DNA of 64,000 nucleotides from an uncultured Actinomycetes bacterium. Its GTDB lineage: Bacteria > Actinomycetota > Acidimicrobiia > Acidimicrobiales > RAAP-2. The notes under the pieces were generated by a model. It saw nothing but the letters and a program-made list of their open reading frames with translations. It was not told the DNA's origin and made no database searches. The DNA lies in NCBI GenBank assembly GCA_903870905.1, contig CAIQEU010000023.1, positions 62,001 to 126,000 on the forward strand. Reading direction: 5' to 3'. This document shows positions 1-64,000 of this stretch, piece by piece. How positions within the stretch are numbered: the first letter of the stretch is position 1; each line of letters begins with the position of its first letter. A program made the position numbers and the translations under genes.

Positions 1-342
1 AGGTTGACGGTTGGCAACCTGTCGACCCGACGGGACTTCACTGATGTGCGTGACGTGGTGGCCGCGTATCGGATGCTGGCCATCGACGGTCGCCCCGGTG
101 AGATCTCCAACGTGTGCTCCGGCGTCGATGTCTCGATGCAGGCAGTGGTTGATGCGTTGTGCGACCTGAGCGGACGGTCCATCACGCTCGAGGTTGACCC
201 TGCCCTCTTCCGACCCGTCGATGTTCCAGTGCTCCGGGGGAGCGCGGAGTTCCTCTACGCCACCACCGGTTGGGAGCCGACGATCACGCTCGCCACCACG
301 CTGGCTGACGTGCTCTCGGACTGGCGGGAACGGGAGTCCTGA
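1..342 (+). CDS. GDP-mannose 4,6-dehydratase/reductase-type NAD-dependent epimerase, C-terminal part
   Basis: The reading frame is open through the left edge, so this is the 3' part of a gene (113 residues visible). It contains the segment RRDFTDVRDVVAAY, followed by a G-E-x-x-N-V-C-S-G motif and a final T-G-W-x-P with a T-L-A-D-x-L tail. This is how extended SDR enzymes acting on GDP-mannose or GDP-4-keto-6-deoxymannose normally end. The role would be making an activated 6-deoxyhexose in the cytoplasm. The glycosyltransferase downstream and manB at 12.3 kb support a nucleotide-sugar function. Dehydratase and reductase cannot be told apart without the N-terminal half. Confidence 0.8.
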   Translation, partial: RLTVGNLSTRRDFTDVRDVVAAYRMLAIDGRPGEISNVCSGVDVSMQAVVDALCDLSGRSITLEVDPALFRPVDVPVLRGSAEFLYATTGWEPTITLATTLADVLSDWRERES

Positions 343-348
343 CGCGAA

Positions 349-374
349 ACAGCCACCGCCTGAGCGGTGGCTGT
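349..374. terminator. Perfect 11-bp hairpin between convergent genes
   Basis: ACAGCCACCGC and its exact reverse complement flank a CTGA loop. The hairpin lies 6 bases after the stop at 342 and 24 bases from the stop of the opposing gene. It has no U-tract, so it is probably a bidirectional hairpin terminator of the kind usual in high-GC actinobacteria. Confidence 0.7.
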
Positions 375-398
375 GTGCAGCGTGAGCGTGGGTGCGCC

Positions 399-920
399 TC
401 AGGCGTTGGCGACCTTCTCCAGGACTGACGTCCGGAACTGCTGGCGGAGGCCCTTGGCCGTCGTGCGTGCCTTGGTGACCGCCGAGCGAAGCTCCTCGGG
501 CAACTTGGCTTCAATCGGGGCAACGGCGTGCTCGACCGTCTCGGTGACCTTGGTCACCGCGGTGTCGATCTTGATGGCCTCACGAGCCGATGCCTTCACG
601 ATGGTGTGGAGCTGCGTCTTGGCGGCGGCGAGGTTCTCTTCAACCTTGAACTCGGCCGGTGCCGCTTCGATGATGGCCTTGCCCTGCGCCATCAACTTCT
701 GGGCACCCATGAGGCCAAGGCCGAGTGCGGTGTAGGCAGCGGACTTCGCCTGCTCGCCCTGAGGGGTCTCGGCAGTTGCCTTGGCCGTCGCGGTGGCTTT
801 AGCGGCAGTTGCCTTTGCCGTCTTTGCTGCAGTGCCCGCAGCCTTGGTGGCAGTGGCCTTGGCGGCGCCGGTGGCCTTCTTGGCGGTGGTGGTGGCCTTC
901 GTGGTCTTCGACGTGGTCAT
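399..920 (-). CDS. Lys/Ala/Thr-rich histone H1-like protein with a phasin-like C-terminus
   Basis: A 173-residue protein. Residues 1 to about 65 are almost entirely Lys, Ala and Thr in KAT/AAK-type repeats, like bacterial histone H1-like tails. The rest looks like amphipathic helix with regular charged and hydrophobic residues, resembling phasin or apolipoprotein-type proteins. The ATG at 920 is preferred to an upstream in-frame start because AGGAG lies five bases before it. The basic tail suggests DNA or granule binding; mycobacterial-type HupB and PHB-granule phasins with basic tails are precedents, but no family is assigned. It ends convergently with the preceding gene and has a well-formed promoter of its own. 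Confidence 0.75.
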   Translation of the reverse strand: MTTSKTTKATTTAKKATGAAKATATKAAGTAAKTAKATAAKATATAKATAETPQGEQAKSAAYTALGLGLMGAQKLMAQGKAIIEAAPAEFKVEENLAAAKTQLHTIVKASAREAIKIDTAVTKVTETVEHAVAPIEAKLPEELRSAVTKARTTAKGLRQQFRTSVLEKVANA

Positions 921-954
921 GGTTGCTCCTCTGTTTGGAAGTCCTACGCTCACT

Positions 955-983
955 AGTGTAGTCACTCTGCATAACAGTTGCAA
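955..983 (-). promoter_or_regulatory. Housekeeping-type promoter of the histone-like gene
   Basis: On the minus strand TTGCAA (978-983) and TACACT (955-960) are separated by exactly 17 bases, a good sigma-A-type -35/-10 pair. The start would fall about 25-30 bases upstream of the ATG at 920. This is the clearest two-box promoter in the window. Confidence 0.65.
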
Positions 984-1024
984 GCAGGGGAGTGCACTGG
1001 GTCCCGAGTAGCCTCGGTGTTCTC

Positions 1025-4000
1025 ATGACTGGATCCACCCCTCTGCCGCCATCAGTGGTCGCCGTTGTGGTGAGCCGCGAGGGTGGCAGTCACGCTCGAG
1101 CGGCCTTGGCGTCGTTGGCAGCCCAGGACTACGACGATCTCTCAGTGCTCTTCCTCACGGCCAACCCGGATCAGCGCGTTGCCGCCATGGTCGCCGAAGC
1201 GTGCCCGAGTGCGTACGTTCGCGTGGTCGGTGATCGAGTGGGGTACGGATCGATGACCAACCTCGCGCTCGAGATGGTGGACGGTGCCTCGTACTTCCTC
1301 TGCTGTCACGATGACGTCGAGCTCGCTCCGTCGGCGGTGCGACTGCTCGTTGAGACCGCACTTCGAGAGAACGCCGGCCTGGTGACGCCCAAGGTCGTCG
1401 ACACCGAGAACCACCGCCTACTGCTCCACGTGGGCCAAAACGCTGACAAGACCGGAGCGATCAGCGAGCGCGTCACCCCCGGTGAACTCGATGCTGGCCA
1501 ACACGATGCCGTACGCGAGGTCTTCGTGGCCCCGAGTGGGGTCACGCTCATCCGTGCCGACTTGTTCGCCACCCTCGAGGGATACGACCCCACTATTTCG
1601 GCCATGGGCGAAGACGTCGAGCTTTCCTGGCGGGCCCAGGTCGCTGGGTCACGGGTGGTGCTCGCGCCACTCGCCGTGGTGGCGCACCACCGAATCTGCG
1701 CCGGTGGTTTCGCCGACGCGACTACACCTGAAGAGCAGCAGCGCCTGCAGCGACGACATGAAGTGCGAGCCATGCTCGTCAATTCCAGCGGTTGGACCCT
1801 CGTGCTGTGGTTGCCGATCGCGCTCCTGCTCGCCGTCGTGGAGTGGGTCGTCGCCACCGCCGGTCGAGACAGCGCCCGTGCCGATGCGGTTCGTGGTGCG
1901 TGGGGGTGGAACCTGCGGCAACGCTCGACGCTGCGGACGCGGCGCGCCGTCGTGGCTGCGCAACGAACGATCGCTGATCGAGATCTCCACGATCGAATGG
2001 CGCCGGGGTCGACCAGAGCCAAAGTCTTCATGAGCCGCCTCTTCTACCAAGGCCTCACCGTGGCACGGGGCGGTGGCGTCGTGATCGAAGACGACAACTC
2101 GCTCACGGCCACCATCGGGGAGGCGTTCAGCGAGAATCAGGAGTTCGACGATCTCGACGACCTTGGGCACGGCAGTGATCGAGGCGGCGCTCGCCGCTTC
2201 CTCGGTACCCGGTCCGGTCGGGCCGTTGCCTACGGCCTCGCAATCGTTCTCTACTTCCTCACCGCACGCGGACTCCTCACCGCTGGACTCAGCTACCTCG
2301 GCCAGTTCGCGCCGTGGCCGAGTTGGACGGGGGCCATCCACGACGTCTTCACGGTGTGGCACCCCACCGGCATTGGATCGACGGTGGCTGCGCCGAGTGG
2401 CTTCGGGGCCATGGCGCTCGCCGGTGTGGTGACCTTCGGACACATGGGCCTCGCCGAACTCCTCGTCGTCGTGGCCGCGCTGCCCATTGGTGCCGTCGGC
2501 GTCGGTCGCCTCGTCACCCCCCTCGTCAGTCAGCGCGCTCGCCTCGTCGCAGTGCTGTCCTATGGCATTCTTCCGCTCTTCGCTTCTGCCGTTTCGCTCG
2601 GTCGTCTCGATGCCGTGGTCGCCGTTGCTGCCATGCCGTGGTTGATGGTCGGCCTTGGGCGGCTCGGGGGTGTCGCGCACCTCGAGCGTCCCTCGACGAC
2701 CGCCACACTCGGGTCTGCAGGCTGGATTTCGACGTCGAGCGGGCGATTCGTCGCACTGAGCGTCTTGCTCGCGATCACGGCGTCCATTGCTCCAGCACTC
2801 ACGGTCGATGTGGTGGTGGTCGCCATCGCGTTCGTCGTTGGCGACCTGATCTTCGCTCGCTCGACCTCGTTCGCGATGCTGCGAATCGCGCTCCTCGCGT
2901 GCGTCGCAGCAGCCGTGCTGTGTTTCCCATGGGTCATCGACCTCGTGGCGCACCCAACGACGCTGCTCAGCAGTCTCGGCACCTCGTTCGCTCCATCAAG
3001 CGCGCCCTCAATGGGGCACCTCCTGACCTTCGCCGTCGGCACGCGAGGCACCTCGTGGTGGTCGTGGGCACTCCTCGTCGGTGCCGGACTCCCGATCCTC
3101 GTCGTGCGGGGCGAGCGGCTCGTGCTCGCCACGCAGTTGACGCTGGTCGCTGTTGGCTCGTGGGCGCTGGCGGCGATGAGTGCGTGGCACCTCCTCGGTA
3201 CGTTCGCTCCTCGGCCCGAGGTGGTCCTGGCCCCCGCCGCAGTTGCGGTCGCAGGACTCGTGGGCCTCGCGCTCTCGGGGTTCGAAGTGGAGCTCAGCGA
3301 CTTCGCATTCTCTTGGCGCCAAGTCGTGACGGTAGTGGGCTTGGCCGTGGCCACGTGCTCGGTGCTCACCGTGGTGACCGAGTTGCCATCTGGGCGCTTC
3401 AACCTCGGCACGGTCGGCCTCGACCAATCACTGGCCGGCATCGATGCGAGTTTCAGTCATGGCGGTGGCCGGGTGCTGTGGATTGGCGATCCCCGCGTGC
3501 TGCCCGCGTCGGGATGGAGTATCGAACCTGGCCTCTCCTACGCCACGACCACCTCAACCGTGGCCTCGGCGTGGTCGATCCTTCCCGCCGGTGCAGCGCT
3601 GTCGATGCGCACGCCGGCCGCAATCGATGCGGTCCTGCACGGAACCACCGCAACTGCCGGCGAGCTCTTCGCTGAGGACGCCATCACCACGATTGTTGTG
3701 GTTGGCTCGGCGGCACCGTCCATTGCGAACCCCACGGTGCTCAGTCCCGATCCCGCGCCTTCTGCGCTCGTTGCGGGTCTACGGCTCCAAGGCGACCTCG
3801 CAGAGCAGAGCAACAGCGGTGGGCTCGATGTGTTCACGGTGACCAATGCGCGACCAATCGTGGCGTGGGCCAGCCAGCCGCACCGCGCCGCGCTCGGCGC
3901 GATTCGTGACGGGCTCGCTGCTCCGGGGTCCCTCGATGGCGCCATCACGGTGTCGGGCGCTCCAGCAGATGCCATCACCGCACGTGGCGCAACGGTCGGA

Positions 4001-4234
4001 CGAACAGTCCTCACACCGGGATCTGTGGAGTTCGTCGGCAATGGTGCCGCGGCGCACCTCGCCATCTCCGTGCTCCCCGTGGTGACCATCGAGGTCCTCC
4101 TCGAGTTCACGGTGTGGGCGCTCGTGGCACTCGCGCTCCTCGGTCGATTGACGCCGACGGTGCAGCTCATCGGCCGGGTGCGACGTCGTCGTCGGATGGG
4201 TGTCGCCACCGCTGACGCTGAGGTTGGAGCATGA
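1025..4234 (+). CDS. Family 2 glycosyltransferase with large multi-pass membrane and extracytoplasmic part
   Basis: A 1,069-residue protein. Residues 1 to about 235 form a GT2 (GT-A) catalytic domain with a C-C-H-D-D-V-E metal-binding segment and a downstream G-E-D-V-E-L-S-W acceptor/base motif. A membrane segment follows near residue 265. From about 400 there are repeated hydrophobic segments, then a long less hydrophobic region and a last membrane helix near the C-terminus. It probably adds a sugar to a lipid-linked envelope glycan. A TAGCCT box ten bases before the ATG at 1025 favours this start over a GTG at 992. Its stop overlaps the next start by four bases (ATGA), so the two genes are translationally coupled. 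The exact sugar and acceptor are unknown. Confidence 0.85.
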   Translation: MTGSTPLPPSVVAVVVSREGGSHARAALASLAAQDYDDLSVLFLTANPDQRVAAMVAEACPSAYVRVVGDRVGYGSMTNLALEMVDGASYFLCCHDDVELAPSAVRLLVETALRENAGLVTPKVVDTENHRLLLHVGQNADKTGAISERVTPGELDAGQHDAVREVFVAPSGVTLIRADLFATLEGYDPTISAMGEDVELSWRAQVAGSRVVLAPLAVVAHHRICAGGFADATTPEEQQRLQRRHEVRAMLVNSSGWTLVLWLPIALLLAVVEWVVATAGRDSARADAVRGAWGWNLRQRSTLRTRRAVVAAQRTIADRDLHDRMAPGSTRAKVFMSRLFYQGLTVARGGGVVIEDDNSLTATIGEAFSENQEFDDLDDLGHGSDRGGARRFLGTRSGRAVAYGLAIVLYFLTARGLLTAGLSYLGQFAPWPSWTGAIHDVFTVWHPTGIGSTVAAPSGFGAMALAGVVTFGHMGLAELLVVVAALPIGAVGVGRLVTPLVSQRARLVAVLSYGILPLFASAVSLGRLDAVVAVAAMPWLMVGLGRLGGVAHLERPSTTATLGSAGWISTSSGRFVALSVLLAITASIAPALTVDVVVVAIAFVVGDLIFARSTSFAMLRIALLACVAAAVLCFPWVIDLVAHPTTLLSSLGTSFAPSSAPSMGHLLTFAVGTRGTSWWSWALLVGAGLPILVVRGERLVLATQLTLVAVGSWALAAMSAWHLLGTFAPRPEVVLAPAAVAVAGLVGLALSGFEVELSDFAFSWRQVVTVVGLAVATCSVLTVVTELPSGRFNLGTVGLDQSLAGIDASFSHGGGRVLWIGDPRVLPASGWSIEPGLSYATTTSTVASAWSILPAGAALSMRTPAAIDAVLHGTTATAGELFAEDAITTIVVVGSAAPSIANPTVLSPDPAPSALVAGLRLQGDLAEQSNSGGLDVFTVTNARPIVAWASQPHRAALGAIRDGLAAPGSLDGAITVSGAPADAITARGATVGRTVLTPGSVEFVGNGAAAHLAISVLPVVTIEVLLEFTVWALVALALLGRLTPTVQLIGRVRRRRRMGVATADAEVGA

Positions 4235-5667
4235 TGGCCGCTCGAGCCCGGCATCGGCGCGATCACGGGCGAGTTCGCGCCATTGGCGCGGTTGCGATTG
4301 CGTTGGCGGGTCTCGCGGTGCTGGCGGGTGGCGCCCCCACCGCACTGCCTCCTTCGGTGCCCTTGAGAGACGGCGCACTGGTTGCTCCGGCAACCGCCAC
4401 GTCGTCGACGTGGATCTGCGCCGGGCTGAAGGCTGGGGCACGGTCTGCACTCACCTTGGAGAACCTCAGTTCGGCGACGGTTGAGGGAACCATGACGGTC
4501 GTCGGGTCAGGACGAGTGCTCAAGACCGCACCAGTCGGCGTCGCCGCCCACCAGCGCGCTGTGCTCTCGGTGGTCTTGCCGGCCCGAGCCAACTACGCGA
4601 CCGCGTTCGTGCAGCTCCACGGTGGGGGAGTCGCAGTGGCGATGGCGCTGCACTGGAACGGCCTCGTCGCCAGTGCGCCGTGCGTCTCCTCGTCGGCGAC
4701 GACCTCGTACCTCGCCGACGCGGTCTCAACCCGGCATACGAGTTCGGTCGTGACGCTGGTCAATCCCTCCTCGAGTGCGGTGGCGGTGGTGTCGGTGACC
4801 GCAGTGACGACCGCGGGACTCGTCCAGCCTTCGCCACTCCAGGGACTCGTGATCCCGCCGCTTCGGTCGATCCCGATCGATCTCGCGACCTTCGTGCTCA
4901 ATCAGCCGTCCTTTGGGATTCTGGTCACTGCGTTGTCCGGTCGGATCGCAGCCAGCGAGGATGAACTCGGGTGGGGTGAGAACCGCATCTTGACCGTCGT
5001 CCCGGGTCGCCCGGCCCTCTCGGGGGTCAACGTCCTCGGTTTTGAGAACAAGACGGCCACACAGGGTCAAGTGGTCACGCTGACGAACTTCTCGGCCGAG
5101 CCAGCCACGGTCGATGAACAGGTCACGTTGCCGTCCGGGCTCCTTGCGGCAGCGACGATCACCGTGCCAGCCAATGCGACGGTTGGGCAACCCCTCCAGA
5201 GCTTCGCTGGAGTGCCGAACGATTTCCCGTTCACGATCACGTTTCGCGGTCCGAGCGCCGCAGTAGCGGTCGCTCGGGTTGACCGCGTCTTCGACGGCGC
5301 TTCCCTGTGGCGTTCGGCTGAGAGTGCCATCGCTGGCGATGGCGCCACGACAACGGCCGTCCTCCCGGCTGCGAACAGCGCCGTGCCGTCGATGCGGTGG
5401 CGCCAGGTGGTGGTGAGCAACCTCGCTGGCCGACCAACGACGGTGGTCCTCCACGTTGGAACTGGTCGAGGCGCGGCGGGAACTCAACTCCGGCTCGGGA
5501 CGGGTCAGATCGTGGTCATCGCTTCGGGGCCGGTCGTGGCGGCGTCGAGTGCAGGACTGCCCATCGTCGCTACCTCAACGGGCGCTGTCGCCCTTGCCGG
5601 TCGCACCATTCCCTCGGGAGCACCAACGGGACCAACCGTGACGGGGTTGCCCGTGCAACCGTCGTAG
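4231..5667 (+). CDS. Secreted DUF5719-type protein
   Basis: A 478-residue protein with a basic N-terminus and one hydrophobic segment (residues about 17-35), most likely an uncleaved or cleaved export signal. The remainder is Ala/Val/Thr/Ser-rich beta-type sequence with repeated blocks of the kind T-L-x-N-(x)-S-S-A-x-V. This matches the DUF5719 family of actinobacterial secreted proteins found next to envelope glycosyltransferases. The four-base overlap with the upstream GT2 gene means the two are made together, suggesting an extracytoplasmic partner of glycan export or assembly. The molecular function is unknown. It converges on ftsH, leaving only eight bases between stops. Confidence 0.65.
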   Translation: MMAARARHRRDHGRVRAIGAVAIALAGLAVLAGGAPTALPPSVPLRDGALVAPATATSSTWICAGLKAGARSALTLENLSSATVEGTMTVVGSGRVLKTAPVGVAAHQRAVLSVVLPARANYATAFVQLHGGGVAVAMALHWNGLVASAPCVSSSATTSYLADAVSTRHTSSVVTLVNPSSSAVAVVSVTAVTTAGLVQPSPLQGLVIPPLRSIPIDLATFVLNQPSFGILVTALSGRIAASEDELGWGENRILTVVPGRPALSGVNVLGFENKTATQGQVVTLTNFSAEPATVDEQVTLPSGLLAAATITVPANATVGQPLQSFAGVPNDFPFTITFRGPSAAVAVARVDRVFDGASLWRSAESAIAGDGATTTAVLPAANSAVPSMRWRQVVVSNLAGRPTTVVLHVGTGRGAAGTQLRLGTGQIVVIASGPVVAASSAGLPIVATSTGAVALAGRTIPSGAPTGPTVTGLPVQPS

Positions 5668-5675
5668 ATCGATCC

Positions 5676-7676
5676 TCAGGCGTTCGGCCACGCCGGTGGC
5701 GCCCAGGTGGCACCGGGGGCATCAGCTGCCACAACCTCACTCCCAACCGCAGTGGTGTCGGCGACGCCTGCGGTCGCTGCAGCGAACGGGACGGTTGCTT
5801 GGGGGGTGTCGTAGACGGGGCTGCCGTGCGCGGTATCGACCAGCTGACCAACCGTTGCTCCATCGATGGTCTCTGCCTCGAGGAGGGCGTTGGTGACTGC
5901 GATCAAGCCATCGCGGTGCAGTTCGAGGAGGTCACGGGCGCGTTGCTCTTGTGCACGGAGGATTACCGCTACCTCGTCGTCGATGACGCTGCCGAGTTCA
6001 TCGCCGTAGTCCTTGGTCGACATGAGGCCGTCACCGAGGAACACCTGCTGGTCGCCACCCCAGGCCATTGGACCAACCTTGGCTGACATGCCCCACTCGC
6101 GCACCATTCGCCGAGCGAGTTCGGTATTGCGCTGGAGGTCATCTGCTGCTCCGGTCGACAGATCGCCGAAGATCAAGAGCTCAGCCACGCGACCGCCCAT
6201 CCGCACGCAGATGGAGTCTTCAATGCGCTGGCGAGGGTAGAGGTGACGCTCTTCCATGGGGAGCTGCATCGTGACGCCGAGCGCCATGCCCGACGGAATG
6301 ATCGAGACCTTGTGCACCGGGTCGGCCTCGTGGAGGACGTAGGCGAGGAGGGCATGACCGGCCTCGTGGTAGGCCACCCGCTCGCGCTCTTCGGGTGACA
6401 GGACCGTGGACTCCCGCTTCGCCCCCATGAGGACGCGGTCTCGAGCGGATTCGAAGTCGGTCATCGCAACGACGGTGGACCCACGTCGGACTGCGTGCAG
6501 CGCAGCTTCGTTGACGAGGTTGGCGAGGTCTGCGCCTGACATACCCGGGGTGCCCTTGGCAACCGTTGCCAAGTCGACGTCGGCGCCCATCTTCTTGTCA
6601 GCGGCGTGCACGGTCAGGATCGGCAACCGCTCGTCGAGGTCGGGGAGCGGAACGACGACCTGACGGTCGAACCGGCCAGGGCGCATGAGCGCGGGATCCA
6701 AGATGTCGGGGCGGTTGGTCGCGGCCATCAACACCACGCCCTCAGTCGGTGAGAAGCCGTCCATCTCCGACAGCATTTGGTTGAGGGTTTGCTCACGCTC
6801 ATCGTGACCGCCACCGAGCCCAGCGCCACGCTTGCGGCCAATGGAATCGATCTCGTCGATGAAGATGATCGCCGGAGCGTGTTTGCGGGCCGTTTGGAAG
6901 AGGTCACGCACTCGGCTGGCACCGACGCCGACGAACATCTCCATGAAGTCTGATCCAGACACCGAGAGGAACGGCACCCCGGCCTCGCCAGCCACCGCAC
7001 GGGCCAGCAAGGTCTTCCCCGTTCCAGGGGGTCCGACGAGGAGCACGCCCTTCGGGATCCGGGCGCCGATTGCGGTGAAGCGCTGCGGCTCCTTCAAGAA
7101 GTCGACCACTTCGGAGATCTCGGTCTTCACGCCGTTGTAGCCAGCGACGTCAGCGAAGGTCTTCTTCGGCTTGTCCATGTCGAACATCTGCGCCTTGGAC
7201 TTGCCGATCGACATCATCCCGCTCATCTGACTGCGCATGAGACGGGACATGAAGAACGCGATCGCTCCGAAGAACAACACCGTGACGATGAGCGAACCGT
7301 AGGTAGCGAAGAACGAATTCGACGAGACGAACTTGACGGTGACCTTCTCGTTGGTCAAGGCGAGGGCGTCGGTGGAACTCGGTGGATTGGGGCCCTCAAC
7401 GGTGTAGGCGGTGCCGCTCGTGGTGGTTCCGGTGATCTGTCCCGACATCTTGTCAATGTTGGCGGTGGCGATGAGTCCCCCCTTCGCGTCGGCGACGAAC
7501 TTCGAGTAGGACAGCTGCGAGCCGGACTTGCCCGATGACGTGGTGCCGAACAGGACGGAGACGATGATGATGCCGATGATGACCGGAACGATGAAGCGCG
7601 TCGGCGACGACGGCTTCTCATTTCCAGATCGGGGCTTCGTGCCCTCCTTCGAGCGCTTTGGGTCACGTGGTGCCAT
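5676..7676 (-). CDS. ftsH: ATP-dependent zinc metalloprotease FtsH
   Basis: A 666-residue membrane-anchored AAA+ protease that degrades misassembled membrane proteins and regulators. Two membrane segments (about 28-45 and 127-144) flank a short external domain. Walker A GPPGTGKT lies at about 215-222 and Walker B IIFIDEID at about 270-277. The second region of homology ends in R-P-G-R-F-D-R near 331-338, and the zinc site HEAGH lies at about 437-441. The ATG at 7676 is preferred to a GTG 60 bases upstream because a TACGCT box lies exactly six bases before it, giving a leaderless message. Length is normal for the family. The usual hpt/tilS/folE neighbours are absent, so this may be a second copy. 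Confidence 0.97.
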
Positions 7677-7682
7677 AGTCCA

Positions 7683-7688
7683 AGCGTA
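7683..7688 (-). promoter_or_regulatory. -10 box for leaderless ftsH
   Basis: TACGCT (minus strand) is followed by six bases and then ATG at 7676. No Shine-Dalgarno sequence fits between box and start. Transcription would begin at or within a base of the start codon. Confidence 0.6.
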
Positions 7689-7749
7689 GTTGCGAGGTGT
7701 TCGGTCCGAGACTGCGCCCAATGACCGAAGGAGCACGGAGTCTGGGCGG

Positions 7750-7755
7750 TAGCCT
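7750..7755 (+). promoter_or_regulatory. -10 box for leaderless CPBP protease gene
   Basis: TAGCCT is followed by six bases and ATG at 7762, diverging from the ftsH box 61 bases away. This decides the start of the protease gene, since the later in-frame ATGs at 7777 and 7816 have no better signal. Confidence 0.55.
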
Positions 7756-7761
7756 CAAGCG

Positions 7762-8562
7762 ATGCGCCCCCAACGGTCGATGCAACGCCCTCCCGAAGGA
7801 GCCACGACGACCGCCATGCCCCGATTTCCTCATCGCATCGCGCTCTGGTGTGTAGGTGGGGCAGTCGGGATCTTCCTCGCTGCCAATGTGACGGCAATCC
7901 TCGGTGCCTACGTCGCTGGGATCGTGACGGGACACATCGGTGCCGTCGCAGCAGGCCTCGCGAGTTCGGCGCCTCCAGGCTGGTTGACGGTCGGCTCCTC
8001 CATTGGCATGTGGGCGGGATTCATCGGTGGGCCCATTGTCCTGCTCCTGGCCCTCGGTGATCAATCGCCGCTTCGGAGCCTCGGACTGCGGTGGAGGTGG
8101 TTCGACCTCGTCGGGCTACCCATCGGCGCCGCTGCCCAATTCGTCGTCGGCGCCATCACCGTGGCGATGTTCGGCCACCGGAACTACTCCGCTCCACTGC
8201 ACCGGTGGTTCGACGGCAGTAGCTCGACCACGGTGCGGGTGCTGGCGCTCTGCCTCGTCATCGTCGTTCCGGTCGCCGAAGAGATCTTGTTCCGAGGTCT
8301 CCTCGGCCAAGGGCTATTGAGCTTGGCAGAGCCACGTCCGAGTCGGCACGTGAGCGTCCTCGCAGTGGGTGCCATTGTCGCTGACGGCGTGCTCTTCGCC
8401 GCAGCGCACGGCGAGCCACTGCAGTTCATTGGTCTCGCCCTCTTCGGCGCGCTCCAGATGCTCCTCGTCCGTCAAAGTGGCCGGTTGTCGATGGCCATTG
8501 CGTCCCATGCTGGGTTCAACGCCGTCGCCCTGAGTTCGGTCATCTGGCGAGGTCACCTATGA
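7762..8562 (+). CDS. CPBP family intramembrane metalloprotease
   Basis: A 266-residue protein with about six to seven hydrophobic segments. The family motifs are present: E-E-I-L-F-R-G near residue 173 (glutamate pair and arginine), F-A-A-A-H-G in the middle helix, and a final H-A-G-F-N. Family members are the Rce1-like glutamate proteases of the membrane, several of which act on small peptides or prenylated proteins. The stop overlaps the next start (ATGA), so it is coupled to the large GT-C-like membrane protein. The biological substrate is not predictable. Confidence 0.85.
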   Translation: MRPQRSMQRPPEGATTTAMPRFPHRIALWCVGGAVGIFLAANVTAILGAYVAGIVTGHIGAVAAGLASSAPPGWLTVGSSIGMWAGFIGGPIVLLLALGDQSPLRSLGLRWRWFDLVGLPIGAAAQFVVGAITVAMFGHRNYSAPLHRWFDGSSSTTVRVLALCLVIVVPVAEEILFRGLLGQGLLSLAEPRPSRHVSVLAVGAIVADGVLFAAAHGEPLQFIGLALFGALQMLLVRQSGRLSMAIASHAGFNAVALSSVIWRGHL

Positions 8563-10976
8563 GCAGCCGGCGGAAGCGTCGTCCCGCCAACTGGTTCACG
8601 GTGCTCGAAACATCGGCTGCGCAGTGGTCGGTGGCGGTGAGCACGATCATCGTCATGGTGGTGATCGGCATCGTGCTGTGGCAACTCGGAGGTTCCGCTG
8701 CGCTCTTGTCCAACACCACGACGACGGGAGGTGACACCGCAGCGCACTACCTGATGCCCCAAGTTCTGTCGCACTTCCTCCAGTCGGGACACCTCACCGG
8801 GTGGTACTCGGGTTGGTACGACGGTCTTCCCTTGTACTCCTTCTACTTCGTCCTCCCCGATCTCTTCGTGGCGGTGGCGAGTCACGTGATCCCCTACAAC
8901 GTGGCGTTCAAGTTGGCGACGGCCATGGGGTCGATCCTCTTACCGCTGGCCTGCTACGGGTTGGCCAAGGGATTTAAGTTGCGGCGACCGTTCCCGGAGC
9001 TCTTCGCCGCTGCGTCGCTCCTCGTGCTCTTCGAGCAGAGCTACACGATTGACGGTGGGAACCTGTACTCGACGATGGCGGGGGAGTACTCCTACTCCCT
9101 CTCGCTCGCGTTGGTGGTCGGGTTCCTCGGTCTCGCTGCGTCGGGGCTTCGTTCGGGGCGCCGTTACGTCGCTGCTTCGATCCTCCTCGCCGCAGCGCTG
9201 GCCGCGCACGCGCTCCCCATCTTCACCGCCATGCTCGGACTCGGCCTCTTGGTGCTCTTCGACCTCGTCAACCCTGGTCACCTCGACGACGATGGTCTCG
9301 GCCTCCTCCGTCGACGGGGAATGAAGCCGCGCAGTCGGCGGACGCGCGCCTCGGTCGTGCGGTGGGCCGCCTCGGTCTGCGCGCTCGGGTTCTCAGCGAT
9401 GGCGTGGTGGCTCCTACCCTTCGTGGCGAATCAGCGCTACGCGAATCCCATGGGGTACGTCAACGCCGCAGATCCCGGTTCCCTCCTGTGGCCAGGTGGC
9501 GATCGCTGGGCAGTGTGGCTCGTCGGTGTCGGTGTCGTCGTGGCGTTCTCGCTCCGGAGCAGGGTGGGCATCTTCTTGGTCGTCATGACGATCGAGTCCG
9601 GTGCAGCCGTCGTGCTCGATCCGCAGGGATCGATCTACAACACGAGGTTGCTCCCTCCGTACTTCTTGTTCCTCTACCTGAGCGCCGCTTGGACCTTTGG
9701 TGTGCTCGGGGTCAATGTCGCAACGGGCATCCGGCAGTGGCGCATGGCGCGCTTCGCGGCGAGACCGCTGGAACGCCGTCGCCCCCGAGATCGGCGGGTC
9801 GCCCCGGGGGCGCTGTCGGTGGGACTCCTCGGCAGCGCCCTCGCTGCAACGGTGGTGCTCGGAGCACTCCCGCAATCACAGAACTTCATCAACCAGCGCA
9901 TCCTCGGCCCGATCAACTCGGTGTTCGGGACGCATCTGCTCGACGATGCTCCGATCGACAGCGTCGGTGGGTGGGCGGCCTACAACTACAGCGGTATGGA
10001 GGCACGCGGCGAATCGTGGGTGGAGTTCCAAGGCATCATGGCGGCAGCTCGACACGTCGGCGCCACCACGGGGTGCGGTCGAATGTTCTGGGAGTACGAA
10101 TCGAACCAGAGCCGATTCGGCTCCACCATGGCGCTCATGCTCCTGCCGAAGGCGACCAATGGCTGTATCGATTCCCAAGAGGGACTGCTCTTTGAGAGTT
10201 CGGCGACGACGCCGTACCACTTCCTCAACCAGTCAGAGCTCTCCGTGGCCGGATCCCGGGCGCAGGTGGGATTGCCGTACCGCAACACCGATGTGGCCGA
10301 CGGCATCACCCACCTCGCTCTGCTCGGTGTGCGGTACTACCTCGTCTCAGATCCCAGCCTCGTGGCCGCTGCTCGCCACGACCATCGGCTCGTCGACGTA
10401 GCGCGCACTGCCGCCTACCCCCAGAGTGACGGCACCTCGCTCACCTGGCACATCTTCGAAATCCGCACTACCACCCTCGTCGAGCCGCTCACCCATCTCC
10501 CGGTCGTCGTTCCCCAGATGAACGCCTCTGCGCCACAGTGGTTGCAGGCATCGGTGCCGTGGTACGTCGATCCCTCTCGGTGGGGCACCTTCCTCGCCGC
10601 GAATGGCCCGGCATCGTGGCCGAGAGGGACAGCTGCCACAGACCGTTCACCGGGAGTTCCGGCGACGAGCATTTCGAAGGTCGTCGTTTCGAGCAGCGGC
10701 ATCAGCTTCTCTGCGACCCGCCTCGGGACCCCGGTCCTCGTGAAGGTGTCCTACTTCCCCAATTGGCACGTCGCCGGTGCGCTCGGCCCCTACCGCGTGA
10801 CCCCGAACCTCATGGTGGTCGTCCCAACTGCGCATCGGGTGACCTTGACCTACGGGGCAACGACCGCCAACACCGTGGGCAGCGTGATCACGGTTGGGAG
10901 CCTGCTCACCATGGTGCTCGTCGGCATGGGGACGCGCCGTCGGGCAGCGTTGCGGCGACTCGTTCAGCGTCGCTGA
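8559..10976 (+). CDS. PTPS-related/GT-C-like polytopic membrane protein
   Basis: An 805-residue integral membrane protein. After one N-terminal helix it has G-D-T-A-A-H-Y, then W-Y-S-G-W-Y-D-G-L-P-L-Y-S-F-Y. These match the first-loop signature of the '6-pyruvoyl-tetrahydropterin synthase related' membrane family, which despite its name resembles GT-C glycosyltransferases using polyprenyl-linked donors. About ten hydrophobic helices run to near residue 450. A large extracytoplasmic region follows and a last helix lies just before a basic tail. A role in sugar transfer outside the membrane is inferred from the acidic loop motif and neighbours. It is coupled to the CPBP protease and runs 13 bases into the opposing cysC gene. 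Confidence 0.7.
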   Translation: MSSRRKRRPANWFTVLETSAAQWSVAVSTIIVMVVIGIVLWQLGGSAALLSNTTTTGGDTAAHYLMPQVLSHFLQSGHLTGWYSGWYDGLPLYSFYFVLPDLFVAVASHVIPYNVAFKLATAMGSILLPLACYGLAKGFKLRRPFPELFAAASLLVLFEQSYTIDGGNLYSTMAGEYSYSLSLALVVGFLGLAASGLRSGRRYVAASILLAAALAAHALPIFTAMLGLGLLVLFDLVNPGHLDDDGLGLLRRRGMKPRSRRTRASVVRWAASVCALGFSAMAWWLLPFVANQRYANPMGYVNAADPGSLLWPGGDRWAVWLVGVGVVVAFSLRSRVGIFLVVMTIESGAAVVLDPQGSIYNTRLLPPYFLFLYLSAAWTFGVLGVNVATGIRQWRMARFAARPLERRRPRDRRVAPGALSVGLLGSALAATVVLGALPQSQNFINQRILGPINSVFGTHLLDDAPIDSVGGWAAYNYSGMEARGESWVEFQGIMAAARHVGATTGCGRMFWEYESNQSRFGSTMALMLLPKATNGCIDSQEGLLFESSATTPYHFLNQSELSVAGSRAQVGLPYRNTDVADGITHLALLGVRYYLVSDPSLVAAARHDHRLVDVARTAAYPQSDGTSLTWHIFEIRTTTLVEPLTHLPVVVPQMNASAPQWLQASVPWYVDPSRWGTFLAANGPASWPRGTAATDRSPGVPATSISKVVVSSSGISFSATRLGTPVLVKVSYFPNWHVAGALGPYRVTPNLMVVVPTAHRVTLTYGATTANTVGSVITVGSLLTMVLVGMGTRRRAALRRLVQRR

Positions 10977-11503
10977 GCGAGGACCGCCTCGACGAGACGC
11001 TGGACGGAGACCTCGATGGGGTCCACGTCGGTGGCGAGGGTGACCTCGGGGTGGAGGGGTACCTCGTAGGGGGAGTCGATGCCGGTCATCGAGGTGACTT
11101 CTCCTCGACGAGCTCTGGCGTAGAGGCCCTTCGGGTCTCGTTCCTCACAGACGTCGAGTGGGGCGGCAATGTGCACCTCAATGAAGGACACCCCCGCTTC
11201 GCCGTGGCGGGCTCGGACGGCGTCTCGGGCCACTCGCAGCGGTGAGACCAAGGACACGAGGACGACGCAGTCAACCGATGCCAAGAGGAGGGCGACTTCA
11301 CCGGCACGCCGGACACTCTCGTTGCGATCAGCATCGGCGAATCCGAGGTCTCGATTGAGTCCCGACCGCAAGATGTCCCCGTCGAGGATGATGCTTCGCT
11401 CGCCAATGGCGCTGAGTTGCTCGGTGAGTGCCAGTGCCGTCGTGGTTTTCCCGGATCCGGGAAGACCAGTGAGCCAGATGGTGAGGCCGCTCGCTGTAGT
11501 CAT
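10964..11503 (-). CDS. cysC: Adenylylsulfate (APS) kinase
   Basis: A 179-residue kinase forming PAPS from APS and ATP. The P-loop is G-L-P-G-S-G-K-T (13-20). It is followed by the family signature D-G-D-x-x-R-x-x-L-N-x-x-L-G-F, the R-N-x-x-R-R-type segment, and a D-P-K-G-L-Y-A-R-A-R substrate loop. The ATG at 11503 overlaps the stop of the upstream lipoprotein gene (ATGA). No sulfate adenylyltransferase or PAPS reductase is nearby, and the neighbours are envelope genes. PAPS for sulfating a glycan or lipid is therefore as likely as assimilation, though this is inference only. Confidence 0.93.
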   Translation of the reverse strand: MTTASGLTIWLTGLPGSGKTTTALALTEQLSAIGERSIILDGDILRSGLNRDLGFADADRNESVRRAGEVALLLASVDCVVLVSLVSPLRVARDAVRARHGEAGVSFIEVHIAAPLDVCEERDPKGLYARARRGEVTSMTGIDSPYEVPLHPEVTLATDVDPIEVSVQRLVEAVLAQRR

Positions 11504-12201
11504 CGGTCCACGATATGCGAGAACGGAATGGACGTCGGCGGAGCGGAGACGACGTAGGCGGTGGTGCCCCAGTTCGTGAAGTGCGCAGATCGTGACGCGT
11601 GCTGGGTCCCATTCCTCACCTCGAGGAGGCCGAATGAGGGGAGGGACGATGCCGTTGCCATGGTGAGTGATGCAATGCCGGACCACCCGTGCGCCACCGT
11701 GATGGACCCGGTCACCACCGTGGTCGAGGCCCCTCCGGGCCCCTGCACGGTTGAGGTCGACCGGTGGCTCGTGGCGATGAACGGCGTGAGGATCCCGGAG
11801 AGGGAGACCAAGGCCTTGAGCGAAGCGAAGGGGGCGTCGCCAGCTACGAGGTCAACCGTTCCGCCGCCGAGGATTCGTTGCGCTCGAGCGCTCAGGTGCA
11901 GCACGTGGGCGAGCATTGGCGTCGAGCCACTCACGTAGAGGTGGGCGTGGTCCTCGGTGATGGTGAGCGCGCCGAGCGCGCCGTCGGTCCAGGTAATCGA
12001 TGCAGTCGATCGACCAATGAACCCCGAGATGGTGGAGGTCGCTCCGAGGACGGTGGCGGTATCGGTGACGAGAACGGCCGAAGCGTGGTCCGCCGCGGCA
12101 CGAGCGCTGGCAATGACCGATGGGTTCGGCGACCCGCACGCACTGAGGGTGATGGCTCCGGCAGCCATCGCTGCCGCCACGCGAGTTCGAGTGCGAAACA
12201 C
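11500..12201 (-). CDS. Putative lipoprotein
   Basis: A 233-residue protein with a short basic N-terminus, a hydrophobic core and the lipobox L-S-A-C (Cys about 22), so it is likely lipidated and held at the outer face of the membrane. The mature part is Ser/Thr/Ala-rich and probably all-beta. It superficially recalls the LppX/LprAFG lipid carriers of mycobacteria, but I cannot confirm that relationship. The GTG start at 12201 is supported by TAACCT exactly six bases upstream. It is coupled to cysC by a four-base overlap. Confidence 0.7.
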   Translation of the reverse strand: MFRTRTRVAAAMAAGAITLSACGSPNPSVIASARAAADHASAVLVTDTATVLGATSTISGFIGRSTASITWTDGALGALTITEDHAHLYVSGSTPMLAHVLHLSARAQRILGGGTVDLVAGDAPFASLKALVSLSGILTPFIATSHRSTSTVQGPGGASTTVVTGSITVAHGWSGIASLTMATASSLPSFGLLEVRNGTQHASRSAHFTNWGTTAYVVSAPPTSIPFSHIVDR

Positions 12202-12207
12202 GCTGCG

Positions 12208-12213
12208 AGGTTA
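12208..12213 (-). promoter_or_regulatory. -10 box for leaderless lipoprotein-cysC operon
   Basis: TAACCT (minus strand) lies six bases before GTG at 12201. It diverges from manB, whose start is at 12283. Confidence 0.55.
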
Positions 12214-12282
12214 CTCCGAACCGACCGCTCAGCCCTCTGGACTTCAAGGTCCGACGAAGGAGCGAAGTAGCATGGGGGCACT

Positions 12283-13644
12283 GTGACTACTCCATCTGCG
12301 GTCTTCAAGGCGTACGACATTCGCGGGACCTACCCCGATCAGATCGATGCGGCGCTCGTGCGTGCGCTCGGCGCGGCTGTGGCCAAATTCTGCGCGAGTC
12401 CCGAACTGCTCGTCGCTCGAGACATGCGTGAATCCGGCGTGGAGTTGACGGCAGCGTTCGCAGAGGGTGCTGCCACGCAAGGGGTTGCCATCATCGACCT
12501 CGGCTTGGCATCCACTGACTTCCTCTACTTCGCCGCTGGGCACCTCAATCGACCAGGTGCGATGTTCACCGCTTCGCACAACCCGGCGCAGTACAACGGC
12601 GTGAAGTTGTGCTTTGCCGGCGCTCGTCCCATTGGTCAAGACACGGGACTGGCAGAGATTCAAGCCCTGACCGAGGCGTTCATGACCAACCCACCGGCAC
12701 CTGCGACGCCAATCGTCACTGCGCGGAACCTGTTGGCCGAGTGGGTGCAGCACGTGCACTCCTTCATCGACGTCGAGCAACTCCGCCCGCTCAAGATTGT
12801 GGCCGACACCGCGAACGGCATGGGGGGATTCGTGGTGCCGCTCATCATGGCTGGGCTTCCCTTCGAGGTCGACATCTTGTACCCCGAGCTCGACGGCTCC
12901 TTCCCCAACCACCCAGCTGACCCCATCCAGCCCGAGAACTTGGTCGACCTCCAGCGAGCGGTCGTGGAGCGCGGCGCCGACATCGGCCTCGCCTTCGACG
13001 GTGACGCCGACCGGGTCTTCCTCGTCGACGAGCACGCTGAGGGTATCTCCGGATCACTCACGACGGCGATGGTCGCCGATGCCATGGGCAAGCGGCACGC
13101 TGGCGCCACCATCCTCTACAACCTCATCTGCTCCAAGGTGGTCCCCGAAGTCATCGCTGCGAACGGTGGCACTGCAGTGCGGACCCGCGTGGGCCACTCC
13201 TTCATCAAGGCGGAGATGGAGCGCACGGGAGCGGTGTTCGGTGGGGAACACTCCGGGCACTACTACTTCAGAGAGAACTTCAACGCCGATTCGGGAATCA
13301 TTACCGCGATGGTGGTGCTCGGCCTCATGGGGTCGACCGGTCAGCCGCTGTCGGAGCTCGTGGCGCCGTACGCGAAGTACTCGGCATCGGGAGAGATCAA
13401 CACCGAAGTGCCCAACCCCAAGCTGGCGGTGGAGCTCGTGGCTCGTCACTTGGAGGGCGCTGGCCCAATCCTCGATCACCTCGATGGCTTGACGGCGACC
13501 TACGACGACTGGTGGTTCAACCTCCGTCCGTCCAATACCGAACCACTGCTCCGCCTCAACGTGGAAGCCCCCTCGCATGCCGACGTGGCCACCCACGTCG
13601 CCGAGGTGCAAGCCCTCGTTCGATCCCTCCTCGAAACCGCCTAG
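12283..13644 (+). CDS. manB: Phosphomannomutase/phosphoglucomutase
   Basis: A 453-residue alpha-D-phosphohexomutase interconverting mannose-6-phosphate and mannose-1-phosphate (and often the glucose forms) in the cytoplasm. The phosphoserine loop is T-A-S-H-N-P with Ser at about 98. The metal site is D-G-D-A-D-R (about 239-244). The sugar-binding loop is G-E-H-S-G-H-Y-Y-F and the phosphate-binding loop is R-P-S-N-T-E-P-L-L-R near the C-terminus. All are intact. The start is GTG, with a TAGCAT box nine bases before it. It heads a tight manB-trm112-isomerase operon. Its product would feed the GDP-mannose pathway implied by the gene at the left edge. Confidence 0.93.
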   Translation: MTTPSAVFKAYDIRGTYPDQIDAALVRALGAAVAKFCASPELLVARDMRESGVELTAAFAEGAATQGVAIIDLGLASTDFLYFAAGHLNRPGAMFTASHNPAQYNGVKLCFAGARPIGQDTGLAEIQALTEAFMTNPPAPATPIVTARNLLAEWVQHVHSFIDVEQLRPLKIVADTANGMGGFVVPLIMAGLPFEVDILYPELDGSFPNHPADPIQPENLVDLQRAVVERGADIGLAFDGDADRVFLVDEHAEGISGSLTTAMVADAMGKRHAGATILYNLICSKVVPEVIAANGGTAVRTRVGHSFIKAEMERTGAVFGGEHSGHYYFRENFNADSGIITAMVVLGLMGSTGQPLSELVAPYAKYSASGEINTEVPNPKLAVELVARHLEGAGPILDHLDGLTATYDDWWFNLRPSNTEPLLRLNVEAPSHADVATHVAEVQALVRSLLETA

Positions 13645-13656
13645 AACGGAGTCCTC

Positions 13657-13911
13657 ATGGCGCTCGATTCCCTGCTCGTTGAAGTCCTCGCTTGTCCGCT
13701 CGACAAGCAGCCGCTCCGCTACTACGCCGAGCTCAACCTGCTCTACAACCCACGTCTCCACAAGTCCTTCCGGATCGACGGTGACATTCCGGTCCTCATT
13801 CCCACCGAAGCCAGTGATGCGGATCCGGCAACTGTGGCGGACCTCGAGCAGCGCTTCAGCAGAGGCGAAGCAGTAGAGACCGGTTCCGGCCACGGCCACA
13901 AGTCCAAGTAG
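13657..13911 (+). CDS. Trm112-like zinc-ribbon small protein
   Basis: An 84-residue protein of the Trm112p/UPF0434 family. It has the family opening L-L-x-x-L-A-C-P-L-D-K-x-P-L, then N-P-R-L-x-x-x-F-x-I-x-x-x-I-P-V-L-I-P. Only the first Cys of the usual zinc set is obvious, as in many actinobacterial members. It sits 12 bases after manB and 5 bases before the isomerase gene. This arrangement is conserved in actinobacteria, but the role of the small protein there is unknown. In eukaryotes Trm112 is a methyltransferase activator. Confidence 0.85.
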   Translation: MALDSLLVEVLACPLDKQPLRYYAELNLLYNPRLHKSFRIDGDIPVLIPTEASDADPATVADLEQRFSRGEAVETGSGHGHKSK

Positions 13912-13916
13912 TACCC

Positions 13917-14951
13917 GTGACTTCAGTCGACGCCGTTGATTCCCTCGGGTGTCGGGCCTACCTCAGTGCGACCGGGCAGCGACTGACGGATCAGCGCAGC
14001 ACCGTCCGCCCGCTGCACCTCGAAGAGGTTCCACGCGCCATCTACCTCGTCGCAAGTGGTGCGCTCGGCCTCGCATTCGATGCCGTCCAAGCGTGGTTGC
14101 GCCCCCGAACCGACGTACCGGTCATTCGAGTCACCACTCATGACGCTGTCAGGTTCGGACCCGGTGCCCTCGTGATCGCTGCGTCGTTCGCTGGTGACAC
14201 GCCCGAGGTCCTCTCCCATATCGCTCGAGCAGTTGAGACTGGATCGAGCGTCGCTGCCCTCCAGGCGCGTGGTCCACTCGGAGACTTCGTGAGCGGCGCA
14301 GGTGGGGTCGTCGTCCCGCTCGATGGTGCAGCCCCAGGGCCGAGGTGGGCATTCCTCGAGACGGTGATCAGCACCCTCCTCCTCGTGAGCGAGGTCCTCG
14401 ACGACGATGGTCGGGAAGTATTGGAGCGTGAACTCAGCCTCGGCATCGCGGCGCACGAGGCTGTGCTCTCGAATGCAGCGCTCGAAGGTGAACTCGGCGA
14501 AATCGTGCGACAGATCGACCGGACCATGGTGCTCGCCATTGGAGCCGGTGCGATGGGCGGCGTCGTGGCTCGACGGTTGGCATGCCAGATCGAGGAGAAC
14601 GCGAAGACGCTCGCCTTCCCGCTTCGGCTTCCCGACCTCGCCTACAGCACCATTGCTGGGTTCGGTCAAGGTGGTGACATCACCCGGCAGGTCTTCACGG
14701 TGCTCTCCTTCCATCGCCCGAGCGATGACCGAGTCGACCGACGCCGCCGAGCATTGCTCGATGACGTGCTCGACGAGCAAGTTGCTGCACGACACGATCT
14801 CCTTCTGAGCGACGGTGGAGCACTCGTCGAGCTCCTGCACGGAACGGCCATTGCCGACCTCGTGTCGCTCGGCCTCGCAGCTCACGTCGGCATTGATCCT
14901 GGACCCGTGCCTGCCATTGTGGAGATGAAGGCGGCAGCGAGCCAGGCCTGA
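13917..14951 (+). CDS. SIS-domain phosphoglucose/phosphomannose isomerase-like protein
   Basis: A 344-residue protein resembling the bifunctional glucose-6-phosphate/mannose-6-phosphate isomerase family. Two SIS-type halves are visible, the first around 30-160 and the second from about 205, with I-G-A-G-A-M-G-G and Q-I-E-E-N-A-K segments. The residues of the second half match the family's nucleotide-free sugar-phosphate site (E-N-x-K). Position directly after manB and trm112 supports fructose-6-phosphate to mannose-6-phosphate interconversion. The GTG start lies five bases after the previous stop. Sequence is divergent, so activity is likely but not certain. Confidence 0.75.
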   Translation: MTSVDAVDSLGCRAYLSATGQRLTDQRSTVRPLHLEEVPRAIYLVASGALGLAFDAVQAWLRPRTDVPVIRVTTHDAVRFGPGALVIAASFAGDTPEVLSHIARAVETGSSVAALQARGPLGDFVSGAGGVVVPLDGAAPGPRWAFLETVISTLLLVSEVLDDDGREVLERELSLGIAAHEAVLSNAALEGELGEIVRQIDRTMVLAIGAGAMGGVVARRLACQIEENAKTLAFPLRLPDLAYSTIAGFGQGGDITRQVFTVLSFHRPSDDRVDRRRRALLDDVLDEQVAARHDLLLSDGGALVELLHGTAIADLVSLGLAAHVGIDPGPVPAIVEMKAAASQA

Positions 14952-15313
14952 CGTCCTCCTCAGAGGTCGATACCGAGGGGTGGTGCTGACGAGCGCGAAC
15001 CGATGCGCGCTCCGTCGCTCGAGCGGACGGACACCATGGTGCATGGCGTTCGCAGTCCTGTTCGATGCACCACGGAACCATGCGTTGTCGGTCCTCGCAC
15101 GCGGCGAAGGAACTTCGGAGCATGGGGTGATCCGGAACATCATTCGCGAGCGTGTTGCATTGATGAGTCACGCCTCGAGAGTCTCGGTGTCGGCGTCGAT
15201 GCTGGCGGAGCGGTGGGCCGAGGTCCTCCATTTCCCTGCCAGGACGTGAGCGGAGCGATGGCGTTCGACGCAGTGAGCATGGCTTCTCGGTTGCCGCGCA
15301 CCCCATGAACGAA
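14952..15313. other. Non-coding or unrecognised stretch between convergent units
   Basis: About 360 bases with no frame that reads like protein. The short frames here are rich in Arg, Ser and Cys, lack any motif and have no start signal. It could hold decayed coding sequence or an RNA, but I see no specific evidence for either. Confidence 0.4.
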
Positions 15314-15345
15314 GAACGCCCCTGACCCGAGGGTCAGGGGCGTTC
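15314..15345. terminator. Perfect 15-bp hairpin terminator
   Basis: GAACGCCCCTGACCC and its exact complement are separated by GA. The hairpin lies 22 bases beyond the stop of the thiolase gene on the minus strand, and also ends the manB-side unit. A short CTT follows on the plus strand. Confidence 0.8.
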
Positions 15346-15367
15346 CTTGACGTGCAGGGTCGCTGAA

Positions 15368-16573
15368 TTAGCTCAGGCGCTCAACGATCATCGCCATGCC
15401 CTGACCGCCACCGACGCACATGGACTCAAGTCCGTACTGCTTGCCGGAGTCCTCGAGGCCGTTGATGAGGGTGGTCATGATGCGAGCACCGGTCTGACCG
15501 AAGGGGTGGCCGAGTGCAATGGCGCCACCGTTGACGTTCAACTTGTCGAACGAGATCCCGAGGTGCTTGGCCGAGGGGATGACCTGAGCAGCGAAGGCTT
15601 CGTTGATCTCGACGAGGTCGATCTGGTCGATGGTCATGTTGGCCCGTCCAAGCGCCTGACGGATGGCCTCAATTGGACCGAGACCCATGATCTCTGGGTG
15701 GAGGCCCGAGACGCCGGAGGACACGATGCGAGCCAGCGGCGTGATGCCGAGCTGCTTGGCCTTGGTGTCGCTCATGACGACCACTGCGGCGGCACCGTCG
15801 TTGAGTGGGCAGGCGTTCCCAGCGGTCACGGAGCCACCTTCACGGAAGGCGGGCTTCAAGCCGGCGAGGCCCTCCAGGGTGGTCTGGGGGCGCGGGCAGT
15901 CGTCGGTGGAGATGACCGTGCCGTCAGCGAGGGTGACGGGGATGATCTCCCGCTCGAAGAAGCCACGCTCGATGGCAGCAGCGGCACGCTGCTGCGAGTT
16001 GAACGCGAAGAGGTCCATCTCCTCGCGCGTCACGCCTTCGTACTCGACGACGTTCTCTGCGGTCTGGCCCATGGCGATGTAGATGTCGCCGAGGTGGCCC
16101 GGCGGGGTCCACGGCGTCGTGACGGTACCGGAGCGAGCAGCAGTGCGGGCCTCGGCCTCAGCGAAGAGGGGGTTGTGCGGGCCCGTGTCGGCGGCACCGT
16201 TGAAGTAGCGCGAGACGGTCTCAACACCAGCAGCGACGAAGACGTCGCCTTCGCCGGCACGAATGGCGTGGGCGGCCATGCGGATCGACTGGAGCGAGGA
16301 GGAGCAGTAGCGGTTGACCGTCACGCCGGGAACGTTGTCGAGGCCGGCCAAGATGGCGGCGACTCGGGCCATGTTGTAGCCACCTTCACCACCGGGCTGT
16401 CCGCAGCCGAGGATGAGGTCTTCAACGGAGTTCGGGTCGAGCTGGGGGACCTTCTTCAGCACTTCGCGAACGGCGAGGGCGGTGAGGTCATCAGGACGGC
16501 AGTCCTTGAGCGAGCCCTTGACGGCTCGGCCAATCGGGGTGCGCCCCGTGGCGACGATGACGGCTTCAGGCAT
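15368..16573 (-). CDS. Acetyl-CoA C-acyltransferase (thiolase)
   Basis: A 401-residue thiolase cleaving 3-ketoacyl-CoA in beta-oxidation. The nucleophile lies in N-R-Y-C-S-S-S-L-Q-S (Cys about 90). The catalytic histidine is in G-H-P-F-G-Q-T-G-A-R, and the second cysteine in C-V-G-G-G-Q-G-M-A near the end. All are present, so it is an active thiolase. AAGGAG precedes ATG at 16573, and a TAACAT box lies further upstream. It diverges from the acyl-CoA dehydrogenase pair next door, suggesting a shared role in lipid or steroid side-chain degradation. It resembles FadA5/FadA-type enzymes, but substrate range cannot be read from sequence. Confidence 0.92.
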   Translation of the reverse strand: MPEAVIVATGRTPIGRAVKGSLKDCRPDDLTALAVREVLKKVPQLDPNSVEDLILGCGQPGGEGGYNMARVAAILAGLDNVPGVTVNRYCSSSLQSIRMAAHAIRAGEGDVFVAAGVETVSRYFNGAADTGPHNPLFAEAEARTAARSGTVTTPWTPPGHLGDIYIAMGQTAENVVEYEGVTREEMDLFAFNSQQRAAAAIERGFFEREIIPVTLADGTVISTDDCPRPQTTLEGLAGLKPAFREGGSVTAGNACPLNDGAAAVVVMSDTKAKQLGITPLARIVSSGVSGLHPEIMGLGPIEAIRQALGRANMTIDQIDLVEINEAFAAQVIPSAKHLGISFDKLNVNGGAIALGHPFGQTGARIMTTLINGLEDSGKQYGLESMCVGGGQGMAMIVERLS

Positions 16574-16727
16574 GGTTGCTCCTTGGTGAGTCGAGAGGCG
16601 GGGTGCCTCGCTCTGGTGATGTTACCGAAGCGTAGCCATGGTGGCGGAGGTGGAACCCCCGAGCGCTGTGCCGATAAGGTGACGGCGGCGAGCGGGGGAC
16701 CATCCGCTCAGAGTTGTGGGGGCACAG

Positions 16728-17903
16728 ATGCAGATCGGGTACACCGAGGAGCAAGAGGCGATGCGGAGTGAGCTTCGCTCGTACTACCAAGCGCTACTAA
16801 CGCCAGAGGTCGAGGCCAAACTCGCTGACGGCCACGGCATTGGCGAGACCGTTCGCTCAGTGGTCAAGCAGATGGCGACTGATGGTTGGCTCGGGATTGG
16901 GTGGCCCAAGGAGTGGGGTGGCCAAGGCCGCTCTGCTGTTGAGCAGTTCATCTTCTTCGACGAGTCCATGCGCTCAGGCGCCCCCGTACCAATGCTCACG
17001 ATCAACACCGTGGGCCCGACGATCATGCAGTTCGGAACCGACGAGCAGAAGCAGCGCTTCTTGCCGGGCATCTTGGCGGGAGACATCCACTTCTGCATTG
17101 GCTACAGCGAACCTGAGTCTGGAACGGACCTCGCGTCGCTCAAGACTGCGGCTGTGCGAGACGGTGACGAGTACGTCATAAACGGCGGCAAGATCTACAC
17201 CTCGCTCGCCAATGGTGCGGACTACTGCTGGCTGGCCGTTCGTACCGATCCCGACGCCAAGAAGCACAAGGGCATCTCCATGATCATCGTGCCGATGGAT
17301 ACTCCCGGTATCCGCATCGTGCCCATGCGCCTCATGGGCACCCACGACATCAACTACGTCTTCTACGAAGATGTGCGCGTTCCAGCGACGAACCTCGTCG
17401 GCGGCGAGAACAACGGCTGGAGTTTGATCACGCAGCAACTGAACCATGAGCGGGTCACGCTGTGTTCCCCCGGCATCATCGACCGCGTGCTCGGTGACGT
17501 GACGAAGTGGGCCAAGGCCACCGACTTGGGCGACGGGCGCAAGGTCATCGACCAGGAGTGGGTGCAGGTGCTGCTCGGCAAGGTCGCCGCGGAGCTCGAG
17601 TACCTGCGCCTCATCAACTGGAAGGTAGCCTGGCAGGCGACCCAGGGCCACCTTGATGTGGCCGACGCCTCGTCGATCAAGGTCTTCGGCACCGAGTTCT
17701 ACCTCCGTGCTTTCAAGGCGCTCTCGGAGGTCGTCGGCCCCGCCGCAGCCCTCCAGCGCGAGACGCCCGCAGCGGTGCTCGCCGGGCGGCTCGAGATGTA
17801 CTACCGCTCCATGGTGATCCTCACCTTTGGTGGCGGCACGAATGAAATTCAACGAGACCTGATCGCGACCTTCGGCCTCGGCCTGCCGCGACTCGGGCGC
17901 TGA
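16728..17903 (+). CDS. Acyl-CoA dehydrogenase, ChsE2/FadE29-like subunit
   Basis: A 391-residue flavin dehydrogenase. It has the opening Y-T-E-E-Q-E-A-M-R, then D-G-W-L-G-I-G-W-P-K-E-W-G-G, then Y-S-E-P-E-S-G-T-D-L-A-S-L, and closes with T-F-G-G-G-T-N-E-I-Q-R-D. It reads like mycobacterial FadE29 (ChsE2), half of an alpha2beta2 steroid side-chain dehydrogenase, and like the gene at 23383. ATG at 16728 is chosen for the GGGGG five bases before it; a GTG lies 12 bases upstream. The FadE28-like partner begins 14 bases downstream, so the two very probably form one heteromeric enzyme. Confidence 0.88.
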   Translation: MQIGYTEEQEAMRSELRSYYQALLTPEVEAKLADGHGIGETVRSVVKQMATDGWLGIGWPKEWGGQGRSAVEQFIFFDESMRSGAPVPMLTINTVGPTIMQFGTDEQKQRFLPGILAGDIHFCIGYSEPESGTDLASLKTAAVRDGDEYVINGGKIYTSLANGADYCWLAVRTDPDAKKHKGISMIIVPMDTPGIRIVPMRLMGTHDINYVFYEDVRVPATNLVGGENNGWSLITQQLNHERVTLCSPGIIDRVLGDVTKWAKATDLGDGRKVIDQEWVQVLLGKVAAELEYLRLINWKVAWQATQGHLDVADASSIKVFGTEFYLRAFKALSEVVGPAAALQRETPAAVLAGRLEMYYRSMVILTFGGGTNEIQRDLIATFGLGLPRLGR

Positions 17904-17917
17904 GAGGAGCAGACGAC

Positions 17918-19051
17918 ATGGACTTCGCACTGAACGAAGCGCAGCAAGCCGTTCGCGACCTCGCGACCACGCTGTGCCAGGACCTCGCTACCCACGAGGC
18001 GATGCGCGAGCTCGAGATGAGCGGCGACCCGCTCGGTCCCTTCCAGGCCAACCTGTGGACCGAGCTCGCCAACGCCGGGCTCCTCGGCCTCGAGGTTGCT
18101 GAGGCCGATGGCGGCGCCGGTCTCGACCTGACCGCGACGGTCGAGGTGCTGCGCCAGGTCGGCGCCACCGCTGCCTACGTGCCCTACCTCGAGCAGACCC
18201 AGCTCGCGATCTTCCCCCTGCTCACCTTCGGCACGGCCGACCAGCGCGCCGCGTACCTCCCGCGCCTCTGCGACGGCTCGCTCCTCGGCACGGCGGCCCT
18301 CGCAGAGGTGAACGGTGGCCGAGTCGACTTGGGCGGCACCGCGCCACGCGTGACGGCCTCGCCGACCGCGACGGGCTACACCCTCACCGGCGCGAAGGCC
18401 CGGGTTGGAGGTGGGCTGCGCGCTGGGCTCTTCCTCGTGCCAGCTTCGACCCCCGATGGCGCCGTCGTGCTGCTCGTCGAGGCTGGGACGCCCGGCATGA
18501 CGGTCACGCGCCAAGAGGGCACCTACCAGCCTGAGGCGCTCGTGACCTTCGAGGACGTCGAGGTCCGAGCGTCCGCGGTGCTCGGCGGAACCGGCGCTGA
18601 CGGCGCGGCGCAGATCGCCGCCATGGTGGACCGCGCCACGCTCGCGACGTGCGCGATCGAGGCTGGTGCGACCGCCGCAGCCATCAAGCTGGCGGCCGCC
18701 TACACCACGACTCGCGAGCAGTTCGGCAAGGCGATCGCCACCTTCCAAGCCGTCGGCCAGCGCGTCGCTGACGCCTACGTCGACGCCGAGGCGATCTCGT
18801 TGACCACGACCCAAGCGGCCTGGCGCCTCGCCGCCGGCCTCGACGCCGAGAAGGAGCTCGCAGCGGCGAAGTGGTGGGCGACCGAGGGCGCCGATCGCGT
18901 CGTCCATGCCTGCGTGCACGTCCACGGTGGCGTCGGTGTCGACCGTGACTACCCGCTGCACCGGTACTTCATGCTGACCCGGCAGCTACTCACCGCGCTC
19001 GGCGGTCCGACGGACCAGCTCCGCCGGCTCGGCGCTGCGCTCGCTCGCTAG
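17918..19051 (+). CDS. Acyl-CoA dehydrogenase, ChsE1/FadE28-like subunit
   Basis: A 377-residue acyl-CoA dehydrogenase of the shorter partner type. It opens with M-D-F-A-L-N-E-A-Q-Q-A-V-R-D, has a reduced middle beta domain, and ends H-V-H-G-G-V-G-V-D-R-D-Y-P-L-H-R-Y-F. It corresponds to FadE28 (ChsE1), which pairs with FadE29. GAGGAG lies upstream of the ATG. The codons look noticeably richer in GCC, CGC and CTC than those of the partner or of the paralogue at 25583, which may reflect a different history. The exact acyl substrate is unknown. Confidence 0.88.
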   Translation: MDFALNEAQQAVRDLATTLCQDLATHEAMRELEMSGDPLGPFQANLWTELANAGLLGLEVAEADGGAGLDLTATVEVLRQVGATAAYVPYLEQTQLAIFPLLTFGTADQRAAYLPRLCDGSLLGTAALAEVNGGRVDLGGTAPRVTASPTATGYTLTGAKARVGGGLRAGLFLVPASTPDGAVVLLVEAGTPGMTVTRQEGTYQPEALVTFEDVEVRASAVLGGTGADGAAQIAAMVDRATLATCAIEAGATAAAIKLAAAYTTTREQFGKAIATFQAVGQRVADAYVDAEAISLTTTQAAWRLAAGLDAEKELAAAKWWATEGADRVVHACVHVHGGVGVDRDYPLHRYFMLTRQLLTALGGPTDQLRRLGAALAR

Positions 19052-19136
19052 CGCCAGACGCGACGAACCGGCCCGGCAGCGCTGGGGGAGGGAAACGCTG
19101 ACGGACCGGTCCGCCTGGGTGCTGCGAGCTGGTCGA

Positions 19137-19253
19137 CTACCGCGTCGTCGTGGCGCGGTGGTCCTTGCTGGTGTGGTGGAGGCCGACGACCACCGGGACG
19201 ATCGCTGCCGGCACCGCGACCAACGTTGCGAAGAACATCGCTGCGTAGGTCAT
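19137..19253 (-). CDS. 38-residue single-span membrane protein (newly noticed small ORF)
   Basis: Minus-strand ATG at 19253 to TAG at 19137-19139. The start is preceded by AAGGAG at good spacing (AAGGAGACCCGAGATG), one of the best Shine-Dalgarno sequences in the window. The product starts M-T-Y-A-A-M-F-F-A-T, continues as one hydrophobic helix to about residue 25 (A-A-I-V-P-V-V-V-G-L), and ends in a polar, basic tail H-H-T-S-K-D-H-R-A-T-T-T-R. It looks like a small accessory subunit of a membrane complex, in the manner of KdpF or CydX, though it matches neither. A 22-bp tandem repeat lies about 50-90 bases upstream. Confidence 0.6.
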   Translation of the reverse strand: MTYAAMFFATLVAVPAAIVPVVVGLHHTSKDHRATTTR

Positions 19254-19304
19254 CTCGGGTCTCCTTCTCTTTGGGCTACCTGCCCGAGACCAGTGTGGAG
19301 GCGC

Positions 19305-19342
19305 GAGGTAAGACTGCGGTCAAGCAGAGGTAAGAGTTCGGT
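19305..19342. repeat. 22-bp-period direct repeat, candidate OmpR/PhoB-type regulator site
   Basis: GAGGTAAGACTGCGGT (19305-19320) and GAGGTAAGAGTTCGGT (19327-19342) match at 14 of 16 positions and are spaced by 22 bases, two helical turns. Tandem sites on one face of the helix are typical of winged-helix response regulators. The pair lies between the divergent small membrane ORF (start 19253) and the SGNH gene (start 19398), just upstream of a TACGGT box at 19368-19373. Confidence 0.5.
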
Positions 19343-19397
19343 AGTGAGCTGTGGCGTGTTCCGCTGCTACGGTTCGTCAATCGAGAATTCCAGTGCA

Positions 19398-20315
19398 GTG
19401 GCTCAGTTCCTCGGTATCGTTCGTCGCGGTGTCCTCCTCGCCTTGGCTGCACTCGTCGTGGTGGGGATCGGCTCGGATTCGGTGCGGGCCTCGACGCTCC
19501 CGTCGATCGCCGCCATTGAAGCGTTGGTTGCGCAGTCCTCGTTGATCACTCACCTCCCAGCCAATCTCGATCCTCCGCTCCAGGAGTTGTCGTCTCGGAT
19601 GCCGTGGAACGAGCTCGCCGGCGCCGGCAGGTGCACTCACCCGGAGCAACTCTGTCGGTACGGAGACGCAGCGAGCAGCGAGACGATCGCGGTCTTCGGT
19701 GACTCCCACGCCGCGATGTGGGCCCCTGCCGTCGTTGTCGCTGCCGAGAGACGCAAGGTGCGGACAATCGTCCTCTGGCGACCTCAGTGTCCGCTGACGA
19801 CCACGCCCATTGGAACGGCCTGCACGGCGTGGAAGGCCCAAGCGGTTCGAGCGCTCCTCGCGGCGCGACCGAGCTTCGTGGTCCTCGCGGAACGAACGTC
19901 GCTCCCGGGGGAGACGTGGGCGTCGAGACCCTCGCGAGCTGCGTGGGCGGCTGGGCTCACGACGCTGGTCACTCAGTTCTCGATCCACCACATCAAGGTC
20001 GTGATGGTCCTCGACAATCCAGTGCTCACGAGTCAGCCGGGTCGATGCCTCGCCCGGTTCCCTTCGCAGGTGCAGTCGTGCTCGAGCCGAGTCTCAGCAT
20101 CGATTCTCGCTGCGACGACCTATCGGTCGGCAGAAGCTCTCGCTGCTCGTCGAGTCGGGGCGACGACTGTCGATCCACTGCCGTGGATCTGCTCGACCAC
20201 CTGCTCTCCAGTGGTGGGGCGTTGGCTCTCGTTCTACGATGCCACGCACGTGAGCGGGGCGTACTCTCGACACCTCGCGGGCGCCTTCAGCGAAGCGCTG
20301 GCACCTCTCTGGTAG
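19398..20315 (+). CDS. Secreted SGNH-domain protein (possible O-acyl esterase/acyltransferase domain)
   Basis: A 305-residue protein with an N-terminal hydrophobic export signal and a single SGNH domain. It has the nucleophile loop F-G-D-S-H-A-A-M-W, a W-R-P-Q-C-P-L segment, paired cysteines including C-S-T-T-C near the C-terminus, and the catalytic D-x-x-H as Y-D-A-T-H-V-S-G. It resembles the SGNH domains attached to OafA-type acyltransferases, here without the membrane acyltransferase half. It probably acts on acyl groups of surface glycans. GTG at 19398 is the first usual start codon in the export signal. A TACGGT box lies such that a leaderless start would fall on an in-frame ATC at 19380. 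Confidence 0.75.
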   Translation: MAQFLGIVRRGVLLALAALVVVGIGSDSVRASTLPSIAAIEALVAQSSLITHLPANLDPPLQELSSRMPWNELAGAGRCTHPEQLCRYGDAASSETIAVFGDSHAAMWAPAVVVAAERRKVRTIVLWRPQCPLTTTPIGTACTAWKAQAVRALLAARPSFVVLAERTSLPGETWASRPSRAAWAAGLTTLVTQFSIHHIKVVMVLDNPVLTSQPGRCLARFPSQVQSCSSRVSASILAATTYRSAEALAARRVGATTVDPLPWICSTTCSPVVGRWLSFYDATHVSGAYSRHLAGAFSEALAPLW

Positions 20316-20343
20316 AGGGTGGGGTCGTTCGACCGAACTGCGA

Positions 20344-21306
20344 TCAGTAGCCCGCCTTGAGGTCGACGACGCCCTCGAGCGGTTCGCCGGCGAGGTAGCG
20401 CCGGAGGTTGGCGCAGAACTGCTCCAGCGCCGAGGCCATGTACGGCCCGCCCATCCACGACGAGTGCGGGGTTAGGAAGACCTGGTCGTGGTGGAAGAGC
20501 CAGTGGTCGGGGTCGGTGAGCGGCTCGGGGTCGCAGACGTCGAGGCTGGCGCGCGCGGTGGGGTCGCGGTTGAGCCAGCGTCGAAGCGCGTCCTGGTCGA
20601 CGAGGCTGCCGCGGGCGATGTTGACGAGGTGGAGGCCGGGCTTCGCTCCGTCGAGGACGGCGTCGTCGACGGCGTGGGCCGTCGCCTGCGTCCCGGGCGC
20701 GCAGAGCACGAGGTGGTCGACCGAAGAGGCCAGGGTGGCGAGGTCGGGAGCGAGTTGGACGCCGTGGACCTCCGGTGCCGTCGCGCTCCGTCGAGCGGCG
20801 AGGACCGTCATGTCGAAGGCCAAGGAGAGTCGAGCGATGCGCTGGCCGATTCCCCCGAAGCCGAAGAGGCCGAGGGTCGCACCGGCGAGGAGGCGGGGTT
20901 GGAGCGACGTCCCGTCGCGGAGCGGCTGCTCCTGCACGTTCCACTTCCACGGACCCGAAGGTGGTGCATTGAGCCAGAACTCGGGGAAGTTCCGACCAGC
21001 GGCCAGCATCGCGGCGAGGACGTACTCGGCGATGGGTTCGGCCAGCGCTCCTCGCGCGCAGGTGACGATGGGTGCCGACAGCATCGCGGGGTGCGCGCTG
21101 TCGATGCCGGTGTAGGGGAGGGCGTTCCACGCCACCCCGGCCTCAGCGGCCCGGAGTCCCTCAGGGGCGAGGTGGCTCGCAAAGAGCACCGCGTCGTTCG
21201 GGATGGGGGCGTCGTAGCCGCGGAGGTCGATGACCTCGACGTCGGGGAACTCCCTCGCGAGGCGCTCGAGCGCTCCGGGGACCCCTGCGACGAGGACCGT
21301 CGTCAC
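20344..21306 (-). CDS. D-isomer-specific 2-hydroxyacid dehydrogenase family protein
   Basis: A 320-residue NAD(P)-dependent oxidoreductase. The Rossmann loop is G-L-F-G-F-G-G-I-G. The catalytic arginine is in N-I-A-R-G-S-L-V-D, the glutamate in D-P-E-P-L, and the histidine in T-P-H-S-S-W. All are intact. The N-terminal half is short and weakly similar to classic members. The GTG start overlaps the stop of the upstream LLM gene (GTGA), so it is the third gene of an operon beginning at 23245. Substrate is unknown; the partners suggest redox steps in a shared degradative pathway. Confidence 0.88.
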   Translation of the reverse strand: MTTVLVAGVPGALERLAREFPDVEVIDLRGYDAPIPNDAVLFASHLAPEGLRAAEAGVAWNALPYTGIDSAHPAMLSAPIVTCARGALAEPIAEYVLAAMLAAGRNFPEFWLNAPPSGPWKWNVQEQPLRDGTSLQPRLLAGATLGLFGFGGIGQRIARLSLAFDMTVLAARRSATAPEVHGVQLAPDLATLASSVDHLVLCAPGTQATAHAVDDAVLDGAKPGLHLVNIARGSLVDQDALRRWLNRDPTARASLDVCDPEPLTDPDHWLFHHDQVFLTPHSSWMGGPYMASALEQFCANLRRYLAGEPLEGVVDLKAGY

Positions 21307-22340
21307 AGGACCAGTTCGGCCATCGTCCGCAGGTCGGCCGGCGAACCGTTGATGAGAAGGGTCGTGAGCATCGACTCCTTCCACATCGCCAAGTCGTCGC
21401 GGATCTTCTCCTTCGGCCCGACCAGGGCGATGTCCTCGACCATCTTGGTCGGCACCGCAGCCGTCGCCTCGTCCTTGTGGCCGGCGAGGTAGAGGTCTTG
21501 GATCTTGGTCGCCTCGGCCTCCCAGCCCATCCGGCAGAAGACGTCGAAGTGGAAGTTCATCTCTTTGGCCCCCATTCCACCGACGTAGAGCGCAATGGCG
21601 GGACGGTAGAGGTCGGCTGCGGCCTCGACGTCGTCGTGGATGATGGTCGGGGCGAAGGCCAAGACCTCGAAGTCCTCCCTCGTCCGCTTGGCGCCGGGGC
21701 GAGCGAAGCCCTCATCGAGCTGGGCTTGGAAGCTGCCCATGGCCCGAGGGGCGAAGAAGATCGGGAACCAGCCGTCCGCGATCTCGGCGGCGAGGGCGAT
21801 GTTCTTCGGACCTTCGGCTCCCATGATGATGGGGATGTCGCTGCGCAGGGGGTGCGTGATCGACTTGAGCGGCTTGCCGAGGCCCATGCCGCCCGGGTAG
21901 GGGAGCGGGTAGTGCGGGCCGGGGCTCGTGACCGGTGCCTCGCGGCGCAGCACCTGTCGTACGATGTCGATGTACTCCCGGGTCCGCCCGAGCGGCTTCG
22001 AGAAGTCCTGGCCATACCAGCCCTCGACGACCTGGGGGCCAGAGACGCCGAGGCCGAGCACGAACCGGCCATTCGAGAGATGGTCCATCGTGAGCGCGGC
22101 CATGGCCATCGCCGTTGGCGTCCGGGCAGAGAGCTGGCACAGCGACGTGCCGAGGCGCATCGTGGTGGTCTGAGAACCCCACCACGCAAGCGGCGTCAAG
22201 GCATCAGATCCCCACGACTCCGCAGTCCACAGCGAGTCGAAGCCGAGCGCCTCGGCCTCCTTGATCGTGTCGAGGGCGCCAGCTGGCGGGGTGCGGCCCC
22301 AGTAGCCCATCTGGAGGCCGAGCTTCAGGTTCCCGCTCAC
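21303..22340 (-). CDS. LLM-class F420-dependent oxidoreductase, Rv3520c-like
   Basis: A 345-residue luciferase-like TIM-barrel oxidoreductase. It opens with L-K-L-G-L-Q-M-G-Y-W-G, has L-G-F-D-S-L-W-T-A-E-S-W-G-S-D and R-F-V-L-G-L-G-V-S-G-P-Q-V-V-E-G-W-Y-G. It fits the F420-linked subfamily represented in mycobacteria by Rv3520c, which lies near cholesterol genes. The GTG start overlaps the upstream LLM stop. Together with its neighbours it forms an LLM-LLM-dehydrogenase operon. The presence of several such enzymes implies the cell makes F420. Confidence 0.87.
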   Translation of the reverse strand: MSGNLKLGLQMGYWGRTPPAGALDTIKEAEALGFDSLWTAESWGSDALTPLAWWGSQTTTMRLGTSLCQLSARTPTAMAMAALTMDHLSNGRFVLGLGVSGPQVVEGWYGQDFSKPLGRTREYIDIVRQVLRREAPVTSPGPHYPLPYPGGMGLGKPLKSITHPLRSDIPIIMGAEGPKNIALAAEIADGWFPIFFAPRAMGSFQAQLDEGFARPGAKRTREDFEVLAFAPTIIHDDVEAAADLYRPAIALYVGGMGAKEMNFHFDVFCRMGWEAEATKIQDLYLAGHKDEATAAVPTKMVEDIALVGPKEKIRDDLAMWKESMLTTLLINGSPADLRTMAELVL

Positions 22341-23245
22341 TTAACGAGCTCCGCGCACGGCCGGACGATCTCGTCGGCGAACTGGTGGACTTCGTCGAGA
22401 CGGCGTGCCATGAGGTGCTCTGCAGACTCGCCGGGCTCTTCGTTCACCATCATCCACGGTGCGCAGATGAAGTCCGTCACGCCAGCCTCGAAGAACTTCG
22501 TGTAGAGCTCGACCGAAGGCATCTCGAACAGCGAGAGGAAGATTCGGAAGCCCTCCTTGTCGGCGGTCCCGGCTGCTTCTCGGGCGGCTTTCAGGTCGGC
22601 GAGGTGGGCCCACGCCTCGTCCTCGGGGTAGGCGCCAGCAGCGACCCAACCGTCGCAGAGTTCCGCGGTTCGACGCAGCGCGACCGGGGAGTGCCCACCG
22701 CCGATGAAGGGGATGGGCTTCGTGGGTGCGGGGAGGATCTGGCATTCCGGCACGTCGTAGTAGGTGCCGTGATACTCCACCCAGCCTGGATTCCAGAGAG
22801 CTCGACAGGCGGCGATCATCTCGTCGAGGCGCTTGCCGCGAGTGCTGAAGTCCTGGCCTGTTTGCTCAAATTCTTCCCGGCACCAGCCCACGCCAATACC
22901 GAGGTTGAGTCGATTGTTCGACAGTACGGCCGTGGTCCCCACAGATTTCACGACGGTCATGAGGTCTCGAAGTGGAGCGATGAAGACGCCGGTCGTGAAC
23001 TCGAGGTGTTCCGTTGCTCCCGCCATCGCGGAGATGGCGCACATGGGGTCAGGCCAGTGGGTTTCCTTCTCCCACATGGGTGAGCCGTCCTCCTCTTTGG
23101 AGTAGGTGTAGCGACTCTCCAGATTGCGCGGGTTGAACAAGTGGTCCGAGACGTACATGCCGCCATAGCCCAATTGGTCCGATACTCGAGCCAGGGTCAG
23201 GATCTGACTGGCGTCGAGGAATGACGTTGCTTGATGGAACCGCAT
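22337..23245 (-). CDS. LLM-class F420-dependent oxidoreductase (TIGR03619-like)
   Basis: A 302-residue luciferase-like protein. It has Y-V-S-D-H-L-F-N-P near residue 32, a F-T-T-G-V-F-I-A-P-L strand, R-L-N-L-G-I-G-V-G-W-C-R-E-E-F for cofactor phosphate binding, and P-F-I-G-G-G-H-S-P. ATG at 23245 is chosen because GGGGGAG lies just before it; an ATG/GTG 33 bases upstream has none. First gene of the three-gene minus-strand operon, divergent from the igr-like operon, with 137 bases between the two starts. Confidence 0.87.
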   Translation of the reverse strand: MRFHQATSFLDASQILTLARVSDQLGYGGMYVSDHLFNPRNLESRYTYSKEEDGSPMWEKETHWPDPMCAISAMAGATEHLEFTTGVFIAPLRDLMTVVKSVGTTAVLSNNRLNLGIGVGWCREEFEQTGQDFSTRGKRLDEMIAACRALWNPGWVEYHGTYYDVPECQILPAPTKPIPFIGGGHSPVALRRTAELCDGWVAAGAYPEDEAWAHLADLKAAREAAGTADKEGFRIFLSLFEMPSVELYTKFFEAGVTDFICAPWMMVNEEPGESAEHLMARRLDEVHQFADEIVRPCAELVK

Positions 23246-23341
23246 GCTCCCCCTCTGTGGATGAACGCATGCACGCACCGGTCACGCGATCACTGGTTCC
23301 GTCACCATACTGCGGCCGAGTGAGGAGAGAACGGTACCTGT

Positions 23342-23347
23342 TACAGT
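23342..23347 (+). promoter_or_regulatory. Candidate -10 box of the igr-like operon
   Basis: TACAGT lies about 36 bases before the ATG at 23383, leaving a leader of roughly 29 bases that includes GGAGG. No convincing -35 box is seen. The surrounding GAACGGTACCTGTTAC is loosely symmetric around GGTACC and could be an operator. It does not match the known KstR or KstR2 consensus. Confidence 0.4.
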
Positions 23348-23382
23348 TTTCACAAACGCCGGAAACCGTGGAGGAATACGCC

Positions 23383-24561
23383 ATGCACCTCGAGGAGACC
23401 AGAGAGCAACTCGCCCTCCGAGCCGAGCTTCGGGCCTACTACAAGGACCTGCTCTCGCCCGATGTGAAGGAAGCGTTGGCTGGAGAAGGCGATGGCGGAG
23501 CCGTCTGGCGAGAGACCGTTCGCATCATGGGAAAGGACGGCTGGCTCGGCATTGGTTGGCCGAAGGCCTACGGCGGTCAAGGTCGTCCGGCGACGGACCA
23601 GTTCATCTTCTTCGACGAGACTCGTCGTGCCGGTGCGCCGTTCCCCTTCGTGACGATCAACACCGTTGGGCCGACCATGATGAACTTCGCCTCTGAGGAG
23701 ATGAAGGCCCGCTTCTTGCCGCCGATCCTCGCCGGTGAAGTGAACTTCGCCATTGGCTACTCCGAGCCCGGCGCCGGAACGGACTTGGCGGCGCTGTCGA
23801 CCAAGGCGACGCGCGACGGGGATCACTACGTCATCTCTGGGCAGAAGTTGTGGACCTCGGGTGCAGACCAGGCGGACTACATCTGGTTGGCCTGTCGCAC
23901 TGATGCCGATGCGCCGAAGCACAAGGGCATTTCCATCCTCTGTGTACCGACCTCTGCCAAGGGGTTCGACTGCAGCGTGATCACCACGGTGGGTGGCCTG
24001 ACCACCACCGCGACCTTCTACGACGACGTGATCGTGCCGGCGGAGAACCTGGTGGGAACTGAGAACGCCGGGTGGTCCATGATCACCACGCAGCTCAACC
24101 ACGAGCGGGTCGGACTCGCTGCGTGGTCGGGACTCGGCCACCTCATGTTCTCTGACGTCATGGACTGGGCCAAGGTGACGCCTTCACCCGATGGCGGCAT
24201 GATCATCGACCTGCCGTGGGTGAAGGGCGATCTGGCCAAGGTGCACGCCGAACTCGAGGCTATGTGGCTCCTCAACTGGCGCATGGCCGTCAACGTCGCA
24301 GCCGACAACGTGGGGGCTGCGGAGTCATCGGCCATGAAGGTCTTCGGTACGGAGCGGATCATCGAGGTCTACCGAACCCTCCTCGGTATCGTTGGGGCGG
24401 CGGGGTACTTGACGCCTGGATCCCCGGGATCCATCCTCGGGGGTCGACTCGAAGCCACCGCTCGCCAAGCGCAGATCAACACCTTCGGTGGTGGTGTGAA
24501 CGAAGTCCAGCGCGAGATTCTGGCCATGGCCGGCCTCGGCATGAAGCGCGGTGCTCGCTGA
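23383..24561 (+). CDS. Acyl-CoA dehydrogenase, ChsE2/FadE29-like
   Basis: A 392-residue flavoprotein, a close paralogue of the gene at 16728 and like mycobacterial FadE29. Motifs: D-G-W-L-G-I-G-W-P-K-A-Y-G-G-Q, Q-F-I-F-F-D-E, F-A-I-G-Y-S-E-P-G-A-G-T-D-L-A-A-L, and N-T-F-G-G-G-V-N-E-V-Q-R-E near the end. ATG at 23383 is chosen for the GGAGG upstream. It is the first gene of a five-gene run whose stops and starts overlap or abut. In mycobacteria ChsE1-ChsE2 dehydrogenates the three-carbon side chain of cholesterol catabolites. Confidence 0.9.
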   Translation: MHLEETREQLALRAELRAYYKDLLSPDVKEALAGEGDGGAVWRETVRIMGKDGWLGIGWPKAYGGQGRPATDQFIFFDETRRAGAPFPFVTINTVGPTMMNFASEEMKARFLPPILAGEVNFAIGYSEPGAGTDLAALSTKATRDGDHYVISGQKLWTSGADQADYIWLACRTDADAPKHKGISILCVPTSAKGFDCSVITTVGGLTTTATFYDDVIVPAENLVGTENAGWSMITTQLNHERVGLAAWSGLGHLMFSDVMDWAKVTPSPDGGMIIDLPWVKGDLAKVHAELEAMWLLNWRMAVNVAADNVGAAESSAMKVFGTERIIEVYRTLLGIVGAAGYLTPGSPGSILGGRLEATARQAQINTFGGGVNEVQREILAMAGLGMKRGAR

Positions 24562-25583
24562 TGGCCGACTTCCCTGATCACTCGGGAGCACTGGCAGCAC
24601 TGGTCGGACAGTCATCCGGCCCCATTGAACTGTCACCTGACCCCGTCAACACGGCCATGATTCGCCACTGGGTCGAGGCCATGGGGGACACCAACCCCGT
24701 CTACACCGATCACGACGCGGCAGTCGCTGCTGGGTATCCGGGCATCGTCGCTCCGGCCACCATGCTCCAAGCCTGGATCATGCGCGGCCTCAAGCACACC
24801 TTGGACTTAGAAGCCGCCCGCGCCGCTGGGAACGCCCCCAAGGGTGACGCCAACAGTCAGATGATGGCGCTCTTCGATGAAGAGGGCCGCACCTCAGTGG
24901 TGGCCACGAACTGCGACCAGGAGTACTTCCGCCCCCTCGTGCTCGGTGACCGACTCCTCGTGAAGTCGTCCATTGAATCGATCTCGGATCCGAAGCAAAC
25001 CGGTCTCGGCCACGGGCGCTTCGCCACGTCGCTCATGGAGTTCTTCGCGGTACCGAACGACGCCGTGACCAAGGATCTGACCAACGAGCAACTCGCCGAA
25101 CGCGGTGCACTCGTTGGGACCATGCGCTTCCGGATCTTGAAGTTCCGTCCCGGAACCGGGGCAGTTGCACCGAAGGCCAAGCCACCACGACCGCGGCCAG
25201 CGATCACGCAGGACAACGCCTTCTACTTCGAAGGCACCTTGGCCGGTGAGCTCCGCATTCAGCGCTGCACGGACTGTGGTGCGCTCCGTCACCCTCCGCT
25301 GCCGGCATGTGGCAAGTGCGCCAGTCTCAACTGGGACTACGTGGTCTCCGAGGGCCGTGGCGAGCTGCTCTCGATGGTCGTGAACCACTTCCCGCAAGTT
25401 CCTGCCTTCGACTACCCACTCCCCATTGGCCTCATCGCCCTCGACGAGGGCACCCGCATCGTGGCCAACCTCGCCGGTGAGCCCGGTGACTGGACCATTG
25501 GCGATCGTGTCGTCGCTGAGATCGTTCGCTTCGACGATGAGCTGGCGCTGCCGGTCTTCCACCACGAAACCAAGGAGGCATAG
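24561..25583 (+). CDS. chsH2: MaoC-DUF35 fusion, ChsH2-like hydratase/aldolase subunit
   Basis: A 340-residue two-domain protein. Residues about 1-165 are a MaoC-like hot-dog fold. Here the usual catalytic D-x-x-x-x-H reads G-D-T-N-P-V-Y, with Tyr in place of His. After a Pro-rich linker, residues about 215-330 form a DUF35 zinc ribbon plus OB-fold with a C-x-x-C then C-x-x-C set. This is the layout of ChsH2 (Rv3542c). Its MaoC half pairs with ChsH1 for hydration and its DUF35 half pairs with Ltp2 for retro-aldol cleavage. The start overlaps the dehydrogenase stop (TGATG). The internal position between two dehydrogenase genes differs from the mycobacterial order. Confidence 0.9.
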   Translation: MADFPDHSGALAALVGQSSGPIELSPDPVNTAMIRHWVEAMGDTNPVYTDHDAAVAAGYPGIVAPATMLQAWIMRGLKHTLDLEAARAAGNAPKGDANSQMMALFDEEGRTSVVATNCDQEYFRPLVLGDRLLVKSSIESISDPKQTGLGHGRFATSLMEFFAVPNDAVTKDLTNEQLAERGALVGTMRFRILKFRPGTGAVAPKAKPPRPRPAITQDNAFYFEGTLAGELRIQRCTDCGALRHPPLPACGKCASLNWDYVVSEGRGELLSMVVNHFPQVPAFDYPLPIGLIALDEGTRIVANLAGEPGDWTIGDRVVAEIVRFDDELALPVFHHETKEA

Positions 25584-26722
25584 TGGACTTCACCTTCTCT
25601 GAAACCCAGGATGCGGTGCGTGAGGCTGCGACGGGGATCTTCAACGGCCTCGTCGACCCTGATCGGGTCGCGGCCATTGAGCAGACCGAGGATCGCATCG
25701 ATCGTGATCTGTGGTCCGCACTCGCCGAAGCCGGCCTGCTCGCCCTCGGCCTCCCTGCAGCAGTTGGTGGCGAGAACCTCGGGCTCATGGAGATCGGCCT
25801 CCTCCTCGAGGCCCAAGGGAAGTGCGTCGCCCCCATCCCGCTCTGGTCGACGCTCGTTCTCGGTGCGCACCCCATTGCGAAGTTCGGGACGCCAGCGCAG
25901 CACGAGACCTACCTGCGCTCCATTGGCGAGGGCACTGCCTTCGCCAGCGCTGCGCTCGCCGATGTCGCCATCTCCTCAACCCGCCGATCCTCGGTGACCG
26001 CAACGCCATCAGGTGACGGCTACGTCTTGACCGGTGTCGCCACCGCGGTGCCCAACGCCCACGTTGCCTCCTTCGTGCTGGTGCCAGCGACAACCGCCGA
26101 TGGGTCGACCATCGTGGCCATCGTCGACCCGAGCGCCGATGGCGTGCGCCAAGAGCGAGCCACGACGACCAATCGCGAGGTGCACCCGCACCTCCACTTC
26201 TCCTCGGTTGCCGTCGAGGGTGTGCAGATTCTGGCTGGGGAAGCCACTGGTGCAGCAGTGCTCGAGGCCATGCTCGATGCCGCGATCACTGGGCTGTGCA
26301 TCATCGCCACTGGTTGCGGTGAGGCCGCCATTGCCCAGACCGCTGCCTACCTCAACACCAGAGAGCAATTCGGACGCACGTTGTCGACGTTCCAAGGGAC
26401 GATGCTCCGTCTCGCTGATGCTGCAATTGACGAAGAGGTCATTCGGGTCACGGCGTGGAACGCGGCGTGGTTGATCGACCAAGGCGCCGATGCCGCTGAG
26501 GCCGTCCGAGTGGCGAAGTGGCACACGAGCGACCGGGGACAGCGGGTCGTGCATGCCACCCAGCACCTCCACGGTGGCATGGGGGCTGACATCAGCTACC
26601 CAATCCACCGCTACTTCTTGTGGAACAAGCAGATCGAGCTCCAGCTCGGCAGCCCGAGCCTCCAGATCGCCGCTCTCGGTGAACTCCTCGCTGCTCGACC
26701 CGTTGGCGTTGGAGGTCGGTGA
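25583..26722 (+). CDS. Acyl-CoA dehydrogenase, ChsE1/FadE28-like
   Basis: A 379-residue dehydrogenase of the partner type. It opens D-F-T-F-S-E-T-Q-D-A-V-R-E, has T-R-E-Q-F-G-R-T-L-S-T-F-Q in the C-terminal helical domain, and ends H-L-H-G-G-M-G-A-D-I-S-Y-P-I-H-R-Y-F. The GTG start overlaps the previous stop by one base (TAGTG) and is preceded by AAGGAGG. It very probably pairs with the product of 23383. It is a paralogue of 17918 but less GC-extreme. Confidence 0.9.
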   Translation: MDFTFSETQDAVREAATGIFNGLVDPDRVAAIEQTEDRIDRDLWSALAEAGLLALGLPAAVGGENLGLMEIGLLLEAQGKCVAPIPLWSTLVLGAHPIAKFGTPAQHETYLRSIGEGTAFASAALADVAISSTRRSSVTATPSGDGYVLTGVATAVPNAHVASFVLVPATTADGSTIVAIVDPSADGVRQERATTTNREVHPHLHFSSVAVEGVQILAGEATGAAVLEAMLDAAITGLCIIATGCGEAAIAQTAAYLNTREQFGRTLSTFQGTMLRLADAAIDEEVIRVTAWNAAWLIDQGADAAEAVRVAKWHTSDRGQRVVHATQHLHGGMGADISYPIHRYFLWNKQIELQLGSPSLQIAALGELLAARPVGVGGR

Positions 26723-27156
26723 TGGTCACCGGATCTTCGATTGCCGTTGGCGATGTCTTGGAGCCACTCATCATTCCCTTGACGAGAACGCTCATCGTCT
26801 CGACGGCGATCGCGAGTCGGGACTACCAAGACGTCCACCACGACCACGAACTCGCCCAGAGTCGAGGATCGAAGGACATCTTCATGAACATCTTGACGAC
26901 CAATGGTCTCGTCGGTCGCTACATCACCGATTGGTCGGGCCCATCGGGTCACCTCCAAGAGGTCAAGATCCGCCTCGGAGCGCCGAACTACCCAGGCGAC
27001 ACGATGACCTTGACTGGAACGGTTGAGTCCGTCGGTGCTGTAGACCCAACGACGGGGAGAGCCACCGTTGTCGTGGCCATTCGCGGGGCCAACTCCCTCG
27101 GCGATCACGTCACCGGAACCGTTCGCTTGACCGTGCCACAGGAGGGGACGAAGTGA
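26722..27156 (+). CDS. chsH1: MaoC-like hydratase subunit, ChsH1-like
   Basis: A 144-residue hot-dog protein. It keeps the hydratase signature S-R-D-Y-Q-D-V-H-H-D, where the Asp and His five residues apart are the expected catalytic pair. It therefore supplies the active site missing from the ChsH2-like partner. ATG at 26722 overlaps the previous stop and has GGAGG upstream; a GTG three bases earlier is an alternative. Predicted step: hydration of the 17(20)-ene of a steroid propenoyl-CoA. Confidence 0.87.
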   Translation: MVTGSSIAVGDVLEPLIIPLTRTLIVSTAIASRDYQDVHHDHELAQSRGSKDIFMNILTTNGLVGRYITDWSGPSGHLQEVKIRLGAPNYPGDTMTLTGTVESVGAVDPTTGRATVVVAIRGANSLGDHVTGTVRLTVPQEGTK

Positions 27157-28337
27157 CCGCCAAGCACACATTCGCGGGAAAGGTGGCCATCGCCGGTATC
27201 GGCGCCACTGAGTTCTCCAAGGAATCTGGTCGTTCAGAGCTGCGCCTCGCGGTCGAAGCGGTGAAGGCTGCGCTCGACGATGCCGGGATTGCCCCGGGCG
27301 AAGTCCAAGGAACCTGCACCTACGGTGCCGACACCAACCCCGATATCGACATCGCCCGCAGCCTGGGCTTCGATGACCTGACGTTCTTCTCTCGCATCTA
27401 CTACGGCGGCGGCGCGGCGGCGGGAACCATTCAGCAGGCAGCGCTTGCGGTCTCCGCTGGCGTCGCTGATGTCGTGGTCTGCTACCGGGCCTTCAACGAA
27501 CGTTCGGGCAACCGGTTCGGTGCCGGTGTGCAAGGTCGTGCTCCGGTCGCCAACGCCGAAATGGCGCACTTCGCCTCCTACACGCCCGTCGGGCTCGTGA
27601 CGCCTGCCCAGTGGGTGGCCATGGCAGCTGCTCGCTACATGCACGTGAGCGGTGCCACCTCTGAGGACTTCGGCCGGGTCGCCGTTGCCGACCGAAAGCA
27701 CGCAGCGACCAACCCCAAGGCCTGGTTCTACGAGCAGCCCATCACCTTGGAAGACCACCAGAACAGCCGGTGGATCGTCGAACCCCTCCACCTCCTCGAC
27801 TGCTGCCAGGAGACCGATGGCGCCCAAGCCATCGTCGTCACCTCACTCGAGCGAGCCAAGGATCTGAAGAATGGTGCGGTCGTCATCGAGGCGGCCGTCC
27901 AAGGTGCGGCCAAGGGTCAAGACATGATGACCTCCTACTACCGCGACAACCTCGATGGCTTGCCCGAGATGGGGCTCGTCGGTCGGCAACTCTGGGAGAC
28001 CTCGGGGCTCACCGCCCACGATATCGACATGGCCGTGCTCTACGACCACTTCACCCCCTACGTGCTCATGCAGCTCGAAGAGCTCGGGTTCTGCGGCAAG
28101 GGTGAGGCGAAGGACTTCGTGAAGGACGGCCGGATCGAACTCGGCGGTGCACTGCCGATCAACACCCACGGCGGACAGCTCGGTGAGGCCTACCTCCACG
28201 GGATGAACGGCATCGCCGAGGGCGTGCGCCAGATTCGTGGCACCTCCTACAACCAAGTGACCGGTGCGGAGAAGGTCCTCGTGACCGCTGGAACCGGCGT
28301 GCCGACCTCAGGGTTGATCCTCGGCAAGGACCACTGA
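27153..28337 (+). CDS. ltp2: Thiolase-fold aldolase, Ltp2-like
   Basis: A 394-residue protein of the SCP2/lipid-transfer thiolase family. At the place of the thiolase nucleophile the chain reads Y-Y-G-G-G-A-A-A-G, so there is no cysteine. This is as expected for Ltp2-type retro-aldolases, which work with a DUF35 partner. The later N-T-H-G-G-Q-L-G-E-A region is conserved. The GTG start overlaps the ChsH1 stop by four bases. It closes the five-gene unit. In mycobacteria Ltp2 with the ChsH2 DUF35 domain releases propionyl-CoA from 17-hydroxy side chains, giving the 17-ketosteroid. Confidence 0.9.
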   Translation: MTAKHTFAGKVAIAGIGATEFSKESGRSELRLAVEAVKAALDDAGIAPGEVQGTCTYGADTNPDIDIARSLGFDDLTFFSRIYYGGGAAAGTIQQAALAVSAGVADVVVCYRAFNERSGNRFGAGVQGRAPVANAEMAHFASYTPVGLVTPAQWVAMAAARYMHVSGATSEDFGRVAVADRKHAATNPKAWFYEQPITLEDHQNSRWIVEPLHLLDCCQETDGAQAIVVTSLERAKDLKNGAVVIEAAVQGAAKGQDMMTSYYRDNLDGLPEMGLVGRQLWETSGLTAHDIDMAVLYDHFTPYVLMQLEELGFCGKGEAKDFVKDGRIELGGALPINTHGGQLGEAYLHGMNGIAEGVRQIRGTSYNQVTGAEKVLVTAGTGVPTSGLILGKDH

Positions 28338-28348
28338 GTCCAACCGAT

Positions 28349-30016
28349 TTAGGCCAATCGATCGCCCACCGCTGCGGTCAAGGCATCCTTCTCGGCGCTC
28401 GTCATGGGGGCGTAGGGACCACGTCGACCCGAGCGGGTGAAGGTGGGCTCTGTGGCGTTCCAGGCGTCCTTACGCAGGGATTGCTTGAGGACCTTGGTGG
28501 TGGCGGTGATGGGGAGCTCATCGCAGATGCGGATGATGGCCGGCGCCCACTTGGTGCCGAGGTCGCTCTGTGTCTCTAAGAATTCGGCGAACTGCGCACC
28601 GTCGAAGGTCGCCCCCGGACGCAGCTGCAGGGCGGCCATGACCTGATCGCCAACGATTGGGTCGGGCACGGCGTACACCGCGGCCAGCATGACGTCGGGG
28701 TGGCGAGCCAAGATGCCCTCCACAGGGGCAGAAGCGAAGTTCTCGCCGTCGACGCGCAGCCAGTCGAAATCACGTCCAGCGAAGTAGAAGAATCCGGCCT
28801 CGTCGCGATACGCGAGGTCACCGGTGTGGAATCGGCCGGTCTTCATCCGAGCAGCATCTGCCTCGGGGTTCTTGTAGTAGCCCTCAAAGGAACTGTTCGG
28901 CGCAGACACGAGGGCTCCGGTGGCCTCTTCGGCGTTGAGGAGTCGACCGTGCTCGTCGAAGCGGGCGCGGGGGCATTCGTTGCCGTCTTGGTCGATCACC
29001 ATGGTGCCTTCGGGGGCAACGCCGAGGGCTGAAGCCGGGGTATCGGGCGTCCGTGAGATGGAGAGTCCACCTTCGGTCGATCCGTAGCCATCGATGATGG
29101 TGACGCCGAACCGTTCTGAGAAGCGGATGCGGTCATCTGCGGAACCCTCGTTGCCGAATCCGATTCGGAGCGAATGGTTCGTGTCCTGCGGCGAGGGTTC
29201 GGTGGCCAAGATGAAGGCCAAGGGCTTGCCCACGTAGTTGAAGAACGTGGCGCCCGAGCGCCGAACGTCGGGCAGGAATCCTGAGGCGGAGAACTTTCCC
29301 GCCTCGGGGAGCGCGAATGCTCCGTGGGCGTTCACCGCCGGTGAGTAGCAGGCCATGATGGCGTTCGAGTGGAAGAGGGGCATCGCGCAGTAGAAGACGT
29401 CGTCTTCAGTGAGGCCGAACATCTGGGCCATGATGCTGCCGATCATGACGAGACGACCCTGGCTGCACTTGACGGCCTTGGGTGCGCCCGAAGTCCCCGA
29501 GGTGAAGATCAACTGACTGAGGGTTCCAGCATCGACCGAAGGGTCCGCCACCCCGCTGGCTGTTGCGCCGATGAACGGGTCGAGAGCGGTCGCAGAGCCA
29601 GGGTCGTCGACGATGAGGACGCGAGGGTTCCCTCGGCGCACCACACCAATTGCAGGACCGAGATCAAGCCCCTCGACGAGTGGGAGGAACTGCTCGCTCG
29701 TGATGAGGAGTTGGCAGTCGGTGTGGGCCAGATCGCGAGCGAGATCGGCCCCGCGGTGGGTGGAGTTCGCCCCGACGATCGTCGCGCCGATGAGGGCCGC
29801 CCCGTGGAGGGCGTAGACGTACTCGGGGCAGTTGTCGAGGAGCACGCCCACGTGGAACGGGCCATCGACTCGGCGGTCCTGCATCCACGCGGCGCGCTGG
29901 GCTGCAGCGGCGAGGACCTCTCGGTGGGACTGGCGGAGTTCGCGAGCAACGAGTCCAAGGCGATCATCGTGCTCGAGCTCCAACAACCGAGCCTGCATCG
30001 TCGCAATATCACCCAT
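28349..30016 (-). CDS. fadD17: Acyl-CoA ligase, FadD17-like
   Basis: A 555-residue AMP-forming ligase. It has the P-loop-like F-T-S-G-T-S-G-A-P-K, the A5-type D-G-Y-G-S-T-E-G-G, the Y-R-D-E-A/G-F hinge area with T-G-D-L, and a final lysine region T-K-V-L-K. It resembles mycobacterial FadD17, a ligase assigned to cholesterol side-chain degradation. GAGGGGG precedes ATG at 30016, and TAGATT at 30041-30046 could be its -10 box. It converges on the Ltp2-like gene with 11 bases between stops, so it is physically part of the steroid block though separately transcribed. Confidence 0.88.
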   Translation of the reverse strand: MGDIATMQARLLELEHDDRLGLVARELRQSHREVLAAAAQRAAWMQDRRVDGPFHVGVLLDNCPEYVYALHGAALIGATIVGANSTHRGADLARDLAHTDCQLLITSEQFLPLVEGLDLGPAIGVVRRGNPRVLIVDDPGSATALDPFIGATASGVADPSVDAGTLSQLIFTSGTSGAPKAVKCSQGRLVMIGSIMAQMFGLTEDDVFYCAMPLFHSNAIMACYSPAVNAHGAFALPEAGKFSASGFLPDVRRSGATFFNYVGKPLAFILATEPSPQDTNHSLRIGFGNEGSADDRIRFSERFGVTIIDGYGSTEGGLSISRTPDTPASALGVAPEGTMVIDQDGNECPRARFDEHGRLLNAEEATGALVSAPNSSFEGYYKNPEADAARMKTGRFHTGDLAYRDEAGFFYFAGRDFDWLRVDGENFASAPVEGILARHPDVMLAAVYAVPDPIVGDQVMAALQLRPGATFDGAQFAEFLETQSDLGTKWAPAIIRICDELPITATTKVLKQSLRKDAWNATEPTFTRSGRRGPYAPMTSAEKDALTAAVGDRLA

Positions 30017-30103
30017 GAATTCCCCCTCATGCTCCGGTGAAATCTACCCCGGAGGGGGTGGGGTGGTGCCAATCGACGAGGCCAGAGCGCCCGTCGCCTG
30101 GGC

Positions 30104-31252
30104 TCACAGTGTGAGGTGGGTCACGGTGCCGAGCACGCCACCGACGACTGCTGCTGCGACGAGCCCGCTGAGCGGTGATCGTCGGAGTCCAACCATCCAC
30201 ACGAGCCCGAGGACAGCGAAGACGACGACCTGCCAGAGGTGACGCATCTCGCCAGCGAGGATGACGGCGCTGGCCACGATGGCGCCCATGGCTGCTGGTG
30301 CCGCCCCGCCGAGGAACCCGGCTGCGGTGGGGTGCGATCGCAGCGCTTCGAACCGTGGCCCGCCGAACACGATGAAGGCGAACGAGGGGGCGAACGCAAT
30401 CGTTGCGGCGATGAGGGCGCCGAGGACGCCGCTTGCTCCGTAGCCAACGACGGCGATGGTCTGGACCACCGGGCCCGGAGTGAGCTGCCCGAGGGCCACG
30501 GCGTCGAGGAACTGCGGTCCAGTCAGCCAGTGGTGCGAGATCGCGGCGCTGCGCATCAGGGGGATGATCACGAACCCGCCACCGAAGGACAGTGCGCCGA
30601 TCGTGAATGCGGCCACCACGAGTGCCGGGAGCGTCGCGAGTGCGGCGAGGACCGGTGCGGCAGTCAACCACGATGCTGGCCCTCGCTGGGTGGAGCGACG
30701 GAAGATCTCCAGGCCACCGCAGCCGCAGAGCACGAGGACGAGGAAGGGGCCGAGGGTGAGGGTGGCGAGGCCGCCGAGTACGGCGTAGAGGACGGTGCGG
30801 TGCCGTGGGGTGAGGGCCGTTCGCTTCGACCCGAGCGCCGGTCGGAGGAGATCGATACCGGTGCGCAGCGCAATGGCGCCGACGACGGCACCGGCACCGT
30901 CGGCAGCACCGAGCAACCAGTGAGGGGGCGTCGCCGCGAGGATGACGCTGGCGGCGATGATGATGGCGATGAGGCCAGGGATGATGAACGCCAGACCGCC
31001 GAGGACAGCCCCCGCGGTCCCAGCAACCCGCCACGCGCAGTAGATCGCCATCTGGGTGGACGCTGGCCCCGGGAGAATTGCGGTGGTCGCGACCGCGTGA
31101 TCGAACTCCTCTTCGTTCAACCACCCATTCGACGTCACGCACAGTGCCTTCAAGAGGGCGAGGTGTGCCGGTGGCCCACCGAACCCCGTGCAGCCGAGTC
31201 GCCCCCAGGCGCGCACGACCGTGGATAACGGGACGCGGCGGGTGTTGCTCAT
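30104..31252 (-). CDS. chrA: Chromate transporter family protein (ChrA)
   Basis: A 382-residue polytopic protein with two homologous halves, each a chromate-transport domain. The first carries C-T-G-F-G-G-P-P-A-H-L-A-L-L and I-L-P-G-P-A-S-T-Q; the second carries a shorter S-F-G-G-G-F-V-I-I-P and L-T-P-G-P-V-V-Q-T. About ten to twelve membrane segments are expected. Family members export chromate or related anions. Its ATG overlaps the LCP gene stop (ATGA), an unusual pairing, so expression follows the cell-wall gene. Confidence 0.88.
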   Translation of the reverse strand: MSNTRRVPLSTVVRAWGRLGCTGFGGPPAHLALLKALCVTSNGWLNEEEFDHAVATTAILPGPASTQMAIYCAWRVAGTAGAVLGGLAFIIPGLIAIIIAASVILAATPPHWLLGAADGAGAVVGAIALRTGIDLLRPALGSKRTALTPRHRTVLYAVLGGLATLTLGPFLVLVLCGCGGLEIFRRSTQRGPASWLTAAPVLAALATLPALVVAAFTIGALSFGGGFVIIPLMRSAAISHHWLTGPQFLDAVALGQLTPGPVVQTIAVVGYGASGVLGALIAATIAFAPSFAFIVFGGPRFEALRSHPTAAGFLGGAAPAAMGAIVASAVILAGEMRHLWQVVVFAVLGLVWMVGLRRSPLSGLVAAAVVGGVLGTVTHLTL

Positions 31253-33033
31253 GCCGGTCCGGTGTGACTGGCGTTACAGGCCCGAGGATCCCAAGGTTCG
31301 AGGGGCTGCGCCGTTGCCGACGGTGCTGAGAACCGATTGTCGGTGGCGACGCCTGGAACATCGGGGACCGTCGTCGCCGTGACCGGCTGCGTGGTGGTGC
31401 TCGACAGCGTCGACGTGGTCGTCGGTGGCGAGGTCGTGGTGGTCGTTGCGGTTGGATCCGATGGCGCCATCGAGAGGTCGGAGCCGGTTTGGATCGTCAC
31501 GGTTGCACCCGGCGTCACGGCTTGGGGGTTGTACCCCATGATGACCGGGCCTTGGAGCTGCTCGACGACTCGCTCGGCAGCCCCGAGCGCTGGATTCACC
31601 CACGCACCGCTCTTCGGGGGTGGAGGTCCGCCGTACCAGACGACCGTTTCTGCGAGGGGGCCAACGGGCGTCCGGTCACCGGTGGCGGAGATGGAGTAGC
31701 CCCGGACCCGCAGCGCATCGGCCACAACGGAGGCTTGGTGGGCAATGCCGGTCCCGTTGAGGACCGCAACCGAGAAGCTCGACGGGTTCGGCAGCGCATG
31801 GCCGTCCCAGGTCGACTGGTCTGCGGAGGTTCCGAAGACCTGGTTGATCGTCTGGAAGCCCCCGGGCTGAATGGGGAACGCCACATCGCCGTACGAGCCA
31901 CCTTTGTACTGATAACCGTTCATGAGGTCGACCAAGACCGGGTAGGTGAGCTGCGGCACGGTGCCGATCGACACGGTGGCGAAGGTCTCGGCCAGGCTGA
32001 GCATGTGGTTCTCGCTGAAGGTCTGGTCGACCGTCAAATTGGGGAGCACGGAGGTTGCGAGGTTCAGGTCGGTCGATGGGTTGCCGATGCCCTTGGCGGC
32101 AACAGCTGCGGCCAGCACTCGGAGGAACTCGTGGGTTCGCCGAATACGAGCGAGGTCAGATTGGGCCTCTTGGGGCCACGTCGCGTGGTTGTTCGAGCCA
32201 CCAATGGGCTTGATCTGTAAGTGCCGTGCCCGAACAACTTGGAGTGCGTGGTAGCCGTTCAAGTAGTGGCATCCAATGCTGCGGATGTTGAGGAAGGACT
32301 CGGCGTCGTAGACCGGACGGGGGAAGTACATCCAGACCCCACCAATGGCGTCCACCACGCTCGCGAAGCTGTCGAAGTTGAGTTCGACGAAGTGGTTGAT
32401 CGGGATGCCGAAATCTTCTTCGATCGCCGAGACGAGCTGACTCGGTCCTTGGTAGAGGGCGGCGTCGATCTTGTTGGCGCCTTCAATGCGCGCGTTGGGG
32501 ACGAAGAGATCGCGGGGAATCGACAGGAGCGATACCTTGCCCGTACTCGGGTCGAGGTGGACGATCATGGTCACGTCGCTGTTGACCCCGGTGACGCCGA
32601 GGGAGCACAGCCCGTAGTGACGGTCTTGATGCTTGAGACCACATCGGGTCGTGGAGCCGACCAACAAGATGTTCTCGCTCGCCCCTGCTTGCTGGAGTCC
32701 GTTGACGGTGCGGTGGTGGATCAAGCTCCCGAGGTAGAAGTAGATCGCCACACTGGCGATCCCGACGACGACGGCGAGGAAGATCGCGAGGACCATGGCG
32801 CGGCGGGCCCAGTAGCGACGCTGGGAGACGCGACGACGGCCGCCGCCGTTGCGAGGTCCGGTTGGGCGAGGGCTCCGTGGCTGCGGACTGGTGGACCGTC
32901 GAGCGGTGCGTTGGGTCGTGCGACCGTGGGCCGGAGCTCGTCGGGTTCGAGGCTTGGGTGATGGGGTACTCGGGCGACGCTCGGGCGGCTCTCCGCTTCG
33001 AGAACGCCGGTTGATGATGTCCTCGGTACCCAC
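31249..33033 (-). CDS. LCP (LytR-CpsA-Psr) family glycopolymer transferase
   Basis: A 594-residue protein. It has a long basic, Pro/Arg-rich cytoplasmic tail (1 to about 75), one membrane helix (about 79-102), and an LCP domain with N-S-D-V-T-M-I-V-H-L, S-I-P-R-D-L-F-V and N-K-I-D-A-A-L. A LytR_C domain follows (S-V-A-V-L-N-G-T-G), and the C-terminal tail is Thr/Pro-rich. LCP enzymes attach polyprenyl-linked glycopolymers to peptidoglycan outside the membrane; mycobacterial homologues join arabinogalactan. The GTG at 33033 has TAGCCT six bases upstream, so translation is probably leaderless. Coupled to chrA. Confidence 0.93.
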   Translation of the reverse strand: MGTEDIINRRSRSGEPPERRPSTPSPKPRTRRAPAHGRTTQRTARRSTSPQPRSPRPTGPRNGGGRRRVSQRRYWARRAMVLAIFLAVVVGIASVAIYFYLGSLIHHRTVNGLQQAGASENILLVGSTTRCGLKHQDRHYGLCSLGVTGVNSDVTMIVHLDPSTGKVSLLSIPRDLFVPNARIEGANKIDAALYQGPSQLVSAIEEDFGIPINHFVELNFDSFASVVDAIGGVWMYFPRPVYDAESFLNIRSIGCHYLNGYHALQVVRARHLQIKPIGGSNNHATWPQEAQSDLARIRRTHEFLRVLAAAVAAKGIGNPSTDLNLATSVLPNLTVDQTFSENHMLSLAETFATVSIGTVPQLTYPVLVDLMNGYQYKGGSYGDVAFPIQPGGFQTINQVFGTSADQSTWDGHALPNPSSFSVAVLNGTGIAHQASVVADALRVRGYSISATGDRTPVGPLAETVVWYGGPPPPKSGAWVNPALGAAERVVEQLQGPVIMGYNPQAVTPGATVTIQTGSDLSMAPSDPTATTTTTSPPTTTSTLSSTTTQPVTATTVPDVPGVATDNRFSAPSATAQPLEPWDPRACNASHTGPA

Positions 33034-33039
33034 GCAGGC

Positions 33040-33045
33040 AGGCTA
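33040..33045 (-). promoter_or_regulatory. -10 box for leaderless LCP-chrA operon
   Basis: TAGCCT (minus strand) is followed by six bases and GTG at 33033. It lies in the 16-base gap after the upstream isochorismatase-fold gene. Confidence 0.5.
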
Positions 33046-33049
33046 CCGA

Positions 33050-33706
33050 CTAGGCGAGGGGTGCGGGGGACGCAGCGATGATCTCGGCGGTCGTGGCCAC
33101 GGTGCAGATGAGGCTCAAGGTCTCACGAATGACAGATTCTGCGTAGGCGAGGGGCGTGCCGGCGACCGCGTCGGCGGCCAGGACGACTTGGTACCCGAGG
33201 TTCACCGCCTCGATGCAGAGCCCGAGGACCCCGAGGTTCACTGAGACGCCAGTCACGACGAGCACAGTGACGTCCATGGAGCGCAGCGTCTGATCGAGCG
33301 CGGTGCCGCAGAACGGTGAGACGCCACTCAGTCGTGGCACTTGGAAGTCGGACGCCTCCGCTGCGATCTCAGGGATGAGTTCGGTCGCTGGAGTCCCTGC
33401 CACGAGATGTCCAGGGATGCGGGCCATCGCAGCGTGGAGCGGGGAGTTGACCACCGAACCTGCCCAATCTTCCCTGAACGCTGCGAGACAGTGCACGATC
33501 GGCCATCTGAGCGCGCGCCCGTGGCGACACAGGGCGGCGGCGTGGGCAGCGACGTTTCCGTGCGTCACGGCGTCGCGCAGGGCGGGGAAGGTGGCTACGT
33601 CACCGACGACGCCACGTTGGAGCTCCATTGTCAGCACGGCCGTTGTTGCGCTGCGCCCCCGACGGAGTTCACCGCCTTGGAGGAGCGATCCGAGATCGAT
33701 GGGCAC
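33050..33706 (-). CDS. Isochorismatase-fold protein with altered active site
   Basis: A 218-residue protein of the cysteine-hydrolase/isochorismatase superfamily. The core T-G-V-S-V-N-L-G-V-L-G and the A-A-D-A-V-A-G strand are recognisable. The usual triad is changed. The first Asp is Glu (T-M-E-L-Q-R-G), the Lys region reads V-P-R-L-S-G-V-S-P-F without lysine, and the Cys position is Gly. Gly there also occurs in true isochorismatases such as EntB, but those keep Asp and Lys. The GTG at 33706 overlaps the ligase stop (TAGTG). The protein may be a non-catalytic partner or act on an unusual substrate. Confidence 0.75.
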   Translation of the reverse strand: MPIDLGSLLQGGELRRGRSATTAVLTMELQRGVVGDVATFPALRDAVTHGNVAAHAAALCRHGRALRWPIVHCLAAFREDWAGSVVNSPLHAAMARIPGHLVAGTPATELIPEIAAEASDFQVPRLSGVSPFCGTALDQTLRSMDVTVLVVTGVSVNLGVLGLCIEAVNLGYQVVLAADAVAGTPLAYAESVIRETLSLICTVATTAEIIAASPAPLA

Positions 33707-35322
33707 TAGTTCGCAGGCGTCGCCGTCGCAACGATCTCGCCGGCCCAGCGGTAGTCCGGCTTCCCGGCGGGAGAGCGGAGGATGGCATCGACGACGAAGA
33801 GTTTGCGAGGGACCTTGTAGCCAGCGACGTGATCTCGGCAGAAGGTCTGAATCTCTTCGAGCGTCGGCGTGGTACCGGGACGTGGGTGGATGATGGCGGC
33901 CACGGTCTGCCCCCATCGCTCATCGGGAGCACCCACCACGATGGCGTCGATCACACCAGGATGGGATCGCACTGCCGATTCCACCTCTTCGGGGAAGATC
34001 TTCTCGCCGCCAGAGTTGATGACGACCGACCCGCGGCCGAGGAGCGTGATGGAGCCGTCCTCTTCGACGGTGGCGAAGTCGCCAGGCATGGCGTAGCGGG
34101 TGCCGCGCACGGTGATGAAGGTCTCAGCGGTCTTCTCCGGAGCCTTGTAGTACATGAGGGGAATGTCGCCGGCACGGGCGATCTTGCCGACGACGCCCGA
34201 TCCAGGGACGACCTCGTTCATGTCCTCGTCGAAGACCACGGTTCCACCGAGGCGAGAGACGGTCGGGCCAGACGTCATCTTGGTGTTGCCCTTGGTGAAC
34301 ATGCGCATGCCGTTGTTCCCAGACTCCGATGAGCCAATGGCGTCGGTGATGATCAAGTTCGGCAAGACCTCGAAGAACTGGTCCTTGACTGGCGAGGAGA
34401 AGATGGCTGCTGAGGAGGAGATGGCGAACAGCGACGAGGTGTCGTACCTCGAGGGGTCTTCGGCGAGGTGCTCGATGAGCGGCTTGGCCATGGCGTCACC
34501 GGTGATCATGAGGTTGGAGACCTTCTCCTCCTCGATGATCCGCCAGACCTCATCGGGCTCGAACTTTGCGGTGAGCACGATCTTCGACCCGACGAAGCTC
34601 TGACCCATGAGGCACCACTGGGTGGCGCCGTGCATCAGTGGAGCGATGGGGAAGTGGGTGAGGACGAAGTCGCCGCTGCCCTTGGCGATCATCTCGCTGG
34701 CGTTCGTGATGCGGGTGTTGGCAACAGGATCGAGGCCTCCGCCGAAGGCGAAGAAGACGTCGTGGTGGCGCCAGACCACGCCCTTGGGCATGCCCGTCGT
34801 GCCTCCGGTATAGACCATGTAGTGGTCGTCGCCTGAGCGGGGACCGAAGTCGCGCAGTGGTGATCCGGTGGCGAGGAAGTCCTCGTAGTGGAGCGTTCTT
34901 GGCGTCGGGTCAGCGAGGTCGGTGCCGTCTTCAATCACGACGACGTGCTCGAGGGTCGGCATCTCTGGGGCGAGGCGCTCGACGCGGTCAGCGAAGGAGC
35001 GCTCGACGAAGAGCGCCTTCAGGTCGGCGTTGTCGAAGAGGTAACGGAGCTCTTCGTCGACGTAGCGGTAGTTGATGTTGATCCACACCGCACGAATCTT
35101 GAAGACCGCCCAGAGGATCTCTGCCCACTCGACGGAGTTGTAGGCGTAGATCCCAATGTGGTCGCCGGGCTGAATGCCGAGGTCAGCGAGCGCGTGGCCG
35201 AGCTGGTTCGCTCGAGCCTCGAGCTCGGCGTAGGTCCGTCGCTTGCCACCCGCGACGAGGGCGGTTCGTTCGGCGAATGCGTCGACGGCTTGTTCGAAGA
35301 GGTCAGCGAGGTTGAAGTCCAT
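33706..35322 (-). CDS. fadD19: Acyl-CoA ligase, FadD19-like
   Basis: A 538-residue AMP-forming ligase closely resembling mycobacterial FadD19, which activates the C24-branched and C26 side chains of sterols. Evidence: N-x-A-D-L-x-E-x-A-x-D opening, Y-T-G-G-T-T-G-M-P-K-G-V-V-W-R-H, D-A-I-G-S-S-E-S-G, L-G-R-G-S-V-V-I-N-S-G-G-E-K, and the ending S-P-A-G-K-P-D-Y-R-W-A. The last is shared almost exactly with FadD19. The ATG at 35322 has no Shine-Dalgarno but has TATTGT six bases upstream, so it is probably leaderless. It is coupled to the isochorismatase-fold gene. Confidence 0.92.
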   Translation of the reverse strand: MDFNLADLFEQAVDAFAERTALVAGGKRRTYAELEARANQLGHALADLGIQPGDHIGIYAYNSVEWAEILWAVFKIRAVWININYRYVDEELRYLFDNADLKALFVERSFADRVERLAPEMPTLEHVVVIEDGTDLADPTPRTLHYEDFLATGSPLRDFGPRSGDDHYMVYTGGTTGMPKGVVWRHHDVFFAFGGGLDPVANTRITNASEMIAKGSGDFVLTHFPIAPLMHGATQWCLMGQSFVGSKIVLTAKFEPDEVWRIIEEEKVSNLMITGDAMAKPLIEHLAEDPSRYDTSSLFAISSSAAIFSSPVKDQFFEVLPNLIITDAIGSSESGNNGMRMFTKGNTKMTSGPTVSRLGGTVVFDEDMNEVVPGSGVVGKIARAGDIPLMYYKAPEKTAETFITVRGTRYAMPGDFATVEEDGSITLLGRGSVVINSGGEKIFPEEVESAVRSHPGVIDAIVVGAPDERWGQTVAAIIHPRPGTTPTLEEIQTFCRDHVAGYKVPRKLFVVDAILRSPAGKPDYRWAGEIVATATPAN

Positions 35323-35328
35323 TTGCGC

Positions 35329-35334
35329 ACAATA
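35329..35334 (-). promoter_or_regulatory. -10 box for leaderless FadD19-like gene
   Basis: TATTGT (minus strand) is six bases before ATG at 35322. The divergent box for the ATP-grasp gene is 101 bases away. Confidence 0.55.
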
Positions 35335-35434
35335 GAACACGTCGCAACTCCGCTCCTAGTTCTCGTTGGCCACGACGCGGTCGCTCGTCGACCCTTCGTC
35401 ACGGTGGCGAAACATTGCTGGAACATGGCCTCCG

Positions 35435-35440
35435 TAGCCT
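35435..35440 (+). promoter_or_regulatory. -10 box for leaderless ATP-grasp operon
   Basis: TAGCCT is seven bases before ATG at 35448, with no Shine-Dalgarno sequence. It decides the start over an upstream in-frame GTG-type start at 35415. Confidence 0.5.
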
Positions 35441-35447
35441 TGAGCGC

Positions 35448-36992
35448 ATGACGGTTGCGTTCGAGCTCGATGCGTCAGGCGCGTGGAACGAGATGTTCGA
35501 AGCACCTGGTGTTCCTCGCGCGCTCTACCGTCCGGTTGTCAAGCAACTGAGCATGGCCACGATGCGCGAACTCCACCAGCGACGCGACCTGTTGGCTCGA
35601 ACGTTCTCCGATCGCGGCGTCACCTTTGCGTTCTCTGGAGAGGAACGCCCCTTCCCGCTGGACCTCCTTCCAAGGGTGATTTCGGCGCTCGAGTGGGACC
35701 TCGTCGCTCGAGGGATTAGCCAGAGGGTCCGCGCCCTCGAAGCGTTCCTCGCCGACGTCTACGGCGACGGACAAATCTTCAACGACGGCCTCATCCCTCG
35801 CAGTGTGGTCCTGTCGAGTCCGAACTTCATTCGGGCTGCCAAGGGCATCGTCCCAGAGAATGGGGCGAGGGTGACCGTCTCTGGTGTCGACCTCATCAGA
35901 GACGAACTCGGAGCATTTCGAGTCCTCGAAGACAACGTGCGAATTCCTTCAGGGGTGAGCTACGTCATTGAGAATCGTCGTGCGATGACCCAGCACGCCT
36001 CCTCGCTCTTCAGCGAGTACAGCGTCCACCCCGTTGACGAGTACCCCTCTCGCCTCCTCGCTGCGCTGCGAAGCGCTGCACCCCAAGTGACAGAACCCGT
36101 GGTGGTGGTCCTCACCCCAGGGGTACACAACGCCGCGTACTTCGAGCACGTCCTCCTCGCCCGAATGATGGGAGCTGAGCTCGTCGAAGGGAGTGACCTC
36201 ATCTGTCGGTCGAACAAGGTCTTCATGCGCACGACCCATGGCGAACGCCAGGTGCACTCGATCTACCGCCGAGTTGATGATGAGTGGCTCGACCCGCTGC
36301 ATTTTCGATTTGACTCGATGGTTGGGGTTCCTGGTCTCGTCAACGCTGCTCGCGCGGGCAACGTCGCCATCGCCAATGCGCTCGGCAACGGCGTGGCCGA
36401 CGACAAGCTCGTCTACACCTACGTTCCCTCGTTCATCTCCTACTACCTCGGTGAGCAGCCGCTTCTTGAGAACGTCGAGACCTACCGTCTCGAAGACGCT
36501 GAGATTCGAGGTGAAGTCCTCGGGGCACTGGATCGCTACGTCGTCAAGCCCGTCGATGGGTCTGGAGGGAAGGGCATCGTCATTGGCCACCTCGCGAGCG
36601 AAGAGGAACTCGCCGCAACCGCAGTGGCGATCGCCGCTGACCCGCGGAAGTGGATCGCCCAGCGACCCGTGGCGTTGTCGACAATGCCAACGCTCACCGA
36701 ATCCACCATCGGGGCGCGCCACATCGACCTCCGCCCCTTCGCCATCAACGATGGAGAGTCCGTGTGGGTATTGCCAGGGGGCCTCACGCGGGTCGCGCTC
36801 GCAGAGGGAGAACTCGTCGTGAACTCATCCAAAGGTGGGGGATCGAAGGACACCTGGGTGGTCGATGACCGACGTCGGGGTATTCCGCAAGGGCAACAAC
36901 GTAGCGAGGAGCCTGTGCCCGTACTCGTCCCCAAAGCGTCGGGGGCGCTGCGTCAGAGCGATCCGGTGCTCCGGGCGGAGGACGATCAATGA
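35448..36992 (+). CDS. Circularly permuted ATP-grasp protein (DUF404/DUF407 type)
   Basis: A 514-residue protein of the circularly permuted ATP-grasp type 2 family. It opens with W-N-E-M-F-E-A-P-G-V-P-R; then come L-E-A-F-L-A-D-V-Y-G-D-G-Q-I-F-N-D-G, a long V-L-E-D-N-V-R-I-P-S-G-V-S-Y segment, the nucleotide-binding V-V-K-P-V-D-G-S-G-G-K-G, and R-H-I-D-L-R-P-F-A-I metal ligands. The end is S-S-K-G-G-G-S-K-D-T-W-V-V. By family it should form an amide or peptide-like bond using ATP; acceptor and donor are unknown. First gene of an operon with alpha-E and transglutaminase genes, an order also seen as Rv2411c-Rv2410c-Rv2409c in mycobacteria. Confidence 0.92.
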   Translation: MTVAFELDASGAWNEMFEAPGVPRALYRPVVKQLSMATMRELHQRRDLLARTFSDRGVTFAFSGEERPFPLDLLPRVISALEWDLVARGISQRVRALEAFLADVYGDGQIFNDGLIPRSVVLSSPNFIRAAKGIVPENGARVTVSGVDLIRDELGAFRVLEDNVRIPSGVSYVIENRRAMTQHASSLFSEYSVHPVDEYPSRLLAALRSAAPQVTEPVVVVLTPGVHNAAYFEHVLLARMMGAELVEGSDLICRSNKVFMRTTHGERQVHSIYRRVDDEWLDPLHFRFDSMVGVPGLVNAARAGNVAIANALGNGVADDKLVYTYVPSFISYYLGEQPLLENVETYRLEDAEIRGEVLGALDRYVVKPVDGSGGKGIVIGHLASEEELAATAVAIAADPRKWIAQRPVALSTMPTLTESTIGARHIDLRPFAINDGESVWVLPGGLTRVALAEGELVVNSSKGGGSKDTWVVDDRRRGIPQGQQRSEEPVPVLVPKASGALRQSDPVLRAEDDQ

Positions 36993-37945
36993 GCGACCGC
37001 GGCATGCTCTCTCGCTTAGCCGAGTCGCTCTACTGGATCGGTCGCTACGTCGAGCGTGCAGACGACACCGCCCGCATCATCGACTCCTACGTCCACCGTC
37101 TCGTCGAGGCGCCGACGAGTGAGCAAGACGAGATCGTCCGGAGCCTGTTCTCGATCCTCGGTGTTGAGTCCACTGCATCAGGTGCACTCACTGCTGCCGA
37201 TGCCCTCGCAGTTCTGGCCTACGACGCAGCGAATCCGAGTGCGATTGCCGGAGCACTCGTCGGCGCCTACGAGAATGCTCGCAGGAGTCGGGACATCATC
37301 TCGTCGGAGATGTGGGTGGCGCTCAATGCGACGCGCCTCCGGCTGCCCGAGGTGCAGGCGACCAGTCTCCAACTCGGTCCGTCGACCTACTTGCAGTTCG
37401 TCCGAGAGCGCGCGGCCCTCTTCCTCGGTCTCGCTGATTCCACGATGAGTCGAGATGATGCGTGGCGATTCTTGATGCTCGGGCGGTCGGTTGAGCGGAT
37501 GGATATGACCGCGCGCCTACTTCGGTCGAGAGTTGCTGGGGTATCGGGCGATCAGGACTGGATGGCATTCCTGCGGGCTTCTGGGGCAATGGAGGCGTAT
37601 ATGCGCAGCTCGTCAGGACTCACCGACGGTTCGGGCATCGCCGCCTTCTTGCTCATTGATCGCCTCTTCCCACGCTCGATTCTGTTCATGGTGCACGAAG
37701 CCGAGCAGTGGCTGAAAGAACTGCAGTCCACGCAACTGCGAACTGCGCCGTCTGATCTCATCCGTCAGCACCTCGTCCAAGCTGCCACCGTCTTGGAATT
37801 CGTCCAGAGCGACGACGTGCTCTTCCGCCTGCATGAACTCCTCGACCTCGTGGAAGAGACCTGCATCGCCGTGAACGATCGCATTACTGAGCGGTTCTTC
37901 AATCGCATTTTGGCTGTGAGCTGGACCACCGAAGGGGGATTATGA
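36989..37945 (+). CDS. Alpha-E domain protein (DUF403)
   Basis: A 318-residue all-helical protein with the family opening M-L-S-R-L-A-E-S-L-Y-W-I-G-R-Y-V-E-R-A-D-D-T-A-R. It also has R-x-S-R-D-x-I-S-S-E-M-W and a later L-G-R-S-V-E-R-M-D-M-T-A-R, a second copy of the arginine-rich motif. The fold has conserved Glu and Arg and no known reaction. Its ATG overlaps the ATP-grasp stop (ATGA), implying fixed stoichiometry with that enzyme. Confidence 0.93.
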   Translation: MSDRGMLSRLAESLYWIGRYVERADDTARIIDSYVHRLVEAPTSEQDEIVRSLFSILGVESTASGALTAADALAVLAYDAANPSAIAGALVGAYENARRSRDIISSEMWVALNATRLRLPEVQATSLQLGPSTYLQFVRERAALFLGLADSTMSRDDAWRFLMLGRSVERMDMTARLLRSRVAGVSGDQDWMAFLRASGAMEAYMRSSSGLTDGSGIAAFLLIDRLFPRSILFMVHEAEQWLKELQSTQLRTAPSDLIRQHLVQAATVLEFVQSDDVLFRLHELLDLVEETCIAVNDRITERFFNRILAVSWTTEGGL

Positions 37946-38784
37946 GTCCCTTGCTCCTCGAAATCGTGCACCACACGGGCTTCGACTACGCCGAACCCGT
38001 GACCTTGTCCTACAACGAAGCGCGTATGACGCCGGTGAGTGATGCCTGCCAGCTCGTTCGACGCTCACGCCTCCACATCAGTCCGAGCGTCGCGCAGGGT
38101 CGTTACCTCGATTACTTCGGGACTGACGTCACCACGTTTGAGGTGACTGAACCCCACGTGCGCTTGAGCGTCGAGGCGATCTCCCTCGTCGAGCGCCGGA
38201 CCCCTGAGCTTTCGAGTGGGAGCGTGAGCCACGCCCTCGATACTCGACTCGGCGATCGGTTCCTCGAGTACCTGACCCCAACACCACGATCGACGATCCA
38301 TCAAGATGTCGTTGACGCTGCAGCCGCCGGTCAATCCCTCGGCGACGTCCACCACCTCGCCGAAAACCTCGCCGAGTTCGTGCGACACAACGTGCGCTAC
38401 GTTCCCGGCGCAACGTCAGTGCAGTCCACTGCGACGGAAGCCTGGGAACGACGGGCGGGCGTCTGTCAGGACATGACACACCTGATGGTCGCCATCTTGC
38501 GAGAACTCGGCGTGCCGGCTCGATACGTTTCGGGTTACCTCTACCCGAGCACCACGATCGAACCTGGCGAGGCGATTGCAGGCGAGAGCCATGCATGGGT
38601 GGAGTACTGGTGCGGTGCGTGGGCAGGGATTGACCCGACCAATGGGCTCAGAGAGACCGAACGACACGTGGTGGTCGCCCGAGGGCGTGACTACGACGAC
38701 GTCCCGCCGATCAAGGGCATCTACGACGGTTCGGGATCCACCCAACTCGGTGTTCGCGTGGAGATGACCGCACGGTCGCTCTGA
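37942..38784 (+). CDS. Transglutaminase-like cysteine peptidase
   Basis: A 280-residue protein with a bacterial transglutaminase N-terminal beta domain (about 1-90) and a core papain-like domain. The catalytic triad is visible: Cys175 in R-A-G-V-C-Q-D-M-T-H, His217 in E-S-H-A-W-V-E-Y-W, and Asp231 in I-D-P-T-N-G. No signal peptide is present, so it works in the cytoplasm with its operon partners. Likely it hydrolyses or transfers the amide bond formed by the ATP-grasp protein. The ATG overlaps the alpha-E stop by four bases. Confidence 0.93.
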   Translation: MSPLLLEIVHHTGFDYAEPVTLSYNEARMTPVSDACQLVRRSRLHISPSVAQGRYLDYFGTDVTTFEVTEPHVRLSVEAISLVERRTPELSSGSVSHALDTRLGDRFLEYLTPTPRSTIHQDVVDAAAAGQSLGDVHHLAENLAEFVRHNVRYVPGATSVQSTATEAWERRAGVCQDMTHLMVAILRELGVPARYVSGYLYPSTTIEPGEAIAGESHAWVEYWCGAWAGIDPTNGLRETERHVVVARGRDYDDVPPIKGIYDGSGSTQLGVRVEMTARSL

Positions 38785-38793
38785 ATCGCGTGT

Positions 38794-40407
38794 TCAGACG
38801 TCGGCGAAGTGCTCAACTGCTTCTCGCTTGTGGCGCCCGTAGTCCATCTTCCCGGAGGGACTCCTGCCAATGGTTGCGACGAAACGCAGTTGCCGAGGTG
38901 CCTTGTACGACGCGAGGGAAGCCTTGACGATGGCGATGAGCTCCTCTTCGGTTGCTGAGGCACCGGGGTGGAGCTCGACGGCAGCCACGACCCGCTCGCC
39001 GAAGCGCTCGTCGGGGATGCCAACGACGCAGGCATCGGCGACGGCGTCGTGGGTCTTGAGCGCTTCTTCGACCTCTTCGGGGAACACCTTCTCGCCGGCG
39101 GTATTGATGCACTGGCTCCCTCGACCGAGGAGGTGGATGGAGCCATCGGCATCCACGGTGGCGAAGTCCCCGGGGATGGAGTAGCGGACGCCGTCGATCT
39201 CTTTGAACGTCGCCGCTGATTTCACGGGATCTTTGTAGTAGCCGAGAGGATTGCGTCCACCGACGCCGATCACACCAATGACCCCGCTTCCCGGCGTGAT
39301 TGGTCGACCGTCCTCGCCGAGCACGATGACCGATGGCCCGAGGGTGAACGACGCCGTTGCCCGAGTTCCCTTGGCGCTCGACACTGAACTCCCCATGCCG
39401 AGCGCTTCAGAAGAACTGAAGGCGTCGATGAGCACCATGTCGGGGTGGATGTCTAAGAGACCCTGCTTGATCTCCTCGGACCACATTGCCCCGGAGGACA
39501 TGATCGCGATGAGGCTCGAGATGGCCGGGGCCTCGGCGGCGCTCCGCAGCGTGGAGAGCAGTGGACGGGCGAAGGGGTCGCCGACGATGACGGCGACGTT
39601 CACCTGGTCGCGTGCAATCGTTTCCGCCAACTCCATTGGGTCGTAGGACCGAGATGGCAGGAGTGAAACAGTCCCCCCTTCAGCCAGCGTCTCGAGCGCA
39701 GTGAACAGGCCAGTGCCGTGCATGAGCGGGCAGGCTGGGAGGAGGGTGACGCCAGGGCCCTTCTCGCCAAGATCTCGAGCGATGCCTTCGAGGCCATCGT
39801 CGGGAACGTATCGGCGAAAACCTGCCGGATTCAGGCGCCCGAAGAGGTCATCTTGACGCCACATGACGCCCTTGGGCATGCCGGTGGTGCCTCCGGTGTA
39901 GAGCATGAGGAGGTCATCGGGGGAGCGGCCCCACGATGCGGTACCTGGTCCTGGGCTCATCACGACCTCAGAGAAGGGCGTCGCCCACTCGGGGCACGCC
40001 GCCGTGCCGTCGTCGACGAAGATGAACGCCTTCACCTGTGGTGTTGCCGCACGCACCGCGTCGACCGTGCTCGTGAAGGTGCCGTGGAACACCACCACGG
40101 TGGCATCTGCGTTGTTCCAGAGGTACGTCAACTCATCAGTGCCGTAGCGGTAGTTGGTGTTGACCGGGACACAACCCACCCGGAACGCCCCAGCAACGGC
40201 AATGAGGTACTCAGGCGAGTTGTAGAGGTACACCGCCACCTTGTCTTGCTGGACAACGCCGGCGTCCAGAATCCACTGGCCGAACCCTCGGGCGGCATCG
40301 TCGAATTCAGCCCACGAGACCGATCGATCCCCGTGGCGTATCGCTGCGTGGTCGGGTTGCGCCGCCACCACGGTGTCGAAGATATCGGCGTAGTTCCAGT
40401 CCGTCAC
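38794..40407 (-). CDS. AMP-forming acyl-CoA ligase
   Basis: A 537-residue ligase with L-Y-T-G-G-T-T-G-M-P-K-G-V-M-W-R, D-A-F-S-S-S-E-A-L-G, L-G-R-G-S-Q-C-I-N-T-A-G-E-K-V-F-P-E-E-V and a final S-P-S-G-K-M-D-Y lysine motif. It is related to the FadD19-like gene but has shorter, distinct substrate-pocket segments. GGAGGGG lies before the GTG at 40407. It is divergent from an acyl-CoA dehydrogenase, with only 44 bases between starts, so ligase and dehydrogenase are probably co-expressed for one substrate. Confidence 0.9.
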   Translation of the reverse strand: MTDWNYADIFDTVVAAQPDHAAIRHGDRSVSWAEFDDAARGFGQWILDAGVVQQDKVAVYLYNSPEYLIAVAGAFRVGCVPVNTNYRYGTDELTYLWNNADATVVVFHGTFTSTVDAVRAATPQVKAFIFVDDGTAACPEWATPFSEVVMSPGPGTASWGRSPDDLLMLYTGGTTGMPKGVMWRQDDLFGRLNPAGFRRYVPDDGLEGIARDLGEKGPGVTLLPACPLMHGTGLFTALETLAEGGTVSLLPSRSYDPMELAETIARDQVNVAVIVGDPFARPLLSTLRSAAEAPAISSLIAIMSSGAMWSEEIKQGLLDIHPDMVLIDAFSSSEALGMGSSVSSAKGTRATASFTLGPSVIVLGEDGRPITPGSGVIGVIGVGGRNPLGYYKDPVKSAATFKEIDGVRYSIPGDFATVDADGSIHLLGRGSQCINTAGEKVFPEEVEEALKTHDAVADACVVGIPDERFGERVVAAVELHPGASATEEELIAIVKASLASYKAPRQLRFVATIGRSPSGKMDYGRHKREAVEHFADV

Positions 40408-40439
40408 AGTGTCCCCTCCGTGGTCGTGCGACCTCTGCG

Positions 40440-40446
40440 TAGGCTA
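40440..40446. promoter_or_regulatory. Overlapping divergent -10 boxes
   Basis: TAGGCTA reads as TAGGCT on the plus strand (40440-40445, six bases before the dehydrogenase GTG) and as TAGCCT on the minus strand (40441-40446, giving a leader of about 25 bases with GGAGGGG before the ligase GTG). One symmetric element may thus serve both genes. Confidence 0.5.
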
Positions 40447-40451
40447 GGCGC

Positions 40452-41576
40452 GTGGACCTCCACCTGCCCGGCTCTGATCATCCTGCTCGCATGGCGCTCG
40501 CCGCATTCCTCGAGGCGCACCCGAGCCCAAGCGGTGCGGAACTGGCTGAAGCTGGCTACGTCGTGCCGCACTGGCCACAACCCTGGGGCCTCAGCGCCGA
40601 TCCCCTCACTCAGCTCATCATCGACGATGAACTGAAGGCCCGAGGGATCAAGCGACCGGTCAACCCCATTGGAATTGGGTGGGCAGGCCCGACGCTGCTC
40701 GCAGGTGGGAGCGAGGAGCAGCAAGCCCGCTACCTCCCGCGTCTGCTCTCGGGTGAGGACTTCTGGTGCCAGTTGTTCAGCGAGCCGAGTGCGGGTTCGG
40801 ACCTCGCTGCTCTCTCGACGACCGCCGTTCGTGACGGCGAGGAGTTCGTCGTCAACGGCTCGAAAATCTGGACGAGCTACGGCCACATCGCTCGCTACGG
40901 GATCTTGCTCGCCCGGACCGATCCATCGGCGCAGCAGCACCACGGCATCTCCTACTTCGTCTGCCCAATGGACCTGCCCGGCATCACCGTCCGACCACTC
41001 GTCGACATGACGGGAGACCACGCGTTCAACGAGGTGTTCTTCGATGAGGTCAGGATTCCAGCGGATTGCCTCGTCGGCGAGCTCAACCACGGCTGGAATT
41101 TGGCCAAGGTCACGCTCATGAACGAGCGGGTCTCGCTCTCAGGTGAAGGTGCGCTCTGGGGCCGTGGGCCGACCGTGGACGATCTCGTCGAGCTCGTGAA
41201 GGGCGATCCTCGCCCGCTCAGTCCAGCGCTCCGTCGCAGGGTGGTCGACGTTGTGATCGAAGCCGAAGTGCTCTCGATGCTCAGGTACCGACTCGTGAGT
41301 TCAGTGCTGGCGGGCCGCCGCCTCGGACCAGAGGCCTCGATTCGCAAGGCGTTGGCTGATGAGCACGGCCAGCACGTCATGGAGCTCGCCATCGACCTCG
41401 CTGGGATGGCCGGACAGATTCGCGGCATGGGGCCCCAGGCCACCCAATCCTCGGATGCACTCGGCTGGTCACATGGGTTCCTCTACGCCCAAGCCCTCAC
41501 CATTGGTGGAGGGACCAAGGCCGTGCAACGCAACATCATTGGAGAGCGCATCCTCGGACTCCAGCGTGAGGTCTGA
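40452..41576 (+). CDS. Acyl-CoA dehydrogenase family protein
   Basis: A 374-residue dehydrogenase. Motifs: F-S-E-P-S-A-G-S-D-L-A-A-L, V-N-G-S-K-I-W-T-S-Y, F-F-D-E-V-R-I-P-A-D, and Q-A-L-T-I-G-G-G-T-K-A-V-Q-R-N-I-I-G-E-R-I-L-G-L at the end. The N-terminal helical domain is shortened compared with classic members. The GTG start has TAGGCT six bases upstream and is probably leaderless. It shares a 44-base promoter region with the ligase at 38794-40407. Substrate unknown; probably a branched or cyclic acyl-CoA. Confidence 0.88.
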   Translation: MDLHLPGSDHPARMALAAFLEAHPSPSGAELAEAGYVVPHWPQPWGLSADPLTQLIIDDELKARGIKRPVNPIGIGWAGPTLLAGGSEEQQARYLPRLLSGEDFWCQLFSEPSAGSDLAALSTTAVRDGEEFVVNGSKIWTSYGHIARYGILLARTDPSAQQHHGISYFVCPMDLPGITVRPLVDMTGDHAFNEVFFDEVRIPADCLVGELNHGWNLAKVTLMNERVSLSGEGALWGRGPTVDDLVELVKGDPRPLSPALRRRVVDVVIEAEVLSMLRYRLVSSVLAGRRLGPEASIRKALADEHGQHVMELAIDLAGMAGQIRGMGPQATQSSDALGWSHGFLYAQALTIGGGTKAVQRNIIGERILGLQREV

Positions 41577-41599
41577 ACGGCGACCCGCTGCTGGCGCCC

Positions 41600-42532
41600 T
41601 CAGCGACCAAAGAGCGGCACCGAGAGTGCGTGCGTCATCACGCCTCCGAGGAATGCGGCGTAGGAGCCAGACAGGTGCGAGCGGTCGTAGTAGGCGACCA
41701 TCGTGCCGATGATCGGCGATCACGTTGTCGCACAGAGCCACGGTGTCGGATCAATGAACGACACTCGGGGAACGGCGGACGAAGCGGTGGCCTCAGCTGG
41801 AGCGTGCGTCGTCGCAGCACCTGACGGCGTCACCGTGCTTCCCGCACACGTTTGAACCGAGGTCGCGAAGCGGGCGAGGCATGGCCCGGGGTCCATGGGA
41901 AGTAGGGGCGTGTCGCCGATCATGATGACCTTCGACGTCAACGTGGTGAGGTACTTGAAGAGGTACTCCAGACTCGATGCCCACTGCGCATCGGTGTCCG
42001 ACGATTCATTCCCGGTCGTTCGTTCCGCCAGAACCACTGCCAAGGGGTGAACCTTCTTGACCTCGGCGTAGGCGCTGGTCTTCCACTTCGTGCAGGGACT
42101 TCCGAGCGGCGTGGCCACCTGGGGGCAACTCGGGAGCCACATGAACAAGAGACGGACCTTGAGCGCACGCGCCGCGAGGTCAACGGCTGGTGACCACATG
42201 AGCGCATGCGAGTCTCCGAGGAGCACGATCGTTGACTTCGCTGTCGTCAGGCCGAAGACGCAAGGCCGAGATGCGTAGACGCAGGATCCCGCTCCGGGGA
42301 GAACTGCTCCGGGCACATCGTTGCCGATCGCGGAAACTGGTGGGCTCAGTGCCGCTGGGATCGAGGTGATTGAGGTCGACGCCGCAACGAGCGCCTCGAC
42401 TTGGCTGAGTGTGGCTGGTGGGGTGGCCGCACTAGCGGAAGGGGCACTCGCACGCAGGAGTGCGAGTGCGAGCGCACATGCAAGGATGACTCGCTTTATG
42501 AGGGCATTGTAGGGGTGTTGCGAGTGGTACAT
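41600..42532 (-). pseudogene. SGNH-domain protein gene interrupted by an in-frame TGA
   Basis: A paralogue of the SGNH gene at 19398. The first 270 codons give an export signal, the nucleophile loop L-G-D-S-H-A-L-M-W and conserved cysteine segments. A TGA at 41720-41722 then ends the frame after L-C-A-T-T. Beyond it the same frame stays open for 39 codons. It encodes S-P-I-I-G-T-M-V-A-Y-Y-D-R-S-H-L-S-G, with the catalytic D-x-x-H, to a normal end at 41600. In the paralogue the TGA position is a TGC cysteine (C-S-T-T-C-S-P-V-V-G). Simple truncation would remove the catalytic His. This is either a recent nonsense mutation, a recoded codon or a sequencing error. Confidence 0.8.
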
Positions 42533-42562
42533 GCAAACCCAGAGGGACTCCCTTCAGCGAGG

Positions 42563-42596
42563 CAGCGCTCGGAGAGCGTGAGGGAATCGAGCGCTG
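42563..42596. repeat. 9-bp perfect inverted repeat between riboflavin synthase and SGNH genes
   Basis: CAGCGCTCG (42563-42571) and CGAGCGCTG (42588-42596) enclose a 16-base loop. It lies downstream of the riboflavin synthase stop (42677) and upstream of the SGNH start (42532). It could end the first transcript or structure the leader of the second. No U-tract is seen. Confidence 0.45.
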
Positions 42597-42676
42597 GGTC
42601 GGCGTGGGTTGGGGGGGGATCGACGCCAAGGACGGGTGCCGTCGTCGAGCGGTCGCGAAGGTGGCGATGCCGTGGT

Positions 42677-43156
42677 CTAGGGAAGTGGGAGTGGTCCCGC
42701 GTGGCCGAATCCCTGCCGAATGCCCTGGCCGGCCCGCTTGATGAGCTCGTCGGGAGCAAAACGCATCCAGTAGGCGTTGCGCGCGTGGTCGCGGCTGCGG
42801 TTCTCGAACACCATGGCCAACGTTGCGGGATCGTCAGCCTCGTCTTCGTGGACGAAGACTTCGAGAATCGGCGTGGAGGTCATGAGCTGGGCTTGCATGA
42901 TGCCCTGACTGGCTTCGTGCGCGCAGACCTTGTCCACGTCCGCCTTGCCTGGCATGCCGAGGGCGACGACGATGGAGCACCCATCGCGCTCGATGAGGTT
43001 CTTGGCCGCCACGGCGAGGTCTTTGAACCCTGGCACGGTTTGACGGATCACGGTGAAGGTCTCGCCGTATCCCGGGCACGACTCGAGCTCTGCCAGTGCA
43101 GCTCCACCCATGTCGTACCGGGCGAACATGGTGTCAACGACGCCGAACGTCTCCAT
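42677..43156 (-). CDS. ribC: Archaeal-type riboflavin synthase
   Basis: A 159-residue protein strongly like the archaeal riboflavin synthase family, which is related to lumazine synthase rather than to bacterial RibE. Diagnostic stretches are V-D-T-M-F-A-R-Y-D-M-G, R-Q-T-V-P-G-F-K-D-L-A-V-A, V-A-L-G-M-P-G-K-A, D-K-V-C-A-H-E-A-S-Q-G, E-V-F-V-H-E-D-E-A and G-Q-G-I-R-Q-G-F. Reaction: two molecules of 6,7-dimethyl-8-ribityllumazine give riboflavin and a pyrimidine. Start ATG has AAAAGGAG upstream, and a TAGGCT box lies at 43181-43186. No other riboflavin genes and no FMN riboswitch are visible nearby. Horizontal origin is plausible. Confidence 0.9.
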   Translation of the reverse strand: METFGVVDTMFARYDMGGAALAELESCPGYGETFTVIRQTVPGFKDLAVAAKNLIERDGCSIVVALGMPGKADVDKVCAHEASQGIMQAQLMTSTPILEVFVHEDEADDPATLAMVFENRSRDHARNAYWMRFAPDELIKRAGQGIRQGFGHAGPLPLP

Positions 43157-43180
43157 TGCGTGCTCCTTTTCTTGCGCCTC

Positions 43181-43186
43181 AGCCTA
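43181..43186 (-). promoter_or_regulatory. -10 box of the riboflavin synthase gene
   Basis: TAGGCT (minus strand) lies 24 bases before ATG at 43156, leaving a short leader with AAAAGGAG. The divergent dehydrogenase gene has TAGGTT at 43266-43271. Confidence 0.45.
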
Positions 43187-43293
43187 GGAGCCGGCGCCGA
43201 GATGCCTGACGGTGCGTCGTTCGTTTGGACCAGAGCGGCTTCACACTGGCGCCTCGATGCTGGCCTAGGTTGGAGGCAACGAGAGGAGCAACC

Positions 43294-44589
43294 ATGGCGT
43301 GGGACTTCACGACGGAACCTGAATTCGAAGCACAACTCGAGTGGATGCGCGGCTTTGTCCGCGACGAGGTCTTCCCCCTCGAGACCCTCGGTCTCACCTA
43401 CGACCAGATCCTGGTGGCCATCAAGCCGCTCCAAGAAGAGGTGAAGCGTCGCGGGCTCTGGGCAGCCCACCTCGACCCAGAACTCGGTGGTCAGGGATTC
43501 GGTCAACTGAAGTTGGGGCTCATGCACGAGATCTTGGGACAGACCCCGCTCGGCCCCGTGGTATTCGGCAACAACGCTCCCGATTCAGGAAACGCGGAGA
43601 TCATCGCAGTCGGAATGAAGATGTCGGGCCGCACCGATCACTGGGAGCCGTGGTTGACGCCGCTCCTCGAAGGCCGACTCCGTTCGGGATTCTCGATGAC
43701 CGAGCCCCACACCGCAGGATCGGACCCGACCCTGCTCCAGACGACCGCTGTGCGTGATGGCGAGGAGTGGGTCATCAACGGTCGCAAGTGGTACACGACC
43801 AATGGATCGGTGGCCAACATCTTGATCGTCATGGCCGTCACCAACCCTGACGTCCACCCCTACCAGGGCTCGTCGATGATCATCGTGCCGGTCACCACGC
43901 CGGGCGTGACGATTCTCCGAGACGTCGCCTCCATGGATGACCCGGTGGTCGACTACGGCAAGTTCGGCAACCACGCCGAGATCCTCTACGAAGAGGTCCG
44001 CGTGCCGGCTGCGAACCTGATTGGTCGTGAAGGCGATGGCTTCCTCTTGGCCCAAGCTCGTCTCGGGCCCGGAAGAATCCACCACTGCATGCGGTGGCTC
44101 GGTCAATCCAAGCGTGCCTTCGACATGATGTGCGAGCGTGCTGTCTCGCGCTACACCCACGGCTCCCTGCTGGCCGAGAAGCAGACGATTCAGAACTGGA
44201 TCGCTGATTCAAAGGCTGAGATGCACGCGGCTCGCCTCATGACCTTGCACGCCGCGTGGAAGATGGACCAAGTGGGTGCATCGGCTGCTCGTGACGAGAT
44301 CGCCATGATCAAGTACTACGGGGCGACGGTGCTCTACAACGTGATCGACCGCGCCTTGCAGGTGCACGGTTCGCTCGGGTACTCAGCCGACATGCCGCTC
44401 GAGGCCATGTACCGCGCTGCTCGTGCTGCTCGCATCTACGACGGACCTGACGAGGTCCACCGCCAAACGGTCGCTCGCCGAGTCCTCAAGGACTACACCG
44501 CGACGACCACGCCAACCGAGCACATCCCGTCCCGCGAGCGTGCGGCACGAGAGAAGTTCGCTGCGCTGCTCGAATCCTTCGAGGGGTAG
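43294..44589 (+). CDS. Acyl-CoA dehydrogenase, long (ACAD10/11-like) type
   Basis: A 431-residue dehydrogenase. It has an N-terminal R-G-F-V-R-D-E-V-F-P-L, then L-G-G-Q-G-F, F-S-M-T-E-P-H-T-A-G-S-D-P-T, V-I-N-G-R-K-W-Y-T-T-N-G, and ends R-I-Y-D-G-P-D-E-V-H-R-Q-T-V-A-R-R-V-L. The Y-D-G-P-D-E-V-H ending is typical of the ACAD10/11-like subfamily, which often acts on branched or hydroxylated acyl-CoAs. GAGGAG before ATG at 43294 decides the start. It stands alone on the plus strand and converges on the P450 gene. Confidence 0.9.
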   Translation: MAWDFTTEPEFEAQLEWMRGFVRDEVFPLETLGLTYDQILVAIKPLQEEVKRRGLWAAHLDPELGGQGFGQLKLGLMHEILGQTPLGPVVFGNNAPDSGNAEIIAVGMKMSGRTDHWEPWLTPLLEGRLRSGFSMTEPHTAGSDPTLLQTTAVRDGEEWVINGRKWYTTNGSVANILIVMAVTNPDVHPYQGSSMIIVPVTTPGVTILRDVASMDDPVVDYGKFGNHAEILYEEVRVPAANLIGREGDGFLLAQARLGPGRIHHCMRWLGQSKRAFDMMCERAVSRYTHGSLLAEKQTIQNWIADSKAEMHAARLMTLHAAWKMDQVGASAARDEIAMIKYYGATVLYNVIDRALQVHGSLGYSADMPLEAMYRAARAARIYDGPDEVHRQTVARRVLKDYTATTTPTEHIPSRERAAREKFAALLESFEG

Positions 44590-44592
44590 GTC

Positions 44593-45786
44593 TCAGGCGG
44601 ATCCGAGCTGCAACTCGGCGCGCCGGATGCCGTTGATGATGGTCGATGGCGACCGTTCGATGGTTCCGGCGACCGAGAGCGTGGGCGCTTTGTGACTGAG
44701 TCCCTCGAGGATGACGTCAGCCTCCATTCGGGCGAGCGCAGCGCCGAGGCAGAAGTGGTTTCCGACCCCGAAGGACACGTGGGGATTGGGGGATCGCGTG
44801 ATGTCGAAGGAGCTCGCTGTTGGTCCAAACGCGGCCTCGTCGAGGTTCGCTGAGGCGTAGACCATGAGCACGGGGTCGCCTTCGCTAATCGTGGTGTCGC
44901 CGAGATGGGTCGTCGTCAGCGCCGTGCGGAGGAACGACGTCACCGGTGTCGTCCAGCGCAGCATCTCCTCAATTGCTCGTGGCCGCAGATCAGGCTGCGC
45001 CCGGAGGAGCTCCCACTGCTCGGGACGCTCGGCCAAGGCGAGGATGCCGCCAGAGAGCAAGTTTCGGGTCGTTTCGTTCCCAGCCACGAGCAACTGAATG
45101 AGGAACATGGCGAGTTCAGCCTCGCTCAGGAGATCACCGTCGATCGTGGCGGTAGCGATTGCTGAGACGAGGTCATCTTTCGGATGCGCTCGACGGGCAC
45201 CAGCGAGCGCACTTAGGTACTCCCACATCTCGAGCTGCTTGGCCTGCTGGACCTCAGCTGGGAGATCTGACGCGCCAGGGATCGACACCTCGGACCACTC
45301 GAAGAAGGTCTCCCACTCGTCCACGTCTGCGCCGAGCAAGGCAGCGATGACCTGGAGGGGGAAGGGGACGGACAAGGCACTGACGAGATCGACCGGTTCA
45401 TCGACGGAAAGGTCGTCGAGCAGCGCCGTGGCGGTTGCGGTCACCTGGTCGCGGAGCAACTTCACCATCGACGGCTTGAAGCCCGGTTGGACGAGCCGTC
45501 GGTAGCGGGTGTGCGCGGGAGCATCGGTGTGCATCATCGTTGGCGGGAAGTCGTAGTGTCGTCCGATTTCTTCGACCAGAATCCCTCGTGCTGAGCAGAA
45601 CTCCTCTGGGTGGAGTGAGACTCGGGTGACGCCAGCGTGGGTGGTGACGGCCCAAAACCCTGGGTCCTCGACCCACGAGATCGGCTCCTCGGCCCGGAGT
45701 TGGGCGTAGAGCGGATGGGGGTCGCCGAGGTAGGTCGCAGCCGCAGTGAGTTCATGGCCGCGAGGATGGACCGGGCGGCTCAGCAC
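44593..45786 (-). CDS. Cytochrome P450
   Basis: A 397-residue soluble bacterial P450. The oxygen-activation helix has A-G-N-E-T-T, the E-x-x-R motif is E-E-M-L-R, and the heme-binding loop is F-G-V-G-N-H-F-C-L-G. It belongs to the CYP125/CYP142-like actinobacterial group by general appearance but lacks features that would assign it. The GTG start overlaps the amidase stop by seven bases, so it is the last gene of a run starting at 49583 (LLM, SRPBCC, SDR, amidase, P450). Ferredoxin and reductase partners are not in the window. Confidence 0.93.
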   Translation of the reverse strand: MLSRPVHPRGHELTAAATYLGDPHPLYAQLRAEEPISWVEDPGFWAVTTHAGVTRVSLHPEEFCSARGILVEEIGRHYDFPPTMMHTDAPAHTRYRRLVQPGFKPSMVKLLRDQVTATATALLDDLSVDEPVDLVSALSVPFPLQVIAALLGADVDEWETFFEWSEVSIPGASDLPAEVQQAKQLEMWEYLSALAGARRAHPKDDLVSAIATATIDGDLLSEAELAMFLIQLLVAGNETTRNLLSGGILALAERPEQWELLRAQPDLRPRAIEEMLRWTTPVTSFLRTALTTTHLGDTTISEGDPVLMVYASANLDEAAFGPTASSFDITRSPNPHVSFGVGNHFCLGAALARMEADVILEGLSHKAPTLSVAGTIERSPSTIINGIRRAELQLGSA

Positions 45787-47168
45787 GGAGCGACCTCGGT
45801 GAAGGGGACCACCTGCTCGATGACCGCGCAGGCTTCGAGCACCAGATCATCGTCGAGCCAGTTGCCAACCGCCTGGATCCCCATGGGGACACCGAGAGCC
45901 GAGCACCCAATCGGCATCGACGCTGCTGGTGATCTCGTCATGTTGAAGCCGTAGGTGTACTGCACCCAGTTGATGGTCTCCTCGCCGTTGACGACGCCGA
46001 GTCCGCCGAGGTCGAGTCGCGGGGCGACCCCAGCGGTCGTCGGGCAGAGCAGGACGTCGACATCTCGGAGCGCTGTGGCGAGTTCGTGGGTGAGCGCGGC
46101 TCGTGCGTCGAGGGCGTGGAGGAGTGTCCGACCGCTGACCGCGCCACCGCCGGCGACGATCATCTGCAAGATGGCATCGACGCCGAGGTAGTCCTCCGTC
46201 TCGAGGAACGGAGCGAAACTCCGCTCGAGGCAGGCCCCGACGATCGTGAGCCAGGGGTCGAACGGATCAGTGAACGCACTCGTGGCCTCCACGATCTGCA
46301 CACCTGCACCGTCGAGGGCATCGAGGGCACGCCGACACGCTGCGAGGACCTCGGCATCGGTCGTGCCGTAGCCGAGGTTCTCTGACCACAGCACCTTGAG
46401 GGGACGGCCGAGGCGCTCGCCGAGGGGGCGGAGTGGGAGCGGGAGGCTGGTCGAATCACTCGGGTCTGGCCCAACGGCAACGTTGAGCGCAGTGACAACG
46501 TCACCGACGTGGCGACCGAGGACGCCCTTGGCCGAGAGGTCGAGCCACCCTGGTGCACCTTCTGGGGTGGGAATGCGCCCATAGGACGGCTTGAACCCCA
46601 CGAGGCCGCAGGCCGATGCGGGAATGCGGATTGAGCCACCGCCATCGGATGCTGTGGCCAGGGGAACCATGCCTGCAGCCACTGCAGCAGCGCTCCCGCC
46701 CGAGGACCCAGCTGGTGTGTGCTCGAGGTTCCAGGGGTTCGTGGTTGTACCGAAGAGGGTGTTGTCGGTCTTCGCCGTCCATCCGAACTCTGGGGTGTTG
46801 GTCTTGCCGACCACGATGCACCCAGCGGCCCGGAGGCGGGCGACGAGCGCGGAGTCTGCTGCTGCAGGGGGAGCGTCTCGGTAGATGGCAGCGCCGTTGG
46901 TGGTGACGAAACCCGCTGCGTCTTCGAGATCCTTCACCCCAACAGGAATGCCGGCCAGTGGCCCGACGGGCAGCCCGGCGTGCACCCGAGCATCGAGTGC
47001 CGCTGCGTCGGCCATCGCTCGTTCAGCTGCCACGGCAACGAAGGCGTTGACGGTTCCGTTCAGGTGGTCGATGCGTTCGAGCGCGTGGGCGACGAGTTCT
47101 TGTGCAGATCGCTCGCCACTGGCGACGCTCGCGGCGAGTTCTCTGACATCAGCAGTGCGAAAGTCCAT
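45780..47168 (-). CDS. Amidase (amidase-signature family)
   Basis: A 462-residue serine amidase. The Lys of the Ser-cisSer-Lys triad is in G-I-P-V-G-V-K-D. The glycine/serine stretch is A-G-S-S-G-G-S-A-A-A, and the nucleophile loop is D-G-G-G-S-I-R-I-P-A. All catalytic residues are present, so hydrolysis of an amide is expected; substrate is unknown. The gene overlaps the P450 gene and begins 33 bases before the SDR gene's stop, probably within one operon. Confidence 0.93.
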   Translation of the reverse strand: MDFRTADVRELAASVASGERSAQELVAHALERIDHLNGTVNAFVAVAAERAMADAAALDARVHAGLPVGPLAGIPVGVKDLEDAAGFVTTNGAAIYRDAPPAAADSALVARLRAAGCIVVGKTNTPEFGWTAKTDNTLFGTTTNPWNLEHTPAGSSGGSAAAVAAGMVPLATASDGGGSIRIPASACGLVGFKPSYGRIPTPEGAPGWLDLSAKGVLGRHVGDVVTALNVAVGPDPSDSTSLPLPLRPLGERLGRPLKVLWSENLGYGTTDAEVLAACRRALDALDGAGVQIVEATSAFTDPFDPWLTIVGACLERSFAPFLETEDYLGVDAILQMIVAGGGAVSGRTLLHALDARAALTHELATALRDVDVLLCPTTAGVAPRLDLGGLGVVNGEETINWVQYTYGFNMTRSPAASMPIGCSALGVPMGIQAVGNWLDDDLVLEACAVIEQVVPFTEVAPC

Positions 47169-47201
47169 GCTCTTGTTCCTAGCACCGACCGCACGGAAGC
47201 G

Positions 47202-48185
47202 TCAGGACTGATCTCGAAGTGCGGTCGCGATGCGGGTGTGGGCGAAGGCCATGAGATCGTCGTAGGACGAGGCCTCCTCGGGGGTGCTGAGACGCGTGCG
47301 CTGCAAGCGGTGGAGCGGGCGGGGCTGTCGATCGAGCCAGAGTTGACCGCCAGCGGGCACCTGCGGCGGTGTGGACGCCAACCACACGAGATCAGCGGCG
47401 CCTGCGGCCGGCGAGCGGAGGAATGGGCGAGTCACGGTGGCGAATCCGGGAAGTGCAGCGTCAACGCCGGGAGTGTTCGTCCAACCGGGGTGGACGAGGT
47501 GGAACGCCACTCGGTCGCCGAACCGAGCGTTGGCTCCAGTCACCCAGACGGTTTGTGCTCGCTTGGCTCGTGCGTAGGCCACGGTCCCGCGGTAGGAGCT
47601 GGGTGTCATCTCGAGGCGTTCGACGTCGAACCGCTCGGTGTACATCCCTCCTGAGGTCATGACGATCACTCGACCAACGGACGATGCACTGAGGCAGTCC
47701 ATGAGGCGCTCGGTGAGGAGGATTGGGCTGAGCAGGTGCACGACCACCGTTGTCTCGATGCCCTCGGTGGTCGCGGTGAAGTCGGTGAGGAGGGCGCCAG
47801 CGTTGTGGATGAGGACGTCGATCCGAGGCAGCGTCTCGTGCAGGGTTTGCTCCAAGCGTGCAGTGTCGTGCAGGAGGGCGAGATCGGCGAGGTGGCCCGT
47901 GACCTCGTGGTGACCGAGTCCATTGAGTGCGTCCACCGTGGAGTGCACCTTGTCCGCACTGCGACCCACGATGTGGAGCTCTGCGCCGAGGTTGACGAGC
48001 ATGGTTGCCGCAGCACGACCGATGCCTGAGGTGGCACCGGTGAGGACCACGATTCGCCCTTCGAGAGATGCTGGGTTCTCCCAGTGGTCGAGGTGGGACC
48101 GCACGCTCGAGCCAATGTTGGTGAAGGAGCCCACAATGCTGGCTTCGAGGGCCCGATCGATGACTCGAGCGATTCTCGAACTCAC
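47202..48185 (-). CDS. Short-chain dehydrogenase/reductase
   Basis: A 327-residue SDR. An N-terminal extension of about 40 residues precedes the cofactor loop T-G-A-T-S-G-I-G-R-A-A. The N-A-G motif is H-N-A-G-A-L-L, and the catalytic Ser and Y-x-x-x-K are in M-T-S-G-G-M-Y and Y-A-R-A-K. It resembles DHRS-type retinol/steroid reductases. The GTG start overlaps the SRPBCC gene stop (GTGA). Confidence 0.9.
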   Translation of the reverse strand: MSSRIARVIDRALEASIVGSFTNIGSSVRSHLDHWENPASLEGRIVVLTGATSGIGRAAATMLVNLGAELHIVGRSADKVHSTVDALNGLGHHEVTGHLADLALLHDTARLEQTLHETLPRIDVLIHNAGALLTDFTATTEGIETTVVVHLLSPILLTERLMDCLSASSVGRVIVMTSGGMYTERFDVERLEMTPSSYRGTVAYARAKRAQTVWVTGANARFGDRVAFHLVHPGWTNTPGVDAALPGFATVTRPFLRSPAAGAADLVWLASTPPQVPAGGQLWLDRQPRPLHRLQRTRLSTPEEASSYDDLMAFAHTRIATALRDQS

Positions 48186-48616
48186 GACGCCACCATCTTC
48201 TCGAGGAGGCCCTTGGCAGCACCCTTCCCGAACGCGTCGATGACGAGGTGGAGGAGGGGATCGACGATGCCGAGGACACCCTTTCCGGCCAAGTTGGCTC
48301 GATAGGTGATCTCTGATCCTTCATCGTGGGGAGTGATGGAGATCGTATCTTCGGAGAGCAGCAGTGAGGTCTCCGCCCGGAGGACGACGCGAGTTGGTGG
48401 TTCGTACTCGGTCACGGCGTAGACGAGGGTCTTCTTCGTGGCGAGGAAGCCGAGCGTTACCTCGAAGCTGCTCCCGACGCCGAGGTCGCCATCGTCGTGG
48501 CGGACAACGGCGACGATGCTCGGGTCCCACTGCACGGCGTTGGTCATATCGGCCAAGAAGGCGAACGCTTCCTCGGGTGACTTCGACGTGGTGAACGCGA
48601 GCGAGAAGGTGGCCAC
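48182..48616 (-). CDS. SRPBCC (START-like) family protein
   Basis: A 144-residue protein with the polyketide-cyclase/START-like beginning F-T-T-S-K-S-P-E-E-A-F-A-F-L-A-D, then W-D-P-S-I, G-S-S-F-E-V-T-L and a long amphipathic C-terminal helix. These folds bind hydrophobic ligands or carry out cyclase and dehydratase reactions. GTG at 48616 starts one base after the LLM gene stop; longer upstream reading would run inside that gene. In the operon it may bind or cyclise the same hydrophobic substrate. Confidence 0.82.
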   Translation of the reverse strand: MATFSLAFTTSKSPEEAFAFLADMTNAVQWDPSIVAVVRHDDGDLGVGSSFEVTLGFLATKKTLVYAVTEYEPPTRVVLRAETSLLLSEDTISITPHDEGSEITYRANLAGKGVLGIVDPLLHLVIDAFGKGAAKGLLEKMVAS

Positions 48617-48617
48617 G

Positions 48618-49583
48618 TCAGCGAGCAGCGGGAGCCAGGGCGGCGACGGCTTCGGCGAGGTCGACGCCGAAGGGGATGACCGCGAGGTTCGGCACCGAGA
48701 TGCCGTTGGCGACGTAGCGGGCGATGTGCGCTCGACATTCAGCGAAGGACCCATGCACGATTAGCGCATCGACGACCTCATCGGGGATGACCTCGAGAGC
48801 CTTCTTGCGGTCTCCCGCAGCCCAGGCCTCCCACATTGGCTCGAGGGCCGGTCCTCGACCGAGCCACCGGTGGAACTGGGCGTAGGCCTCGACGTTCAAG
48901 TATGCCGTGATCATCCGCCGCCCGACCATGCGCGCCAAGTCGCGATCTTCGGTCGGGAGCACGAAGATGCGAGCTGTGAGCGGCGTGTCCTCGCCAACGA
49001 CGTCCACCACGGTTCGGACATCTTCGGCGGACAACCAGTTGAGGATGGCGCCATCGGCATGGTTGGCAGCGAGCCGCAGCATTCCTGGACGCAGCGCGGC
49101 CAGGTAGATCTTCGGCACCTCGGGGATGGGACGTGCCAGCTTGAAGCCCCGAACCGTGAACGATGGACACTCCATGTCCACCTTCTCGCCACTGAGCGCT
49201 GCCTTCAAGAAGGTCAAGGTGTCCTTCACTCGCTGGTACGGCTCGGTGAATGCAATCCCATTCCACCGTTCGACGATGACCTGCGAGGACGCGCCGAGGC
49301 CGAAGGTGAAGCGACCAGGTGCTGCCTCGGCGATGCCGGCGATCTGTTGGGCGAGGAGTGCGGGACCCCGGGTGAAGGCTGGAACGATGGCCACGCCGAG
49401 GTTGAGCCGCGGCTCCCATGCTGCGGCCAGTGCGAGCGGGGTGAAGCCGTCGACACCGTCGACTTCGGCCGACCAGACGTCGCTGTAGCCGAGGTCAACG
49501 AGCCGGTGGAACCATGCTTCGTGGTCAGCCAAGGGGACGCCATCGAAGGGAATGGTGATGCCGAAACGGTGTGGAGCAGTCAT
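48618..49583 (-). CDS. LLM-class F420-dependent oxidoreductase
   Basis: A 321-residue luciferase-like oxidoreductase. It has F-G-I-T-I-P-F-D, L-G-Y-S-D-V-W-S-A-E, L-N-L-G-V-A-I-V-P-A-F-T-R-G-P, G-R-F-T-F-G-L-G-A-S-S and Y-L-A-A-L-R-P-G-M-L-R. It is similar in layout to the F420-linked Rv3093c-type subfamily. ATG at 49583 has no Shine-Dalgarno; the first gene of the LLM-SRPBCC-SDR-amidase-P450 run. F420-dependent reduction or oxidation of an amide- or ring-containing compound is a fair guess from the partners. Confidence 0.87.
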   Translation of the reverse strand: MTAPHRFGITIPFDGVPLADHEAWFHRLVDLGYSDVWSAEVDGVDGFTPLALAAAWEPRLNLGVAIVPAFTRGPALLAQQIAGIAEAAPGRFTFGLGASSQVIVERWNGIAFTEPYQRVKDTLTFLKAALSGEKVDMECPSFTVRGFKLARPIPEVPKIYLAALRPGMLRLAANHADGAILNWLSAEDVRTVVDVVGEDTPLTARIFVLPTEDRDLARMVGRRMITAYLNVEAYAQFHRWLGRGPALEPMWEAWAAGDRKKALEVIPDEVVDALIVHGSFAECRAHIARYVANGISVPNLAVIPFGVDLAEAVAALAPAAR

Positions 49584-49650
49584 GGGTTTAGTCTCGCACC
49601 GCCACATCCAACCCGCAGCACGGCGACGACGCAGGGGGACCGACAGCAAA

Positions 49651-49679
49651 CGACCCCACGGGCAGTGCCCGTGGGGTCG
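49651..49679. terminator. Perfect 14-bp hairpin terminator
   Basis: CGACCCCACGGGCA and its exact complement are separated by one base. It lies 22 bases beyond the aquaporin stop on the minus strand. Confidence 0.8.
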
Positions 49680-49700
49680 CCTTCGACAATGGGCGAACGA

Positions 49701-50447
49701 TCAGTCGTTGGTGCCGTGGAGGAATCGGTAGGTGACGGCCGCCACTGCGCCTCCAACGAGGGGTGCCACGATGAACACCCACACCTGCTTGAGCGCGTCG
49801 CCGCCGAGCAGGAGTGCAGGCCCGAAGGAACGGGCCGGGTTTACCGAGGTGCCGTCCACAGAAATGCCGAACAGGTGGACGAGGGTGAGGGTCAAGCCAA
49901 TCACGAGGCCCGTGACGAGGCCAGCGCCAGCCTTTCCAGTTGCGGCCAGGATCACGAACACGAAGATCGCGGTCATGATGACTTCTGCCAAGAAGGCTCC
50001 TCCAGCGGAGATGTGGATCATGGAGTGGACGCCGTACCCGTCAGCACCGAGACCCGTGCTCTTGCGGATGTAGTTGGGCGACTGCTTGAAGGTGAACCAC
50101 AGCAGGCCTGCTCCGACAATGCCGCCGATGAACTGCGCAATCCAGTAACCAATGGCATCGGTCAGGGTGATCCGCTTGGCGATCAGGGCGCCAATGGTCA
50201 CGGCGGGGTTGACGTGGCAGCCCGAAATCGAACCGATGGCGTAGATGAGACCCATGAGGACGAGGCCGAACGCCAACGAGGTGGCCACGATCCCAGCTGA
50301 AGCTGACATGCCGGTGCCGAGAATCGGGAGTGGGTGGTGGAACTTGCCGAACGTGAGGGTTGCCACCCCACAGGCGAAGTACACGAGCACTGCAGTGCCG
50401 AAGAGTTCTGCCGCCATCTTCTTCGACGACGCGGAATTTGCTGCCAT
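49701..50447 (-). CDS. Aquaporin (MIP family, AqpZ-like)
   Basis: A 248-residue channel with six membrane helices and both half-helix signatures, H-V-N-P-A-V-T (NPA 80-82) and S-V-N-P-A-R-S (NPA 203-205). The context T-S-V-N-P-A-R-S-F-G-P-A-L and a histidine in helix 5 (L-V-H-L-F-G) favour a water-selective aquaporin over a glycerol facilitator. AAGGGGG precedes ATG at 50447. It is monocistronic with its own terminator. Confidence 0.93.
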   Translation of the reverse strand: MAANSASSKKMAAELFGTAVLVYFACGVATLTFGKFHHPLPILGTGMSASAGIVATSLAFGLVLMGLIYAIGSISGCHVNPAVTIGALIAKRITLTDAIGYWIAQFIGGIVGAGLLWFTFKQSPNYIRKSTGLGADGYGVHSMIHISAGGAFLAEVIMTAIFVFVILAATGKAGAGLVTGLVIGLTLTLVHLFGISVDGTSVNPARSFGPALLLGGDALKQVWVFIVAPLVGGAVAAVTYRFLHGTND

Positions 50448-50598
50448 GGTGGTTCCCCCTTAGTGGGCGCTCTGCCCGTGGATAACAGCACCGACTCTAG
50501 AGAGCGCGTTTGACTTTTTGCGGGATGGTGACTGCACATGCGAAGGGGGCGACCGACGCGTGCGGAGGTCTCCCGGTCACGTGCTCGATTGCCGTGCG

Positions 50599-51846
50599 TT
50601 ACCGAAGAGCGAATCGGGTGATGTAGCCGGAGTAGCTCGACACCCACACCTGAGCCGTCGACGGATCGAAGGTGATTCCGATGGGATCCGACGGAACGTT
50701 CACCGTCTCGATGATCGCCAAGTTCCGAGCTCGGAGCATGGTCATCGTCGCAGAGCCGTAGTTCACGACGAAGAGGGCAGAGCCGTCCGTTGAGATGACG
50801 AGCGAACGACATTCAGTGCCGGTGTTCACCGTGCCGACGATGCGCCCAGTGGCGAGATCGATCTTCGTCACCGCGCCTGGTGCGTTGAGGGACACGTAGG
50901 CGTAGGCACCATCGGGGCTGAGGACGACCGTTCGGGGATTGAGGCCGCAGTAGATCGTTCCGACGATTCGGCCAGTGTGCAGGTCAACCTTCACGAGATC
51001 TTCGCCACCCATGATGGCGATGTAGGCGAAGTGCGACGCTGGATCGACGGCGATCCCACGCGGGGTGGCCGGCATGGGGATGGTCGTGACCACTCGATTG
51101 GTGGACGTGGCAATCAAGTTGAGATCCCACGAGCACCAGTTGGTGACGAGTACCCACTTCCCGTCGGGCGATGTGGCGATGAACTTCGGGACGAGGCCAA
51201 CGCGAACTACCCGGTCGATCTTCCACGTCGCGGTATCGATCCGGTAGGCGTAGTCCGGCGTGTCGCCAGCCGCCCGGGCGCTGCTGGGCGAGCAGGTGTC
51301 GAGGCCCTCAGGTCCCATATTCGGCCCATACATGGAGTAGTTGGTGATCCAGTAGTCCTTGCCGTCGGGACTGAACGCACCTTCGACGGGTGCACCGAGC
51401 ACGGTGCCCTTGAGCGCTGGGTAACCGAACTTCGACAGGTCCACAGCTGAGGAGATCGTCTTGACCAGTCGGCCGCTTCGGGCGTTGAAGACCGACACGG
51501 TCTTTCGGTACACCATGTTCTGGGCGTAGACGTAGCCGGTTCCCGAGGCGTTGACGGACTTCGGGGTGATCGCGTTCGAGTAGTACTGCCCGATCAGTTT
51601 GAGTCGGCGCTGGGCGATGCGAGGACCTGGCGGAATCTGTTCGAGCGGCCTGGCGCTCACCGTCGTCGTGGTCGTTGGGGGAACGGTGGTCGTGGAGGAG
51701 GTACTCGTCGTCGACGAACTGGCTCGGACGAAGTCGGCGGTGACGACGCTCACGCCGAGAATGATCACCAGTGCCGCCACGCCAACGCCGATTCGTCGCC
51801 GGATGTAGACCGATTTACGGTGACGACGCCCATGCTGTGCAGCCAT
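50599..51846 (-). CDS. Membrane-anchored YVTN-type beta-propeller protein
   Basis: A 415-residue protein. It has a basic N-terminus, one signal-anchor helix (about 19-42), a Ser/Thr-only linker (about 43-66), then a six- or seven-bladed propeller with repeated blades such as S-P-D-G-K-W-V-L-V-T-N, D-P-A-S-H-F-A-Y-I-A and S-P-D-G-A-Y-A-Y-V-S. It is anchored outside the membrane and probably serves in binding or scaffolding. ATG at 51846 is preceded by TAGCGT six bases upstream, so it is likely leaderless. Confidence 0.82.
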   Translation of the reverse strand: MAAQHGRRHRKSVYIRRRIGVGVAALVIILGVSVVTADFVRASSSTTSTSSTTTVPPTTTTTVSARPLEQIPPGPRIAQRRLKLIGQYYSNAITPKSVNASGTGYVYAQNMVYRKTVSVFNARSGRLVKTISSAVDLSKFGYPALKGTVLGAPVEGAFSPDGKDYWITNYSMYGPNMGPEGLDTCSPSSARAAGDTPDYAYRIDTATWKIDRVVRVGLVPKFIATSPDGKWVLVTNWCSWDLNLIATSTNRVVTTIPMPATPRGIAVDPASHFAYIAIMGGEDLVKVDLHTGRIVGTIYCGLNPRTVVLSPDGAYAYVSLNAPGAVTKIDLATGRIVGTVNTGTECRSLVISTDGSALFVVNYGSATMTMLRARNLAIIETVNVPSDPIGITFDPSTAQVWVSSYSGYITRFALR

Positions 51847-51852
51847 GGCTTC

Positions 51853-51858
51853 ACGCTA
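51853..51858 (-). promoter_or_regulatory. -10 box for leaderless beta-propeller gene
   Basis: TAGCGT (minus strand) lies six bases before ATG at 51846. The divergent desaturase gene has TAGGGT at 51913-51918. Confidence 0.5.
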
Positions 51859-51944
51859 CCTGAGGCGTTCGGCGATGGGGCTCCACCGCGGAGGAATGCC
51901 TGCACACGCGAGGTAGGGTCACAGTGACGATAGAAGGGTGCCTC

Positions 51945-53036
51945 GTGGCTGATCTTGAACTCGAAGAACGTAGCGAGGGCCGGCCCGCTCAAGCCGGTTC
52001 GCTGAAGCCAGTGATCGACATCATTCCGGCTGCTGCGTACGAGAATCCCACGTGGAAGGGCATGGCGTACTTCCTTCGCGACGTTGCGATGTACGTCGCC
52101 GTGGTGAGCGCGTTGATTCTCTTCTCCAACGTCTTCGTGGTCGCAGGTCTCGAAGTGGTGATGGCCCTCATCACCACCGCACTCTTCGTGGTTGGTCACG
52201 ACGCAGCGCACGGCGCCCTCTTCAAGTCCAAGCGGACCAACTCCATCGTTGGGCACCTCGCCATGCTGCCGAGCATGCACGTCTACGAAGGGTGGGTGCT
52301 CGGGCACAACCGAGTGCACCACCCCTACACCGTTCGTCAGGGCTACGACTTCGTCTGGCACCCCTACACCGTTGAGGACTACCGAGCGATGGGGTTCGTC
52401 AAGCGCATGCGCCACCGCTTCGAGTGGTCGTGGTTCGGCGCTGGGGCCTACTACCTCCGCGAGGTGTGGCTCAACAAGATGATCACTGGTCCATTCCCTG
52501 CACGGTGGGTGAAGGCGATCAACCGGGATCGTGCTGTGGTGCTCGGATGGGCGGGTGCGTTCGCCGTCGGTTTGGCGCTCATCGCCTTGGCTCAGGGTGA
52601 CTCACTCTTCGGTATCGCCTGGATGATCACCCGGGTGGAGATCCTCCCGTTCTTGGCGTTCTGCGTGATGATCGGCTCGGTCGTCCACGTGCACCACGTG
52701 CAGCCAACGATTCGGTGGTGGAAGCGCGCGGAGTGGACCAAGTTCCGCGGTCAGATGGAAGGAACGACGGTGCTGCGAGTTCCCAAGGGACTCGACTTCT
52801 TCTTCCACTGGATCATGGTGCACACCCCGCACCACGTCGACCTTCGCATCCCGATGTACAACTTGCCCATGGCGGCAAAGGCGATTGAAGAGCACTTCCC
52901 CGACGTCGTCCACGACGAGAAGTTGCGCTTCCGTGACTTCCGGAGCAACACCAAGGTCTGCAAGCTCTACGACTTCGACAGTGGAACGTGGCTGCCCTAC
53001 GCCGCAGCTCGTAAGAGCAAGGAACTCACCGCCTGA
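51945..53036 (+). CDS. Membrane fatty-acid desaturase
   Basis: A 363-residue di-iron desaturase. The three histidine boxes are H-D-A-A-H (85-89), H-N-R-V-H-H (121-126) and H-T-P-H-H (293-297), with four membrane helices between them. It introduces a double bond into a membrane or CoA-bound acyl chain, or hydroxylates a related substrate. GTG at 51945 follows AAGGG at good spacing, but GTG at 51924 lies close to where a TAGGGT box would start transcription, so the start is not settled. It resembles the bacterial acyl-lipid group with H-D-A-A-H-G. Confidence 0.88.
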   Translation: MADLELEERSEGRPAQAGSLKPVIDIIPAAAYENPTWKGMAYFLRDVAMYVAVVSALILFSNVFVVAGLEVVMALITTALFVVGHDAAHGALFKSKRTNSIVGHLAMLPSMHVYEGWVLGHNRVHHPYTVRQGYDFVWHPYTVEDYRAMGFVKRMRHRFEWSWFGAGAYYLREVWLNKMITGPFPARWVKAINRDRAVVLGWAGAFAVGLALIALAQGDSLFGIAWMITRVEILPFLAFCVMIGSVVHVHHVQPTIRWWKRAEWTKFRGQMEGTTVLRVPKGLDFFFHWIMVHTPHHVDLRIPMYNLPMAAKAIEEHFPDVVHDEKLRFRDFRSNTKVCKLYDFDSGTWLPYAAARKSKELTA

Positions 53037-53038
53037 AC

Positions 53039-53860
53039 TCAGCGGGCTGTGGTCGGCCCCGTCCAGGTGAATGCTGGTGTCCGCTTGTTCACGAAGGCGT
53101 CGACGCCTTCGGTGATGTCAGGACCGATCTTGGCTTCGTGCTCCCAGTAGGCCGTCACGTCGTCGGCGATGGTGCTCGACGCATCGAAGGACGCGAGTTG
53201 CTCCTTCGTGGCGCGGATCGTGAGTGCCGAGCGTGAAGCGATCATGGTGGCGACGGCTTCGACCTTGGCCTCGAGCGCATCGGGAGCCACCACGAAATCG
53301 GCCATGCCCCACTGCGCGACGAGGTCGGCGTCGATGATGTCGCCCGAGTACAAGATGTAGCGGGTCTTCGATGCTCCAATGAGGCGGGCGCAGCGTTCCA
53401 AGGCGAAGCCGGGGTAGCTGAAGCCCAACTTGGCAACGGTGATGCCCATCTTCACGGTGGTGTCGGCGATGCGGAGATCGCAGGCCAGCGAGATTTGGCA
53501 TCCACCGCCGACGCAGTACCCCTTGAGCATCGCAATAGTGGGCTTGGTCGCTGCAGCGATGGTCTCTTCAGCCACCTTGTTGATCTGGCGGTAGGAGCCC
53601 GGACCATCACCGTCGGTGAGCTGTGCGCCAATGGTGGCGATGTCGGCACCGCCGCAGAAGTGGTCGCCGACCCCACGGAAGACGATGACCTTGACGGCTG
53701 GGTCATCTTCGAGTTGATGCACGAGCGCAGGAATGCCTGCCCAGCTCTCGAGCGAGACCGCGTTGCGCTTGGCAGGCCGGTTCAACCAGATCGTGCCAAT
53801 GGCACCATCGACCGACGCCGAGACGTCGCCGTCGACGAGCGGACCAGCCTGCAGCGCCAT
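53039..53860 (-). CDS. Crotonase-superfamily protein lacking hydratase glutamates
   Basis: A 273-residue crotonase fold. The oxyanion-hole segments are intact: F-C-G-G-A-D-I and G-Y-C-V-G-G-G-C. The two glutamates used for hydration are not. The first position, after G-G-G-C, is Gln, and the second reads G-I-T-V-A-K-L-G with no Glu. A CoA-ester reaction other than hydration, such as isomerisation, hydrolysis or decarboxylation, is more likely. The ATG overlaps the stop of the pyrophosphatase gene (TGATG), so the two are coupled. Confidence 0.85.
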   Translation of the reverse strand: MALQAGPLVDGDVSASVDGAIGTIWLNRPAKRNAVSLESWAGIPALVHQLEDDPAVKVIVFRGVGDHFCGGADIATIGAQLTDGDGPGSYRQINKVAEETIAAATKPTIAMLKGYCVGGGCQISLACDLRIADTTVKMGITVAKLGFSYPGFALERCARLIGASKTRYILYSGDIIDADLVAQWGMADFVVAPDALEAKVEAVATMIASRSALTIRATKEQLASFDASSTIADDVTAYWEHEAKIGPDITEGVDAFVNKRTPAFTWTGPTTAR

Positions 53861-54345
53861 CAGGCGTTCTCCTTGAAGCGAGCGATGGAGGATTCGAGTT
53901 CTGCTTCAGCGGCTTGGCGACCCTTCCAACCGGTCACCTTGACCCACTTGCCCTCATCCAAGTCCTTGTAGACGGTGAAGAAGTGCTGGATCCGGTCGAG
54001 GTGGGTCTTGGAGATGCCGTCGATGTCGTCGACGTCCTTCCACTGCTTGTCGTAGGTCGGCACGGCGATCAACTTGGCATCCTGGCCGCTCTCGTCCTCC
54101 ATCTCGCACACGCCGAGGAGCTTCACCTCAATGACGCAACCTGGGAAGGTTGGGTACTCGGTGAGGACGAGGACGTCGAGGGGGTCGCCGTCGCCGCCCA
54201 AGGTGTCAGGGATGAAGCCGTACTCGGCGGGGTAGCCCATCGAGACGATCATGTGGCGGTCGAGGCGAATGGCGTGGGACTCGTGGTCGTACTCGTACTT
54301 GTTCTGACTGCCACGGGGGATCTCAATGACGGCATCGATCTTCAC
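53860..54345 (-). CDS. ppa: Inorganic pyrophosphatase
   Basis: A 161-residue family I soluble pyrophosphatase. It has I-E-I-P-R-G-S-Q-N-K-Y-E-Y-D, Y-G-F-I-P-D-T-L, and the metal-binding G-D-G-D-P-L-D-V-L-V-L. It hydrolyses PPi released by CoA ligases and polymer synthesis. The GTG at 54345 is chosen over an ATG seven codons upstream because GGAG lies just before it. Coupled to the crotonase gene. A TAAGGT box lies upstream, near the divergent P450 gene. Confidence 0.95.
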   Translation of the reverse strand: MKIDAVIEIPRGSQNKYEYDHESHAIRLDRHMIVSMGYPAEYGFIPDTLGGDGDPLDVLVLTEYPTFPGCVIEVKLLGVCEMEDESGQDAKLIAVPTYDKQWKDVDDIDGISKTHLDRIQHFFTVYKDLDEGKWVKVTGWKGRQAAEAELESSIARFKENA

Positions 54346-54467
54346 GGTTGCTCCACTTGGGTTCATCGGCGCACGGCCGGTTTGGATGACGGCCTACCTT
54401 ACTCCCGTACCCTCGGCCATTCCTGCGGTCGGGGCTGACGAACTACGGTCATTGGTGGAGGTGCACC

Positions 54468-55688
54468 ATGCCCACGCTCGTTTCTGACCTTGAACTCCCA
54501 ACCCTCAACATCATGGGGCTCCCGCGTGCAGAGGCGGTGGCGGTTGCCACCGCGCTGGCAGAGGAGACCTGGATTGCCAAGAGCGAACTCGGCTACGCGA
54601 TCCTCTCCTACGACGAAGGGGTCTCCGCACTGCGTGAGCGTCGGTTCTTCAACGGTATTCGCCTCATCCGAGAGTTGAACGGGCTCGATCCCGATTCGCC
54701 GGTGGCCGGTCCTCCTCGACGCGAGTCGATCCTCTCCATGGAGGGCGACGCCCACACCCGACTCCGTCGGTTGGTGAGTCCAGCGTTCACGCCGGGGGCT
54801 GTCGACTCTCATCGACCGATGATGCGGACGCTCATCGCTGATCTCATCCGACCCCACCTCAGTGCGGGGCGGCTCGAGCTCGTCACCGATGTGTGTGAGC
54901 CGTATCCGATCCCGATCATCTGCGAAGTCCTCGGCGCCCCAGCGAGCGACTGGGCGCAGTTCAGTGATTGGGCGACCGATATCTTCAAGGTCTTCAACCA
55001 GAACCTCGCCGAGGACCTTCCCGCAATCAACGCAGCCGGCGAAGCCTTGGCGGCCTACATCGCTGACCTCGTTGCCGTCCGCCGTGCAGGTCCCAAGGAC
55101 GATCTCCTCTCGGCAATGATCGCTGCCGAAGAAGACGGCGATCGCCTGTCGACCGAAGAACTCTGCATGCTCGCCGAGGCCATCTTGATGGCGGGAACCG
55201 ACACCACGAGGAACCAGCTCGGCTGCGCCATGGCGCTCTTCGCCGAGAATCCCGAGCAGTGGGCCATCCTCCGAGCCAATCCGTCGCTCGCCGGGAGAGC
55301 GGTTGAAGAGTCCATGCGCTACCTCGGTGCCGTGCGGTCCACCGTTCGCTACGCCTCCGAAGACTTGGTCTTCAACGACGTGGTGTTCCCTGAGGGAACC
55401 ATCGTCTCGGTGCACCTCGCTGGGGCAAATCGGAATCCCGATCGCTTCGAGCATCCGAGCGACTTCGACATTACGGCCGAGCGACAGAGCCAACACTTGA
55501 CGTTCGGTTCCGGGATCCATCACTGCCTCGGTGCAGCACTCGCTCGCGCCGAACTCCAAGAGGCGCTCACCGTGTTGGCGGCAACCTTCGAGACGGTGTC
55601 GCTCGACGGCCCGGCCACCTGGAAGCCCTCCACGTTCGGCATCTGGGGTCCATCGCACCTCCCGCTGCGGTTCACTCTGGCACCCTAA
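54468..55688 (+). CDS. Cytochrome P450
   Basis: A 406-residue P450 with A-G-T-D-T-T in the oxygen-binding helix, E-E-S-M-R-Y for the E-x-x-R, and the heme loop F-G-S-G-I-H-H-C-L-G. GGAGG lies upstream of the ATG. It is unlike the P450 at 44593 in its N-terminal third. It is followed 54 bases later by an acyltransferase-like gene with its own promoter. Substrate unknown; steroid or fatty-acid hydroxylation is a common role in this group. Confidence 0.94.
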   Translation: MPTLVSDLELPTLNIMGLPRAEAVAVATALAEETWIAKSELGYAILSYDEGVSALRERRFFNGIRLIRELNGLDPDSPVAGPPRRESILSMEGDAHTRLRRLVSPAFTPGAVDSHRPMMRTLIADLIRPHLSAGRLELVTDVCEPYPIPIICEVLGAPASDWAQFSDWATDIFKVFNQNLAEDLPAINAAGEALAAYIADLVAVRRAGPKDDLLSAMIAAEEDGDRLSTEELCMLAEAILMAGTDTTRNQLGCAMALFAENPEQWAILRANPSLAGRAVEESMRYLGAVRSTVRYASEDLVFNDVVFPEGTIVSVHLAGANRNPDRFEHPSDFDITAERQSQHLTFGSGIHHCLGAALARAELQEALTVLAATFETVSLDGPATWKPSTFGIWGPSHLPLRFTLAP

Positions 55689-55714
55689 GCCTGCACGTGA
55701 GGATTGTATCGTTC

Positions 55715-55720
55715 TACGAT
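55715..55720 (+). promoter_or_regulatory. -10 box of acyltransferase-like gene
   Basis: TACGAT lies 22 bases before ATG at 55743, giving a leader of about 15 bases with AAGGGGG. It overlaps the in-frame ATG at 55719, which argues against that earlier start. Confidence 0.5.
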
Positions 55721-55742
55721 GGCGACCAGGGAAGGGGGCAGC

Positions 55743-56864
55743 ATGGCTGAACGACCGTGGAACCGCACGCCGGAGTTCTCCTCCGATGAGGTCTACAAGG
55801 CACTCGACATTCAGGCGCACCAGGGAACGTGGCTCGACGCGTTCTCCGTCAGGTCTCGAGATGACGATCCATGGGACCTCGATCTCTTCAACCCGAAGAA
55901 GGTGGTCTTCACCAAACCCGCCGAGCGGGCGGACAAGATCACGGCCCTGCGGGCCACACTGCTCGATCTCCTCGTGAAGCTGTTCATCTCCGAGGATGCG
56001 TGGGATCGCCTCGGCGAGCAGATGACCGCGCTCTACACCGATCCTGCGCTGTGCGACTTCATGGAGCGCCGTCGCGGCAACCTCTTCATCATCACCCCGC
56101 ACGTGCAGTTCCACGACCTTGGTTTCGTTGCCCTCAAGTCCCTACAGATTCGAGCTGACCTCCCGAAGGACAATCCCTTTGCAGCCCCCGATGATCCAGC
56201 TCGAGATCAGTGCATCGTGCTCAACCGAGTGCTGTCGATGCTCGACCACGATGCGTTTCGGCTCGTCACCGGGGTCCCGCTGCTCGAAGGACTCCTGTTG
56301 CCAATGTGCGACGTCGTGACCACGATCTCGAGCAATGGATCGGGTCGTCACGCTCGCCGAGAACTCGGGTCATCCATGGTGTCAGAGATGAACCAACGAA
56401 CGTCAGCGCACCTCATTGAGACCACCACTCGAGGAGGGCAGATCGTGATCCTCGCCCCCTCAGGTGCACAAGCCAGCCTCCGAGATGTGGATCGCTTCTC
56501 CAAGGCGCTCGTCGTTGGTGCGGCGAGTGCAGGTACCGAGCGCATCATCGTCGAGCAGAATCGTGGATCAGCGCTGACGCATCGCAACGCGGTGGCCGGA
56601 ATCTTCCTCGACTGCCCGTCAATCACACCAGCGGGGGAGATCCTGCCGATCGACGCTGGAGTTCGGGTCTGCCCCGAGGTCTACGTGCCGACCGAACCGA
56701 GCGACCTCGAAGCCATCATGCGGGCGACGATCCGTTCCGGTATCGGCGCTGGCAGGAAGCACGGGTACGAGTTCCGATACGGCAACCCGAGCGATGCAGC
56801 CGATCTCAAGCGACAGCAGCTCGCCCGCCTCGACGAACTCGTGCTGACGCGCCTTTCCACCTGA
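55743..56864 (+). CDS. Putative GPAT/LPAT-like acyltransferase
   Basis: A 373-residue cytoplasmic protein. The segment I-T-P-H-V-Q-F-H-D-L-G-F has the H-x4-D spacing of glycerolipid acyltransferases, and about 110 residues later V-I-L-A-P-S-G-A-Q-A sits where those enzymes have F-P-E-G-T. No strong membrane helix is seen. ATG at 55743 is chosen for AAGGGGG upstream. It may transfer an acyl chain to a lipid or polyol, but the family is not one I can name with certainty. The unusual Q-C and S-G-R-H-A-R-R segments are of unknown meaning. Confidence 0.55.
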   Translation: MAERPWNRTPEFSSDEVYKALDIQAHQGTWLDAFSVRSRDDDPWDLDLFNPKKVVFTKPAERADKITALRATLLDLLVKLFISEDAWDRLGEQMTALYTDPALCDFMERRRGNLFIITPHVQFHDLGFVALKSLQIRADLPKDNPFAAPDDPARDQCIVLNRVLSMLDHDAFRLVTGVPLLEGLLLPMCDVVTTISSNGSGRHARRELGSSMVSEMNQRTSAHLIETTTRGGQIVILAPSGAQASLRDVDRFSKALVVGAASAGTERIIVEQNRGSALTHRNAVAGIFLDCPSITPAGEILPIDAGVRVCPEVYVPTEPSDLEAIMRATIRSGIGAGRKHGYEFRYGNPSDAADLKRQQLARLDELVLTRLST

Positions 56865-56930
56865 GCACTCCACGGTTCCTTGAGTCGAGGGCCTGGCGCG
56901 CCTCGCCGTCAGCATTGGGGCGATGCGTCG

Positions 56931-56936
56931 TAATGT
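56931..56936 (+). promoter_or_regulatory. -10 box for leaderless small gene
   Basis: TAATGT is followed by six bases and ATG at 56943, the same spacing as at other leaderless starts in the window. Confidence 0.5.
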
Positions 56937-56942
56937 TGGCGT

Positions 56943-57230
56943 ATGGCTCGCACAACCCCGACGATGAATGCGACGGCGTGTCCAGATGACGTGAAGCGGT
57001 ACCGGCTGACGATCCAGGGCGACGGCGCCAGCGATGACCTCCAGGTGCTCGAATGGAAAGGGATTTCCGGTGCCGATGCGCGAGCACTCCGGGGCTCTGG
57101 ATGGGATGGGGACCTCGATGAGCTGCGGATGGGCGGCTCGTCGCAATTCCCGACGACTCGTCGGGGTGTATGCGATACCGAGTGCGACGCTGGACCTCGA
57201 CTGCGGGACTGCCAACCGCTTACCCCTTGA
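56943..57230 (+). CDS. Small protein with a VapB-antitoxin-like segment
   Basis: A 95-residue frame. Its middle reads D-A-R-A-L-R-G-S-G-W-D-G-D-L-D-E-L-R, which closely matches the C-terminal tail of VapB-type antitoxins (G-S-G-W-E-G-D-L-D-E-L/M-R). The N-terminal part is not a clear ribbon-helix-helix or AbrB fold, the sequence runs on past where such antitoxins stop, and no VapC toxin follows. The leaderless-type box supports expression, so this may be a solitary or degenerate antitoxin. Its last 11 bases overlap the opposing propeller gene. The rest of the 56865-57219 interval shows nothing else. Confidence 0.4.
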   Translation: MARTTPTMNATACPDDVKRYRLTIQGDGASDDLQVLEWKGISGADARALRGSGWDGDLDELRMGGSSQFPTTRRGVCDTECDAGPRLRDCQPLTP

Positions 57231-58500
57231 CGGTGTGGACGCTGATCTTCGCCACCGTGGTGAGGGAGCAGTAGTAGATCGAGCGGTCTCGTCCTGGGGA
57301 AGGAAACAGCACTGACTGGACGGGTGAATCCGTCGCACTCCTCGCGAGCTCCTCTCCGGTGTCGATGGAGAGTACGACGAGTTCGTCCACGCCGGCTCCA
57401 GCGTTGAAGTCGAAGGTCACCAGCTCACCGAGGTCGCTCGAGGCGAGGAGGTGGCTGGCGTGGTGCTGGAGTCGCTGCCACCGGAGTGGGCCGATAACCC
57501 CACCGGCGACGTCGAACGCGCTGATGACGCCGTTGGAAGAGTCGTAGCCAACGGCGATGCCGCGACCGGGATCGACGAGTGGCGGGTTGGCAATGAGGCC
57601 GCCGGGCAGTCCGCAGATCTCCGCGCTCGAATGGTCTCCGGAGTCGATGTTGACGGCGTGGAGGCGCAGTGGTGCGGTGGCAATCCCCTTGCCGGTGAAA
57701 CTCCCGTCGAAGGCCTCGCTGCCTTCGCCGTTGTCTAAGAAGTAGGCGGTGCGATCGACGAGTACCGGATCCCACCCATACCCTTGGCCGGCTTCGGTCC
57801 GATACATGGTGCGTCGAACTTCGGTGATAATCCCATCGCGGGAAACTCGGGCCGTGATGCAGTGATCGATCCCGATGACGACGACGTCGTCGCCCGAGCA
57901 GGAGAGCCGAGCGATCGATCCTTCGTCGAGGCGGAGTTGGCTGAGGAGTGTCAACTGCGCATCGAGGACCGAGATCGTGCAGGTGCCATCCCCGGTCCAG
58001 CCACTCGGGAGGCGACCGCCGAAGTCTTTGACCACGAGGTGTCCGGAGTCGGTGATGACGAAGGAGTTGTGGGGGGCGTCGACGGAGAGCTCCACGCTGG
58101 CAAGGAGGTCGAGCGACTTCGAGAGCCGGTGCAGGTGTCGGCCGAAGGCCACGTAGAGGTCGCCGTTGGCGTGGGCTCCAATCCCACCTGGCCAGATGCG
58201 TCCACCGGGGAGATCAGCGGAGCGAGCGATGGTCGCGAGGGTGTCGGGGTCGATCTGCTCGACGGCCACCGTTGCCTCGTCGCCAATGCCGTGGGTGAGG
58301 AGGTAGGTGGCATCGGAACTTGGCGTGATGACCATCGTGGTGGCGATCTGCAGGCGTGACACCACCGAGAACGCCTCGTCCACCCCGGGCACGAGGCTCC
58401 CGAGTCCCTCCACGAGGCCCTGACGTTGCGGGCCGCCATCCTCTGCCGGCCAGGGTCCCGCTGCGTAGCCGGAGGAACGAGGCTGGTGGGGTGCGGTCAT
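57220..58500 (-). CDS. Uncharacterised beta-propeller-like protein
   Basis: A 426-residue protein without signal peptide. The sequence is a succession of short beta strands with repeated patterns such as L-Y-V-A-F-G-R-H-L-H-R-L, H-L-V-V-K-D-F-G-G-R and V-V-V-I-G-I-D-H-C-I. This is consistent with a six- or seven-bladed propeller resembling arylsulfotransferase or SMP-30-like folds, but no catalytic motif is recognised. ATG at 58500 has TACGAT six bases upstream. It diverges from the LOG gene. I do not assign a function. Confidence 0.65.
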   Translation of the reverse strand: MTAPHQPRSSGYAAGPWPAEDGGPQRQGLVEGLGSLVPGVDEAFSVVSRLQIATTMVITPSSDATYLLTHGIGDEATVAVEQIDPDTLATIARSADLPGGRIWPGGIGAHANGDLYVAFGRHLHRLSKSLDLLASVELSVDAPHNSFVITDSGHLVVKDFGGRLPSGWTGDGTCTISVLDAQLTLLSQLRLDEGSIARLSCSGDDVVVIGIDHCITARVSRDGIITEVRRTMYRTEAGQGYGWDPVLVDRTAYFLDNGEGSEAFDGSFTGKGIATAPLRLHAVNIDSGDHSSAEICGLPGGLIANPPLVDPGRGIAVGYDSSNGVISAFDVAGGVIGPLRWQRLQHHASHLLASSDLGELVTFDFNAGAGVDELVVLSIDTGEELARSATDSPVQSVLFPSPGRDRSIYYCSLTTVAKISVHTVKG

Positions 58501-58506
58501 GGACGA

Positions 58507-58512
58507 ATCGTA
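58507..58512 (-). promoter_or_regulatory. -10 box for leaderless propeller gene
   Basis: TACGAT (minus strand) lies six bases before ATG at 58500, within a 45-base divergent gap to the LOG gene. Confidence 0.5.
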
Positions 58513-58545
58513 GGTGACACCACTTTTGCGGGCTGACCGAGGACA

Positions 58546-59160
58546 ATGGAGGCCATGTCACTCGCAGAGCTCCGATCATGGAATGCCATCGCCGTCTACT
58601 GCGGTTCAAAGACAGGTGCTTTGCCGGTCTACGCCGAGGTCGCAGGAGCGCTCGGACGGACCCTGGCGGAGCGATCCTTGACCCTCGTCTACGGCGGAGG
58701 ATCGGTCGGCCTCATGGGCGTCGTTGCTGACGCCACCATGGCTGCTGGAGGAGAGGTCCTCGGCGTGATCACCGATGCGCTCCACGCAGCAGAAGTTGGT
58801 CACCCTGGGATCACCACCTTGGAGGTCGTCCCATCCATGCACATTCGAAAGGCTCGAATGGCAGATCTCGCCGATGCATCCATCGTGCTCCCTGGGGGAT
58901 TCGGCACGCTCGATGAGTTCATGGAGACGGTCACCTGGAACCAGCTCGGCGTCCACGCCAAGCCGTGCGGGGTCCTCAACATCAACGGGTACTTCGACCC
59001 CCTGCTCGAATTCATCGATCGGGCCGTCGACCAGGGCTTCATTGCTGAGCAGTACGCCGACTCGATCATGGTCGCTGACGATCCGGAGGAACTCCTCGAC
59101 GATCTCCGCAGCGTGATCTTGCCGAGAGGCATCACCGCCAATCAGCCTGAGTTTCGCTGA
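58546..59160 (+). CDS. LOG family protein (cytokinin riboside 5'-monophosphate phosphoribohydrolase-like)
   Basis: A 204-residue Rossmann-fold protein with V-Y-G-G-G-S-V-G-L-M-G and the diagnostic P-G-G-F-G-T-L-D-E. The catalytic Arg/Glu region is S-M-H-I-R-K-A-R-M. The family removes ribose-5-phosphate from nucleoside monophosphates; the biological substrate in actinobacteria is often unknown. ATG at 58546 is used; ATG at 58555 has GGAGG too close to function. It is followed within 20 bases by the alkyltransferase-like gene, so the two are probably cotranscribed. Confidence 0.92.
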   Translation: MEAMSLAELRSWNAIAVYCGSKTGALPVYAEVAGALGRTLAERSLTLVYGGGSVGLMGVVADATMAAGGEVLGVITDALHAAEVGHPGITTLEVVPSMHIRKARMADLADASIVLPGGFGTLDEFMETVTWNQLGVHAKPCGVLNINGYFDPLLEFIDRAVDQGFIAEQYADSIMVADDPEELLDDLRSVILPRGITANQPEFR

Positions 59161-59177
59161 GGGTGGAGCAGTCCGCT

Positions 59178-59441
59178 GTGGCACGAGCCATTGCTTCGGT
59201 GGTCGCGGCGATCCCAGAGGGGGATCTCTGGACCTACGGCGAGGTGGCACGAGTCGCAGGGTGCGGCGGTCCGCACTCCGTCGGGACGGTGCTCTCTCAG
59301 TACGGTGACGATCTTCCCTGGCACCGCGTCGTTCGGGCTGACGGTCGGATCCCCGAGCATCTGGCGGCAGAGCAAGCCGCACGACTCCGTAGCGAAGGGC
59401 ACGAGGTACGAAGCGGGAAGGTCCGTCTCCGCTCGACCTGA
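59178..59441 (+). CDS. Alkyltransferase-like (ATL) DNA-binding protein
   Basis: An 87-residue protein homologous to the DNA-binding domain of O6-alkylguanine-DNA alkyltransferase. It has W-T-Y-G-E-V-A-R-V-A-G and G-T-V-L-S-Q, and then P-W-H-R-V-V where the active enzyme has P-C-H-R. Trp in place of the alkyl-accepting Cys defines ATL proteins, which flag alkylated guanine for nucleotide excision repair. GTG at 59178 has GGAG ten bases upstream; GTG at 59163 is an alternative. It is expressed with the LOG gene. Confidence 0.9.
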   Translation: MARAIASVVAAIPEGDLWTYGEVARVAGCGGPHSVGTVLSQYGDDLPWHRVVRADGRIPEHLAAEQAARLRSEGHEVRSGKVRLRST

Positions 59442-59468
59442 GTGCTGAACGGGAGGAGAGGAGCCGGC

Positions 59469-59474
59469 TACCCT
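59469..59474 (+). promoter_or_regulatory. -10 box for leaderless antiporter gene
   Basis: TACCCT is six bases before GTG at 59481, with no Shine-Dalgarno. It decides the start over an upstream in-frame start at 59442. Confidence 0.5.
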
Positions 59475-59480
59475 TCCTCC

Positions 59481-60677
59481 GTGGCTGAGGATCCAACGCA
59501 CGGTCTGCTCATCATCTCCGCGGTGGCCGTCGCTGCTCCGATCTGTGCGGAGCTGGCAAAACGCCTCCGGGTGCCGTCGGTGCTCTTCGAACTGCTCCTC
59601 GGAATGGCGATCGGCCCCTCGCTGCTCAACCTCGTGCACGTCGATGCCTCAATCCATGAGTTCGCAACCCTCGGCCTGTGCCTCTTGTTCTTCGTGGCTG
59701 GATACGAGGTCGAGGTGCGAGCCGTCGCTGGTCGGCCCATCCTCACTGCGCTGTCGGCATGGGCGATCAGCCTCGCCCTCGGGCTCGTGGTTGCACTTCT
59801 CTTGGTGGCGACGGGATTTGCCATTTCAACCCTCCTCCTCGGGTTGTGCTGCACCACGACGGCAATCGGCACCCTCTTGCCGATGCTGCGAGACCGGGGG
59901 CTCCTTGGGACCAAGGAGGGAACGCTGCTCCTCGCTGCTGGTTCGGTCGGGGAGTTCGGCCCGATCGTGGCGATCACGGTGCTCGTTGGCGCCCACGACC
60001 CGACCAACCAGTTCCTCGTCCTCGGGCTCTTCTTCGCCCTCGTAGTCGGTCTCCTCTTCCTCGCCACCAGGCACCAGCCACCCAAGGTGGTCGCCGCACT
60101 CCAGCGGCAACTCCACAGTTCAACCCAGCTCCCCATTCGACTCGTCCTGTTCTTCGTGGTGGCCATGAGTGCGCTGGCCGTCCGTCTCGGCATCGACCTG
60201 TTGCTCGGTGCCTTCGCTGCAGGAATGGTTATTCGGCTCGGGATCACCGAGGAGCAGGCAGAGGGACTCGAGCCGAAACTCGACGCGGTGGGGTATGGAT
60301 TCTTCATCCCGATCTTCTTCATCGTCAGTGGTATCGGCATGGATGCCCACTTCTTCACGACGCTCGGTGCCCTGCGGATCCCGATCTTCTGCGGACTGTT
60401 CTTGGTCGTTCGTGGGATCCCGGCGCTCTTCATCTACCGCCGTGACCTCGATCGGCGATCCCGGTGGGGATTCGCAGTCCTGCAGTCGACTGCCTTGCCA
60501 CTCCTCGTGGTGCTGACCCAAATTGGCCTCGACACCCACACGATGCTGCCGGTCAACGCGTCGGCGATCGTCGCGGCTGGGATGCTGTCCGTGCTCGCAT
60601 TTCCCCTCATTGGATTCTCGCTCATCACTGCCGAGCGAGCCCTGGTCGACGCTGGAGTGGTGGCGCCTGCCTCCTAG
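59481..60677 (+). CDS. CPA2-family cation:proton antiporter
   Basis: A 398-residue polytopic protein with about twelve helices. It has L-F-E-L-L-L-G-M-A-I-G-P in helix 2, F-F-V-A-G-Y-E-V-E near 75, and R-L-G-I-D-L-L-L-G-A-F-A-A-G in the core. It is of the Kef/GerN type without the C-terminal RCK (TrkA-N) domain, so it is probably a Na+ or K+/H+ exchanger. The GTG start is probably leaderless. The final residues overlap the promoter of the next gene. Confidence 0.9.
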   Translation: MAEDPTHGLLIISAVAVAAPICAELAKRLRVPSVLFELLLGMAIGPSLLNLVHVDASIHEFATLGLCLLFFVAGYEVEVRAVAGRPILTALSAWAISLALGLVVALLLVATGFAISTLLLGLCCTTTAIGTLLPMLRDRGLLGTKEGTLLLAAGSVGEFGPIVAITVLVGAHDPTNQFLVLGLFFALVVGLLFLATRHQPPKVVAALQRQLHSSTQLPIRLVLFFVVAMSALAVRLGIDLLLGAFAAGMVIRLGITEEQAEGLEPKLDAVGYGFFIPIFFIVSGIGMDAHFFTTLGALRIPIFCGLFLVVRGIPALFIYRRDLDRRSRWGFAVLQSTALPLLVVLTQIGLDTHTMLPVNASAIVAAGMLSVLAFPLIGFSLITAERALVDAGVVAPAS

Positions 60678-60680
60678 AGT
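60675..60680 (+). promoter_or_regulatory. -10 box of FMN reductase gene
   Basis: TAGAGT overlaps the antiporter stop codon. It would give a leader of about 25-30 bases containing GGAGGAATC before the GTG at 60711. Confidence 0.45.
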
Positions 60681-60710
60681 GGCTGCGTTGCCAACCGCCA
60701 CGGAGGAATC

Positions 60711-61280
60711 GTGAGCAAGCCCCTTCTGCAGGTCATCATCGGGTCGACGCGCCCTGGTCGCATTGGTCCATCCATCGCAACCTGGGTCGCGGGAATTGCT
60801 GCGGGCCACCCTGCCTTCGAGGTGGAGATCGTCGATCTCGCCGATGCGGGTCTCCCGCTGTTCGATGAGCCGAATCACCCCATGCTCGCCCAGTACGTCC
60901 ACGAGCACACCAAGGCGTGGTCGGCGACGGTGAGTCGAGGTGACGCCTACGTCTTCGTCGTTCCTGAGTACAACCACGGTGTCAACGCAGCGATGAAGAA
61001 CGCCATTGACTTCCTCTACCAAGAGTGGCAACGCAAGCCGGTGGGCTTCGTCTCCTACGGCGGCGTCTCGGCAGGGACCCGAGCCGTCCAGCAGCTGAAG
61101 CAGATCACGGCGGCGTTGCGCATGGTGGCGATCGTCGAAGCGGTCTACCTGCCGTTCCCGCAAACCCAGATCGACAACGGCGTGTTCACGCCTCCCGAGG
61201 CGTCAGTGGCCGCAGCGAACGCCATGCTCGATGAGATTGAGCGCTGGACCACGGCGCTGCACCCCATGCGTCAGGTCTAG
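60711..61280 (+). CDS. NAD(P)H-dependent FMN reductase (flavodoxin-like)
   Basis: A 189-residue flavoprotein with the phosphate loop G-S-T-R-P-G-R-I-G and the flavin loop P-E-Y-N-H-G-V-N-A-A-M-K-N-A-I-D. It reduces FMN, quinones or azo/nitro compounds. CGGAGG precedes the GTG at 60711. Its stop overlaps the stop of the convergent lactonase gene by four bases. Confidence 0.94.
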   Translation: MSKPLLQVIIGSTRPGRIGPSIATWVAGIAAGHPAFEVEIVDLADAGLPLFDEPNHPMLAQYVHEHTKAWSATVSRGDAYVFVVPEYNHGVNAAMKNAIDFLYQEWQRKPVGFVSYGGVSAGTRAVQQLKQITAALRMVAIVEAVYLPFPQTQIDNGVFTPPEASVAAANAMLDEIERWTTALHPMRQV

Positions 61281-62263
61281 GCCCGAGCACCTTCGAAGAT
61301 CCTCCTCGGGTTGGCGATGAGCATCTCGTCGACCTGTGCCTCGGTCACCCCGTGATCAAGGAGGTAGGGGATGACGTCGTTGGTGAGGTGGAGGTAGTGC
61401 CAGTCGGGCATGAAGGCCATCGCTCCGGGCTCCAGCCAGTCGATGTAGCAGGCGGCATCGTGGCTGAGCACCATCTTTGAGGCAAAGCCGCGTCGGCAGA
61501 GTTCGACCACGATGTCGGCCCGGGCCTCGAAGGTCGTGGTGAGGTTGATGCCGAACCGGTCCATGCCGAGCCAGAATCCCGCTTCGGCGAGGGCGCTCAA
61601 GTGGTCGGCGTCGTTGCTGTCGCCACTGTGGCCGAGGATGATTGCCTCGGGGGCGACGCCTTCTTCACCCATGATCCGCTGCACCTCGAGGCCTTGATGG
61701 GATTCAGGGTGGGTGTGCACCGTGATGGGAACCCCAGTTGCGAGGTGGGCCTTGGCAACAGCTCGCATGACCCGCTCGACGCCCTTGGTCGGTCCTTGGT
61801 GGTCAATGGCGCACTTGAGCATTCCGGCCTTGATGCCGGTCCCGGTGATGCCCTCGGTGATGTCGCCAATGAAGAAGTCGACCATGGGGTCGGGGACGTC
61901 GATACCGAGCACTTCGCCAACTGCCGGTCCACGGTGGTGGAAGAAGAATGGCACCGAGTCGTAGGTGTAGCAGCCAGTGGCCACGATGATGTTGAGATCC
62001 GGCACGCGTGCAGCGACTGTGGCAATGCGAGGGAGGTAGCGACCGAGGCCCACCACCGTTGGGTCGACGATGGTCGAGATTCCCGCAGCAACGAGCGCCG
62101 TCAACTTGGCAACGGCGTCGTCGATCCGAGCGTCTTCGTTGCCCCACTCTTCGGGGTAGTTCTGCTGCACATCTGGCGTGAGCACGAAGATGTGCTCGTG
62201 CATCAGGGTTCGGCCGAGGTCACCTACAGCAACGGGTCCTCGAGCGGTTGCGACGTCCACCAT
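61277..62263 (-). CDS. Phosphotriesterase-family lactonase/hydrolase
   Basis: A 328-residue amidohydrolase-superfamily protein with a binuclear metal site. It has H-E-H-I-F (His22, His24), the carboxylated-lysine region K-A-G-M-L-K-C-A-I, V-H-T-H-P-E-S, G-H-S-G-D-S-N-D and S-H-D-A-A. Family members hydrolyse lactones, especially acyl-homoserine lactones, and some phosphotriesters. AAGGAGG precedes ATG at 62263, with a TAACCT box at 62288-62293. Confidence 0.9.
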   Translation of the reverse strand: MVDVATARGPVAVGDLGRTLMHEHIFVLTPDVQQNYPEEWGNEDARIDDAVAKLTALVAAGISTIVDPTVVGLGRYLPRIATVAARVPDLNIIVATGCYTYDSVPFFFHHRGPAVGEVLGIDVPDPMVDFFIGDITEGITGTGIKAGMLKCAIDHQGPTKGVERVMRAVAKAHLATGVPITVHTHPESHQGLEVQRIMGEEGVAPEAIILGHSGDSNDADHLSALAEAGFWLGMDRFGINLTTTFEARADIVVELCRRGFASKMVLSHDAACYIDWLEPGAMAFMPDWHYLHLTNDVIPYLLDHGVTEAQVDEMLIANPRRIFEGARA

Positions 62264-62314
62264 GGTTCCTCCTTGAGTGCTGCACCGAGGTTAGGTGGTC
62301 GTCACCTCGCCTGC

Positions 62315-63106
62315 TCAGCGCCGAGCAGCCTGGTCGCGTCGCACAGCGATCAGCACCATGACTGAGATTCCAGCGATCCCAATGAGGGCCACGATGCCGG
62401 GCCCAAGGTTGAGTCCGCCTCGGTGGTGGTTCACCCCAATCCAGTCGGCGATGGAAGCGCCGAGTGGGCGAGTGAGGACGTAGGCCACCCAGAAGCAGGC
62501 GACGCCATGCGCTCGGGTCCTGAAGAAGGAGAGAGCGGGCACGGCGATTGCGGCAGCGTAGATCCAGATCGAGCCGAAGTACCCGAGGTGCAGCGTGACT
62601 GCGGAGAGGTCTCCAATGGCAGTCCCGAAGGCGAAGGTCGCCACCACGGCTGCCCAGTAGAACAGCTCTCGGCGTCGGGTGGTGATGGAGTGAATCGACA
62701 AGGTGCCCTCGCGCGCCCTCCAGGTAACGAAGATCGCAGTCAAGATGACCGCGCACCCGACGGTCGAGATGGCGTAGGGAACGCCGAGTCCAACGTGGAG
62801 GACGTCGGCGACCATGGTGCCGAAGACGCCCACCATCGACACTGCGAACCAGTAGGCCGGCGCCTCGTAGCGAACGCGGCGGAGTTGGACCACGATCGCG
62901 AGCGCGAAGAGGCTTGCACCGATGAGCACGGCAACGGGGGGATTGATCGCGTGGACAGACCAGTCAGAGGCCGCCTCACCCATTGCGGTGGTGGCCAACT
63001 TGAGGCACCAGAACAGCCCGGTGATCTCTGGGACCTTCACCGCTCCGTCGTGGAGCGGACCGAGAATGCGATCGAGTGATCGCTCAACCCTTTGTGTGAG
63101 CGTCAT
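62315..63106 (-). CDS. COG4705 membrane protein
   Basis: A 263-residue membrane protein of the uncharacterised COG4705 family. The family signature recurs: K-V-P-E-I-T-G-L-F-W near the start, T-L-S-I-H-S-I-T-T-R-R-R-E-x-F-Y-W in the middle, and Y-V-L-T-R-P-L-G-A-S near the end. The chain consists of duplicated helical hairpins. No function is established. ATG at 63106 has TAGGAT six bases upstream and also GAGGA very close, so it is probably leaderless. Confidence 0.9.
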   Translation of the reverse strand: MTLTQRVERSLDRILGPLHDGAVKVPEITGLFWCLKLATTAMGEAASDWSVHAINPPVAVLIGASLFALAIVVQLRRVRYEAPAYWFAVSMVGVFGTMVADVLHVGLGVPYAISTVGCAVILTAIFVTWRAREGTLSIHSITTRRRELFYWAAVVATFAFGTAIGDLSAVTLHLGYFGSIWIYAAAIAVPALSFFRTRAHGVACFWVAYVLTRPLGASIADWIGVNHHRGGLNLGPGIVALIGIAGISVMVLIAVRRDQAARR

Positions 63107-63112
63107 TTCCTC

Positions 63113-63118
63113 ATCCTA
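63113..63118 (-). promoter_or_regulatory. Promoter of the COG4705 gene
   Basis: TAGGAT lies six bases before ATG at 63106. On the same strand ATGACA (63135-63140), one base off TTGACA, lies 16 bases further upstream, making a good -35/-10 pair. Confidence 0.55.
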
Positions 63119-63147
63119 GGACGAGCGCCGTGGATGTCATTCTGACG

Positions 63148-64000
63148 TTAACGCTCCCTGCTGGCGGCGAGCCGTCTGAGCCCCTCTGTCACCGAGACCG
63201 TCGGCTGCCACTCAAGAGCGCTGTGGACGGCCCGTTGGTCGAACCAGTGTGCCATCGACATCTGCTGTGCGGCGAAGGAGGTGAGCGGCGGTTCATCGCC
63301 TCGCCAGACTCGCTCGAGGACTGTTCCGAGGATGCGAGCAATTGGCGCTGGGATGCTCCGAAGTGTGCGATCGACACCCATCGCGCGCACGATGCCGGAG
63401 ATGAGTTCGCCGACGGGTCGGGGGTCGTTCCCCGTCACCGTCCAAGCGCGTCCAACTGCTGGGCTGTTCGGCGTGGCGGCGTCGAGTCCAGCCACGATGG
63501 CCGCTGCGGCGTCGTCGATGTAGGTGGTGTCGATGAGGGCGAGGCCGTGGTCGATGAGGCGAAGCCGTCCAGAGTTCGCTCGATCGACGAGACGGCCGAC
63601 GAGTTGAGTATCACCGGGTCCCCACACGAGGTGTGGTCGGATGACGACCGTCGGGACCTCGAGTCGTTCGAGAACCAGTCGCTCCGCCATGGCCTTGGTC
63701 GCGGTGTAGTGATCACGGCCGGCGTAGCGGGCGATGCCGCTCGCCCCTCCCGTTGTCGGCGCACCGTGGAAGGCAACGGAGGGCGATGAGATGAAGACGA
63801 ACCGTTCTGCACCCCGTGCGGCATCGCGGACTGCCATCGTGCCGTCGACGTTGACGGCAACGGCGTCTTCCCACGAGGGGCGGGGGGTGACGAGGGCTGC
63901 GAGGTGGATCACGCTGTCGTGGCCCCGCGCTGCCGACGCGATCGCTGATGGGTCGCGGAGGTCGCCGAGGATTTCAGTCGTGTCGAGACCGCTCGGTTGA
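63148..64000 (-). CDS. 3-beta-HSD-type NAD-dependent epimerase/dehydratase, C-terminal part
   Basis: The frame remains open through the right edge, so the N-terminal cofactor loop is missing (283 residues visible). Seen are V-I-H-L-A-A, V-N-V-D-G-T, S-S-P-S-V-A-F-H-G, the catalytic Y-T-A-T-K (Tyr and Lys), V-I-R-P-H-L-V-W-G-P-G-D, and Y-I-D-D-A-A-A-A-I. The order and the Y-x-x-x-K place it with 3-beta-hydroxysteroid dehydrogenase-like reductases. A steroid or isoprenoid sugar-independent role is suggested by the catabolic genes in the window. Confidence 0.88.
   Translation of the reverse strand, partial: QPSGLDTTEILGDLRDPSAIASAARGHDSVIHLAALVTPRPSWEDAVAVNVDGTMAVRDAARGAERFVFISSPSVAFHGAPTTGGASGIARYAGRDHYTATKAMAERLVLERLEVPTVVIRPHLVWGPGDTQLVGRLVDRANSGRLRLIDHGLALIDTTYIDDAAAAIVAGLDAATPNSPAVGRAWTVTGNDPRPVGELISGIVRAMGVDRTLRSIPAPIARILGTVLERVWRGDEPPLTSFAAQQMSMAHWFDQRAVHSALEWQPTVSVTEGLRRLAASRER

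Follow-up and report, generated by a model that had tools for sequence, protein, structure and literature searches.

SGNH domains of the PF19040 family, which occur fused to AT3, and the periplasmic domains of OafA and OafB (PDB 6SE1) have in common a GDSH block I, a DxxH block V and a C-terminal pair of cysteines. C567/C572, the last cysteine pair of OafA, is a conserved disulfide pair located before D587 and H590; the C567,572S variant keeps approximately 50% activity, and S412A and H590A keep less than 1% (PMC7448272). Two other kinds of system have to be considered when an in-frame TGA lies in such a gene. In bacterial selenoproteins, UGA is aligned to Cys of homologues and is followed by a SECIS element, and a small apical loop containing a guanosine is common to these elements (PMC1088965); selenocysteine itself is found in the active sites of oxidoreductases (PMC1794560). 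In nonsense pseudogenes of multicopy bacterial families, one stop interrupts an otherwise intact frame and the paralogues are intact.

The stretch of DNA analysed here (the window, 64,000 nucleotides) contains on its minus strand, at 41600-42532 (103600-104532 of contig 23), a gene for a secreted protein with an SGNH domain. The frame starts with the ATG at 42532-42530, is open for 270 codons, and is interrupted by a TGA (codon 271) at 41722-41720. It then resumes with 39 open codons (41603-41719) and ends with a second TGA at 41602-41600, giving 310 residues on readthrough. The preliminary description of this DNA had reported the 270 open codons, the position of the inner TGA and a further 39 codons with a D-x-x-H motif, and re-reading of the frame reproduced this exactly. 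A likely N-terminal signal peptide was recognised by eye at 42425-42532. When the read-through product was compared with PF19040, residues 89-298 were matched with an E value of 2.6e-30 and a score of 106.4 bits, against a curated cut-off of 27, which places it in the family. This match spans the TGA: GDSH, containing the catalytic Ser, lies on its 5' side, and the catalytic Asp283 and His286 of block V (DRSH) lie on its 3' side. Read with the standard code, the product is without the block V Asp and His and does not have the catalytic Ser plus Asp/His set of PF19040. Unlike PF19040 proteins, OafA and OafB, the window gene is a stand-alone secreted type whose frame is without the AT3 membrane domain and whose translation ends before block V. 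Gene predictors will cut it short at the TGA.

Subsequently, the 39-codon tail was evaluated. An open tail is in itself unremarkable, since 53% of random 39-codon frames in the window are open. The tail is homologous to the corresponding part of the relatives (the read-through product continues after residue 271 with, for example, SHLSGSYAAFLGGVMTHALSVPLFGR), and mean identity to the homologues was 39.8% after the TGA versus 33.5% before it. When five intact relatives and the paralogue took the place of the query, their values spanned a range that includes this relation, and the homology is not a product of chance. Judging from the sequence, the frame after the TGA is a genuine C-terminus, because the PF19040 profile crosses the TGA. 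As this tail is undecayed, the stop is presumed to be young or unfixed.

We then compared the codon aligned to the TGA among the relatives. As the preliminary description had noted, a paralogue in the window carries TGC (Cys) at this codon; it is intact, occupies 19416-20315 (plus strand) and shares 42% identity with the read-through product. Over 68 distinct homologous places, this codon read TGC 34 times, TGT 30 times and something else three times, and TGA was observed only in the window gene. Cys is therefore encoded in 64 of the 67 other places. Two of the three exceptions (TTC and GCT) reflect a one-residue offset of the alignment relative to a neighbouring Cys, and the third (GTA, L030) seems to be truly without Cys. 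An alignment of 17 sequences contained seven invariant cysteines, and C267 and C271, the C-terminal pair of which codon 271 represents the second member, were among them. Furthermore, the genus, represented by five genomes, yielded 39 SGNH-family matches (4 in the source genome and 6-11 in the congeners), and an internal stop was found only in the window gene. The family is accordingly multicopy, and the interrupted frame is intact among relatives, as expected of a nonsense pseudogene.

In two congeners (L149 and L150), an SGNH gene with TGC or TGT at the aligned codon is convergent with an acyl-CoA dehydrogenase gene. This layout (L149:7443-9662 and L150:7427-9706) is the same as that at 40452-42532 of the window, with proteins approximately 33-40% identical to those of the window. 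Whether these SGNH genes are positional orthologues of the window gene is uncertain, because the dehydrogenases are merely 39-40% identical to that encoded at 40452-41576. Another broken member of the family was seen in a homologue from another genus (G087:C101:76453-77202), which contains one TAG and one TAA within the matched frame; this example and the multicopy nature of the family indicate that loss of a single member is normal. A search of viral contigs for the exact 30-base pattern gave no match.

These findings suggest, with a probability of roughly 78%, that a nonsense codon interrupts one copy of a multicopy secreted SGNH family of an Acidimicrobiaceae-type actinobacterium. The family resembles carbohydrate O-acyl esterases/transferases, and its genes are surface-sugar-esterase-like. 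One base change in a Cys codon, from TGC or TGT to TGA, would end translation after residue 270, with loss of the Asp and His that block V contributes to the catalytic triad. The truncated product is probably inactive because Asp283 and His286 are missing. The mutation would be recent on the sequence scale, since the 39 codons behind the TGA are undecayed, and the base is taken to be right and fixed in the population. A young nonsense mutation was also the simplest reading in the preliminary description, and it is supported by Cys in the relatives, the undecayed tail and the failure to find selenocysteine machinery. The window gene agrees with nonsense pseudogenes of multicopy families in its single stop, its otherwise intact frame and its intact paralogues; it differs from them in that the stop happens to be TGA on a Cys codon.

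A point against this nonsense reading is that the sole lesion sits on a Cys codon, with stem-loops that are somewhat more stable than shuffled sequences. We enumerated the single-base changes in the gene with Cys at codon 271. A stop resulted from 92 changes, and 28 of these stops were TGA. Nine of the 28 fell on Cys codons, including all nine Cys codons of the gene. Because approximately one in three potential TGAs lies on Cys, the coincidence needs no explanation.

An unlikely, yet appreciable, alternative is that the TGA is an artefact of the consensus or the assembly, or belongs to a minor strain, and that the gene is intact, with TGC or TGT, in most cells. The source genome is a draft of 2.1 Mb in 81 contigs (97.67% complete), and the named genomes closest to it, from Acidimicrobiaceae and uncultured actinobacteria, were assembled from metagenomes. 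The otherwise undamaged frame and the undecayed downstream part are also consistent with this explanation. However, short-read assemblies seldom carry single-base consensus errors. Taken together, the TGA is very probably an ordinary premature stop, young or strain-specific and possibly a consensus variant, rather than the mark of a selenoprotein.

Decoding of the UGA without selenium was considered next. Bacteria in general read through UGA at a low level, and near-cognate reading, for example by tRNA-Trp (CCA) or tRNA-Cys (GCA), would yield some full-length protein with part of the function. The intact frame after the TGA fits this idea, but a young mutation predicts an intact frame equally; a further point in its favour is that OafA can partly do without the disulfide (PMC7448272). 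With the general tRNA model, 42 tRNAs above the cut-off were detected in the genome, and anticodons among them were read by ARAGORN. One ordinary tRNA-Cys (GCA) was present, and no UCA anticodon was found among the tRNAs read; a suppressor or an odd tRNA-Cys with this anticodon was accordingly rejected. RF2 was detected with 482.6 bits. In addition, TGA is the terminal stop of the SGNH gene as well as of the acyl-CoA dehydrogenase gene convergent with it (40452-41576, stop at 41576), in agreement with the earlier remark that other genes here use TGA as the stop, and genome-wide reassignment of TGA was thereby rejected. As the TGA is also unconserved, we regard near-cognate readthrough as improbable.

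It is very unlikely that machinery missed by the profile searches recodes UGA at codon 271 alone, as selenocysteine, Cys or some other residue, to give a full-length SGNH protein. If true, this would be a selenocysteine-like event without the known machinery. The preliminary description had raised, as its more exciting reading, a selenocysteine at this codon, and had proposed a search for selA, selB, selC and selD; none of them was found above the cut-off. The SelA profile gave no match in the source genome, whereas the E. coli control was positive. SelA was likewise absent in all five genomes of the genus, and the same search found full-length SelA in other genera of the family, so it is able to detect the gene. 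The best SelB match scored 206.3 bits (cut-off 242.25); it lay in an EF-Tu-sized frame of 397 residues and covered the profile only as far as position 264 of 581, the pattern that EF-Tu would give. The best SelD match reached 58.3 bits against a cut-off of 125. Such sub-cut-off SelB and SelD matches occurred likewise in all control genomes. For tRNA-Sec (RF01852), no candidate in the genome exceeded the gathering score, and the top one was tRNA-Ser (UGA). There is a small chance that a locus was missed in the draft of 81 contigs; in the source genome, neither selenocysteine insertion nor UGA reassignment is supported.

The role of the cysteine was deduced by comparison with OafB and OafA. A single-sequence search of the PDB gave no match; a profile search with the alignment afterwards found the SGNH domain of OafB (6SE1, E 0.0017), in which C267/C271 are aligned to a Cys pair just N-terminal to block V. 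From the position and this alignment, we infer that C567/C572 of OafA are equivalent to C267/C271. By analogy, the Cys at codon 271 is half of a structural disulfide, neither a catalytic nor a redox centre, because the double Ser variant of OafA retains about half of its activity.

The preliminary description had also pointed to a short hairpin directly after the TGA. It is indeed present: in the minimum-energy fold, two small stem-loops were formed at 41677-41719 (minus strand), the first with only 5 bp and a CAU loop and the second, lying behind it, with 9 bp and a CCUACUA loop. Its possible role as a SECIS did not hold, as neither loop contains the guanosine typical of bacterial SECIS elements (PMC1088965), and the structure is not a recognised SECIS. 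The 46 nucleotides from the TGA onward had a folding energy of -17.4 kcal/mol (z -2.55 versus shuffles), and in 2 of 64 Cys-coding homologues the corresponding segment reached the same or a greater stability. We attach no meaning to this mildly unusual value. The sole result of an Rfam scan of the locus was a CPEB3 match below the threshold on the opposite strand, which was dismissed as chance.

The window gene resembles bacterial selenoproteins in a UGA aligned to Cys and a downstream stem-loop, and SelA is present in some other genera of the family. It differs from them in having no Sec machinery, no loop guanosine, no redox active site and no second homologue with UGA in the 68 places. Selenocysteine with a SECIS directly behind it, at the structural disulfide of a secreted hydrolase and with relatives that have Cys and never TGA, is scarcely credible and was rejected. 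A survey of the Sargasso Sea rejected selenoprotein cases based on single sequences as possible sequencing errors (PMC1088965). The main value of the locus is as a negative result: TGA in place of a conserved Cys, with a hairpin behind it, mimics a selenoprotein, but this reading is contradicted by the genome trait check and by the structural function of the Cys. Automatic selenoprotein finders might falsely flag this gene.

Across the family, SelA-profile matches were obtained in 25 of 172 genomes, with strong full-length ones in three other genera (g4, g9 and g12). Ten genomes of g10 showed weak partial matches of 42-63 bits, which could correspond to SelA-like PLP enzymes instead of true SelA. 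Nearly all of the full-length SelA-family genes were in one genus (g4), and the Sec trait thus appears to be unevenly distributed in this family.
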